Translations under genes and position numbers: made by a program | Shown here: piece after piece, positions 1 through 64,000 of the stretch | How the letters are laid out: every line of letters starts with the position of its first letter | Numbering within the stretch: the first letter of the stretch is position 1 | DNA from: Amphirosellinia nigrospora | Taxonomy: Eukaryota > Ascomycota > Sordariomycetes > Xylariales > Xylariaceae | DNA length: 64,000 bases | Assembly: GCA_004123355.1 (NCBI GenBank) | Contig: SCHM01000004.1 | Location: 4,248,316 to 4,312,315 of the forward strand | Direction of reading: 5' to 3' | The notes under the pieces: model-generated | Database searches by the model: none | What the model was told of the DNA's origin: nothing | The model's input: only the letters and a program-made list of their open reading frames with translations

Positions 1-3000
1 AACTTATATATATTAAACGTTTTTTGTTTTTTTTAGTTTTAATTTTTTTAGCTAGTTATTTGTTTTTTTATTTTTTGCTAGTATTTTTAAATAAGTTTTA
101 TTTATTTTTTAAATTAGGCGAACTTTTTATTTTAATTATAAACGATTATATTATTAAGTTAAAATTATATTTAATATAGCTTTTTTTTTAATATAAGCTT
201 TTTAAAAAATATATATTAATTTTAGCTTTAATTAATATAAGTTTAAAAGTAATAATATATAGTATATAATTTATTTAGGTTAAAAAGATTATATGTTTAA
301 GTATAAGCGTTTTTTAATTTTTTTATTTGTTTTAAATTAGTAGAAATATATAGGTTATTTAAGGCGTAAATAAACAAATAGTTAAAACTATATATAATTA
401 TTTATATATAGCGTTAATAAAAGTTTTAAATAAATAGCAGATTATATATTTAAATTTAAGTTAAATATATTATTAGCAATAAAATTATTTATAGTAAATT
501 TTTATTTATTTTAAATTATTTATTTATTTAGCTATATTAAAGAACTATTAATAATAAGTTTATTATAATTAAATAAATTATAGTAATTTTTTTTAGTAGT
601 TTTTTTTATAATAAAGTTATAAATTTTAATATTTATTTTTTAATATTTTTTTTTAAAAATTAATATATTTATAATTATAACTTTTAATGTTTTAGCTTTA
701 TTAAATAAAATATTAAAATATTATTTAAAGTTATAAATCGGTATAAAAAATATAGCTATTTTTTTTACGTTAATTAGTTATAAAGCTTAGCAGTTATTAA
801 TTTTTTTATTTTGTTCGGTATATTTAAAGCTCCGGTTAATAGCGGGGTTTTTTATTAATAGTTGTTTTTATTTTATATAATAGTTAATATTAAAAGTTAT
901 TTTGCTTTAAATAAATAATTATTCGTTAATATTAAAAAAAAGCAGTTTATAATAAAAATTTTTTAAAATAAATTAACTTTAAAACTAATATATAAAATAT
1001 TTAAACTAAGTAATATTATATAAATATATTTATTTTATATAAGCTTTAAGATTTTTTATTATTATATTAGAATTTTTTTACTAAAAGTTTTTTTTTTTAT
1101 TTAAATAAATAGCTTTTATATATTTAGCTATAGCGTTATTATATTATTTATTTTAGCTATAACGTAATAAAAAATAAATAAATATTGTTTTTTTTTATAT
1201 GCTTTTATACGCTATATTATTTATATTGTTTTATAATCTATAATATTAATTAAATTAATAAATATTTAGTATTTAAATAAAATATAATAATATTATTTGT
1301 TTTATTATATTTTTATATTATTTTTATTTATCGAGCGTTATAATTAATAATAATATTATTATTAATATATTTTTATATATTAATATAAACAAAATTTTTA
1401 ATATTTAATATAAAATAAAAGTTAGTAATTTTTTTATTAGCTAATTTTTTTTTTATTAATTTTTATTATTATTAAATAGTTTTTATAAAGCTAATTTATT
1501 AAAATAATTAAATAATTATTTTTATTTAAATATTCAAGTTTATTTATTAATATATTAAATTTATTAATAAATAATATTTATTTATTAATATTTTATTTGT
1601 TTAAAGCTTAAATATAGTTTAATTTATTTATAGCTTTTAAATATTTTTTTTTTTTTAAAACTTTTATTATAATAAAAATTAAAGCTTTTTTTTTAAAAAT
1701 TAAATATTATTTTAAAAGTATTTTAGTTATTTTTTTATAAACTTTAATAGTTTTAAAGCTATATTTTAAATTATATGTTTTATTTAATTTTTTATAAAGT
1801 TTTTTTAAAAATATTTAAAATAAAAATTTTTAATTAATAAACTATTTTTTATATATATATTATAATATTTTAATAAGCTATATATAGCTTTATTTTAAGT
1901 TATAAATTTTATATATAATATTATTATTTTTAATAATAAAATAGTTATTTATTTAAGTTTTAAATATTAAAAAGCTAAAAATATTTTTATAAAGTTAATA
2001 TTTTTAGATAAAAAATATAAATAATATTTTTAAACTTTAAGTAAACATTATTTATATAAATAAAAAAATATTAAACTATTAGTTTTTAGTTTTAAAAATA
2101 GTTTATTTTAGCTATTATTATTATATATTTTAAATTTAGTTTTATAAACGCGTTTAAAATATATTTATATTATTATTTATTAATAGTTTTTTATTAATAA
2201 GCTTAAGCTTATAATAATTTTATATTTTTTTATTTTTATTCGGTATAATATAATTAAAAGCTTAAAATATATTAATAAAAATATTAATTCTTATTATATT
2301 TTAATATTTTATTTATTATTTAAAATAAAATAGTAGGTTTATATTTATATAAGTTTTATTAAACTAGTAAAAATTTTTAAAAAATAGAAAATTTAATTAA
2401 GTTTTTTATTTTTTAGGCTTTATATTATTTTTATTTAAAATAAATATAAAATTATAAATTTTTTTTAATAAAAAGCTAATTTATAATAATAAATATTATA
2501 TTATATACGTTTATAAAACTAATAATTAGATTTTTTTTTAATTTATATTTAAGCAGTTTTATTTTAGCTAGAATATATATTTTAGCTAAATTAAATTATT
2601 TAAAAATATTATTTTTAAAGTTTTTAAGTCTATTATTATATTAATCAAATATAGTAAAAATATTTAATAGATTTAAGCAATAAATAATAAAAATAATTTT
2701 ATATATAGTAAAATAGCAAATATAAAAACGTTAATATTAAATTTTTATTAAAATAATAAATAAAACTTAAAACTTAAGTTTTTTTTAAAATAAGCTTTAA
2801 TTATAGTCGAAAATATTAAAATAATTATATAATAAAAAATTTTATAATTTTTTTTTATTATTATATTTATTATAAAAATTTTTTAAAAGTTTAAAAATAG
2901 TTTTATTTTTTTAGATTTAATAATTAGTTTTAGTATTAAAAGATTTTTTATTTTTTAGATTTTTTTTTAAAAAGCTTAAAATTTAATTAGTTTATATATA

Positions 3001-3357
3001 TATAAATTTTAAGCTATTTTAATAGATTTTTATTAGTTTATATAACTAATATAATTTAAAATAGTATAAATAAACGAGCTATAATTAAAAGCTAAGAATT
3101 TATATAATAGTATTTAATTTTACGGTTATTATAATAAGCGTAAATTTTAGAAAAAAGTAAATAAAATAAAAAAAATATAATATATTATATATAGTTATAT
3201 ATATTAGAAAACTTTTATTTTTAAAAAATAATAAAATAAAATTTGTTTTTAGTTAGTTATTATATATTAAATATATTAATTTAAAAAACTAAGTAAAGCT
3301 TTTAAAAAAAAAAAAAAAAACGTTTATAAATATTATAATTTATTTATAGGATGTTTT

Positions 3358-3400
3358 TATAATAGTAGTAGTAATAATAGTAATAATAATTAAATAGTTT
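3358..3400. repeat. Degenerate trinucleotide (TAG/TAA) microsatellite
   Basis: A short run of AGT/AAT trinucleotides interrupted by transitions lies in the AT-rich block. Similar runs occur near 9,055-9,150 and 16,760-16,850, where GCG, ACG and AGC triplets interrupt the ATA repeats. The pattern fits former trinucleotide arrays eroded by C-to-T change, or slippage within AT-rich DNA. Confidence 0.5.
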
Positions 3401-6400
3401 GGTTTTATTTGTTTTTATTATTATTATAGCAAGTATAACTAGTTTTTAAGCTATTTATTATTATTATTAGTTTATAAATAAAAATAATATATTCGTTAGA
3501 ACTTTATATTATTAGTTTATAAATATTATTTTATTAATTAATATAATATAAATTTTTATATAAATAGTTAAATTTATTATATTTTTTAAAAAAACTAATA
3601 GTTAATTTTTTATATAATTTATATTTAACGTATATTTTTAGTAAAGCTAGAATTTATAACGTTATAATTTTAAGCTATATTAATATATAATTATAATATA
3701 AATATTATTAATAAAAAAAAATTATGTTTTAATTTAAAAAAATTATAGTAGTTTTTAAACTATTAATTTAATTTTTTTAGAATTTATATTTACGTTTATA
3801 CGATTTTTAATTTTTAAGCTTTTATATAGTTTTATTTAAATTATTAAGCAAAAATAGCTATAGCTAAATTAAAAAGTTTTTAGTTATTTAATATTATTAG
3901 TATTATTATTTGTTTAAATAGTTTAGTTTAAAAAAAGTACGTTTAAATAATAATAGCTTAAATAAAAAGCAAAAAAATTGTTTAGCTAAATATATAGTAT
4001 ATATTATATTTAAAATAATTTTATTATTTTTATTTTATAAAAGTTATAATTTTAAAAAATCTAAGCTTATTTAGTAAAATATAATAAAAAATATCGAATA
4101 GTTTTTTTTGTTTAAAAATAAATATTATTATTAAAAATTTATATTTAAAGTTTTTATTTTTATATATAAAAATTATTATATATTATATAAAAAAGTTTTT
4201 AAAAATATCGAAGTATTTTATTTAGTTATATATACAAGCTTAAATTATTTATTATTTTTATAGAAATAAAAACGTTTTTTAAAGCCCCGAGCTATTTTAA
4301 GTTTTTTATTAAACTTTTGTTTTATATTATAAAGTTTTATTATATTAGATTATATTTAAATATTTATTTTTTAATATTATTTTAATATAAACGGATATTT
4401 TTCGAAAAAAAATTTTTATATTATTTTTAATTTTATTATAATAGTTTTTAATAGTTTATTAAATAATTTTAAAATTATTAGCGATTATAAATAATAGTTA
4501 AACTTATTAATATTAGGTTTAATATAATAATATTTAAAGTTTTATTTTTTTATATTTAATTTTTTTTTAGTTATAAACTTTATAAATTTTATATTTATAA
4601 TTTATAAGCTTATATAAGTTTTTAGTTATTTTATTTTTATATAATATATTATAATAAGTTATTTTAATTTATATTTAGATTTATTAATTAATATAAACTA
4701 TAAAAATAAAAAATATATAAAAACTTATTAAGCTAGCTTAATATTATTTAAAAAATTAAGTTTTAATTAATATTATAAGTATTAAATATAAAAACGTTAT
4801 AATAGTAGGAAATATTTATAATTTATTAGCTAAATATAATTTTTAATTAGTTTATTTTTTTATTATAAAATAAAAAAAAAAAGCTTAATTTTTTTATTAT
4901 TATTTATTTATAATAATTAAATAATAAATATATATAATAACGTTATTATATTAGCGCTTAAATTTTAAATATTAATTATTTTAATCGTAATTTTTAGTTT
5001 AATTATAATTTATATAAATTTATTAGTTATTATAAGTAAAATATGTTTTTTTTTTAATTATATTATTATATATATTATAAAATAGTTAAAAAAATAAAAT
5101 CGATAAAAAATTTAACTAAAATAGTATATTAATTTGCTAGCTAACGTTTTAAAAAGTTTTTTAAATAAATATTATTATTTCGTATAATAAAGTTGCCGAA
5201 TTAAAACTTAATAAAGTTTATATTATAAAAATATTAGTTTTATTTAATTATTTATTATAATATTATATTATATTTAATTTTAATAGTTTTTTTTTTTATT
5301 TTTGTTGTTTTTTTAACTAAATAAAGTTTAAATTTTATAATAATAAAATAAAGTTAATATTATTTAATACTAAAAATAAATCTGTTATATTTTAATTTAT
5401 TTTTATAGCTATTATATTATTAGGTTTTTTTAGCTTAAAACTTTTATTAAAAACTATAAATAATTTAATATTTTTTATTAAAAGCTTTTATATTAATATT
5501 TTAAAATTAAAGTTTAAAAAAATAATAACGCTTTATAATAGCAGAGGTTTTTATTGCGGTTATATAGCGTATTATATTTTTAGAAATTTAAAATTTATTA
5601 TTATTTTTTGTTTTATATTAACGTATATAGATTTTATTTTTATAATAAAAATTTAGCGGAATTATTTTTATATAAACTATTATAAACTAATAAATATTTT
5701 TAATTTATTTTAAGTTTATATATATTTTTTATTTTTTTTTTATTAAAAACGTTTAGGCTTAAAATAGTAATTAAAACTTTTAAAATATTTAAATATTTAA
5801 TAAAAGTAAGGTTATAGCTATAATATATAGTTATAATAGCGTTTATTTTTACGATAGATTTTTTTTTTAAAAGTTTAAATTTTAATTATATTTATTTTAA
5901 ATTATAATAAAAAGTAAGCTATTTTAAAATAATTATAAAATATTATTTAGGTTTTAATTTTTTATTATATATTTAATTATTATTAATTTTTTTATTTTAA
6001 TTTATATAACGTTAGCTAGCGCGTTATTAAAATTATTATTTATATTTAAATTGTTAAATATAATTATAGCTAAATAATAATAAAATAATTTAATTAAAAG
6101 TTTTAAAAAAAAAAATAAAGTTATAAATATAGTTTAAGTTATTTTATTAAATATATAAATAGTTTTAATTATATAAATAAAAATATATATAAATTATTAA
6201 TTAGTTTATAAATTATAAAAATAATATTAATTATAAAATATAATTTTTATTTTTATTTATATAAATTTTATTATATTTTTTTAAAGAATTAATTTTAAAT
6301 ATTTTATTTATTAATAAAATTTAATAAATATATTTAATTAAAAATATATTAAGCTAAAATAATTATTTATTATTATTATTGTTTTATTTAATATTATAGG

Positions 6401-6829
6401 TTAACTAATAAACTAATTTTTTATAGAGCTTTTTAAAAAATATATAATTATATTGCGCTAAAAATTATATATAAATATAATTTATTTAACTAATTTAATA
6501 TTATAATAATTTTATTAAAATAAAATTATTTTTAAATTTTATATTATTTTATTTTGTTTTATAGCTTAAAAATATAATTTATTATTTAAAAACTAATATG
6601 CTTATTTATTTATATTAATAATATAATAAATCTTAAATTAACTATTTTTTTATTTTTATTAATTTTTTTTTAAATATAAATAAGCTAAAAGATAAAAGTT
6701 AATAACGGCTAATATTTACGCTTTTTTAAATAATTTAGCGCAAGCTATTTATTATAAGTTTTTATATAATATTTATTATTATTTTTTTAAAATACGAATA
6801 TTTTATTTAAATAACTTTTTTTGCCCGGT

Positions 6830-7200
6830 ATAATTATTATATAAAGCTTTTTATATTATATAGATTTTAACTAATATATATAATATTATATAAAGTTTTA
6901 TATAAAGCTTACTAAATATTATTTTATAAGCGGAAATTATTATAAATTTTAAATAAATATTAAAGCTAAATTTAAATATTAAAATATTTGTTTTATTAGT
7001 TATATAAGTTTTTTTTTTAGTTTTATAAAAATTAATAAAGCTATAAAAAAAGAAAAAAATTTTAAATATAAAAAAGTTATAAATTTTTTTTTCGAAAGAA
7101 AAAAACTTAGATTTATATAGCTTTTTTAATACTATAATTATTTATTATTTAATTTAAACTTTATTTAAGCTTTTAATTAAAGCTTTTATAATATTTTATA
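6830..7200 (+). repeat. Dispersed repeat, copy A (heavily mutated)
   Basis: This segment aligns by eye with 20,940-21,300 (same orientation) and, over part of its length, with the reverse complement of 29,940-30,150. Shared landmarks in order are a TATAAAG-rich stretch, a KTTAYTAAATATTATTTTA-like core, an 'AAATATTAAAAYATTTGTTTT' stretch, a purine-rich A/G tract, and 'ATAGCTTTTTTAATACTATAATT'-like sequence near the end. Compared with copy B, most differences replace G or C by A or T, as expected of RIP. No coding capacity remains, so the original element type cannot be named. Confidence 0.7.
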
Positions 7201-9054
7201 TATAACTAATATATAATTATTTTATTAAAAATAAAATATTTTTTTTTTTTTATAAATATTATATATAGCTTTTTTTAAAGATTTTTATATTTTTAACGTA
7301 TTAAAGTTGAATTTTTTTTATTATAAAAATATTATAAAAAAATATTTATTATTATAATATTTTAAATTTTAAAAGCAAAATTAATTTATTTGCTAAAAAC
7401 TTCGATTTAAATATATTATTTAAAAAAAATAAACTTTTTATACGTTTATTATGCTTAAAATAAAGTTTAAATTATAGTTTATAATTTAATAAATATTTTA
7501 GCTAATAGCTAAAATAATAATATTAGTAGTTGTTTTAATAGTTAATTTTATAGCTAATTATAATAGCTAAAAATAATAAAAAAAATCGATATTTTTATAT
7601 AAATATTATTTTTTTATATACGATTAAACTTATATTAATAAGATTTTAATTATTATAAAAATTTTTATTTTAATTATTTATATAAAATTATTTTTATAAT
7701 AAATATATTAAATAGTTAATAAGCTTTTAATTTAATTTTTAAAAATCTAGTATATATATAATATAATTAGCTATTTAATTATAATAACTATAATATTATA
7801 AAGTATTTATAAATAATTATAAACTATAATTAAATATAATTAATAAAAAAATAAAAAAATAGTTTATATAGTAAAACAATTTAAATAAACTTATTTATTT
7901 AAAAGTTTTTACTAAAAAAGTTTATTAATTTAAATATATTTAAAGCTAGAAATAATAAATAAATTAATAAAAATACTTTAATTATTTAAAATTTAAGTTA
8001 TTTTTAAAAATTAAAGTTAATAAAAGTTAAAAAATTAACGTTTTATTAAAATAAATATATAATTAAATAAATTATTTATAAATAAAATAAATTTTTAAAT
8101 TTTAATTTTAATTTTATTTATTTTTATTGTTTTAAAATTATTATATAATTTAGTAGTATTTTTTAACTAAGTATAAAAAAAAACGAGCTAATATTTAAGT
8201 TATATAAACGAAAAGATTTTTCGATAATAATAACGATATATTTATTATTAATTAATAGAAATAATTAAGATTTATATTTTTATTATAATAAAATTTAAAA
8301 AGTATTTACGTAAGGAGATTTTAAAAGCTATAAAGTTTTCGGTATTATTAGATTAAATAAAATATTATATAAGCTATTGTTTTTATAACTATTGTTTTTG
8401 TTTTTTTTTTCGTTTATTTTTTTATTATTTATTTGATTATAATTTATTTATTATTATTTTATTATTATTAAAAAATATAATTGCTATATATTGTTTTTTT
8501 TAAATTAAAGTTTAAATATTTTTATTATATTTATTAACGTTAAAAAATTATTATATATTTTTTTTTTTAAATAAATAAAATTTAAATATTTTAATTATTA
8601 TTATAATTATTTTTTTATTAAAAAACGTTATTATTATTAATAATTTAGCGTCCGATTTTATAAATATTAATTATTTTTAAGTTTAATATTAAAAAATTTA
8701 TAATTATTAAAAATCGAGTTATTTATTTTTAAATATTATTTAATTAAATTTTTAATTATTTTAATATTATTAAGCGCGCTAAATTATATAATTTATTAAA
8801 TAATTATTTTAAACTTTATATTTAAATAAAATTTATATTTAAATATATTAAAAAACTAGTTATAAATATTAAAATAATAGTTTAAATATTATTTAAAAGT
8901 AATAAAAGCTATTAAAATAGCTATTTATATTGTTTAATATATTTAAATATTAAAATAGCCCGTATATTTAATTAAACTTTTATATAAAAAAAAATAATTA
9001 TTTTTGCTAAAACATTAAAAATAGTTTAAAAATTTTTTAATAAATATAATTAAT

Positions 9055-9150
9055 AATAATATAATAATAATAATAATATAATAATATAATTATAATAGTA
9101 ATAGCGGTAATAATAATAATAATTATAGTAGTAATAATAAATAATAATAT
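9055..9150. repeat. Degenerate AAT trinucleotide tract
   Basis: About 95 bases of imperfect ATA/ATT trinucleotides with scattered GTA and GCG interruptions. It lies inside the AT-rich block, with no gene nearby. Confidence 0.5.
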
Positions 9151-12100
9151 TTTTTAAAAGTAAACTTTAAAAAATAAAGCGTTATTTAATTTATAGCTTT
9201 TTTTATTTAAAAATAAAAAAAATAATAATTAAAAACTTTAAATAAGCTAACTATTTAAAAATGTTTTATTTAAATTTTATAATTTAAAAAATATATTTTA
9301 ATATAAGTTAAATAACTTATTATTAATAATATAGAGTTTAATATTATAGTAAATATAATAAAAATGTTTTATTAATTATAAAGGCTTTTATTAAAAAAAA
9401 AAAAAAAAAAAGGTTTTGTTTTAAAATATAATTTAAACTTAAAATAATTTTTATTTAAGTTTAATAATATAAGCTACGCTTTAATGCTCTATAGTTTTTA
9501 GTTATATATTTTTTGTTTTTAAAAATAAAAACTTTTGTTTATTTATATTATTTATAAGCGGATATATATAAAAGGCGTAAAAAAAACAGATTATATAAGC
9601 TAATAAATAGCTAAAAAAATAATTATATATTAATATAAATTAATATTATAAATATTATAATAATATATATTATATATTAAATAAAGTAGTTATGTTTAGT
9701 TTTTTGCTTGTTTAATAATATAATATATTTTTAAAAATAAATAGTTTTATATTTAATAATTTATAGCGTATTTTATATTAGTAAGGATTAAATTAATTAA
9801 ATTATTAATTTATTATTATTATTATTGTTTTTTTTATTATTTAAATCTAAATTTTATTATTTAAATTTAAATTTTATTTTTTTTATTTCTTTATTTTATT
9901 TTTTTTTTAAAAATAGCTTTATTATATTATAAAGAAATAGTTTAATAATAATAATTTATTTATATTAAAAAATAATTAAATAAAACATTTTATAGCTTTT
10001 TTTATTATAAAAAAAGCTTTTATTATTTATTAAAGCTTAATAATATATTTATTATAAGTTAAAGTTCGAGAATATTAATATAAATAAATAAAAATAACGC
10101 TACACTTTTATAAAGCCAAAGTTACGCTAAAATTAATATTTTAATAATAGCTAAAAAAAATATAATATTATTAAATATTTGTTTTATTATATATAAATTA
10201 TAATTTTATAATAATTATTTAATTATTATAGCTAAAAGTTTTATTTTATTTTAAATAATATTATAGTTATTTAATTAAACGTTATATATATTTAATTAAA
10301 CTTTTTTTAAAATTTATATATATAAATAAATTTTTTAAATATTTTAAGCTTTATTTATTATTATAAGTTATATATATATAAACTATAATTAATAAACATA
10401 TTAAAAATATTTTATTTAAAATAAATTAAATAACTATTTTATATATTAAAAATATTTTATTAAATATTATAAAAAAATTTAATATTTACGAAAATATTAT
10501 TTATTTTATATTAAAAACGTTTGTTTTATATAAAAATTATTTAATAAACGCTTAAAACAAATAAATAAAAATATAACGTAGCTAGTTTTTAATTAATAAA
10601 ATAATAGTTTTAATAAAAAACCCGTATAAAATTAACTTAAGCTAGCTTTTAATATTTTATATTATAACTTAGTTTATATAAAATTTATAGTATTATAGCG
10701 CTATAATTAGCTAGCGATATTTTTTTCGGCAATAAATAAATTTTATTTATTATAAATTTTAATTTTTAAGTTTAAAGCTAAATTATCCGCTATAAATATA
10801 TATTTATAATAATATAATATAAATAAGCTACTTTTTGCTATTAAAGCAATAAAAATTTTAAAAATATATTATTTTATTATAATAATATATTAAAATAAAT
10901 AAAAAAAAAGCTATATTTTTAAGCTAACTTTTTATATAGCGTTTTTAAAATTTTTAAATATAATACTAGTTTATTTTAATTTATTAGTTATTTATGATAA
11001 ATAGCTAAGCTATTTATTTTTAAAAATATTGCTTAAAATTACTATTTGTTATATTTTAGCGTTTTTAGTTATAACTGCTTAAAAGCTTATAATTTAATAT
11101 AATTTCGAGCTTTATATTTTAGTTTTATTTATTAGTTTTTATTTTATTTTTATTACGTAATAATTTTAAAATAAATATTTTTATATTTAAATTTGCTTTT
11201 TTATTATTTATATTATCGAAATTATTTATTATTTTAATCGATATTATATTTTAGCTAAATAATTATTTATTTATAATAACGTTTTAAAATATTTTATAAG
11301 CATAAAGTTTATAAGCGGTTTAAAAACTATTTTATTTAAAATATATTTTAATATTTAATTTAATATATTATTTAAAATTAAATAGTTAATAATATTAATA
11401 AATATATATAATATTTAAATTTAAAAAGTTATTTTATAAATTTAATTAAACTAGATTTTTTACGATATAAATATATTATAAAAGCTAACGCTAAAAAACT
11501 ATTTATTATAGCTTTTATAATAATATATAGTTTTAGTTTTATTATAATTTTATTATATTAATTTATTTTTTATATTATTAATATATTTTTAAATTATTTT
11601 TTTAGCAAATTTTATTATTTTATATTTTAAATAAATATTATTTATATTATATTCTTAAAATTTTAGCTTTTTTATATTTTATTAAATAAAACCTAGCGTA
11701 TATAAAAATAATAAAAACGTACTTATATTTAGCTAAATAAATAAAATTATTTAACGTTTAAAATTTAAAACCAAAATAATATATATTATATAAATATAGT
11801 TAAAATTATAATAAAAATATTTATAGTAATAAAATATATTATAATTATAAATAGTAAAAAAGTTATTAAAAATAATAAATATAATTTTAAAATATAAAAA
11901 TATATTTTAAAAAAAAATATAATATAATATTTTAAGCTAATAAAAATATATTAAATAGCGTTAATTAAGCGTTAAAATTATATAGCAGTTTTTTAAAAAT
12001 ATTAAAACAATTTATATTATTAATATATTATTATTTTATAATTTATTTATTATTATTATAGCCGAAATAAATATACGTTCGTAAAACTAGCTTTTAATAT

Positions 12101-15100
12101 TTTTATTAAAATTTTAAATAGTTTAAAAATAAAAATTCGCTTTAAATAAATATAGCCTAGCTTTAGTAGTAATATTTTATTTTTTATATATTTTATTTTA
12201 TAATTTAAAAGTTAAAAATTATTATTTATATTTTAAAAAATTTATTATTAACGCTTTAAAATAAATTTATTATTATTTAAGCTATTATTAATATAAAATA
12301 TTAGCAAAAATTAAAATATATATTATTTATATTTTTATTATAATAATATAATAAATAAAGCTTTATTAATAAATTATTAAGCTAGCTTTATTTTATTTAT
12401 ATTAATTTAAATTATAGCTATATTAATTATATTTTTAGAAAAAATATTAATAATATTATTTAATACGTAATATATATATTAGCAAATAATCGTTAAATAT
12501 ATATTAAACTATTTTTAATAAAATAAAAATAAATATTTTAAGTTTTTTTAAAATAATAAAATATAATATATTATTTTTAATTAATATTAAAAAAATAAAA
12601 TATATAATTAAGCTATAATATATAATTTTATAACGAAAATTTATTTTAAAACTAGCAAAAAAGTTTTTTGCTAGCTTTTAGTTTATAGTTTAAAATATAA
12701 AATTAAATAATAATTTAAATTAAAGTAAACTAATTATAATTTTAATAAATAAATAATTTTTATTTTATATTTAATAATTTTAATTATTTTAATAATATAA
12801 ATAATTAATAGCTTAAAATTTTAAATATAAACAATATTTAATATAAACTATTATTTAACTATAAAGTAAAAATAAATAAGCATATATATTATTAGTAAAT
12901 TTAAATAATTAAAAATATATTTAAAAAATTTATATAGTTTTTAATAAAATAAATATATTTAAAACGTTAAAAATATATTTATTTATTTATTAAATAAAAA
13001 AAAAAAGTTTAAGCTTAAAAAAAACGAAAAAGATATATTCGAAATAATTATTATAATATATTAGTAAATTTATAATATTATTTTTTTTTTTTAAAAATAT
13101 ATAAATAAGTTTTAATAAAGCTTATTTTTAAAGCTACGCGATTTTTATTATAGTTAAATATTTATAAGCTTAATTTTTTAATTTTTATTTAATATTATTA
13201 TTTTAATAAATATTTTAATATTATAATAACGTTTTATAATTATAATAACTAAAAGGATTTTATACTATTTTAATTATATATTTATTAAAAATAAATTTAT
13301 AAACTTTTTTTTAAAAAAATAATAAAAACTAAACATATAAGTTTAAATTTATTAAATATATTATAATATATAAAAATTATATTATAATATATTTTTAAAT
13401 ATTATATTAATAATTTATAAAAAAATTTTATATAATTTTATTATTTACTATAAATATTAATTTAAACTAAAATATTAAATATATAGCTATTTAATTTATA
13501 GTTAAGTTTAATAAGTTTTTAAAGCTTTATTGTTTAAATTATATATAAACTAAATATTATAATATAAACGTTAAATAATTTTATTTAAATTATTAGTTTT
13601 AATAAATATATTTATTAAAAAATAAAAATTAAAAAGTTAGCTATAAATAAACAAGCTAGATTAAAATAAATTATAGCTTAATAATAAAATTTATAAACTT
13701 TTATAACGTTTAATATAAATAAAAAACTATTAATATAATAAAACTATTAATATTATTAATATATATTTTATTATTTAATATTATTAGTTTTTATTATTTA
13801 TTAAAACGTTTTTTATTAAATTTAATAAAAATTATAAAAATAAAATTATAATAAATATAATAAATTAATTATTTATATAAAATAATATTTAAATAAAAAA
13901 ATATCGCGATTAATATTATAATTTTATAGTATAATTAAAATAAAAATAAATAATAAATAAATTAATAAATATATTAAGTTATTATATTAATTTTTAAAAC
14001 TATAAAACTAGTTTTATTAAATAATAAATAAAAAAAGCTAAATAATTTAAATAAGCGAAATATTTTATAAACTATATAAAATAATTTTATTTAAACGTAT
14101 AAAAAATTATATAATTAGTTTTTTAAACTTATATTTTAAAAAAAAAAGTTTAAAATTTTAAAAAAAAATAAAATAGTTTATATAAATATAATAATAAAAT
14201 TTAAACTATTTTATTAAATATTTAATAAAAATAGATTAAATAGTTATAAATTAAACTATATAAATATAAAATAATATTATTTATATTAAAATTTAAATTA
14301 TTTAAAATTATTCGATTATATTAAAAATTTATTTTATAAAAAAGCGCTAATATATTATAGCTAAGCTAATAATAATTATTTTTAATTATTATAATAATTT
14401 TATTATTTTTTTAATTTAGTTTTAATTATTAAATAAATTTTAAGCTAATTCGAAAATATAACGCTATTATATATAAAATAAAGTTTAAATTATAAAGCTT
14501 ATAAAAAAATATCTAATAAATAAACTAATAAAAATTATTTATTATTTTATTAAATTAAATTAGCGCTACGTTTAAATTATCCGCTAAAAAAATATAATTT
14601 TATTATATTTTAAAACTTATTATTTTAAATATTTTTAATAACGTTTAAAGCATATTTATACTATTAAAACTATTAAAAAATTTAGCTTTATTTATTTTTA
14701 GTAATAATTAATTAATATTTTTTTAGTTTTTAATATTATTATATTATTATATAATATTTTAAAAAGTAGCGTATAAACGGTTTTTAAACGTTAATATTAT
14801 TTAAGCTTATTAGCTATAAGTTTTAATATAAAATTAAATATAAATAAAAAGTTTTTATATTAATTAAACTTTTTTATATAATATTATAAGTTAAAATATT
14901 AGTATAATAGCTTTATAATATTAAAATTAAATAAAAAATAAAATTTTTTTAGCGGAGCTTTTTATATTTATTATTGTTTTAAATAATATATAAATCTAGT
15001 TTAAAAAAAAAATAATAAAATTAAATATTATAAATAAATATATTAATATAATAAATAGCTTAAAGCTTTATTATTATTAAAACTAATATTAGTTTAATAT

Positions 15101-15679
15101 ATTTTTTTTTTTTTTTAAAATTTATTTATTAAATAAATAAATTAAAATATTTTTTAAAGTTATAAAGTTTAAAATTTTGTTCGAACTATATAAAAATTTA
15201 TTTTTTTATTATATATTTTTTATTAGTAATTTATTATTAATAAGTAGGTTTTTAAAGCTTTATTTATAAAAAATAATTAAATATGTATTAAATAATAAAA
15301 AAAAAATATATAATTAATAAAAAAAAAAAAAGCGCCCGTTATATAAATAAAATATTAACTATTAAAAAAACGTAGTATATATAATATATAGTTATTTTAT
15401 ATTATAATATTATAATTTATATTTTTAAGTTAAAATATTAAATAAATTATATAAAGTTTTAAATTTTTAAAAGTTATTTTTAACTTTAAATTAAATAAAT
15501 ATTTAAAAATTAACTTATATATAAAAAAATATAATAAAAAATAATAAAACAATATTATAATATAAAATATTTTTTAATTTAATATTAAGCTAATATTTAT
15601 TATTATTGTTTATTATTTTGTTTTATATATATACGTATGTTTATAAAAAAAAAAAAAAAAAACGTAATAATTAATATAA

Positions 15680-16260
15680 GTTAGCTTAAAGCGGATATAA
15701 AACAAGGGAGTAGCAGCAATAGTAGCAATAAAAAAAAAAAATTTAATAATATTTTTAAGCTATAAAACATAATTAAAATATAAAAAAAGCGCGTAATAAA
15801 AAAGCGCAAAAATATAAAACTAAGGTATAATAATTTAAAACGGCTGCTTATTAAGAAATAAGTCGCTTAAACGTATAGTTTTATAAATATTTAATTTAAT
15901 TAGTTATAAAGTTTAAGTTTATATATTTAGCTAGTTAATATATTATTTATAGCTTTTTTTAAGCTATATTATTTATATTATAAAAATAATTACTAGTTTT
16001 AGGACTATAAAAATATAGCGCATAAAAAGCTAAAATAAACTAGAAAGAATAGCTATATAGCGTACTAGAGTTAATAATAAAAGGGGTAATATTTTTACTA
16101 TACGAAGTATTATACCGGATTAACTGCTATAGCTATTTAACCTTGCTTACCTTAAATATTTACCTAACTAGTATACCTTGTATATATAGGTAACTTTTAT
16201 TATAAGCAGTTTTATATATATAGTACTAGTATTAATCTTTTTATATATTTTAAATAAGTG
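15680..16260. other. Less-mutated island inside the AT-rich block
   Basis: This stretch of almost 600 bases keeps noticeably more G and C than its surroundings, including GGGG, CCGG, GGCTGC and several CCTT words. It also holds a row of TACC/GGTA words (around 16,140-16,200) that resemble the TACCT-type motifs of the gene-rich half. I found no open reading frame or RNA gene in it. It may be a younger insertion, a part that escaped RIP because it was single-copy, or a fragment of former unique sequence. Confidence 0.55.
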
Positions 16261-19169
16261 CTAAAATAATAATAATATATAAATAATTTTATTTTTATAC
16301 GTATATAAAACTATAAAATAAAATAATATAAATTTTTTTTTAGAATAACTATAAATTATTTTATATTAATATTTATAACTTTAAGTTATAAAAAAAAATT
16401 ATTTAATAGGCGCTATAAAAAATGGCCTAAATATATTATTTTTAATTATAAAATATATTTAAAGCTATTTTAATAGTTTTTATAAACTTTTAAGCTATTA
16501 ATTTAGCTTAAAAATATTTAAAATAAACTAATATAAAGCTTTAAATATTTAGCAAAATATATTATAAACGTTTAATATATATAAATATTTATTAATAATA
16601 TTTTTAAATAAATATAATAACTAAAGTTTTTAATTTAAGTTATATTTTTATAGTTATAGCTTAGTTTTTAATTATTTTTTAATAACTTTTATAATAATTA
16701 ATTATTATAAAGATTAATATTATAATATTATTATTACATATAAATAAAACTAATACTAATAAAAAAATAAAAATAATAAAAATAATAATAAAAGCAATAA
16801 CGATAATAATAGCGATAATAATAATAATAATAACGTATAAATAATAATATATTATAAAAAAAGTTTATTAAAATATAAAACGTAAAAATAAAATCGGCGA
16901 TTATACGTTAATTAAATAATAACTAAAGTAAAAAGTTTAATAAATAATAACGCGTAAAAAATTATTTTAATAAAATAAAAGCTATATTTTATAGCTTTAG
17001 TTATTATTATTAAGTATTTTTATTTGCGTTAAAAAGCTAACCGGAAATTAGATATAATAATATATTTAAAAATATATAAGCGATTATATAAGCTTAATTT
17101 AACTTAAATAATAAGTTTTTAGTTTTAGCGTTTATAAGCTAAGTAAAATATTTATAATTATAGCTTATTTAATTTTAAAAAAACTTTTAATATAACTTAC
17201 GTTTATGTTTAGAATAATATATTATATAATTTTTTAATTTAAAAATCGGACCGTTTTTTTTAAAAAAAAAAAGCTATAGTTAAAAAGCTAGTAATTTAAA
17301 TATATAGCTTTATATTTTATAATAATAAAAAACTAGTAAATAATATTAACCGGGGTTTTTTATTATTATATACGGTTATTAGTATAATTATATTAAAATA
17401 GCTAATATTATATTATATTAATTTTTTTTATTTTTGCTATTTTTTTATTATTAGTTTATAGTTTTTTTTTATAAAAGCTTTTATTATTATAATATTAAAA
17501 AAAATGCACTTTTTATTTTAAAATTATAGTTTAAATATTTAGGTTTATAGCTAGCTTTATATATATAGTATAAACTATAAGAATATTTTTAGTTTATAAA
17601 ATAAGTATATAAAAACCCTATTAGACTTTTAGCTAGTATATTTTAAATAAGGTTTTTAAGCTAAAATTCGAAAAAAATTATAAAAAATATATAGTAATTT
17701 TTTATTAATATTATTAATATTTTATAAAAGTAATTTATTTTGCGAAATTTATTTAGTAATTATTTTATATTTTTTTTTTATATTTAGTATATTTATTATT
17801 TTTTTAATTTTTAGTAAAATATTTTTTATATTTAATAATAAAAAAATTTTTAAACTATATTTTCTTTAAAGCGTTAAAAGCTATTTTAAACGATAATATA
17901 AAAGCTTATAAAAATAAAATAAAATATAGTAGTTATTATTATAATATATATATTTTTATTAATAAAATAATAAAACTATTAATAAGCTTAATTAATCTTT
18001 TTAATTATATAATATAAATAATAGCTTATATAATTAAATATAAAGCGCTAATAATATTTATAAAGTTTATTAGTTTTTTTAAAAATATTTTTTAATTTAA
18101 AATATATTTTATATAATTAAATAATATTTTTTTTATTATTTAAATATTTATAATATATATTAGTATTTTATATTCGGCGGCCTTAAAGTTAAAAAAAAGC
18201 AAATAAAAAATAAAAAAGTATAAAAATATATAAAAGCGTAGCTTATAGTAATAGTATATTTATTTATATATATATAAATATTTAAAATATATTTTACGCG
18301 GAAATTAACTAGTGTATTAAAAGAAGAATGTTTTATTAAATAATAGCTATAAAATAATAATAATAATAAAACAATATAAATATTTATATTATAATAAAAA
18401 TAAAAATAATTAATATATAATTATTATAAAAGATATTTATATTAAATATATATTTAGTTTATAAAAATTAATAGTATTTATATTATATTATAAAAAATTT
18501 AGTAAGCTTTTTTAATAATTTAATATAAACGTATAAAAGTTTATTTTAGCTTTTAGTATTATAGTTTGTTTTAAAATATAATAGTTAAAAAAATATAAAA
18601 ATAATTATTTAAAAATATTTTATTTAAAATAATAATATATATTAATTTAATAATTAATATAGTTTTTATAATATTATTAATCGAGCTTTATATTTTTTTT
18701 TTTTTATTTTAATTTTTTTATATTATGGTTAATAATAATATTAATTAATATAAATAAGATATTTTAAAATAGTTTTAGCTATTTATTTTAAGCTTTAAAT
18801 AAATAAATATATAATTTTTTTAGGTTTATATATATATAGTAGCTTTAAGCTTTAAAAAAAAAGCAAAAAAAAAAAAAAAAACGGCTTTTTATTTATTAGT
18901 AAATAATTTTGCTTATATAAATTATAGTTATATTGTAGTTTTGTTTAAAATTTATAGTTTTTATATTTAAATATAGTTAAACGATAAAAAATATAGTATA
19001 AATATTATTAATTATTTTATTTTATATTTTAAGCGGGTGGATTTATTTTTATGTTTATTTAATTAATTAAAAAAAGTTATATTAATAATATTTATAAGCT
19101 TATAAAGCTATATGTATAATTTAGTTTTTTTTTTTTTTTTTTTTGTTTTTTTTTTATTAATTAATATAA

Positions 19170-19350
19170 GACTATTAAAAACTAGTAATATATTTTAAAG
19201 CATATATAAGCTATATAACTAATTAGTTATATAAAGGTTAGTTTATTTACTTTTTTCCTTTTTTTCCTCCCTTTTTTAAATAATAATTAAATAAGCTATT
19301 GTTAATTATAATCCTTTTCTTTTAATTTTTTAGAAGTATAGCTAGCTAGT
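19170..19350. other. Second less-mutated island with a pyrimidine tract
   Basis: The segment contains a long pyrimidine-only stretch (about 19,250-19,276) with CC and CCTCCC words that are otherwise almost absent from the block, followed by CCTTTTC. No coding sequence is visible. A similar purine-rich stretch (opposite strand) sits at the right edge of the block near 32,016-32,036. Confidence 0.45.
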
Positions 19351-20939
19351 ATAATAATAAATATAGTATAATAGTATTAAAGTTATAAGTTAAAATTAAA
19401 AAGTAGTAAAGATAAATTATATAAAGGATTTATTGTTATTATAAAATAGTTACGTTATAAATAATATAGCTTAGATTTTTTTTTACGGCATTTATAAAGT
19501 TGTTAGAATTTTTATTTATATTATTAGCAATAATATTTAAATTTTTATTTTAATATATTTTAAAATATACTAAGCGGTGCTTAATAAGTAATAAAAGTTA
19601 TTATTTTTAAATTTAATTATAAAATTTTTTAAAATAAGCTTTTTAAAATAATAATAAAGGCTTTTTTAATTTATAGCTATATAATAATTTAAAATATTAA
19701 GTTAAATAAGTTATAATAAATTTTATTTAAAAATTATTTAAGCTTTTTTTATTTAAGCGTTTTAAACGTAAATAAATAATATAATTAATATTAAATAAAA
19801 ACTAGTAAGTTTTTTAATATTATAAAATATTTATAATAAATTGTTAAAAAAAGTTATAGTTTATATTTTTTAATAACTTTAATTAATATTATTAGTAAAA
19901 GTTCGGCTTTTATTAGTAAGGTTATATTAAAATTAAATTTAAAACTTATATAAATAGTATTAAAAAAGTATATTTAGGTTTATAGCTATAAAACTTTTAA
20001 TTAACATTAAAGTAATTTTTAGTTATAATAAAAATAAATATTTAATAAATATTATATTATATTTAATAAATATAAAATAAATATATAAAACTATAGTATT
20101 AAAAAAATATAAGATTATTAGTTATTATTATTTATAAAAATAAAGTATTTATTTTTATTAAAATTTTAGTTAATATAGTTATTATTATAAAGCGTATAAA
20201 TAATAAAGCAAAATTTTTATATATAATTAAAATAGCTTTATATAAATATATTAAAATTTTATATATAGTTAAAATAGTTTTATATAAATATTTAAAAAGC
20301 TTAGTATAATATAAAAAGTTTATTATTTTTATATATTTAAATTTATAATAATATTATATAAAAATAAAATAATTAATAAGTTTTATTAATTATATTTATT
20401 AAACGTTATATTAAAAAAATATAATAAAAAATATTATAAATATATATTAGTAAATTATAACTTAGTAATATTAGTTATTAAATTTATATATATTTATTTG
20501 TTTATTAGTTTATTTATAGATTTTTATATATAATTTAGTATTATTATTAAAGTTTTATTTTTATTTAAATATGTTTATTATATATTGTTTAAAGTATTTT
20601 ATAATGCTTAAATAATAAAAAAGTTTTAAAATAATTATTATTTATTTTAAATATAATATTTTAAATAGGTTATTTTTTTGTTTTTTTTTATTTATTGTTT
20701 AAAGATTTATTTTTGTTTTAAATAAAGCAAAAAAATATTTTTAAAAATATATAACTATTTATTTGTTATATTTTTTAAAAGCTAGGTATAAAAACAACTA
20801 AAATTATTAAACTAAAAATAAAAAAAATTAAAAACTAATATAATTTAACGTTATTAAATATATTAATATAAAATAATTAAAACTTTTTAAATAAAAATAA
20901 AGAAAAATTATATTAGATTAGTTTTATATTATTTTTAAA

Positions 20940-21300
20940 TATTATAAAAAAACCTGGTTTATTATATAAACTTTGGCTAAGCGCGTAGTATAATATTATA
21001 TAAAGTTATATATAAAGTTTGTTAAATATTATTTTACGAAGTTATTATAAGTTTTAAAAGCAAATATTAAGCTAAACTTAAATATTAAAACATTTGTTTT
21101 TCCGGCTATATAAGTTTTTAGATCTTAGTTTTATAAAGGATTTCGACTATAAGAAAAAAAGAGAATTTTAAGCATAAAAAATATAAATCTTTTTTTAAAA
21201 AAATAAAAAACTTAGAAATATATAGCTTTTTTAATACTATAATTCTTTATTATTTAATTAAATTTATTTTAAGCTCTTTATTTAAGCCTTTATAATATAG
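20940..21300 (+). repeat. Dispersed repeat, copy B (least mutated)
   Basis: Same-orientation partner of 6,830-7,200 and inverted partner of 29,940-30,150. It retains more G/C than the other two copies, for example GGCTAAGCGCG near 20,972, TCCGGC near 21,100 and a GGATTTCGAC word near 21,140, where copies A and C show A/T. The copy therefore approximates the ancestral sequence best. No open frame survives. Confidence 0.7.
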
Positions 21301-22339
21301 TTAGATTTTATAAAAATTTTTAAAATATAAGAATTTTTAAAAAAGTTTTTAATAAGTTTAATTTAAATAAATATTAAATAATATTTATAAATTTTTTATT
21401 AGTAGCTATAAATTATAATTATTATTATTAATATTATAATTATTAAAATATATTATTATTATTATATATATATTATTATAATATTATTATTATATTATTA
21501 TTATTATTTTTATTGCTATTTTAATATATTATATAATAAAAAATACTTAAATTTATTAAAGCTTATTAAAGCTTATTAGGTTTTATATTTTAATATAAAA
21601 TCGGAAATAATTAAAAAAAAAAATAATTAAAATTATAGTTAAAAACTAGTATATAAATAAAAGTTTTATATAAACGAACCTAAAAGTTTAAAATATTTAA
21701 TATTATATAATTAATTATACGTTTATAATAATTAGTTTAAATTAATTAGATTAGTTTTTTAACTTAATTTAATTAATTTTGATTTTTAATATAGTTATAA
21801 AATTAATAATATTAAGCGAAATTATTTAAGTATAAAAAATTAATTATTATAAGTTTAAATAAGTAAAAAAAATAATATATATTAAATAAAAAATTAATAA
21901 TATTTTATAATATTTTTTTAAGTATATAATTAATTATTATATAGTATTAAATATTATTTTAAGTTTTTATTTAAAGCTTAAATAGTAATAATAGTTATAT
22001 TAAGTTATATTTTTTTAGTTATATTAAATTAAAAAAATTAAAAAAACTAAATTAAAAAGTAAGAATATTAATTTATTAAAATAATATTATAATATATATA
22101 ATAAAATTTTAATTATAATATATTTAATATTAAAAGTTAGTATATAATTTTAGTTTAGTAAAATAATAAATAAGTAATTAAACTATATATAGTATTTTTA
22201 TTTTTAGCTTATTATTATTTATAATTATTAAATAAGTTAAATAAATTAAATAAATTAAATATATTAAATAAGTTATTATTAAGGTTTATAATAAACGTTA
22301 TAGTTATATTAATTAGGTTTTTATTTTAGGCAAATATTA

Positions 22340-22690
22340 TATTTAAAATTAAAGCTATATTTTAAATAAACGTTATATTTTTTAAATAATAGTTATATTT
22401 TAAACAAACGTTATATTTTTTTAGTAGTATTTTTTTAAGCAAAAGTTTTATTTTAAATAATAGTTATATTTAAATAAATGTTATATTTTTTTAGTAATAT
22501 TTTTTAAGTAAAAGTTTTATTTTAAATAATAGTTATATTTTAAATAAACGTTATATTTTTTAAGCAATATTTTTTAGGCGGAAGTTTTATTTTAAATAAT
22601 AGTTATATTTTAAATAAATATTATATTTTTTTAATAAAAACTTATTTTAAATAAAGCTATATTTTAAGCAAAAATTAAATCTTTTTAAAT
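22340..22690. repeat. Decayed minisatellite, about 70-bp unit, 4-5 copies
   Basis: A unit beginning AAGTTTTATTTTAAATAATAG recurs at about 22,441, 22,510 and 22,580, with partial copies on both sides (from about 22,345 and up to 22,690). Each unit ends in a GTTATATTTTTT stretch followed by a TTAAGC-like word. Copies differ mainly by transitions: the same position reads AAACAAACG, AAATAAATG, AAATAAACG and AAATAAATA in successive units. The spacing is contiguous and there are no unique spacers, so it is a tandem array and not a CRISPR-like array. Confidence 0.8.
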
Positions 22691-25600
22691 AATAAGCAGA
22701 AAAATTATAAAAAAACTAGCGATAATAATAATAAATGTTTATTATATTAAACTTTTTTTATAAACTAAATAAATATTAAAAATAAAATAATTTTAAAAAA
22801 TATTATAATAATAGTTATAATATTAAATAAACTTTATTATTATAATTATATTAAATATAATTTAATTTTTATTTATAATAAATTAGTAATATTTTTTATT
22901 AAAAAATAATAAAAGCAAAAAATTAATTAAATATATATTTATAATAAATATAATATAAGTTTTAAATATTTTTTTAATATTTAAAACGTTAAATTATATA
23001 AATTTATTAATAAATAAAATTAATAAAGTAAAATATAGTTTTAAATTATTATAAAGCTTAATATATTATTATTAATTTAAAATATATAATATTAATAAAA
23101 AAATAGATTTTTTTAAAATTTATAAAAAAATTAAATAAACCTAAAAATTAATTTTAAATAAATAAAAAATATATTTATAATTAAAACTAATATAAAAAAT
23201 AAAATAAAATATAAAAATAATATTTAAAGTTAAAAAAAATAATTTAAATTTTTATTAAATTTAAATTTTATTAAATAAGCTATAATAATATTTTAATTAT
23301 ATTATTATAAAATAAATTTATTTTTTAGTTAATATATTATTTTAAAAATTTAAACTAAATATTTAATAAATAAAAATAGTTATAAATTAATAAAAATAAT
23401 ATAATATTTATATTTTAATATAAAATATAATATATTTTTATTTAAAGCGTTATAATTTTAGTTTAATTAGTTTTTTATTATAAAGTTTTAAATTTATTAG
23501 GTTTTTTTTTTAAAATAAAAAAAAATAAAAAAAAAAAAAAAGACTAAAAACTATTATTATTATTTTATTATTAATATTATAAAGATTTTAATTTATATTT
23601 AATAAAATTTTTTTTAATTAAGTTTTTTATATTATATTAATTTATATTAAAGTTTATTAAAGCTAAATATAAATAAATTTAGCTAGTTTGTTTTAATTTA
23701 ATTTTTAAATATTTTTAATTATTAATATTTTATTTATTAGTTTAAAATTAAAAATTTAAACATTATTTTAATTTTTTTTTTAAATATTATTTATTATTAT
23801 ATTTTTTATATATAATATAAATAATATTATAAATTAAATAGCTTTTAATATAATAAATAAATAAGTTTTATATATAAATTTATATATATATACTAAAATA
23901 TTTTTTAATTATATTTAAGCTAATATAGTTTATTATTTTAAAGGTTAATTTATTAATATTTTATAATAAACTAGCTATTATTTTTTAAAAATAAAACGAT
24001 ATAAATAAAAAATAAAATATTTATAATTAAAAAATAAATAAATAGTTTATAATAATTTTAGTTTATTATTTTTTAAAGTTTTTTTTTATATATTTAATAA
24101 TTTAAATTTTTAAGTATTTTATATTTTTAAATAATTATTTGCTTTAGTTTTTAATTAATTTTATAAAAATTTTAAATATTTTTATTATATTTTAAATAAT
24201 AAATAAAAAAAGCTTTTTTATAAATATTTTTATATTAAAGCGTATATTTAAACGGCTAGTTTTTTATTAATATTATTTAAATAATATTATTTAAAAATAA
24301 AACTTATTTATATTTTTTAAATAGTAATTTTATTATTAGTTTTATTATTAGCGGTAATAATATTTAGGTTTTTTATAAGTTTTAAATTATTAAGTTTTTA
24401 AATTGTTTTAATAAATTTTTTAAGCTATTTTATTAAATAATTATATAATAATATTATTTTAAAATAATATATATAGTTATTAATATAAATTATAAGCTAT
24501 AAAAATAATATAGCTTTAAAAAAAAAGTTTAAATTAGTTTATTATTTAAAAAATAATTATTTTATATTAATATTTAATAAATAAAAAATTATATAAACTA
24601 TTTAAAAGTTAAATATTTAAAGTAATAAAAACTACGTTTAAATATTAAAACGTATTAAATAAATAAAAAGTTTTATAAGCTTTAAGTTTTTTAATTAAAT
24701 ATTTTATATAAAATAGTTTAATATTAAAAGTTATATAGCTAAAAATATATTAAAATTAATATTATTATAATATAAAATATTTTAAATTATATATTTATAT
24801 AGTTTAATAAACTTATTTATAAATATTTTATTATTTTAGTTATTTAAACTATTTTTAAAACTAGTAATAAAAATATTAATAAATAAAAAAATTATTTTAA
24901 ATAAACTAATTATTAATTATTATTTATATTAATATTAACTTAATAAGTTATAATTTTATTATTATAAATTATATTTTTTTTATTTAAAGTTTTAGTTAAT
25001 ATATATATTTTATTATATTAAAAAAATTAATTATATATAAAAAACGCTATTTAAATAAATATTGTTTATTTTTTTAAAAATAAATATTATTTTTTTAATA
25101 ATATAAAAGTTAGAATTAAAAATTTAATAGTTTAATTAAAAAGCTTATAAATTTTTACGTTAGTAGTTAAAAAATTAAATAAAAAAAATAAAAAAATATA
25201 TATTTTTAAATAAAATTATAAAACTTTATAAAATAAAATTAAAAAATTAAAATAAAAAAAAAAAATATTTAAAATTAAAAAACTAAATTAATAATAATTA
25301 AATAAAAGCTAAAAATAAAGCTAAAAAAAACTTATTATAATTATTATATTTTATAAAATAAACTAAAAAAATAAAATTAAAATTTTTACTAGTTTAAAAT
25401 TAATAAAATTATTAATAGTTATTATTATTATAATAAAATTAAAAATTTATAAAAAAAAGTTTAATAAAACTAATAAAATAATAAAAATAAAAAAAATTAA
25501 CAGCTAAACTTTATTTAAAAATTAATATATTTTAAACTAAATAAAAAAAAGTTTAAATAAAATGGTTATATTTTTATAAACAAAATATTATTATTATTTT

Positions 25601-28013
25601 TAAAACATAATTATAAATTAAAACACGCTTTATTAAAAGTTTAAGCGTATAAATATAAAAGCTAAACGTAAAAGTAAAAAAAAAAAATTAAAGTTTTTAA
25701 AATTTATAGTTAATTTTAAAAAAAAGTTTTTAAAAGTTAGATTAAAATAAATATTTTTAAAAAAAAAAATAATTAATTTAAAATATTTATTTATATTAAT
25801 CGATTAAATTATAATATATTTAAAAAAAAAATTTAAATTATAAGTTATATTTAATAAAAATAAAAAAAAAAAGCTATATTTAAAAGCAAAATTAAAAAAA
25901 CAAAAATTTAAGCTTAAAATTAAAAAAAAAATATTAGTTTATAATAAATAAATATAAAAAAAATTAGAAATATTTTAAATATAAATTATTACGTTAATAA
26001 AAAAAATAAAAATTATAATAAAAATATAATAAATAAGTTTAATTTTAAAAATATTATAATAAAATTAAAACGGTTTATTTAATTAAAAAATATTAAAGCT
26101 AAAATAATTTATAAAATAAACTATTAATAAAAATAAATAATAAACTAATAAAAAAAACTTAGCTTTAAAATAATATTTTAATTAAAAAAATAAAGTTATA
26201 TATTTTATTTTAAACTAAATAAAATAAAAACGGAAATAAAAAAAGTATTAAAGTTAAAAATATTTAAAATAAATATAAAAATAAAATATTTATAATTAAA
26301 ATTATAAATAAAACTATTTATTATAAAAGTTTATAATTAAAAGCTTAAAAATAAGTTTTAATATTAATAATTATTATAATTAATTTTAAAAGCTTAAATT
26401 AATAGGTTATAAATAAATAGTTTTATTATTTAATTATAAAACGTATTATAAAAGATTTTTTTATTATTTATTTTTTTATTTTTATAAAAAAATAATTTTT
26501 AGTTATAATTAAAAGTTTTTTATTTTATTTACTATTTTAGTAATAGCTATAAACTAGAAAAAAAAAAAATTATATTAAATAATAGTTTATTTAATTTTAG
26601 TTTAAGCGGGCTATTTAAATCCGCTAGTTTAATAATATAATATATAATATATAATAAAGCTTGCTTATATTTTTTTAATATATACGTTTAAACTAATTTA
26701 TTAAATTTATTAAATTAATAAAAAAAATAAAAATATATAATATAAAAATATATATAAAGTTATTATATAATATTATTTTTTATATTTTTTATATAATAAA
26801 TAAATAAAATTAAAAAAGCTTTACGTTAAAGTTTATATATTATAACTATTAGTTTTAATTATATAAACGATTAATAATTAAAAAATATATAAAATTTTAT
26901 TAGTTTTTAAATAATAAGCTTTAATTTTTTCTGCTATATTTTTTAACTATATATTTAAAAGCTTTTAATTTTAAATAATTTTTTATATTATATTTTAATA
27001 TTATTCGATTTATTTAAAAATTATATTAAGTTTTTTAGTATTTATTAGAACTTTTTTTTATAATTTAACGCGCGTTATATTTATTATAAAATAAAAGATT
27101 ATTATAATTTAGTTAATAAAATTTTTTTTATTTAGCAATAGATTTTATTTAAAGTTTATTAAAATATAAAATATATTTTTTAAATTATTATTAAATTATT
27201 ATATTTATAAAATAATAATAAGTTTTAATTATTATTACTATTAAATAAACTAAATTTATAAAAACTTAATATAAAAACTATAAGTATAAATTTAAATAAA
27301 TAATAACATAATAAATTATATTTATATTATATATAAAAAAGTATTATTTTTAGCTATTTTAAACGTTTTAAATAATAATAATTGTTTTATAAATAATTAT
27401 AAATTTAATATAATTAATTATATATTTTTATAATTAATATATTATTAAAGCAATAATAGCATAAGTTATAAATTTATTTGTTTTTTTTTATAATAATTAA
27501 AATATTAGCTATTTTTAATAAATTATTTATATAATTTTAGTTTTAAAAAAATAATTAATATTTTTATAGTTAAAATTATAAATAATAAAAAAATAAAATA
27601 TTTTTAAAACTAATTATATATAAATTATAAATTAGTTATTAAAGTTATAAAGGTTTTTTTATAAATAATTTTTAAATATAATAAATAAAATAATTAGTTA
27701 GTTTTAATTTATTAATTTTTAACTATTAAATAATTATAAACTTAGTATATATTATTATAATATATAATAAATTAGCTTAATATATAATTATTATTAAAAC
27801 GTAATAATAAAACTAAAATTTATTAAAAATAAAAAAAACGTTAAGATATTATAATTAATAAATTTTAATAAAAATAGCTCGGCTTATTTAATATTAATAG
27901 TTTTATTTAAAATATTTAAAAATATTAATAAAATATTATTATTAATTTTTAAAACGAAATAAGCTTGTATTATATATTTATGTTAAGGTATTAAAAAGAA
28001 CTAATATATTAGG

Positions 28014-28035
28014 AAAAAAAAAAAAAAAAAAAAAA
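28014..28035. repeat. 22-base poly-A tract
   Basis: Uninterrupted run of about 22 A in the AT-rich block. Such runs can be remnants of retroelement tails or the result of slippage. No flanking target-site duplication can be recognised in sequence this degenerate. Confidence 0.6.
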
Positions 28036-29939
28036 GCTATAAAAATTAAAATATTTTTTTCTTTATAAACTAAAACAGGTTAAAAAATATTTAAAAAAAA
28101 ATTAAATAAGTAGCTATTATAAATATAAACTAAATATATCTAGAAAATTTTTATAAATATATTTTATAAACTTTTTAATAATTAATTTATTTAGATTTAT
28201 TTAAAAAATAAATAATTATTATAATATAAAATAATATATTTTAGCGAATAATATAAAAGCGCTAATTTTAATAGCTTAGCTATTATTTATAAACTTATAT
28301 TAAATTTGCTAGCAAAGTTTAATTTTTTAAATTTATATAATATTTTAACGGACTATTAATATAATATATAAATAATAAAAAATTTATTAGTTTTAATTTT
28401 ATAATTTTTATTAGTTAAATAAATATTTTATAAGTTTTACGCGTTTAATTATAATAAAATTTAGCGCTTTTTTAAAAAACTAATATATTAACATTTAAAT
28501 AAACTTATATTATAAATATTTTATTTTTTATAGATTAAATACGTTAAAATAAGTTTAAGTTTATTTTTTTAGCAGGTTTAATTATAAAATTTTTAAAAAA
28601 GCGAAAAATTTAGTTTAATTTTAAATATTATTAAATAAAATTAATTATAAAAATATACTAATAAAAATAAATAGTACGTTAATATAAAAAATATAAAAAC
28701 GTTATAAAATAAAACGTTATAAAACGTACGTTTATATAAATTATAAATAAGCTAAAAATAGCTTAAAAAAATTATTATATAAATAAAGCTTATTAATACA
28801 GGTTATAAATAGAAAAATATATATTATAAAAAATCGGCGGTTAAATTAGTTTTTAAATTTTTTTAGCGCTAAAAATAAAATAGTTTAAATAAATAAATTA
28901 ATTATAAAATAATAATTAGTTTTTTAAACTAAATATATAAAATAATTTAAAGTTTATAATAATTTAATTTAATAAAACTTTTAAAATAATAAGCTTAAAA
29001 AAATAAAAAAATTATAAATTAAATAGAAATTTTTTTTTTTAAATTAATATAGTTTTAATTTTATATTTAATTATATTTAGTTTATATATTTTTATATTTA
29101 AAGCTAGTAATTATTTTATAAATATTATTTATTTTTTATAGTTTTATATTTATATTTTATTAATATTAAACTTAAATATAATAAATTTTAAGTTTAAATA
29201 AATATAAAAAATAATATATATTAAATAAAAACTAATTAATATTTATAAATAAACAAAACTTATATAGTTTATTTATTTAAATAAAAATATAAACTTTTAG
29301 CTATATAGCTATATTATTATATTATAATATTTAAGTATTTATTTATTTAATAATATAATAAATTAAATTAGTTTTTTTAATTTTTTTTTTTATTTTATTA
29401 ATTTAATTTAATAAAATATAATTCAGTAAATTATATTATTTTTTTTAAAAGTTAATAATTATTTATTTTTAATATTAATTATAATAAATTATTTATATAT
29501 AAAATATATTTATATAACGAATTATTTTTATAAAAAAAAATAGAATATAATTTAATTTATATATATAATATAAGTTAAAAATTAAAAAAATAGTTTTTTA
29601 TAATAATTTTAATTTTAATATAACTTTATTTAAAGTTTTTATTTATAAATAAATTTTTAAGTTTTTTATTAAAGCTATTTTAATTAATATAATTATATAT
29701 TTTAGCTTATAATAATATTTAAAATAGTATTTATTTTTTAAGTTTTTTTAAAATTTTTAAAAGTTTTTAAAAGTTTATATAGCTTTTATAGCTAAGTTTT
29801 ATAACTAAGCTTTAAAATAATCTATAAATTTTTAAAAATATAACATAATAAAAAAAAGTATAAATTATTATTTTAAAACGAGTTTATAATAAAGTTTAGT
29901 TTTTTTAAATAATTTATTTTGTTATTTTTAAGTTTTTTA

Positions 29940-30150
29940 GCGAAACTTTTTATATTTAAAATTTTTTTTTTTTTTTTTTTTTTATAAGACCGAAAAAAAA
30001 ATTATATAACTAATAAAATAAATATTTAATATTTAAATTTAGTTTAATATTTTTTTAAAATTTATAAAAATTTATATAATTATTTAGCTTTATAAAATAA
30101 TATTTCGCAATTTTATATAAAATTTTATATAATATTATATTATATATTAA
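29940..30150 (-). repeat. Dispersed repeat, copy C (inverted, partial)
   Basis: The reverse complement matches the middle of copies A and B: the paired TATAAA words, the core around 'AAATATTATTTTA', the 'ATATTAAACTAAATTTAAATATTAAA'-like stretch and the following A/G-rich tract containing CGGTCTTATAAA. It is shorter and its 3' end fades into A-rich sequence. The opposite orientation excludes a single local duplication and argues for a mobile or dispersed repeat. Confidence 0.6.
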
Positions 30151-30482
30151 TTAAGATTTATATAATAATATAATAAAAATAAATAATAAATATTTTATAG
30201 TTTTTTAGTAATAAAATAAGTTTTTTAAATTAAAAGCTAGATTAAAATAGTTTTTTTTTTAAGTTATAATATTATATTAAAATATATATAGTTTAAACTA
30301 TATTATAAAATAATTTAATATAATAAAACTTATAATAAAGCTTATAATTAATTAATAATTTTTTTATTTAAAAAGTTTTTAATATTTTAATTTGTTTTGC
30401 TAAAAACTAGCAAGCGTTTTTATTTAGTTTTTAGCTATATAATAACTAAAAGCTATTATTTTTTTTAAAATTAGCGTTATAT

Positions 30483-30486
<4 letters not shown>

Positions 30487-30514
<28 letters not shown>
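30487..30514. repeat. 28-base poly-T tract
   Basis: Uninterrupted run of about 28 T. Another T run of about 24 lies near 29,970. These are the longest homopolymers in the window, and their length in this assembly is unlikely to be exact. Confidence 0.6.
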
Positions 30515-30519
<5 letters not shown>

Positions 30520-32055
30520 TACTTTAAATATTTAATATTATATAATTAATTATAAGTTTAAATTTTAATAATATAATTATTTAAAAATAAAACTATTAGT
30601 ATAAAATAATTTTTAAATTTATTTAATAATATTTTTAATAAAAAATAAATTTTAATATTTATTTTATTATAATAATATTATTAAATATTATTTATTTTAA
30701 ACTTAAATATTTTAAAAGTTTAAGTTATATTTTTTAATTTTTAATTATATATTTATATTATTAATATTAATAATTTTAGCTAACGTAAGCTAATATAAAT
30801 ATTAAAAATATTAAGTTTAAATAATAAGTTTATATTTTTTATTTATTAAAAAAATAAAGTTTATTATTTTATTAGTTTTTATAAGCTTAATTAACGTAAT
30901 AATTTAAAATTATATATAAATATATTAATTTATTTTTTTAAACTAATATTTCGATTAAAACTATAAAATTAAACTTATTTTAAATAATAGCTAAAATTAT
31001 TTGCTATATAAATATATTTAAAAAATAAAACGAATAAATATTAATATATATATTTTTAATAAAAAATAATTATTATAATAAAAAAATTAAAACGAATTTA
31101 AATTATTTATAATAATAAAATCGATTATTTAATAATAAATTTTTAGCTATAATTAGTTTTAATATATTTTTATTTAGTTAGTTTATTTAATTAGTTATTT
31201 TTTTTACTAGTTTTTATTAAAAGTATAAAATATAACTATTATAAAATTATTATTTAAATATATATTAATATTATTATTATTATTTATAAATATCGATTAT
31301 TAGGTTTAAAACTATAAAAATATTTAAATATTAATTATTTTTATTAAAAAATTAATTATATTATTAAAAACTTTTAAAATATAATAATAAAATTTGTTTT
31401 TAATAATAGTTTAATTATTAATATTATTATTATTTTTATTTATTAAAAAATAGTTAAAAAAATAATATAAAATTAAAAAATAAATTTTATTAAATATATA
31501 AAAATAAAAAACTATTATATATATATATATTTATATATTAAAAGTTTAATATTTTTAATATTATATAAATAATTATATAATTATAGCGAACTATTTAAAT
31601 TAAATTATATTAAGTTTTTTAATTTAATTTAATTTAATTAATATTCGAAAAAAGTTTATAAATTTTTTAAATTTATAAGGTTTTTTTTATATTTATATTT
31701 TATAATAGCTTTTTATAATAATAGCTAAACTTTGCTTTAGTTTTTTATTTAAAGCTAAAATAAATATTAATATATTTTAAAAAAAAAAAAATAAAAAAAA
31801 AACAAGCTATTAATATAAAAATATAAAATTTTTCGGTATTATAAGTACTATTTAGTTAAAATAATTATAGCTTTATAAAAAAAAGCAATTTTTTAAAAAA
31901 AAAAATAAATAATTAATATAAAAAAAAAGAAAAAAAGAATAAAAAAAAAAAGCGTAAAAAAACGTGCTTACTTTCGACCACTTTCGGCTACTTTATCTTT
32001 ATGCTTCTTTTTTAGAAGGGGAGGAAAAAAATGAAAAATCAATATAATTTCACTC

Positions 32056-33112
32056 AGTCGCTACATGGGCATTTTCCAGGCCGGTCTCCTGGCCCCGGTG
32101 GCGGTAGGACCAGTCATTGGCGGAGCGATAGCTGCTTCGTTGGGATGGAGGGCGATATTTTGGTTCTTGGCAATATATAGCGGTGCATTTCTCGTTCTGC
32201 TGATCATCTCGTTGCCGGAAACGCTACGGTCTGCTGTAGGAAACGGAGGTACGAGCCCATCGAACCCCATCGCCAAGTACCCCTTGAACTTCTATCAAAA
32301 GACTACCAGGGTAAAATTTTGTCCACAATCCAACCCCTATTAAACCCTTCCGCGAAATCCAGAATCAACATCATCGGTCCGGTTCGCATATTGTTTAGTA
32401 AGCAAGCTGCGCCGCTCATCATCTTCGTCGCCATATACTATTCTGTTTGGCAAATGAGCATTACGGCTATGGCTGTACTTTTTAAGGATCGTTACAATCT
32501 TTCCGAAACACAGATTGGCTTTACTTTCATTGCAAACGGCGTAGGATCGATAATCGGCACTCTTATCACAGGCAAGATCCAGGATACAGATTACGAGCGT
32601 ACCAAAGCCAAGCATAGGTCCACGTTCCAAAGCGGCGTTCTGATCGGAAGCCAGCAGCAGCAACGACAACACGATGGCGTTGTTTTTCCTCTGGAAAAAG
32701 CACGGCTCCGCCTTCTCCCCATCCTTGCTCTCTTCCAGTGTGCATCTATTCTTACCTTTGGCTGGACCATCCAGTATCATGTCCACATTGCTGTACCGAT
32801 CGTAACCACCTTTGTCACAGGCTGGACGGCTGTTTCAACTGTTTCTGTCGTCACAACGTACCTCATAGACGTATTCCCCGAACGCAAAGCTGCGTCGAGC
32901 GCAAGCGTGAATCTTGCGAGATGTCTCCTCGGGGCAGGGGCATTAGCCTTGTTACGCCCATCATTGGTGCAGTGGGCACAGGATGGACCTTTACAATCGC
33001 CGTCGCGGTTCAATCCGTCGCCTTGGTAGGTGTAGCAATACAATGGAAATTTGGCGGGAGGTGGAGAATGGCGGCCGAGCAGGCCAAAACACAAATAAAC
33101 CAAGAAAAGTGA
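32056..33112 (+). pseudogene. MFS multidrug transporter (DHA1/QDR-like), 5'-truncated, frame-disrupted
   Basis: The product would be a proton-coupled major facilitator (drug:H+ antiporter-1 type) of the plasma membrane. Homology starts abruptly at 'RYMGIFQAG' next to the AT-rich block, so the N-terminal helices are missing. What remains is the segment with GPVIGGAIAASLGWRAIFWF, the PETLR motif that closes the first half, a central loop, and the second half with FPLEKARLR, FGWTIQYHVHIAVP and NLARCLLGAG, both typical of fungal DHA1 proteins. The reading frame changes at about 32,230-32,280 and again near 32,945 (where ALA is followed by VTPIIGAVGTGW in another frame); each change corresponds to one missing base. 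It ends at TGA 33,110-33,112. The truncation is real evidence of loss, whereas the frame breaks may be assembly errors. Confidence 0.8.
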
Positions 33113-33770
33113 TAAAGGGGCGAGAATTTGAGTGACTACGACGTTGGGATCCGTGGTACCGATGCCGATGCTGATACGGGTATATTATTTGCCATTTGGC
33201 TAGCTCTGGTAGCCCTGGTAAGTAGTCCAGCACCGCGAGATACATTTCCCACCATGATGAGTTCCAGTGGAATATATGGAGAAGTGAGAGCTTGAATCAA
33301 GCCCAAGCCGCGTTGGAGTGAAGATTGGCAGTAAGAAGGACAATGCCTCATACTTAGTGAAGAAAATCGGAGTCAGGTACTCCATTAAAAATTGACTACG
33401 AAATATCAATATAGGGAGATACCAACAACGCCTGCCACATTCCCTCATCGACATACGTAACACGTGAAAGTATGCACAAAGAAGGAATCATTACCACTCT
33501 CGTAGGCGCCAAGCCTAACCAGTAAATAGAGCGGCGCAGTCCGTATTTTCGATGAATATTCTTCCACAAGAAGCTGTCTCAGCTCTGCAGTCGGGGGCTA
33601 TTCATTCCAAGTCAACGTGGGAGCCCACACTCGCTGTGCCGCATTGCTTAGGGCTAACCAACCTTCTTAACATCATGAAATCCTTACTCACCATATCCTC
33701 TACACTTCCCATACTAACAGAAGAACTTTCATCTCATCGATGATCGAAAATTTGATACATTGATCTAAGG
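33113..33770. other. Intergenic region, nothing recognised
   Basis: About 660 bases between the 3' ends of the MFS fragment and the G-patch gene. Short open frames exist on both strands but none resembles a known protein. I see no RNA gene or clear repeat. Confidence 0.5.
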
Positions 33771-35155
33771 CTACCATCCTTCTGCGACGCCAGTGCAAGG
33801 TACAAAGACAGCGGAATGTGTAGAAACTACCGTCGCTGAACCCGTTACGCTTCCATGTGGGGATACACTCTTCCGGGAATGATGATCGTGCAGGTGTTTT
33901 GAGGTGTCCTTCCAAATATCTTGAACGACGCACTGATCGTGAATTGTAGTCTCGATATTACCCTTGGATTGGGTCGTTTCATGAGCGGATTTGCTTCGCC
34001 GGACCGTATCAACCGTATCAACCGCGTTGTTATCCCCATACACCTTTTTAGCTGACTTGTCACCGGTGAAGGGATCTGCTGCATATAGGCGCCACGATGA
34101 TGCAAATTCATCTATTTTCTTCTCGGGATTTTTGGTAGACTTGCCATTCGTAGGTGTTCTGCTGCCGGATTTCGAAGCAAACCCTAGTCCAATAGGAGAC
34201 CCATTATCTTTAAAACAGTGCGCCATTGCGTGTGCGTCGATAGGTCGTTGGATTCCAGAACCGTCAGGGCCGAGGCCGCTTCGATTCGACCATCCTTGCT
34301 TAGACAGAAGTTTGAATCCGTATGGATACTGAGAACTCAAGTTCGTCGCGTCTTTCGGTTTAACATCTTCATAGAAGTTAGAGGCTCCTAGGGTGTGCTT
34401 TTCAGCCTCTCGCACTGCAACAGCAATAGGTAGAGTCAGCTATCGTCTTTTTAGACAGTGGGTTTTGAGTTTCAGAAGCCCCTGGACTCTATCGTAGCTC
34501 ACACGGCAAATATTGTGCTCTCAAGGCTACTGATAGAAGAGGAGAACGAGTCTAAGAATGTCCTACCGAAACTATCGGGAGTGGTAGAGCGACCGATATG
34601 AATGCGCTCAAGCGTCTCGCACGCATTGCCCACATCGCCCCCATCGACACTTCTGGTAGTAGAGGCAACTACATCTTCCGGCGCGCTAGTGCAAGACGGC
34701 GTATTAGGATGTTCGGATGAAGCATCGTCCTCACCCCATTCTTGTCTTAATTGTTCAACGACTTCCCCCAAAAAAGGGTCAGTAGTTACCATGAGCAGTC
34801 AAGGTTTTGCATGACCATACGGAAAAAGACGTCGGTCCTGGGAAGACACTAGAATACTTACTTCGATAGATACCGGACATCTGTTCCTCATCCAAGGTAA
34901 TCTTCTTAGAAATATAAAGAGTGGCCTATCCGATATAATTTAGTTGGAGGCCCATAAAGTAGTGAGGGGAAGAGGTAGTACGTACAGTCAAAAAAGATGA
35001 TAAGCCAAATGTTTAGGTTTGACATTAGTAGTAATATCACCGAAAAACCGCTGAAATGAAGTCTTTAGGTGTTCAGTGCAATCCACAGATTTGATCAGTT
35101 GCTTGATGACTTCCTGGTGGAAGTCAATATCTGCGAGGTCAGGGGTATTCGCCAT
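33771..35155 (-). CDS. G-patch-domain protein, exon structure unresolved
   Basis: The 3' part (34,414-33,771) encodes a G-patch: FKLLSKQGWSNRSGLG, then GIQRPIDA and PIGLGFASKSG. G-patch domains bind RNA-processing partners, typically activating DEAH helicases. A possible first exon starts at ATG 35,155 (MANTPDLADIDFHQEV...), followed after a probable intron by a KITLDEEQMSG segment, then an acidic Ser/Thr-rich segment (34,792-34,505). A good intron is visible at 34,504-34,415 (GTGTGAG...CTGAC...TTGCAG), but joining it leaves the frame one base short, as in the neighbouring genes. The upstream exon borders (around 34,830-34,990) could not be settled. I do not recognise the N-terminal part. Confidence 0.5.
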
Positions 35156-35714
35156 TATTGCTATTTAATGCGAGCCTCGAAAGTAAAGTGTGGTTGAAGC
35201 GGCAAGGGAGGTAGATGAATCGGCGTTGGAAAAGGTGAAACTTAAATGGACGGGAGGCCAAAGATGTTGTGTTGCTCAAGGTTGAGAAGTACCTAAGGTT
35301 GCCTCTGTGGTAGGGACTAAAACTCTAAAACCGACTTATCCGCCTTAATAGGGGCGAAGGAAGGAAGGAAGGTGCGAAGCAAGGTACCTGCCTAGTACCT
35401 TCTACTTCTATTCTAGATTGTAGCCTCGAAACGTACCCAGCAGCTAACTTCTAAGGTATTTTAAAAAAAAAATTGCGAATTATGTATTATATGACTTATA
35501 TTTGCTATAAAAGCGCGTAAGTGAAGCTCGATGTTAGCGCAAAGAAGCTTCATTACTATAAATTCTATCTCATTTAGCACCCATATATGGCTATACCACA
35601 TACCGCTCAGATGGCCCATCAAGAGACTATGAAACTTATACACATAGTATCAAATTTGAAGTCACTCGCGTGGAAAGAAATGTTGAAAATGGAGGCACTA
35701 ACAATTTAGCGAGG
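35156..35714. other. Intergenic region with GGAA repeats and TACCT motifs
   Basis: The region between the G-patch start and the 3' end of the iminopeptidase gene includes a GGAA tetranucleotide run near 35,355-35,370, several TACCT/AGGTA words around 35,290-35,400, and a short AT-rich pocket at 35,455-35,510. No gene is recognised. Confidence 0.5.
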
Positions 35715-37242
35715 CTAGTCAATTGTATCATCTCTCAGCGCAAGCAGCTCTCGGAAGACCTCGTTGGACTTCGAACGGACAGCGTTGTGGAACAAAACGT
35801 TGGTTTCGAAGACCTTGATGCCCTTTATTCGAGAAGCAGTAACGCGTGCTAAGCCGGCGTCGACGTACATGTCGTTGTAACTCGCTGCATAAACCGGTAC
35901 TTCGTTCTTACCAAGCTGCTCGATGTCGTATAATGATGGCCACTCGTCGTAGTTCGCGAGGATATGGGCCGTTTCCTTCATCTTGGCAAGCTCAGAACAC
36001 GATGCAAAATGGAAAGGGAAGATCATCTCTCCTGAGAAGAAGAGTGGCTGATCACCCAAGCTAGCTGGCCCAGGCCAGTCATCTCGTAGCCATTGGTATT
36101 CTTGAATGCCTTGGCCCACCCGCTCTGCTGCCCATCTACCTACCACACCCGGGCCGAAACACCAGCACGGCTCGTGGAGCAAGGTGTAAATAGGAGCAGA
36201 GTTCCAGCCACCATCCTGCTCTAACGCGTTCATGGTAGCATGGGAGAACACACCAAAGTTGTCCAGATCTGCTTTCATTCGTATGATGAAGTTGTGAACT
36301 GTGTCGATACACCATCCATCCCGAGATGTATGCCCAGCGTCATAAAGAGCTTTACTGTCAAAAGCCCACCAGCTGGTAGTGGAATGCCCTTTTCGCCGCC
36401 AAGTTCTCGGATCTTCTCGGCTATGTCCTTGACGGCCTTGATATCTTGAGGAAATTTGCTGTAGTAGGCTCTGTTTCGTTCCATGACCCTTTGGTATGTT
36501 ACCTGGTACACTTCCTCAGGCCCCTTATCTAAGGATGCAAGGCCGCCTGTGATGAAGCATTCCCGAAGTCCCTGAGGCGCAAATGAAAGGTATGTCATAG
36601 TCATCATACCTCCAAAAGACTGCCCAAAAGTGGTCCATTTCTTCTTCTCCGGGGGGAAGTCCTCGGTGAGACAGAGACGAACCGCCTCGCTATCTTTGAC
36701 CAACGTATCAGCTCTGAAAAGTTTCAGATAATCCGCCTGTTCCTGAGCCCCGCCGACGCGCGCAAGTGTATGGGCAGAGATTGGGCAACTAAAGCCAGTG
36801 CCTCGTTGGTCCAAGAGAAGCAACTCATAGCCGCGATCAAGCATGTGCTTCGAAAGGGTGCTATCTTGCGGTGCTGGGGTCCATGGCCGGGACCTCCTTG
36901 GAGGAAAAGCTGGGTACATGGGAACACAATGGTCAGATAAAGGGTTAGGCAGCGAAGTTTTAATACACACCAGGTACGGCCGCTGGACAACCTCGTTCGA
37001 TTCGACTATAGGCTTGTCATATTTGGTTGCGCTTCTAGCAAATAACTTGATCGTTTGCCCTTTAGGCTTCGAGTGATCTAAGGGCACCTCGAACCATAGC
37101 TCTTTCACTAGTAGTTTCCCTAGAAAGCTGTTTAGGTGGTCGAATGTATGAAGGCATCAGTATCAAAACCGGGGTGTACCGACTAACCTGGCACAAGATA
37201 TGGTTTGCTCTTGGATATAAGACGAGCAACTACTGAGGCCAT
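35715..37242 (-). CDS. Proline iminopeptidase-like S33 alpha/beta hydrolase (frame-disrupted)
   Basis: Members cleave N-terminal proline or related residues from peptides. Start ATG 37,242 gives MASVVARLISKSKPYLVPG. Intron 1 is 37,187-37,120 and intron 2 is 36,970-36,910. Exon 3 carries the oxyanion-hole motif LFLQGGPG, then LLLLDQRGTG, the nucleophile elbow FGQSFGG (Ser nucleophile), a lid-type middle section, a YNDMYVD segment (likely acid) and LFHNAVRSK (catalytic His), ending RDDTID. All triad parts and the full C-terminus are present. Two single-base losses break the frame: near 36,880-36,890 (C run after GGPGHG) and near 36,300 (before VHNFIIRMK). With them restored the length matches the family (about 450 residues), so it is probably functional in the organism. 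Confidence 0.85.
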
Positions 37243-37882
37243 TTTCACTTGGAGTTTTTAGTTTAAGATCTTGAACTGTGAGAATGACGCCTGGGCTCTT
37301 AGAAACTTACCCGTACCTGGATAGAGTATTTTGCCAGGAGTTCAAATACATCTTCCAAAGGGAAATGGTGGGGAAGAGGGGGTATCAATGACCCCTCAGT
37401 ATACGTGACCCTGCAATTTGGAAATCGATTCAAACCAGCCGTGACATGATTTTGCTACTTACCTACCTAGGTACTTAGATCTAAGGTATTAAAAAATACC
37501 GGATTGGTGGTCCTTTCATGAGATAGGTAGCTAAGGTAGTAAGGGCATAGGTTTTTAACAACCTGTATAGTGGTGTAGGTAGGTACCTAGGTACTGCCAG
37601 GTGGGTCCCGGACAGCTGGATATAAATATATCTTGGATAGACTCTCTTAAACAAATATCTACTGTATGGAGCTAACCGTTTACCTACACAACAACCCGCC
37701 CAGGTGATGACCAATGTTACGACTTACAACCGGACCGCTTCGGAGCTCCTAAATCCACAAAACCGGGTCATCATGCCAAAGTTTAGCCTCCCCATTTCCT
37801 ATTTCTTTGAGCAAATCTCTCCTTCGTTTCCTTCTCCTCCCTACTTCAAATAAGCAGCGCAGGATCGTGCAAAGAGTTTGGT
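37243..37882. promoter_or_regulatory. Divergent intergenic region with two TACCTAGGTA palindromes
   Basis: Shared upstream region of the iminopeptidase-like gene (-) and the Cys-Pro motif gene (+). Exact TACCTAGGTA palindromes lie at 37,464-37,473 and 37,584-37,593, surrounded by more TACCT, AGGTAG and TAAGGTA words. A CT-rich stretch (about 37,790-37,845), typical of fungal core promoters lacking a TATA box, precedes the ATG at 37,883. Whether the palindromes are protein-binding sites or merely repetitive sequence cannot be told from one locus. Confidence 0.45.
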
Positions 37883-39646
37883 ATGGACGGAAATAACACT
37901 CAGCATCTGACACAGACTTTGGTTGAGTCTTTCAATGCTCTGGCCGATGAAGTGCAGAACCTTGGCGATAGGCAGACTATATTGGAGCACAAGCTCCGAT
38001 ATGCACATGAGCAGGTACGTTTGTTGCGTCGACTAGGAGGTATCTCGATGTCTATCTGCTCCGATACCAGCCGCGATGGACATGTCCCCTCTCCCTTCCT
38101 ATTCCTCTCCCTATCCGTATTCCTTGCCTTGCCTTGTTATGATGAGACTATCTTTAGCTCTAGATCGCGAGTTATCTTACTAAGGTAACGCTGACCGACA
38201 CATTTACCATAAAGTTTCTGAACTATGGCAACCTATCCATGCATCTCCCCTTCCCCCCTTCAATTAGGGTTCTCTCGTCCCCAAGGCAAACCCCGGTTAT
38301 CGTTAACCTTAAGTTGAAATTAGTTCCAATACCTAGCCGATAAATATGCAGCCGCCGCACCTGAGGTAGCAGATACACTGGTGAACCTTCAGGTTCCACC
38401 TGAACTACACAATTCTTCACTAGCAAATACAAATTTTGTTCCACTCCCTAACCGCAAGACCTCCGATTCTAAACATCAAATTGCCGTGATCATCCGCGAA
38501 GGTAGACGCGTCGCTTCTTCCCTAACCGACTTCAGCAAGAGTAGCCAAACTAGCAGAAGCAGGGATAGTCTGGATCCCACAACCGCAACCTCTCTGTCCA
38601 CAATACTCGAGCAGGATTTTACCGTCGAAGGGAAGAAGGGCAGCCTAGACTGTCCCTTTACCCAGCCGAGCGAGCAAGAGCCACAAAACGACATCCATCA
38701 GAACCACCAAGACCCAATATGTGCTGCCATGTTTGAGGACACAGGCTCTCAAACAGCTAAATGCCCTATTCGATATCTCGACCAACACTCTCCCGAGGAG
38801 ATTGCAGATTACGTCGAGAAGCACAAACATGAACTTCCCAGAAGCCATGAGGTCTGCGTAAGGCGCTACCAGAAAAATGAAAAACACATCAAGAAGCTGG
38901 ACGCCAAATACGGCAATCTCGTCAGTATGGTAGAGAGCCTCAGTAAAATCCACCAACCAATGCTACCAGAGCAAGACACCCGGCCCCAAAGTGAAGTAGA
39001 GAGGGCATCCAACGACAGGGTGCAGGACTGGGCACATACAGTTAGCGCCAACGCCGCTGGGGATCCCGATCGGACCGCTCCAGATGATGATGATAATGAT
39101 GACGATGACGATGACGATGACCAAGAACGGCAAAGCCACTTTGACCGGCCGCTCAAAGAAGTGCGCGTTGGCGAGTCCCCTAGCCGACCTTGGGGCATCT
39201 CGGTTCCGATTTTCTCAGACGGACAATCGAGCCAAGGTGTATCTCGAGAGCGACCAGAATCCCCGCCCCCAGCTCCAGTACATATGCCGTCTCCCATTCC
39301 CAATGTAAAGACGCCACTGCAGGAGACGGGGAAATGCCCGTTTGACCACACGAAGCTGACGCCGGTGATGCACCACGTGAAAACCCACAAGGAGGAGGAT
39401 AAGGACTCGATCCGGCTAGCTGATATCCCACCCTTGAATCAACCATTTACTCCTGCTCAGCATGCTCCTCCGGCAGAAACAGCTGCTAGTTCATTACCAA
39501 AGCCTACTTTTGTCAATCCTGCGGAGCTCTCACGTTCGAAAGCAGGTAGTACTCCACAGATGGTTTTTACCGGTCCAGTATTCATCGGCTACCCAGTTGA
39601 GCAAGCCATCCAGTTCATGCAATGTTTTCAGGGACAACAGCAGTAA
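37883..39646 (+). CDS. Uncharacterised protein with three Cys-Pro (heme-regulatory-like) motifs
   Basis: Two exons, 37,883-38,014 and 38,324-39,646, separated by a 309-nt intron (GTACGT...ATTAG), give about 440+44 residues. The acceptor was chosen because it continues RYAHEQ with FQYLADKYAAAAPEV in frame. Residues 1-70 look helical or coiled-coil. Then follow a Ser/Thr-rich linker, a well-ordered-looking charged segment (about 189-260, KCPIRYLDQHS...EEIADYVEKHKHELP), an Asp-rich tract (about 254-266) and a disordered Pro/Ser tail. Cys-Pro motifs occur at C154 (DCPFTQ), C191 (KCPIRY) and C382 (KCPFDHTKL). The last resembles the heme-regulatory motifs of yeast Hap1. No enzyme domain is recognised. 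Unlike its neighbours this gene shows no frame break. The function is unknown; heme sensing is inference. Confidence 0.75.
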
Positions 39647-40223
39647 ATGTCCCACGTCCGACAGCGAAGACGTTTCATGAGCTGTGTTGCTGGAATTTAT
39701 TGAACAACAATGATATCGTGTTTTTTATTTATTAGTATCCCCTGGGGGCCTTTTTTTTAGCAAGCGGAATGCATCGGTGGCGTACACTAAATTGCATCAA
39801 TTCGGAGTTTGAACGTTTAGCAAGCAGCAAATTGGGTTTTAAGAATGAGAACGACATGATGCGAGATACCCCTGCATTGTGGTGAAGCTATACAATCTGC
39901 GGTTCAAATAATGATGTAAATACAACCCTTCTTTGTGACACATAAATTATGTGCACTGGCATTAAAGAGAGGAAACAAAATCCAATAGTAATGCCAGTAA
40001 TGCGGCTACGCGACTATCTAACGTCGTACCAAAATTGTCTGCTAAGGGTAACTCTAATATGATATATGTTCCTATACAAGCATCTACTTCGCATCTGTGC
40101 GCCTAGATGCAGCTTCGCCGTCTACCTTATTCGGATCCGTATTCGTATCGGTATCGCTTTCATCTCTATATGTATCATGCGTATTCCCCGGGGACTCCCA
40201 GAGAGAGATATCATCATCATCCA
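39647..40223. other. Convergent 3' intergenic region
   Basis: The region lies between two convergent genes. It is AT-rich around 39,715-39,735 (TTTTTTATTTATTAG) and contains plausible polyadenylation sequence. Short frames around 40,066-40,355 overlap the TVP38 C-terminus and have no support of their own. Confidence 0.45.
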
Positions 40224-41351
40224 TCAATGCCGCAGAATCACTCTCTCCTGACCACCTGGCCTGCGCTGGCCCACTATACCCTCCTCGACATCGTCATAGC
40301 CGAGTTCATCAGCAAGAAGCACACCATTGCCATCGGTAGCGGCGGCCTCCTCTAAAGCAAGCTCTTTCGCTCGCCGCATCGTCCGCTGATAGACGAACCA
40401 GCCCACGGTAATGCCGACGACGGAGCCGAAGAGGTCAGATAATTGACGAGGCGGGTGCTCGTGGGCATGTCGTCGCTATCGGCAAGCTGCGCGAGCCGGT
40501 CGCCGATGAAAACGTGCACGAGCAGCTTCGGCGTCGATATGGCCGTCGCGAGCGCAAAGTTTGCGGGAGAGATGCTGGGGATGGTGGCCAGGAAGCCGTT
40601 GCTCAGGCTGAAGGGCAGGGGGCAGAAGCGGATGGCGACCAACACGGGCAGCCCGTCGTGCCGGAGGACCTGGCCCAGGGCCACGAACCGGCGGTCCTCG
40701 CCGACGAGGCGCTGCACGTAGTTGCTGAAGATGGTGCGGCTGGCAAGGAACGCGGCCGTCGACCCGAACACGGTGGCGCCGGCGACGATGGGCCAGCCGC
40801 CGGGGAACCCGAATATGAAGCCGGCGAGGGTGATGGTCATGCTATAACCGATGGCGGGCGGGAACGACGCCAAGGCCGTGAGCAGGAACAGCAGCACCCA
40901 GCCGCCGGGCAGCTTCCGCCATCCCTCGGCGACGGGACGCAGGGCCACGAAGATGCGGTGCGAGAAGACTAGGAATAGAATGCCGAGCGCGAGCAAGACG
41001 AGCCCCGCCACGCCGGCCAGCACGCGCTGCAGGGGCGTCATGCTGTAGCCGAGCTTGAGTAGCTTGTTCATCGAGAGACGCTGCCCTGCATTATGCGTTG
41101 GCCAGCGGCCGGTGCGGCTCGGCGCCATCGCCGCCTCTCGAATAGGGCGTCGAGAGCCGCCGTATGCCCTGCAGACGCGGTCCTCGGAATAGGTCGTCGC
41201 TACTGTCGGGGTCGCGGCCCGGCGCCGAACGAGCCCAGGCAGGCATTCGTTCATTGTGGGATGGGCGGTGTGGTGATGTCGGTTCGGGGTCTGGAGATGG
41301 TGAGGGAGGGAGGGCCAGCGCCTGCGCTGTAGAGGCATAGTCGAACGGCAT
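40224..41351 (-). CDS. TVP38/TMEM64 (SNARE-associated/VTT) Golgi membrane protein, frame-disrupted
   Basis: This family contains multi-pass Golgi/endosomal membrane proteins with a VTT/DedA-like domain, implicated in lipid scrambling and vesicle traffic. The likely start is ATG 41,351 (MPFDYASTAQALALPPSPSP), giving a Pro/Ser-rich cytosolic N-terminus. After it come MNKLLKLGYSMTPLQRVL, a hydrophobic helix, PGGWVLLFLLTALASFPP, the family signature FIFGFPGGWPIVAGAT with GSTAAFLASR, then IRFCPLPFSLSNGFLA and STPKLLVHVFIGDRL, and a last helix ending VGWFVYQRTM. The C-terminal tail is acidic. Three single-base losses are needed to join the pieces: two between about 41,060 and 41,100 (via an intermediate QGSVSR frame) and one near 40,437. 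Local GC is high. Confidence 0.85.
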
Positions 41352-42966
41352 GCTCGGGAAGTATGTCGACGGGGTAGCCGAGGTTCGTTCGTTGGTTGTC
41401 GGGCCAAGTCAGGCGACCGTTAGAGCGCGGTTGAGCGGGGTGAGGTTTGTTTGGCTTGGAATGTGTTATACCGCTGCCTGTGTCTAGAAGAGCATGTGCT
41501 GAGCCTGTCTAAGCTACTCGTAGCTATCTGGTCTAAAGAATCGGGAGTCCCGGCTTCAACACATACTCGTCAATTCGAATTATTGATGGAAGTTCGATTT
41601 TCATTTAGCCATGCTTTCTCTCGAAATCGGCATCAAAATGGCCCAAGAATGTGCTGCTGCATGTTGACGCGAGCGGAAGCGTAAGTTTCGGCAAGTAGAT
41701 AACGACGCCGCAGACAAATACGATGACGGGATTGTGGGGCTCTTGGCCGCGTAGCGCTTTTTGTGGCGATGCAGTCGGGAATTCAGCCGCTGTCCAAGCG
41801 CTAATCTACCTACCTACATAGGTAGGTATCGTCTACTTACATATAGATATATATGAGGTAAATACAGGTTAAGGTATCTGAGATCAACATACAGTACTTC
41901 CCTGTTTTCCCATCTATTATTAGTCTATACAAATCCCTTGCAATTGCGCATCGCCAGCATAGTGTTCGGCACGGTATCTAGCCACCTCCTTGATAAGTTG
42001 CATTGATTGCATCGCCCAACGCTCACCCTTGAAGGACACTCTTTATATACTTAAAAGGTGTTCAGAACGTCGTTTCCTGGTTAGACAACGGCCATTAACT
42101 TAAGGCCTCCCTATCTCCATACCTAATCTAGCTGACAGTTGGTGACTGTGATATTGTAAGACGTATTCGTCCTAAACTATTGCGGACAATTGATAGCGGG
42201 CTCGCATGTACTTAGGAAAGTTCGTTTCACATGTTGCTCTAAGCTTTATTAAGTAGTTCTCCACGCTACGGTCCGCTATGCATGCACATCAGCCTTAAGG
42301 ATTAAAAAAAATATTCTTATTGGCTCAACGGCACATAGAATTTACAGTAGATCCGAGATTGCCGTATCCACTCACACATGGGTGTGGATCTAACGACTGG
42401 ATTGACTTACATAGCAAGTGCGAACTTCGAAGTATTACACGTTCCGTAGTACAATTCTTGTTGCATTTTGACACCATTCATGTTATTATACCATCATTTT
42501 CGACGTACCCTGCTCAGTATGGTACCCTATGAGACGTAGTAACGCTGCATGGCCACTGCAGTGAGAGGCTATTTGTCTAGAACGCATACCTGCTTCAGAT
42601 GCCGACCCTAAAGTTGACTGCTCACCCAACCGGTCACACAAAGCCTCCAATCACATCGCTAATGAATTGTCCTATGTCCTAGTATCATAGGCTACTATTA
42701 GTATCGTGCATGAAATAAGACCCACGTCATGCTATACCTGTATGCCTTTAAGCTGTCTACCCCCCGCAAATATTGATAATAGTTTAGTCCGCGACCTGTC
42801 GAGTTCTATAGGTTTCTTGATATTGGGTGCCTGCCGAGGGCTACGGCCTATAGGAAACATCCAGGGCAGACACGTAGATGCAAATTAATCGTCTCATCGA
42901 CAGGCATCTCTTCGGGACACAGCTATTCTACTAGGTTCTCGCTTGTCAAATGGCGTATAATTCAAG
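41352..42966. other. 1.6-kb intergenic region with an inverted repeat
   Basis: No gene recognised. At 41,808-41,827 there is a perfect 8-bp inverted repeat (ACCTACCT, 4-base loop, AGGTAGGT), another instance of the TACCT motif class. The rest is unremarkable mixed sequence; short frames at 41,451-41,684 and 42,320-42,532 look random in composition. Confidence 0.5.
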
Positions 42967-42976
42967 TATATAAATA
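42967..42976 (+). promoter_or_regulatory. TATA box candidate of the small secreted protein gene
   Basis: TATATAAATA lies about 150 bases upstream of the ATG at 43,125 and is followed by a CA/CT-rich leader rich in AACAACAACC-type words, as in highly expressed fungal genes. Confidence 0.5.
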
Positions 42977-43124
42977 CAGCCTTCTACTACTCGGCCCGTG
43001 TTTGGCCATTAAACTCACTTTCTATCTGCCTACATCGAGGACTTCTCGCAAACAACATCAACTCTTTCGGCGCTCGTCTCACAACAACCAAAATCATTAC
43101 ACCCTTAGCCTTTCAAAACACAAT

Positions 43125-43530
43125 ATGAAGCCCACCACACCTTTCGTCACGGCAATACTCGCATTTACACCTATCGTGTGTGCTGGCCCGGCCGCATATG
43201 GTATCTGTCAAGCTGGCTGTGCAGCTATCGTCACAGCATGCTACACAGCAGCGGGGTTTACTTGGGGGGCAACGGCCGGCCTCACAATACCAGCAAGCAT
43301 CGCCGCCTGTAACACTGCATTCGGTACCTGTCAGGCCTGCTGCGTGAGTGCTTTCTCTAAATCAATTTCTTCCTGGTTTTTGGCGATCTGTTAGAAAATA
43401 GGGTTTCGTTTTTATTTAGGTCAAGGCCAGTAGCTAAGGACTTCTAGAGCCCTCACCAATCAGGCTCAAAATAACGATAACTGACTCCGAGTTGTTCTAG
43501 TGGGCTGCCGTGATCGCTCCAGTGCCTTAA
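43125..43530 (+). CDS. Cys-rich small secreted protein (82 residues)
   Basis: Exon 1 (43,125-43,343) encodes a signal peptide (MKPTTPFVTAILAFTPIVCA) and a mature region starting GPAAYGICQAGCAAIVTACY, with further Cys in ACNTAFGTCQACC. Exon 2 (43,501-43,530) adds only WAAVIAPVP and stop. The 157-nt intron (GTGAGT...TTCTAG) was chosen because the resulting C-terminus AAVIAPVP resembles that of the widespread fungal family with a PAAYGICQAGC-type start; reading through the donor instead gives an unrelated tail. Mature length is about 62 residues with 7-8 Cys and many Ala/Thr. Function of the family is unknown to me; secretion is inferred. The intron is one of three related introns in this window. 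No frame break is present. Confidence 0.75.
43344..43500 (+). repeat. Introner-like element A (intron of the secreted protein gene)
   Basis: This 157-nt intron contains TTTCTTCCTGGTTTTTGGC, TTAGAAAATAGGGTTTCG and near its 3' end ATAACTGACTCCGAGT before TTCTAG. These blocks occur in the same order in the introns at 47,810-47,955 and 51,542-51,657. It is the longest of the three, with about 55 extra bases in the middle. It is the most divergent in the core but shares the 3' block exactly with element B. Confidence 0.65.
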
Positions 43531-44038
43531 GGCGAACGCCTATATGACATGGATTGGGCGATTCACTCACGCTACCTTGCACAGAAGATTACGAGGTGCT
43601 GGAATGACTTGGATAGCATGTGGAGGGGTAATATTCATATCTCTCACGCTCTGTGATAAGGGCTTGTGCTCAAGTGCTTGGAACTTGGAGTTCTGTCTAG
43701 CTAATAATCTCTCTGGAGTCTATAGGGGCTTTAGTTTCCTCATTATGACTTCAGTGTAACCTCGCCCTTTCCCTCAATTTATAGACGAATTCTAGGACCC
43801 TATTTCCTTGCAGGCCTTCGAAGTGTACCTTCTCAAGAACGGCTTCGTCTACAGAATCGGCCCCCTAGGACTCTGTGTGGCTCTGTCGCTACCTCTGTGG
43901 CTTGTCCGTGTGATACGCTCTATTTTACTTTTACTGCAGTTTTAACTGTTTATCTAATATTATAACAACAAAGAGTATGAAATATAGCTGACTGTTCATA
44001 ACTTAGCTGCCTAGGTAGCTCAACTTCTCCTATAATTA
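43531..44038. other. Convergent intergenic region
   Basis: Five hundred bases between the secreted-protein gene and the 3' end of the beta-lactamase-like gene. I see no gene; a short frame at 43,544-43,759 shows no recognisable features. Confidence 0.45.
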
Positions 44039-45190
44039 CTAAACTGTAACCCCCAGTGCCTCGTAGATCGCACCTACGTATGCCTTGGACGCAGTGTTTC
44101 CGATAACTGAGGCCGATCTCTTATTCATAGCATACGTAATAGTGATCTTACGACCGACATCCATGATACCAAGAGAACCGCCCGAGCCACCCCAATAGGC
44201 AATATCACCCGCAGGCATTAAATCATCGACCCAGTCTCCATCGCCCTTGATAGCATATCCGATACCGAAACGAATGGGCGATCCGATGGCGAGATCCGTT
44301 CCATTAGATTGTTCCTTGAAGATCAAGTCGACCGTCGACTTGGACAGCAGTTGCTTACGATCCCCAGTCCCCTCGCGACCTGCGAGCGTGATGGCGGAGA
44401 GTATTTGATTCATCGCATGAGCGTTGCTGTAACCATTGGAGGCACCGATCTCTCCTTGCATCCACGCAGGGCGTCTCCCCACATCAGGGGCCATCATAGG
44501 GTTCGCAATTGCTTTCATAAAAAGAGGGCCAGGCTTGAAATCTGAGTTCGGCCCTGACGGGGGCGTCGTCTTAGCGACACGAGCCACGTCTTTCTCCAAG
44601 ATGCCGAGTTGAAAATCGGCACCCAGGGGCGTCGCGATGTTCTTCGTGATAAACTGCTTGAGGCTCATTCCTGCCACACGACGCACGATCTCGCCCAGCA
44701 GGTGACCGAAACTATAGGCATGGTACGCAGATGCCGTGCCGGTTCCCACCACGGCGCCTGGGGGCCAGCTTCGCGGTGGAGGCGACGGGGTCACATATCT
44801 CGTCCATGGTGACCTTATCGTCCCAGCCGGCCACGCCGGAAGTGTGCGAGAGCAGATGGCGTATCTCGACGTTCTCTTTCCCATTGGCGGCAAACTCGGG
44901 CCAATATTTGGAAACCTTGTCTTCGACGGAGATGGCGCCGCTATCGACGAGCATGAGGACAGCAAGACTGCTGAACATCTTTGTGCTCGATGCTATGCCG
45001 ACGATGGTATCCTCGGCCCACGGCTGCTTGGTTGCTGGATCTGCATATCCGCCCAGATATTGACGACATCCTCACCGTCGACGTTGACTGCTATAGAGGC
45101 GCCGGTCTCTTCTCCTGAATCGACGAACTGCTGAAGAAGAGAACGAACCTTTTCGAACTGTGGGGTGCACTTCCCCTGTACTTCGGTCAT
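44039..45190 (-). CDS. Class C beta-lactamase / EstB-like serine hydrolase (frame-disrupted)
   Basis: Family members are DD-peptidase-fold esterases or transesterases; in fungi several act in secondary metabolism or detoxification. Start ATG 45,190 (MTEVQGKCTPQFEKV), no signal peptide, no intron needed. In order: GASIAVNVDGEDVVNIW, the SxxK nucleophile motif (ASSTKMFSSLAVL, visible after the first frame change), KYWPEFAANGKENVEIRHLLSHTSG (conserved), the Tyr motif region AYHAYSFGHLLGEIVRR, FQLGI..., and WGGSGGSLG as the third active-site element. It ends EALGVTV. Three single-base losses, near 45,053 (GGG), 44,762 (GGGGG) and 44,740 (GG), separate the pieces; all lie in G runs on the plus strand. 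With them restored the protein is about 385 residues, normal for the family. Confidence 0.85.
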
Positions 45191-45884
45191 GGTACCGATT
45201 CCGACAGTGTTAAGATAGAACAATTATAGAAGTAGGACTGGGTCAAGTGACAGTTCCCGAGCGATTAACCCAACAATAGCAATGCAGATAGCAAGGCGAG
45301 GGAATACTTGAATATATATAGAAGATGCTGAGACTATATGTGCTTATTTATATCATCAGTTACCTCGCTAACGTCTGTGGCACTTTGATGGTTGTTACCA
45401 ACTCCAACTAGCCTAGACTCCACGAGTGATCCTACAAGCCGGTGAAGCAGATGCGGCGTAACAGATCGGGATATCACACATCAGTACTAGTTTTGCCGCG
45501 TAATCAGGTTGCCTTAGTTCTTTGTAGGGTCTGGTTGTTTCGGTGATGGCCAACCCTTTCCGGACGCCGAGTGTGTAAGCGGGGCCGCAGTACCGCCCGG
45601 TGCGTGACTCATGCCGGGATGCTGAAATTGAAGCAGTCCATACTATTCGAGCTAGTCCTGGTGTACGGAGGATTTGACGCAGGCCAACAAGCAAAGACTA
45701 ATTAGGATAATGCGGCTCCTTAATGGACGATTGGAATGATAAAAGGTGAAGAATAGAGAGCTGTTAACTGCGGGAGGGTGTGTATGAGGTTTTCTGCAAA
45801 GACAATAACCGCACAAACACTTCGACTAAATCGCCCGCATGTCATAAGCCTCTTCTACATAGACAATAATTCTGGCCAAAAAAT
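45191..45884. other. Intergenic region upstream of the beta-lactamase-like gene
   Basis: Contains the promoter side of the gene ending at 45,190. TATATATA-like sequence lies at 45,312-45,320. No other gene was recognised; the frame at 45,413-45,694 has no recognisable features. Confidence 0.4.
45877..45884 (-). terminator. RNA polymerase III terminator
   Basis: A run of six T on the minus strand directly follows the tRNA 3' end, as expected for Pol III termination. Confidence 0.7.
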
Positions 45885-45980
45885 TGTTTCCGCCCGGGAT
45901 CGAACCGGGGATCTTCTGTGATCATTGAACAACTGGTGTTTGCATGTAAGACAGACGCCTAACCGCTAGGCCACGAAAAC
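45885..45980 (-). tRNA. tRNA-Val (anticodon UAC) with a 24-nt intron
   Basis: Read on the minus strand, the gene folds as a complete tRNA: acceptor GTTTTCG/CGGAAAC with discriminator A (45,885), D arm GCC/GGC with AGCGGTTA loop, anticodon stem TCTGT/ACAGA with loop CUUACAC, and T arm CCCCGG/CCGGG with TTCGATC loop. Anticodon UAC (positions 34-36) specifies valine. An intron of 24 nt lies at the canonical site between positions 37 and 38 (45,944-45,921). A-box and B-box sequences for Pol III are intact. Confidence 0.85.
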
Positions 45981-46840
45981 TTGTTAATTGGCCATCTTTC
46001 CAGATATATAAAGCTAGGCGCTAAGCATTGCTCACTGAATTGTAGAGATGCTCATACGACCAACGTAATAAACACAACAAGCAAGTCCTTTAAAAGATGC
46101 TTCTGCACATGTATTATTGGACACCACTGCTGACTCTTGCTAATGCCTGGATTCACCTTATATCAATTCGACTCCTACACCTGATATATCGAGACTTTAC
46201 GGTTTAATCATTCAAGTCGATCAACAACACAGATTAAGACTACCTTGCCGTAGTCCAAGGAAGAATGTCCATTCAAGGGCAATTCCCAAGGGAAGAAAAA
46301 CCCAAGAGCTCAGGTGGTAATGGCAGGCTTTGCCGCTATTGGGCGCAGTGTTCGAAAAGGCCGTGCTCTAGAAACAAGGGCTGAAAACAACTGTAAGGTT
46401 GTTTGTTGGGAAGCTCGACAAATGCTTTCACCTGAAACTCATGTATAGCAATGCGGAGTTCCTATATACTTGTCAGTGCTTTCTCAGGCCTTGACGTTGC
46501 TAATAGAATGGGAAAGAATAGCGAGAAAGTCAAAATATCTAATTGCTATCAACCTTGCTGACCATTGTGCTCACGCAACTATCTTGTTACCTCATAATGC
46601 CACTTAAAAGAGTATTCGTGTTTCAAGACCACCCTTACCGTTCAGCGAGACAGAGAAATGAAGTCTGGCATCTCTGCTTCAGCTTCAGTTGTAAAGTTAT
46701 ATAGCAACGGGAAGAAGAGCGCACCGCCTAGCTTAAACTCGCTGCGACTTTCTTATTTAGTTGCCTCTATCAGAATAAGTTATTATCATCTCATAGTACC
46801 TATTCAGAAGGGCCCTTACGAATTCGTCACGTAATTCTTG
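45981..46840. other. Intergenic region, nothing recognised
   Basis: About 860 bases between the tRNA 5' end and the carboxylesterase 3' end. No gene, repeat or RNA structure recognised. Confidence 0.45.
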
Positions 46841-48853
46841 TTATATCGGGACTTCTGCCGCCGCCTTCTCCCAAAATGCACACCTTTCTTTGAACTGGAC
46901 CAGTTCCGCGCTCGCGAACCCGGCGCTATCCACCACCCATTCCCGGCCAGTCCTCACGTCCGGCAACCCGGAAACGTCAGTTCCTGTCAGTTTCAAAGCG
47001 TTGGGATCACCAGTCATTACGAATGACGCCAAGGCGCCTGTCCAAATCAAGATTTTAGCAGAGTACTCGCGAACAGCTAGCTTGATTCCTTGTCAAGCAA
47101 GGGAGGGATGACGTAAATAAAGTAAATCTAACGAACCTGCGTAGCCTTGTAATGCAGAGGATCCTGCCGTTGGGCTGAATTGATCGTGTTCCACTAGTCA
47201 CGATCTCTCAGCACACGATCGACGCCAAGAAGCGAAACGCAAGACGATGCGTCGATGGTACATACCCAATATACATCGGAGGCATGTTGCGCCGGAGCGA
47301 TCGTGTACTCTCCGACCCAGCCGCCGTCCTTCGCACTGCCCGCCATCCAGTACGCGGGGCACGCGAGCGTCGAGTCTCTGTAGATCAGCCCAGCACGCGT
47401 AAACGAGTCGTTGTAGCCCGCGACGTGCTCCGCGCTCCCCGCTCCGGGTACAGTCCTTCGCTGGTCGAACAGGGCCGCGAGAGCGCCGGGAGATACCCCG
47501 ATAACCATTTTGTCGAAGGAAGCGGCCGCGCGTTGAAGGGCGGCGTGCCCGTGTCTACTTCGCTCTTCAACCCCCGGGATGAAATCTCGCCCTCGTGGTG
47601 TGTGTACATCCCATACCGGCGACGACACTCCCTCTCGACGTGCGTTGCGGCGGAAAGCGGCTCGCGTAGGAAAAACCATCGATCACGGGCCCCATTCGAA
47701 CGTCGACGTGGTATACTTGTGGCTGTCAACAATAGCGAGACTCGCATCGCGAATCTTCTGCACGTCTACGCTTTTAAGACACTTCAGGCTCTCCGGGCCC
47801 GCGCAGTTACTTTCACACTCGGAGTCAGTTATTGTCATTGAGAGCTGATCTATGGGAGTTTGAGAAGTTTTTGGGCAGTCTCTTATCCCACAACGGAAAC
47901 CTGGTGCTCTAAAAGTTGCTTTATTAGGAAGAAAATGGCACCAAGAATTACTCACGTTAGGTTAGCTAGAGTGTCATATCGCCACTGCGCCTCGGGCGCG
48001 TCGACACGATACGTCTTAGGCCAGAACGGGCTCGAAGCGAGGGCTTGTCGAAACAGCGGCTTCTCTGCCTTCCCCTCTATTTCTGCCGTTGGCGCCGTTT
48101 TCATGATTCGCAATGGTTTGCGCTAGTACGCTGCCGCCGCCCGCCGACTGACCCCAGACAGTGATCCTGTCGGGATCGCCGCCAAAAAGGCTGATGTACT
48201 TCCGCGTCCAGCGCAGCGCCATCGCTTGGTCTAGCAACCCGGCATTGGCGTCCGAGAACGGGTCTTCTGCGACTTCTCTGCCCGGTAGGAATCCGAACGC
48301 ATTGACGCGGTAGTTTGGATACACGAAGATCATGTTGCTCGAATCGGAGACATTGAGGATGGGATAGGCGGATGGTGGAAGAGTGAATGAAGCTGATCCC
48401 TGGATGAAACCGCCACCGTAAAAAGTCACGACGACAGGACGTAGCGACGCATCCGGCATCCAAGGCCGACCGTACAGCCCGAGGTAGAGGCAGTCCTCAG
48501 AGCCGTTGACGGTCCGCTGTGGGCACATATCAAACGGTTGAGATGAGTCGTAAACACCATGAGTAGTTGGTAATGGTAGTTGAGGGGCCCGGAACCTACA
48601 GGGTGAATAAACATGAGCAATCTTCCGCCTGTGATCGATAATTTGAATTAGTTCAAAATAGGATTTTCTACTATGTTTACCTGTTCTGGCCTATGGGCGG
48701 CGCAGCAAACGGGATCTTTTGCCAGTATGAGATATTGTAGACCGGGTCAAATGCTCCTTGAAATGTCCCATAGTCGAGGGCCGCAGTGAGGACCTGTGAA
48801 TCGCCAACTCTTACAAGAAGAGAAAGACATACCACACCTATAAACGAGAGCAT
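46841..48853 (-). CDS. Secreted type-B carboxylesterase/lipase (frame-disrupted, four introns)
   Basis: Hydrolyses carboxylic esters outside the cell. Start ATG 48,853 gives a signal peptide MLSFIGVVCLSLLVRVGDSQ, then DYGTFQGAFDPVYNISYW and FAAPPIGQNRFRAPQ. Introns: 48,680-48,596, 47,955-47,810 (an introner-like element), 47,265-47,194 and 47,136-47,038. Motifs in order are NGSEDCLYL, VVVTFYGGGFIQGS (oxyanion hole), nucleophile elbow VWGQSAGGGS, FEWGPVIDG, and HHEG near the acid region. The expected catalytic His lies in the last third; HYKGYAG and the ALASFVMTGDPNALKL C-terminal region are present. About five frame breaks occur (around 48,060-48,090; 47,690; 47,675; 47,445; 47,145). Most are one lost base; the first is two lost or one gained. 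It is probably a functional gene under sequence errors. Confidence 0.85.
47810..47955 (-). repeat. Introner-like element B (intron of the carboxylesterase gene)
   Basis: A 146-nt intron (GTGAGT...GTGAAAG) splits the codons for NLTN. Its core CCATTTTCTTCCT, GCAACTTTTAGAGCAC, GGTTTCC and GGATAAGAG is nearly the same as in the helicase intron at 51,542-51,657. Its 3' block ATAACTGACTCCGAGT is identical to that of the secreted-protein intron. The acceptor AAAG is unusual but preserves the frame into NCAGPESLKCLKS. Confidence 0.75.
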
Positions 48854-49358
48854 AATTGCAATTGGGAAGCCCGATAGTTAATCCTGCCTTGCGAAGACTT
48901 GAGTACTGCTGCCTTTATCTCTGTCTGTAAAGCCCCATCTATCCTTTACCCGGTGGGTTCGCCATGCCCAATTAGTTCTCTTCAACTTGGGGTGAGCGAC
49001 GGGGAAATTGGAGATCTAAGCCAAGCGAATAGCTAGAGTGTGGTTTTCATGTAGCTCGGCCTCCATTGCCCCTTTCACCGAGCCCAGTATTTCCAGTAAT
49101 TTCTTTACCGTGAGGCATTCCACCGCTTACAGTATACTATCCATATACCAACCTTCTCCGTTGATCATGTCCTCAATTCCTTAACAAGCGTCGTCTCATA
49201 ACACTCATCGGTTGTCTTACTGCCTCTGAATCTTCTGAGTAGAAGCATAGGTATCTCATGTTGCAAGTTGCTCAGCACCCACCTATCACCTTCGTGATCA
49301 CATTGCGTTTATAATAGAGGCGCACTACGACAAGAAACGATGCCTCCTGCTCGGTGGT
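48854..49358. other. Intergenic region between carboxylesterase start and helicase end
   Basis: Same-strand spacer of about 500 bases holding the carboxylesterase promoter. I found no distinct element. Confidence 0.4.
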
Positions 49359-52300
49359 TCATTCTTGGTCAAGCTCTTGCTGCATCTCGGCCTCTATGAA
49401 AAAAAGTTAGATCTTGACATTCATAATGCATATATATACTTACGCCAAATACGATTGGCTGAATCCGTTATGACTTGGGCTTTAGCGAGGAGTTTCTCCT
49501 CATACTTTTGTTCATCTTTCGACTTAACTCGCAATTTAGTTGGTTGCGCCTGTAATTGCACTTAGTTTAGCCATGCATATGGGTATACTAAACGGACCTG
49601 CATGAGGATAGGCACAATTTCCTTTGGATCTGCATTTGCGAGCAATGCCACGGTCTTGAATCCGTTGTCATAGAAGACCGGGCTGTTCGACTCTTGATGA
49701 AGGTGACTTTGGAGAGGGCTAAAAGGTCTGCCTTAGCTCCGGCTCTGAGGCGGTCCGAGAAATGATCTAAAATGGCTGCCATGGCGCTGATGGATATCAG
49801 CAACTTAAGTCTTTTCGGTTGATTTAGTATTGGTTGGAACTTACCCCCAGCCCATTTGCTCGCAGAATTTAATCATTCCTGCCGCAAACCCTTGGCATGT
49901 CTGCTCTAGAGTCTGGACGGTACCCCTTGGCATATCATATTTGCGAGCTACCATGTGTACGGGCATTTCGTTGCATAGATCCCTTAGCTGAAGAGCAAGG
50001 TAGAACCTTCTGTAAAACGAGCGACTTCTTTCTCTGTTGCGGTGGATTCCTTAAGATTTCCGCCCTGTGCCCTAGGATACACGTTAACAAGTTGACGCTG
50101 GTCAAGAAAGATCCCGCATACATTCTGTTAACCACGTGAATTTCAACCCGAGAAGCGTCATAACCCGGAGTCCACTTTTATCAAGTGCTTCCATCTCAGA
50201 CCTAAAGACTTGCCAATTAACAGAGACGGAAAACTCTTGAACAGGGGTGAAAGTATAAAGAATATGCATTTCACCATCCATCACGAACGCCTGCAATGCT
50301 CGCTGCATTTCGCGATGAACGAATGCACCATCTGCGGGCTCAAGAGACGATGCAACAACTGCCTTTCCTAATTGCGTCGCAGTGTAAGAATCGTAGCTGT
50401 CATATTGAATAAACCCCATCCCCAGAAGATTTGCAGACTGGCTTCGACGTGATCTTGGATCTTGTCGGATGTGCTAGAGGATTTAGAAGCGTTTTCCGAA
50501 TATAATCACTGATAGACTCTCGTGAGTTCACTAGCCTTATAGATATAACCTCTAGCAGCGCTCGTTGAATTCGCTGCTTGTCAGTTGTCAAACCGCTTGA
50601 GATACGTGGTAGGTCTGCATTCATCAACTCGACCACATCTTCTAGGTCAGATTTACGACAGCAGAGATAAGTCTCGCCTATCTCGTCTTTACCCTTCCTC
50701 CCTGCACGTCCACGCATTTGACGTAACATCGAAGGCCCAATCAAGTCACGGCCCATTCGTGCGTTATGAAGGATAACTCTACGAGCTGGAAGATTGATAC
50801 CAGCGGCAAGGCTGCATGTTGCTACCACAACCTTCAGCGATCCGCCATCGTAGGCGGTGGAGATCAAGTCGCGCTCTTCTGTTGTCATCCCAGCATGGTG
50901 GAAAGCGACGCCGGCTAGAATAGTCTCAGCTAAGATAGGATCAAGACCGGTCGACAAACTACGAAGATCCCCTAGGAGATCTGTTCGCTTCTCAAGAACA
51001 ATAGAATCTAGCTCGTCAGGCTGGGGCAGTACCTTGCTAATAAGACGAGCGTCTGACTCGCATCCTGGGCGGCTGCTGCAGAAGACGAGAACGCCGTAGC
51101 CAGATCTTGCTGTTTCATTCGCTAGCGCAATAACAGCATTCAAGACAGGGTCTTGGAATTCCTTGTGCTGACTTGCACGTATTTTCCTCACTGGTTGACT
51201 GTCTAGCTCGAGGGCACTGCTAGAATGCTGTCGTAGTTGACTGGCGGTTTTCAGTATGCTTGTTGTGCCCGATGCTGGGTAGATGTTCCTTCATAGACAA
51301 GATGCTCTTCCACAGGTATAGGGCGATAAAATGTCTTGTATGTGTGGGCATCAAGCCATGCCGACAAGACTTCCATGTTCTAGCGCCGTTAGCAACCGTA
51401 AGTAGAATGTCAGTAGCCAGATAATACATACAGCCAAGGTGGCGCTCATGCCAATGATCTGGACGCTATGATCGAGGCTCATCAACTTTGTAGCGATGAG
51501 CTCCATTAGGTAGCCTCTGTGGTCATCGTCGACCATGTGCACTATGGCACTCGGGTCAGTTACCGCAGCTTCAAGATACTCTTATTTCCAAAAAGGAAAC
51601 CGCGTGCTCTAAAAGTTGCCAAAACAAGGAAGAAAATGGTTCCGAAATTTGTCTTACGTTCGTCAAGGACTACAGCTTTTAAATTGGTGATAGTGCAATC
51701 GTCTATAGCTGTGTTAATGAGCATATTTGCCTGTTGAGATTAGAATGAGACTTCAGAGGGCATGACGACGTCAGCAAACCTTTTCAAATGTGCAAACGCC
51801 AATGTCGAAATCTGACCAGGTGGCCCTGACCTTAGCGCCACCAAAAAACCCGACGACTCTCACATCGTCCTCATCTGGCCGTTTCTGCCAGGTTCGGGGC
51901 TTCTCGTCTTGTTCATTAATTTCAAGTGGCTTTTTCTTGATATTCTGGACAATATAGCGTAGCCATCGAACCTTTTCCTGTACGAGAGCCACATATGGAA
52001 GAATCAGAAGAGCCTTTGCATTTCTGTCCTCTAAAACCCTCTTTAACATCAGTATATCAGCGACGAGAGACTTCCACCACCTGTGGGAGCGGAATATACT
52101 AGGTTCCTGGACCCATTTAAAAGACCGGGACCCAGAAGGCATTGTTTCTGCCACGGATAGATTTCCTTGATACCAAGAGTATTTAGATTGTGTACTAGAG
52201 ATTCTGGCAGAGCATATCTCGAGAATGATAAGGAAAGGGAAGGGTCAGCAGTAGAAGTAGGGGTGGCAGATATCACTTTGCGTTGAGAGTACTCAGACGG

Positions 52301-52539
52301 GACTATAACAGAAGCAGTGTCAAGCGGAATGATATCGCTGGCTGTCAATCTAGGGGGTCCCTTGCAAGACTTGAAGCTCTCTGGAAACGAAACTGTCTAC
52401 TTGTCTCTGCATGCTCAGAGTTGACAGTCTCGGAATACGGCCGTTTTGAGCCAGCAATAGTAGCCGTATGGAAGCTCCGCTGCTGCAATGTGACAGACTC
52501 GATTGTAGTTTTGTGCAGAATTCCCTGCTGTCGCTCCAT
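49359..52539 (-). CDS. HELQ/POLQ-type superfamily 2 DNA helicase (frame-disrupted, six introns)
   Basis: Related proteins (HELQ, helicase part of DNA polymerase theta, Hel308) unwind and anneal DNA in replication-fork and crosslink repair. A likely start is ATG 52,539. Motifs in order: Q-motif region LGIKEIYPWQKQ, Walker A APTGGGKS (one A missing near 52,072), DELHMV (DExH box, interrupted by an intron), GMSATLA, FCSSRPGCES, TCSLAAGINLPARRV and QMRGRAGRKG, then a Hel308-like C-terminal part ending near EMQQELDQE. No polymerase domain follows. Introns: 51,779-51,731; 51,657-51,542; 51,431-51,380; 49,844-49,787; 49,597-49,550; 49,443-49,394. I count about nine single-base losses, including 52,353-52,357 (G run) and 51,285. 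A conserved repair gene with this pattern is unlikely to be a pseudogene. Confidence 0.85.
51542..51657 (-). repeat. Introner-like element C (helicase intron inside the DExH box)
   Basis: A 116-nt intron (GTAAGA...CCATAG) falls within the Leu codon of DELH. The core CCATTTTCTTCCT, GGCAACTTTTAGAGCAC and GGTTTCC matches element B at most positions over some 64 bases. A TTTCC-TTTTT-GGAAA hairpin is possible in the centre. The 3' block reads GTAACTGACCCGAGT before the acceptor, one base off the other two copies. Confidence 0.75.
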
Positions 52540-53288
52540 CGCTGTCGCATAGATGTATGGCGCGTGGGGTGAGCAACGCGGCAGACTTAGAACACTTGGA
52601 AGTGTAGGTATAGGTATAGGTAAATGACGGAATGGTGGAAACAGCGGCGGGGCAAGACACACGAAATGCACGCGAAGTCGCGTGCTGACAGACCGTCCTT
52701 ACCTATGATGCTTACTTGAATAACCTTGAAGTCTGCTTAAAAGGAGATCTATTTATGCATTAATTCTACTAATACATGTATTAGCTAATATCATGCAAGG
52801 TGTGACCTCCCTCGGGCCTTCAAGGTTACCTATTGAAAACAACATTGTGCCAGACTTGGAAGTGTTAATATACCCACTTTAGGTAGTTCACCAGCATCTA
52901 CATTATCGACATCCCTAATAACAGACATCCAGCCAACCTATGTACTATAGGTATCAAGTAAAAATTTCAAGCTATAACAGTGGTATAAAGCAAGCTTTGG
53001 GGCATCTTTCCCGTCTATTAACTACAGGGTCCCATGCCGTCTAACCATGACGCCCCAAGTTTGCTCCAGTTGCAACGCGATACACCAACTCCGAGAAACT
53101 CTGGAGTCTCAGTAACCTATTTTACAATGCTTTCGAGGCTTGATGCTTAAAAAAACAACGCCCTTTCCTTCGTAACGCCTTGGAAACATTTTGTTGTCGT
53201 TGGTATATCCCTCTAGTTATACAACCTTGTCCTTAACGCCGAAATATCCCCTTGCTACAGAGAGCGACACCGTGAAACCTCTTCATGA
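52540..53288. other. Intergenic region between SNT2-like 3' end and helicase start
   Basis: About 750 bases with the helicase promoter. It holds a short TATAGG repeat at about 52,604-52,620 and AGGTA/TACC words. No gene recognised. Confidence 0.4.
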
Positions 53289-56200
53289 CTATATCAATAG
53301 ATTGCGTAAAGATGGACTGGCACTGGCCCCGTTTGCAGGTCGTCCATCATTGGGTCTTGAAGGGGCGTTATTACTGTTATTGTGGTTAATGCTTGTCTCG
53401 TGATTTATTGCAATGGCATCTCTGGGTATCGGGGGACTCCTATGAGGTGCTGAGAACGGCGACCGCTGAGACAGCAGTCCTTGGGAAAACGAGTGGTCTG
53501 AAGTTCGTGGAGGTGGACCACCATTTGTGAGGCTAGGGAGGGTGGGTAGATGAGCCGAGGGGTGGTATGGAGCCATAAAGGCGCTACCACTATTGAGGAC
53601 AGCAGGCGGTCCTCGTCGAGGTGGGGACGGTGGCCGGCCATTGACCATGGGCTGTCCAAGCCCGTGTTGGATAGGTCCGGTTTGATGGTGTGACATTGAA
53701 GTGATCGGCGGCGGTCGAAGGTCGCGTAGGTGGTTATGATGGATTGAGCTGGGCATACTAGGGCTACTATATCGGATGGCAGTGGTAGGTTGTTGCGTTG
53801 AACTACGCTGCCACTCGTTGAACGGAGCCGTCAGAGGAGGAGGAGGGTAATTCTGGGGAGTTGTGGAGGTCCGGTGCAGCAATAGGGCTCGGTCCAGTTT
53901 CTTGGAGCTGTCAAATGGCAGAGGCTGCTGAGGGGTACTCCTGGTGGGCCCTGCAACGGTGTTTGTCCCAAAGGTACAGGTGGTTGTATTGTCTCCGCCC
54001 TTGGGGCCCAAGGACCTCCAAGGTCGGTCATTCTCGTAACGGTATTTGATGCATGGCGGGGAGAGCTTGGCACAGCATTTGGGTTAATAATGGGAGGCGG
54101 CCGTAATGGCTCAATTGCTGGTGGAGCCTCGACGACAGGAGGTGGTACGTCCACGTGAGGGACAGGCTGTCGGCCATTTATTTTGCACTTGTGGCATTGA
54201 AATTGACGTTGTGCGAGAAACTTTTGAGCCTGGTCTCCAACTGTTCCGGCGTACCCATTGATTAGAATCTTTTCTTGTGATTCATTGATTGGGTGCCAAC
54301 GAGGGCTGACATCAATACTGCACGTAATGCAAACCTTCTCGCTGGTTTGATGAATGATTGCAACAGCATCAGCAACCATACTTCTTTGTCCTACTGGCAC
54401 AGAGGCCGGCACGGTCGTAGATGAATGTCTTCTGTTTTGGGTTGCTGGTAGTGTGGTAATAGTGGTTTTCGTAGCAACGTTGGCTAGATTTGCTTTACGG
54501 ACAGTTCCGGTGAGCGCGAGATCTGCTTGCTTAAAGTTACGCACGTAGAGCTGCAGAGCATTGGCATCGTTAGACTGGTCATCCTCGGCCTTGACAATAT
54601 CATGCATCCGATGGACAACTGTCTTTTGGGGAATATGCTCTTTGCACCAGATAAGCGCCGACATCGACCCGGTTTCTCCTCCAATGGTGACTATATTATG
54701 TTGATCTCGCCTAGATCCTTTGACAGGAGTGATTTCAAAACCTAGAAGGTAACCACTCTTGTGGGCACATTCGACATGAACTTGGCTATTTGTTAGTACT
54801 CTGCTAAGCTAATGACTGTTGAGTTTAAGCTCACCTGGGGCACGACAGGAGTGGCAAAGCACGCAAGCGCCACCTCTCTCCTTGCATACTTTGCACACTT
54901 CTTCATGTCTTGTCCGAGTAATAGATGGTATACCTTCGGATACGCACAGGGCTTTAGCGTTACTAAATTTGACCTCAGGAGTCCACACGGCACATGTGAC
55001 GTGAACCCAGTTATTATCCACGGTCCGCTTCAAAGGCTCTCTTGGAATCATGGCCTTCTCAGCTCAACCTGTCTCTTTTGGTAGAGCTCTATCGCTTTCA
55101 GAGCTAGCTCTCGATCCAGACGTTCTTTTTCTCTGTCTTTCTCTGTCTTCTTCTTATGCGTATTCTTGGTTGGCTCTATGAAGTCAGGCTCTGTTCGCTC
55201 CACAGGGCACAGGACACATTTATAATCCTAGTACGGCTAGTTAGCCTCAGAGGTATTAATAGTAAAAGAGATCAAACTTACAATCGACACTTGTGGGAGT
55301 TTATCATTCAAACACATATCACAAGTCCATTTGCCTTGTATGCGACTATCAGGGACACCATAACATGATCGATGAACTGTCAAGCGACATTCCCGGCAGC
55401 AAATCACCTGTTCCCCGGCATTGCTGCCCTGGCTGCAAACTGCACATGGGAGTGTGCGGAGCTTGGGTAACTCTGGAGCTGGTGGAGGGGCGGAGGGGTG
55501 GTTTCTCGACTGGCTTCTCTTTCTTCTTTGGAGGGGGTGCAGCTACCGATCCCACAGGATCCCCACCATTTTGCTCAGCATGTTTATCGCCGATGGTCTT
55601 AAGTTTCTTTCGAGGGGGCGGATCAGAGACTGCAGTTTGTGCGTTTGCTGTTGGCGGGTAGCTCGTGTTGCAGGACTCGCTCTCGTTGGTGTATTGTAGA
55701 CTGTCATATTCATCATATCCTCCGCAGCTCTCAGCTCTTTCAACAGCTCTTCGTCGACTTTTCGTTTCCATGATCGACTCCCAGCACTGGCAACTTTTCT
55801 GGCAAGATCCTCCATATCCTCCCATTGGATGGCGTATCTTCGCCATAGCTCGGCACAGCGCCGGCACAGCGCAACAATGTATTGAATTTTCTCCTTGTGG
55901 GCACCCTTGCCACCACCTTCACTAAGCACGGTGGATACTGAGTTAGGTGCCCGGCGCCATTGCCGTGAGGTCTTAGTTGAACAAAATTTGCACATGAAGC
56001 TCCGTTTCCGTTCCAAGGCCTTGTCTGTATCAAACGCAGAGTCGTCGTGGTCATCAGCGACATCGTCTTGTAGTTTACTGGCGTCTGCTTCTGCCTTTTT
56101 GGCCTCCTTCTTCCCCTTTCTTCCAGAATAATTGCCCCATATTTGCTTCCCTCTATCCGTCTTCTTCCAGGCATAGTAAAAGCGAACAATGCGTGCATGC

Positions 56201-58747
56201 TTGACCGTTTTGACATGTTTCGTCACCAGGTAGAGCTCTGATCCGTACTTCGCCACGCCCTCTTCGAACTTCTTGATTTCCGCTGGACTCAAGTCTGGTT
56301 CCTTGAAGGCTGATTTCTCGGTTCTGTCCAGAGCTCTCAGCGCCCCTTCGGTTTTGTAATCATGCTTGAAAAGAGTATTAATGGCCACATCAAGAAAATT
56401 TGTAGACTCCTTCGGTAAGCCAAGTACCGGTACTATCTTGGCTTTTGCGGACCGAATATAATTATTGATGTGTGATTCTGAGGAGACGGCATCAATGGTA
56501 TTTTTGGATTTCGGAAAACCTGCAAATGGTACAACAACTGTGTCATCGCAAGGTTTCCATAACAACTGTGCCGTGTTGTGTGGGTCATCATTATCAAAAT
56601 CCTCTCCTCGGGCAACATATCCTGCAGGTTCATCCTGGATCCACGGGCGCTTTTCACGATAGAGCCTGAGCTTCTCAGCTTCCCCTGCCGCAAGAGCATC
56701 CTTTGATGATTTCCCGTCCTTCTTTCCAGCCTTTTTAGTCTCAATTGGTTTGACGAGCTTCACGGGACGACCTGGCCAGGGAAGCACGGTTGCCTGATGT
56801 TTTGGGCCCAGACGTGATCCAGCTCTAGGATAGATGCGGTCATCGTAGTCGAGCGCATCCTCTGGTTTGCAATGTTGGCCTAAGTAACGATATGGCCATA
56901 AGCTGGCCTGGTACATCTGCTCCGCAGTCGCAGGCTGGTGCGAGTCGTCGATGCCATCAGTGGGGCTTGTGCGATTGGTGTCGATCGCCTCCTCTTCGTC
57001 ATCCCACAACTCCTCTTCATCGCCCTCCAGGTGAGGATCCAACAGACTCGGAGTGTGCCTGGCCTCCAATTTTCTCTCTTGAGCCCGACTGCAGGCAGCA
57101 CATGCCCAGGCGAAACCACGTGACGGTTTCTTCAACAGAGGCGGACGAACACAGTTCATGTGATACGTGTGTTGACAAACAGCGCAATCCACAGAGTCAT
57201 TGCTATTGGGTGGTCAGTCAGTCTCCACCGTGCAATATAGGGAGTGGGGCGATTGGAGGGAGAGCCCAGCAAACCCCAGCAAGGGAGGGGGCCCGGTGGT
57301 GCCCTTGACTGGAAATGTAGAAAACATACCTGGCACAGTATCCATTGCACCGCCTACATAGCTTAACAGCACTCGTAAACTCTTTACCGCGGCCTTGCTC
57401 AACCAAGATGTACTTCCACCGCTCGTCTAGCACCTTCTTCACCTTCTCCGGCACGTTGACGATCTGGAAACAGGGATCACATCGTAGTGTTTTTGTATGT
57501 AGCGGTCATACAGTTTCTCGTACCAAAAACAGTCGGAGGTTTTTCGGTAAGCGTCCATATCTTCAATCTCGGCTTTGTGACGGATCTGGCACTTGCCGCG
57601 CAGCGATGTCAGCGGGCTAATGTCTGAGTGCATGGTGGCAAACACCAGTCTTGTATCATTGACCCTTTTGCCGATGTCTTTCGGCCGATAGTACCAATTG
57701 ATTTTCAACGCATCCACGGGCTTTTTGCTATCGTTTCGGACGTGTAGGAATTCCATGATCCTCCCTATATAGTATGGTTCTCCGGGTGGTTCGCACACTA
57801 GGTACACGTGGTCTACGCACGGTCAGTCAGCCAACAAAGCAGAAACACCAAGCGCATCAACCATCTTACCATTCACCTCCAACACAGTACCATCATCAGC
57901 GACCATTTTTTTGTTTTTCGGTATCCCACCGCATTTCTCAAAACTGAGCATGTTGGTCTCCCGTACCCCATGCTGGCATGCGCTGCTCCCTGAGCAGCCC
58001 CTCGCCTCGTGCCTGTGACAAGTGACGTGGATGGAGTTGGTGTCGGCGTGTTAGTCTGATTGTGCACGTTATTCGTAGTTGCTTGTGTCGTAGCTTTCCG
58101 CTTTTTAGATGTACTTGAGGAGGCCGTGGGGCCGGTCGCGTTCGCAGTTGCAGGGGCCGTCGAATGCGCGTCTTTGGTGGTCGTGTGGGAACTTGCGGTC
58201 TTAGAATCGTCTGCTGCGGCGGCTTTGCGCGAGCTCGACGCCGTAACTTTGTTCGCATCGCCTATGCCGTTCGTTGCTGCATTCACTTGCCGGATGCCTT
58301 TTTTTGGCTCCTCTTCTTTTTTCTCGGGAAATGCATCCTCCATCTCCACGTCCAAATCTTTATCCTCGGCATAGTTAGGCCGTGCCTGGCCACGATTCCT
58401 AGAACGCGTGCCATATGGTGACGGACCAGCCATGGCGTCTTTAGACAATGTGTTCGATGCCACCGAGTTGGACTTGGTCATGGGTTGGGTGTCAGTGTTG
58501 GCGGCATTTTCTCCAGATTGCTTGGAATCGGTAGGTTTGGTGGTTGTGGTAGTTGTGGTGTTGGTAGTGGTAATGGTGGTGGCGGAAGAAGATTGGGGTG
58601 TAGGTGTAGATGAATGTCCAGGTGCAGGTGCAGGGCTAGATGTGTGAGACGTTGACTGTTTTTGGGCGGCGGCGGGCCTGGGGATCCCTTGGTTGCGGAT
58701 GACGAAGGATTGGGCTGATCATCGGGGTCGCTTGTCTTCTGCGCCAT
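53289..58747 (-). CDS. SNT2: Snt2-like BAH/PHD/SANT chromatin regulator (frame-disrupted, four introns)
   Basis: Snt2 recruits the Rpd3 deacetylase and Ecm5/Lid2 demethylase in yeasts; in plant-pathogenic fungi it affects growth, autophagy and virulence. Start ATG 58,747. Order: long Ser/Thr/Ala-rich N-terminus, BAH domain (DHVYLVCEPPGEPYYIGRIMEF...), first PHD finger (LCRRCNGYCASNDSVDCAVCQHTYH...CAAC), ELM2/SANT-like part (LSPAEIKKFEEGVAKYG...FYYAWKKT), GATA-like zinc finger (CKFCSTKTSRQWRR...LCRRC), second PHD (LPCAVCSQGSN...CDMC) and extended PHD (YKCVLCPVE...HVTCAVW...CHSCRAPVHVECAHKSG). The C-terminal tail is Pro/Ser-rich. Introns: 57,869-57,813; 57,329-57,203; 55,281-55,228; 54,834-54,781. 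Seven single-base losses (for example 57,966-57,969, 57,466, 55,052 and 53,932-53,935) break the frame. The whole domain set is intact. Confidence 0.9.
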
Positions 58748-59434
58748 GGTGGGCGATTAAAAGGCGGCGCATCCAATGTGACACAGAAAACGCCGACGAG
58801 ATACGGCGTGACGGCGATAGGTAACGATAGAGCTCTACATCCATAAGATTCCCAATCCCAAATAGGTACAAGTGCACGAGCTGCAGACAACAACAAAAGA
58901 AACCCCCTCTAACAAGCCAAGAGAACACGCGCGGGAAGCCAGGCTGAGCGCCGTGCTGGTGACAACGAGGGCCTGCCGGAGGACCAGGGTGCAAGAAAGC
59001 TAGCCGAAGTGCCCAGCGTGGCGTTCGACGTGATCATAAAGAGGGAATCCGGAGCGGCAGACAAAGAGCAGCGCTAGATGGCTAGAAGCCAAGGGGTGGA
59101 AGGTGGAAGTGGAAAGTAGGAGTAAATGCGGTTCAGAAGGAGAGATGATGGGAACCGACACGGGGAGAAAACGAGCTCACGGTCCGAGATATAAGATATA
59201 TCTGGGGGAGGGGAGCAGGGGGTTGTTGAGTAAAGTTGAGAAGTGAGGGAAAAGAGGTAGAAGAGAAAGATGTAATATGGTGTGGGACAGGGCGGAAGAA
59301 AGGTAGCTTTAGCTAAAAGAAGCATCAAAGTTGACGGGGGAGGTCTGAAGCGGCGGGAAGGCCAACCAACTCGTCAAGCCGGCGTCCGGGTCCACGGTCT
59401 GCCTATATGGTGGTCCACACAACGCGTGCGCAGG

Positions 59435-59472
59435 CCAGAGCCAGAGCCAGAGCCCGAGCCAAAGCCAGAGTG
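59435..59472 (+). repeat. CCAGAG hexanucleotide repeat
   Basis: Five to six tandem CCAGAG-type units with two substitutions (CCCGAG, CAAAG). It lies in the upstream region of the SNT2-like gene. Confidence 0.7.
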
Positions 59473-59744
59473 CACACCACACACACAAACCCAAAAGCTC
59501 TTGGCTCGGCTATAACGAAAGGGCTACTTGACAGATGGGCAATGATGTGTGAGTACGCAGATATCCCACCTAGTGCAGTCTAGTGCAACCAACGGGAAGA
59601 TGCTAAGCGAGCGAAGGTACAGTAGAGTAGGTATGATGACGATGGGAACAAATAACAAATCCACCAGAGAAGGGTCTGCCGATAATAATGACCTAGGGAG
59701 GGGGGTCCGTTGCGTTGTGAGCGAGCCCAGAGCAGTGCAGTCAG

Positions 59745-59762
59745 TGAGCGAGCGAGCGAGAG
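59745..59762 (+). repeat. GAGC tetranucleotide repeat
   Basis: Four tandem GAGC/GAGCGAGC units ending in GAGAG, in the same upstream region. No gene is associated with it. Confidence 0.6.
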
Positions 59763-61852
59763 AACAAGACAAGCCCAGATCTGGATCTGGATGGACGAGG
59801 AATATTCAATGCCAGCAGACTAGCAATCCTGGTGGATACTCATGTAACTCCTAGGCCGACCGAACTAGTTGTCTGCGGTTTTGATATCTCGATAGAGAAG
59901 CCAGCGAATGGGCAGTCCAACGTCCGCTTGTCGTTAGACTGTCTTGTACCTCAATTTTCAATTTTGGGGGGGCCGATTCATAGCATCTGACGTGCGTGTG
60001 AGATGCAGAGGGTCGGACGATACCAATGAGCACTCCAGGTTTGAAAGGCTGAAGAGTGATCTGGTACTTACCTGCCTGAGGTGTGGTATGCGGCAGGGAG
60101 GGAATGAGAATGGTATAGAAGTGGATACGGATACCTAGCTCTACTCCTGCTCTACTCAATGCATTGATTGATAGCAATTGACGTGTCTCCCAGTAGAGTG
60201 GCTAAAGGTGGTACCTACATGAGGAATAAATACAATCAATGCCCTAGCGGCAAACTTAGAGAGGGTAGCCAAAATCTGATTTGATATTGCTGCGATTACA
60301 TGGGCTGGCTGCTTATAGCCTTACCCTACCAAGTCCACATAGCCAACCTACTATCAATAAGCTATCTAGGTCATCAATTATGGCACTGCACGCAAAACAT
60401 GCTACAATTAATGCTTTGAGGAACAAGATGATGCCAACGCGCTCTAATCTTCTCAAGTTCTCATCGGCCTATACCTTACTATCTTCCTGCCCCCCTGCTA
60501 TACTACCATGCAGTATAATCTGCTACTCCGTACTTACACATATACGCACACATGCCGATTGTTTTGCAAGTTTCAAAACGTTGCCTACGTCGGCTTAGCT
60601 TAATCCCTGAACTACCCTACTTATAAGCAAAGGGGCGTGCTCTGGCTGAACGCCCCGCGTGATATATATGTGCTACTACCAGTAACAAGGGGCGATGCCG
60701 CAAATGCCTACACCAAATACCTACATGGAGGCATAACCCATCTAAAGTTGAGGGAGAAAACGTAATAGTAAAGTTTGTGTGCGCACGGACAGCCATGTCT
60801 ACCTACGTAAGGTCTAAGGTACCTGTAGATGCTCCCAAGTCGACCACTTCTGTAGCGCTTTACATGTATGGGAGGTAGACCGAAAAGGACGAGTGAATGA
60901 GCGATGGCCTGACATAATTGCAGCTGTTGTACGGAGAAGTACACATATCTGCAGTACCTCATGCAAGTTCGAAGGTAAATGAATGCTGAGTTTAGTAGGT
61001 ATAGTACAGCGCCTCTTGCTGATGTGACTAAAAAACTCAAGTACCTTGGGTATTTCTGTACCTGGACAGGTACACATGTCGTCGGCCTCTAAAGCGCATG
61101 GGAACAGTGAGGCAGAAAAGGCAGGGCTTTTTTAGCGCGGCCTTGGGGTGTCTCCACTCACACATCACGCTAAACCCCCCCTGTCCTCAAGACCAACAGA
61201 ATTGCGTCTCCTTGCTTGGAGATGCAGTTCTTTTCAACTTCACCTCGTCATTTCACACTAACAACCCAACCATGCTGGCCTGTCCTGCCCACCACCTCAA
61301 ACCCCTACCAGCTCAAAATTCAAGCACGACTCTTTGTGATACCGATGTTGTGTACAGGATGCCCTCTTATATAGATATTATTTTTTACGACCGGCTAAGC
61401 AGCCAGCTAGCCTTAGGATTATATGTTTTGCCTAATCGTGTCATCGCGATCGGCAGCTTGTCACTTGTGGATGAGACAGCGGCCAATTCCTTTGTCTCTC
61501 GCTACGCGCATCGAAGACCAGTAAATAATTTGAGAGCATTCTCTCCCTCCAACGTAGTAGGACACTACCACGCAGCTGGCGTTGAAGCCTTAAAGCCTCA
61601 GGCTGGGTTTCTTTTAGAGATTCAATGATCCTTGTTAAACCCCGAGAGCACTTGAGCCAAACAATTTTCGGTCAAAAACGCACATGAATGATATGAATAA
61701 AGGCATCTCGCTGCTAAAAATTCTCAGTGATATTTTCACTTCGTTCGCTTTGTACAATAGTATCACGAGTCGCACGGCCTTGCGGGACATACGCACCTAA
61801 TAAGGCACAGGTTGGGGGCCAGGAGGGACAAAAGTTGCAGCTTGTTATTTTC

Positions 61853-61900
61853 TTCTCACTCCCTTCTCTTCTCACTCCCTTCTCTTCTCACTCTCCGCTC
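61853..61900 (+). repeat. 16-bp pyrimidine tandem repeat, 3 copies
   Basis: The unit TTCTCACTCCCTTCTC occurs twice exactly and a third time with changes (TTCTCACTCTCCGCTC), directly before an ATG at 61,901. Such CT-rich arrays are common in fungal promoters, but no convincing gene follows. Confidence 0.7.
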
Positions 61901-63758
61901 ATGGCCCCGCAGAGCATTTATAGGCATCAGTAATGCCCATTCTTCATGTGCGTGCATCGTACCAACAAATGTTTTTTTCTCGACTGTCAGAAAAAGATAG
62001 ATATTTCTAAAGCGAGGTATTTTATAACACAATGAAACAAATGCTACCCCGAGTCAGTGATGTCGGGTTTTGCGACGAGGGTAAGGAGGTAATGAAATCC
62101 AACAGGAGAGGGAAACATGATCTGAATCAAAATCGGAGGCCAAGTCACATGATATTGCAGGGGTCTCTCTTGGTTGGCCCCACCTCGATTCCTGAGATGG
62201 TAGGTATGATTTCACCGTGGATCATGCCCCTGTACAAGTATGTACAATATTTCTCGCGTCACCCTCCCTAGACCAATAACGTGAGATGATTCCTCAGCGC
62301 GCTACCACCAAAACCGTGACCCTACTCAATAAACAAACAGCCCTAAGGGCGATCCGGAGCGACAGAAAGAACAAAGACATATTCTAGCCGTCCACACTTG
62401 GTATTGGTGATGATCTCATTGAGCCAGCCGCTTTCATCATAGCCCAGGAATTAGGTAATATCGTCACGCCAAGCACTATTGGATCTGTCGAAAACCAGCG
62501 GCATCTCTCTTGAAAAATAAGTACGTAGGTTAGGTTCCTGCGGACCGAAAACGGCTCCATAGCCTAGAACGTCTAGGCCATACTCTTAGTAACGATTAGG
62601 ATCCAAGGAATAGAAAAACGTACAAGAGTATTATCAACAACTCAATATGGTCGGCTTGTCACTGTTGTGGTAGGGATAGAGCCGGACGGCTCTCTCATTA
62701 CTTTGGTAATAGCTCCTCCTTTCTAGACAACGTCACCCGCCCAGCAAACACGTTCCATCCTCGGCATAGAATAGCGAATTTTGAGTCTTGTTTCCTGTTG
62801 CGCAGTGTTTGCAGCAATCTTTGGAACGGGTTAGGTAAAGATATCACCTCGACTCTTGACGGTCTTTCCAGCTGCGGGATGCCCCGCCACCACTGGCGCC
62901 GCGTCGCAGAAGGGGCGCCACTGGGTAGGGATTGATTGTCACATGGTTCTCGTCAGTCAAGGTCCAATGTCGGTCCAGGTCAGATCGAAACCACGCGATT
63001 GGGATTCGAAGTGCTTGGTTGAGTCGGGACCATCAGCCCCGGACGCACCCGGACACATTGAGAAATCTACATATATGCAGTTATCTGAACACGTAGGTAA
63101 AGCTACCTACCTAAGCCACCACTCGCCGCACCCAGCCGACGATTCTGTCATTCTTCCATTCGCTCAATATAGACCTTGACGTCCCGAAAACTAGGTGCAC
63201 CAATGACCGGTCGTGTGTACAGTCTTGAGACCAATCGGGTTTTAAGAAAACGGCAGGATTGTTGATCGCAACTAGAAACGAATATGAACAGCGCCATTAG
63301 CATGCCATGGTTAATTAAAAGCCGGTGTTTAACGGGCGCATGGGCAGGCCAGTATTTCGCTAGCAATGAACAGGATAGCCCACCAATTCAATAACTTTCC
63401 AGACTGCCAACAATTTATCAACTACACATATTCCTATTCAAAGTACGTGCCTGCTATTCGGTCGAGGATTACGTATGAACATACTAAATTAAGGTACTGG
63501 CCGGCCGCATGGCGATGGCCACCAACCCCGCTAAGAAAGACCATTGTCTGGATCGTCCTAAAGGATTCAGGTTGGGGTAAGGAAGGAACATGCCGGGTGT
63601 CGCGTTGAGTCACGTTGAGTGCAGCAGCTCTACCACAAGGCTTGTGTGAATTTCTCATCGTGCTTGTCAACATTCCCTTACATTAGGGCTCCAGCGATAT
63701 TTACCAAATTAATCACCAGACATCCCAATACACCAACATCAAGCATCAAGACGTATCT

Positions 63759-64000
63759 ATGGATGAGAACACCCCTAATCGCTACCGCCTCGACACCGAC
63801 AGCTCGGCGTCGCTGACCCTCCCTGACGGTCGAACGCTTAGTTATGCGCAGTATGGCTTGCTGACGGGCCCCGCAGTCTTCTATGTCCACGGCTTGCCTG
63901 GTTCGCGGCTCGAAGGAGCTCTCTTCGACGCACCAGCTATCACGCCTCGTGCTCGCATCATCTCTGTCGAGCGGCCAGGTTATGGTCTGAGCACGCCACA
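63759..64000 (+). CDS. Alpha/beta hydrolase, N-terminal part (runs off the window)
   Basis: ATG 63,759 opens a frame of 80 codons still open at the end. It reads MDENTPNRYRLDTDSSASLT, LPDGRTLSYAQYG, VFYVHGLPGSRLEG (HG..G oxyanion-hole motif) and RIISVERPGYGLST, the standard start of a cytosolic alpha/beta hydrolase-fold protein. The nucleophile elbow and the rest lie beyond the window, so substrate cannot be judged. There is no signal peptide. Confidence 0.75.
   Translation, partial: MDENTPNRYRLDTDSSASLTLPDGRTLSYAQYGLLTGPAVFYVHGLPGSRLEGALFDAPAITPRARIISVERPGYGLSTP

What the first reader, a model, noticed from the sequence alone, without database searches (positions are those of the whole stretch)
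43344..51657. Introns of three unrelated genes share sequence: an introner-like element family
The introns at 43,344-43,500 (+, secreted protein), 47,955-47,810 (-, carboxylesterase) and 51,657-51,542 (-, helicase) carry the same blocks in the same order: TTTCTTCCT, a GGCAACTTTTAGAGCAC-like block, GGTTTCC, and the branch/3' block TAACTGACTCCGAGT. B and C match at about four of five positions over roughly 64 core bases; A and B share a 16-base 3' block exactly. The genes are not homologous and the introns sit in different phases (0, 2 and 1). Unrelated introns should not align like this. Introner-like elements are known from some fungi (notably Dothideomycetes), so multiplication of an intron sequence is the natural explanation; their presence in this lineage would need establishing.
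Basis: partly seen in the sequence, partly recalled or inferred. Interest (0 to 1): 0.8.

Follow-up and report, generated by a model that had tools for sequence, protein, structure and literature searches.

The report
Self-multiplying intron family in a fungus
The similar introns in unrelated genes are real: they belong to a family of well over a hundred related copies of one roughly 146-base intron scattered through this fungal genome, which appears to have inserted itself cleanly into gene after gene, so it may show how new introns are born.

Summary
A profile built without window sequence finds introns B, A and C at E=1.5e-34 to 1.9e-17, plus a fourth copy at 34,566-34,415 (-); the reversed window gives 0.3 at best. 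In the 48.1-Mb genome I located 160 places, 100 by full DNA match and 60 by an exact end motif alone. 89 full-length GT...AG copies have modal length 146; 20 are at least 90% identical to another. Sampled copies lie in the sense strand of varied genes (Pfam: 13 of 20 sense ORFs, 0 of 10 antisense). Of eight host proteins, six aligned through the junction, none with a gap at it. One site is unbroken in 19 paralogous places. No target-site duplication was found. New: the fungus is probably of Xylariales (recalled from rDNA); the family prefers A^T(G) sites (+1 T in 64 of 89), unlike published fungal families; its ends carry a short inverted repeat placed as in Xylariales stwintrons but with another sequence. 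It is not a stwintron and its fold is not unusually stable. Splicing and gain relative to sister species were not testable here.

The parts
43344..43500 (+). Introner copy A, 157 bases, phase 0, in a small Cys-rich putative secreted protein; site C^TG
   Evidence: HMM without window copies E=1.5e-18
47810..47955 (-). Introner copy B, 146 bases (modal length), phase 2, in a carboxylesterase-like gene; site C^TA
   Evidence: E=1.5e-34; as a query it returned 40 genome matches, itself included
51542..51657 (-). Introner copy C, 116 bases (about 30 bases deleted), phase 1, inside the DELH motif of a DNA polymerase theta/HelQ-type helicase; site C^TG
   Evidence: E=1.9e-17
34415..34566 (-). Fourth introner copy (not in the finding), 152 bases, phase 1, in a G-patch protein; site G^TG
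   Evidence: E=4.4e-15; G-patch
47941..47951 (-). 5' near-terminal inverted-repeat arm of B (donor nt 5 to nt 15, GTAATTCTTGG; family consensus GTAAYTCTCGG)
47814..47822 (-). 3' near-terminal inverted-repeat arm of B between branch point CTGAC and acceptor (CCGAGTGTG; family consensus CCGAGTRTTGT)

Best explanation
These introns are copies of a multiplying spliceosomal intron, an introner-like element. The unit that multiplies is exactly the intron, from GT to AG. Each copy carries its own donor, branch point (CTGAC) and acceptor, so once inserted in the sense strand of an exon it can be spliced out and the protein stays unchanged. Copies prefer A^T(G) sites and, where testable, add or remove no exonic bases. 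Shown by calls: the family and its minimum size, precise ends, sense orientation and seamless junctions in the copies that could be tested, absence from the ALDH paralogues, no detectable target-site duplication, and the site preference. Inferred: that splicing happens in vivo, and that copying passes through the excised intron RNA (reverse splicing into transcribed DNA, or intron RNA captured at a break). I infer RNA because the borders coincide with both splice sites and no target-site duplication was found. The near-terminal inverted repeat, which would bring the two ends of the excised intron together, may help copying as proposed for Xylariales stwintrons. Introner-like identity about 0.95; the RNA route about 0.55.
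For: 160 places, 100 by full DNA match and 60 by exact 15-base end motif alone; all 40 scored hits of B, itself included, at E<=3.5e-9. 89 full-length GT..AG copies, modal length 146. 20 of 89 have a neighbour >=90% identical, maximum 95.2%, with unrelated flanks. The exact splice gives the longest spanning ORF in 56 of 89 (five alternatives, about 18 expected). Pfam matches at E<=0.01 in 13 of 20 sense ORFs (11 over Pfam's cut-off) and in 0 of 10 antisense ORFs. Ungapped at the junction in 6 of 8 PDB searches. The ALDH site is broken by the introner in one gene and unbroken in 19 paralogous places, 17 without stops. Flank k-mer matches not above the largest of 100 re-pairings. +1 T 64/89 against 24/89 at +4, -1 A 38/89 against 13/89 at -4, and +1 T in 5/22 ordinary introns.
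Against: No RNA-seq and no sister species: splicing and recent gain are inferred. In 33 of 89 the exact splice is not the single best frame, and 7 of 20 sense ORFs had no Pfam match. The A^T(G) preference and the inverted repeat would also fit a DNA-level enzyme, and the preference is loose: A^T in 32 of 89, and none of the four window copies has A at -1, though all have T at +1. The arms show no clear compensatory change between copies (p=0.07; within subfamilies 0.23). MFE folds with at least 7 near-terminal pairs occur in 51 of 89 introners but also in 8 of 22 ordinary introns. Overall fold is ordinary (mean z -0.35; 8 of 89 below -2). RNAalifold found no consensus pair.
Confidence: 0.6

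Rival explanations
1. DNA-transposon route: the introner is a short non-autonomous DNA element (MITE- or Helitron-like) that carries both splice sites and is moved by a transposase at A^T(G) sites.
For: Preferred A^T(G) site; short inverted repeat near the ends; Helitrons insert at A^T without duplication (recalled). Most introner families outside ascomycetes show a DNA-transposition mark (PMC9860276, passages).
Against: No target-site duplication detected; ends coincide with both splice sites; Pfam support only on the sense side (13 of 20 sense, 0 of 10 antisense ORFs); the A^T rule is loose (A^T in only 32 of 89); no Helitron_like_N match in the genome (where no control genome rang either). 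No longer relative sharing the ends was seen, but none was searched for systematically.
Confidence: 0.25
2. Break-repair capture: excised intron RNA (or DNA) is captured at double-strand breaks at random sites, as proposed for Hypoxylon sister introns.
For: Seamless insertion and no duplication fit; near-terminal repeat placed like NTIRE-10 (PMC12403724, sections).
Against: Random breaks predict no site preference, but +1 T is 64 of 89 (binomial p=2e-22 against 0.23).
Confidence: 0.15
3. The similarity comes from a conserved functional RNA (for example a snoRNA) hosted in introns, or from ancient shared introns, not from multiplication.
For: Similar introns in unrelated genes can host ncRNAs (recalled).
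Against: Window 32,000-56,000 has two Rfam matches at E<=1, a tRNA and a sub-threshold snoRNA, and neither overlaps an introner; the similarity runs over the whole intron including the splice signals; near-identical copies have unrelated flanks.
Confidence: 0.02
4. Local gene or segmental duplication carried the introns along.
For: 20 of 69 merged pieces carry two or more HMM hits (one of these, C1_10304072, is probably one copy split into two hits).
Against: The nearest relative lies in the same piece for only 3 of 89 copies although 41 are in multi-copy pieces; flanks of near-identical copies are unrelated.
Confidence: 0.02

Closest known systems
Introner-like elements (ILEs) of Dothideomycetes (Zymoseptoria, Fulvia, Dothistroma)
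   Same: Canonical spliceosomal introns in many sequence-similar copies in unrelated genes, sometimes two in one gene, families of differing age (PMC4457414: abstract, introduction and results part 1 of 2 read); seamless insertion (as cited in PMC8469720).
   Different: Other lineage (rDNA, recalled); [quoted passage not shown] no unusually stable fold here. Sequence relation not tested, as their sequences were not in the text I saw.
[quoted passage not shown] 2021, 2025)
   Same: Probably the same order (recalled); multiplying intronic units, seamless, no target-site duplication; near-terminal inverted repeats placed alike (5' arm starts at donor nt 5, 3' arm between branch point and acceptor).
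   Different: Here single canonical introns, modal length 146, not [D1,2] stwintrons (base -1 is G in 22 of 89); arm sequence GTAAYTCTCGG/CCGAGTRTTGT versus GUAUAAAAAC/GUUUUUAUGU; exon bias where they report none (PMC8469720; PMC12403724); at least 160 places in one genome versus 288 stwintrons across 14 species. Full sequences of theirs were not seen, so homology is not excluded.
Introners of algae and other aquatic eukaryotes (Micromonas, Aureococcus; Gozashti et al. 2022)
   Same: Repeated introns inserted into exons genome-wide.
   Different: Among their families 49 of 130 show target-site duplications and 72 of 177 terminal inverted repeats, and some borrow a splice site; ascomycete families are called outliers with neither (PMC9860276). 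This family has no detected duplication but does have a short near-terminal inverted repeat.

Membership tests
Fungal introner-like elements (ILEs) | Many sequence-similar introns in unrelated genes | tested here: met
   100 places by DNA match plus 60 by exact end motif alone; 89 full-length copies; 12 different Pfam families among 13 matching hosts
Fungal introner-like elements (ILEs) | Canonical splice signals and in-frame splicing predicted | tested here: met
   GT donor in 89 of 91 near-full-length copies; exact splice gives the longest frame in 56 of 89
Fungal introner-like elements (ILEs) | Seamless insertion without target-site duplication | tested here: met
   of eight PDB searches six junctions ungapped, one not aligned through the junction, one without match
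Fungal introner-like elements (ILEs) | Recent gain: absent at orthologous positions in relatives | tested here: inconclusive
   No relative genomes held; in paralogues the ALDH site is unbroken in 19 places, 17 of them without stops
Fungal introner-like elements (ILEs) | Predicted stable secondary structure or internal symmetry (as cited in PMC8469720) | tested here: not met
   Fold: mean z -0.35, 8 of 89 below -2. Symmetry with own reverse complement is modest: mean z 1.51, 32 of 89 above 2, best-scoring 30 copies 2.23. Near-terminal duplex <= -10 kcal in 39 of 89 versus 172 of 1780 shuffles
Fungal introner-like elements (ILEs) | Splicing shown by RNA | not testable with these tools
   no RNA data
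[D1,2] stwintrons | Begins GGT, internal intron splitting the donor between nt 1 and 2 | tested here: not met
   -1 is G in 22 of 89; one-step removal gives the longest frame in 56 of 89
[D1,2] stwintrons | NTIRE-10 sequence near the ends | tested here: not met
   Arms present at like places, consensus sequence different
DNA-transposon-derived introners | Target-site duplication | tested here: not met
   k-mer matches between flanks not above the largest of 100 re-pairings, though 3- and 4-mers lie above the mean
Helitron | Strict A^T insertion and Rep/helicase partner | tested here: not met
   A^T in 32 of 89; no PF14214 match, but no control genome rang, so the partner gene is not excluded

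The most novel reading that the evidence does not exclude
A fungal introner family with a definite target preference, A^T(G), and no target-site duplication: the excised intron, its ends held together by a near-terminal stem, is inserted precisely between A and T of the coding strand by a sequence-recognising step that neither random break repair nor standard transposition explains. If so, the activity that makes new introns in ascomycetes could be sought as an A^TG-recognising one.
Probability: 0.3. Interest if true: 0.82.

Novelty: new member of a known kind. Interest (0 to 1): 0.6.

Why it matters
How new spliceosomal introns arise is a long-standing question, and ascomycete introners are the unexplained exception: a large survey found no target-site duplications or terminal inverted repeats in them (PMC9860276), and the site preferences reported (AG/GY in Dothideomycete ILEs as cited in PMC8469720, none in Xylariales stwintrons) do not point to an enzyme. 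A family with well over a hundred copies, some 90-95% identical, with precise borders and a measurable A^T(G) site preference gives a concrete handle on the mechanism, and a practical system if sister strains carry polymorphic copies.

Tried and rejected
Consensus RNA structure over 53 copies: RNAalifold gave no pairs. Covariation: mutual information looks dominated by subfamily structure, and the near-terminal stem shows no clear excess of pairing within copies over pairing between copies (p=0.07; 0.23 within subfamilies; of 13 single column pairs two, 8-142 and 15-135, are nominally below 0.05 on Watson-Crick pairs). I therefore drop an earlier idea of compensatory change (note). Whole-element hairpin: the consensus scores 60 against its own reverse complement, shuffles 42.9 +/- 12.9 with maximum 88, which is modest. 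Microhomology with the donor copy's flanks: 42 pairs of close copies share the base at -1 (0.50 vs 0.29 in all pairs) and +1 (0.67 vs 0.54) more often, while further positions scatter both ways, so I see no hitch-hiking of flanks. Helitron partner: none found, control uninformative. Codon-usage test of the coding strand was weak: training on 6,661 codons, upstream and downstream best frames agreed in 60 of 89, antisense scored better in 18 of 89; I used Pfam instead. C at -2 is not significant against -5 (40 vs 30, p=0.17), so I do not claim a CATG palindrome. A Lincoln-Petersen estimate of about 250-260 from exact end patterns assumes independence and is rough. Species identification by literature search gave nothing. 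In-print checks: in the listings I saw no title or abstract opening describing this family; the only three papers holding both 'introner' and 'Xylariales' are the Fekete papers. The supplementary species list of PMC9860276 was not readable here, so the family may already be listed there.

Dropped rows and biases: of 101 HMM hits (at most 100 copies, since the two hits in L048 adjoin), those starting after model position 12 or ending before 130 were left out; of the remaining 91, two lacked GT near the start. Window copy C is therefore not among the 89. The copies were fetched as best BLAST hits and exact pattern matches, so young copies are over-represented; the 30 loci chosen for an exact TAACTGACTCCGAGT match bias the 3' end towards the consensus. 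The 22 ordinary introns come from a strict rule-based search, not from annotation. For the Pfam test I sampled 24 copies, one per piece, and sent one sense ORF each for 20 of 24 (for three of these the second-longest ORF, chosen by eye) and one antisense ORF for 10 of 24, so sense and antisense sets only partly overlap. Host proteins for the PDB searches were chosen for long ORFs or because they are in the window.
Full report
What was claimed and what is there. The three introns are at the stated places, with the stated phases and, for B and C, the stated blocks; A is more diverged. To test chance I built a profile from 86 copies that lie outside the window and scanned the window: B E=1.5e-34, A 1.5e-18, C 1.9e-17, and a fourth copy at 34,565-34,432 (-) 4.4e-15; the reversed window's best hit is 0.3. 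The fourth intron runs from 34,566 to the AG at 34,415 and lies in a G-patch protein.

Family size. The window lies in a 48.1-Mb genome of 11 contigs. BLAST with B scored 40 of 49 candidates and all 40 matched, 70-82% identical apart from itself and mostly over nearly the full length. Three further queries each had 40 candidates scored and 40 matches; the diverged copy A found only itself and one other place. The 3' motif TAACTGACTCCGAGT with up to 2 mismatches occurs 332 times against 77 for the reversed pattern; the 5' motif GTRMGYAAYTCTCGG with up to 1 mismatch 251 times against 32. Merged, the places of the four DNA searches make 100 and, with the exact (0-mismatch) end motifs, 160 distinct sites on seven contigs. 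The 60 added ones rest on a 15-base motif alone. The tool scores only its best candidates, so these are lower bounds for recognisable copies.

Anatomy. From 69 merged stretches (280 kb) the profile gave 101 hits, 91 of them near full length and 89 with GT and AG ends; length runs from 114 to 169 with mode 146. The consensus begins GTGAGTAATTCTCGG and ends AATAACTGACTCCGAGTGTTGTAG: donor, branch point CTGAC, acceptor TAG. Subfamilies differ in the donor: GTGCGT/GTACGT type 39, GTRAGT 31, GTAAGC type 15, others 4. 20 of 89 have a neighbour at least 90% identical, the highest being 95.2%; mean pairwise identity is 63%. Differences between close copies are mostly transitions, 212 to 85 over 22 pairs. 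So copying was spread over time and includes fairly recent events (inference).

Genes and splicing. Removing the exact intron gives the longest spanning reading frame in 56 of 89, against about one in five expected from shifting the acceptor by -2 to +2. Of 24 randomly sampled copies, 20 had one sense ORF scanned: 13 match Pfam at E<=0.01, 11 of them over Pfam's cut-off (AMP-binding twice, MFS, UstYa, GH18, ADH, G-patch, P450, GH92, fucosidase, amino-acid permease, HTH_AAA_fung, FMN oxidoreductase; GH18 and the FMN oxidoreductase are below cut-off). Seven had no match. Of 10 antisense ORFs none match. Of the 20 stretches with two or more hits, 18 have them all on one strand; the exceptions are the window, which holds several genes, and one region with two hits on each strand. 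Some stretches hold three or four copies with only 28-51 bases between neighbouring introners.

Seamless insertion. Eight host proteins were compared with solved structures. In six the alignment runs through the intron position without a gap at it: aldehyde dehydrogenase, two P450s, a GH76 enzyme (one-residue gap a few residues upstream), an NRPS adenylation domain (two-residue gap about eight residues upstream), and the polymerase-theta-type helicase of intron C, where the intron splits the L codon of the DELH motif. One was not aligned through the position and one had no match. In the ALDH gene the intron breaks the protein at residue 110; 19 other ALDH places in the same genome run across that residue unbroken, 17 of them without stops; two further partial matches end before it. 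Paralogues are not orthologues, so this supports but does not prove gain.

Insertion sites. Flanks of close copies are unrelated immediately outside GT..AG apart from the bases at -1 and +1. Direct k-mer matches between the two flanks do not exceed the largest of 100 random re-pairings: best 3-mer count 44 (null mean 38, maximum 46), 4-mer 24 (17, 25), 5-mer 6 (5, 10), 6-mer 2 (1.7, 4). There is a clear site preference: +1 is T in 64 of 89 (24 of 89 at +4), -1 is A in 38 (13 at -4), +2 is G in 45 (26 at +5). In the 43 copies with a neighbour at least 80% identical, -1 is A in 25 and +1 is T in 33. In 22 rule-based ordinary introns +1 is T in 5 (Fisher p=4e-5). All four window copies have T at +1, but none has A at -1 (C, C, C, G). 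Introners with spliced ORFs of at least 120 aa are in phase 1 in 29 of 62.

Ends. The consensus carries a near-terminal inverted repeat, GTAAYTCTCGG at the donor and CCGAGTRTTGT before the acceptor (one U-U mismatch). The duplex of the two ends is <= -10 kcal/mol in 39 of 89 copies, against 172 of 1780 shuffles and 3 of 22 ordinary introns; minimum-energy folds with at least seven near-terminal pairs are less distinctive, 51 of 89 against 8 of 22. There is no clear compensatory change between copies (p=0.07), overall folding is ordinary (z -0.35), symmetry with the own reverse complement is modest (mean z 1.51, 32 of 89 above 2; best-scoring 30 copies 2.23, lowest 29 0.83), and RNAalifold finds no consensus pairs. 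I read the repeat as a property of the source elements rather than something maintained in each copy (inference).

Mechanism. Because the copied unit is exactly the intron and splice sites are carried rather than borrowed, the simplest route is through excised intron RNA: reverse splicing into transcribed DNA, favoured for Dothideomycete ILEs (as described in PMC8469720), or intron RNA captured at breaks, proposed for Hypoxylon (as described in PMC12403724). The A^T(G) preference is not predicted by random breaks and differs from the AG/GY preference attributed in PMC8469720 to ILEs. A DNA enzyme cutting at A^T without duplication, Helitron-like, is the main rival; strict A^T use was not met and no partner gene was found, with an uninformative control. 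Hence about 0.55 for an RNA route and 0.25 for DNA.

Known or new. Introner-like elements are well known. The rDNA spacers read to me like Xylariales, from recall and not a database match. In that order multiplying stwintrons and derived canonical introns are published. What I saw: PMC8469720, results parts 1-2 of 3, legends part 1, discussion part 1; PMC12403724, introduction, results parts 1-2 of 3, discussion and one methods section; PMC9024468, abstract and outline only; PMC9860276, abstract, outline, passages and one section; PMC4457414, abstract, introduction and results part 1 of 2. This family differs from the stwintrons: canonical single introns, other end sequences, exon bias present, more copies in one genome. 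PMC9860276 states that ascomycete introner families have neither TIRs nor TSDs. In the listings I saw no description of this family; the species list in that paper's supplement was out of reach. I therefore file it as a new member of a known kind with an unusual site preference.

Noticed in passing
window 1-32000: G+C of 7-13% over 32 kb, then an abrupt change to 45-58% with genes; mid-contig (4.25-4.28 of 8.2 Mb), so possibly a centromere or a heavily RIP-mutated block.
   Followed up: no
window 51542-51657: The introner splits the DELH helicase motif of a polymerase-theta/HelQ-type gene. PMC8469720 discusses a POLQ-like helicase, HelQ, in connection with the end-joining that crops stwintrons, and says its gene carries a stwintron in Hypoxylaceae; whether this is the same gene was not tested.
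   Followed up: partly
window 45885-45980 (-): tRNA gene, 96 bases long and so probably with an intron, Rfam 52.9 bits.
   Followed up: no
L064 about 2330-2470 and 2930-3070: Two similar stretches, seen by eye, within or beside the small-subunit rRNA region, perhaps related rDNA group I introns.
   Followed up: no
C4:8103869 piece (L022), C6:5889748 piece (L012): Three and four introners in one stretch, presumably one gene, with as little as 28-51 bases between neighbours.
   Followed up: partly
L008, L030: Two near-full-length copies without GT at the expected donor position, possibly dead or shifted introns.
   Followed up: no
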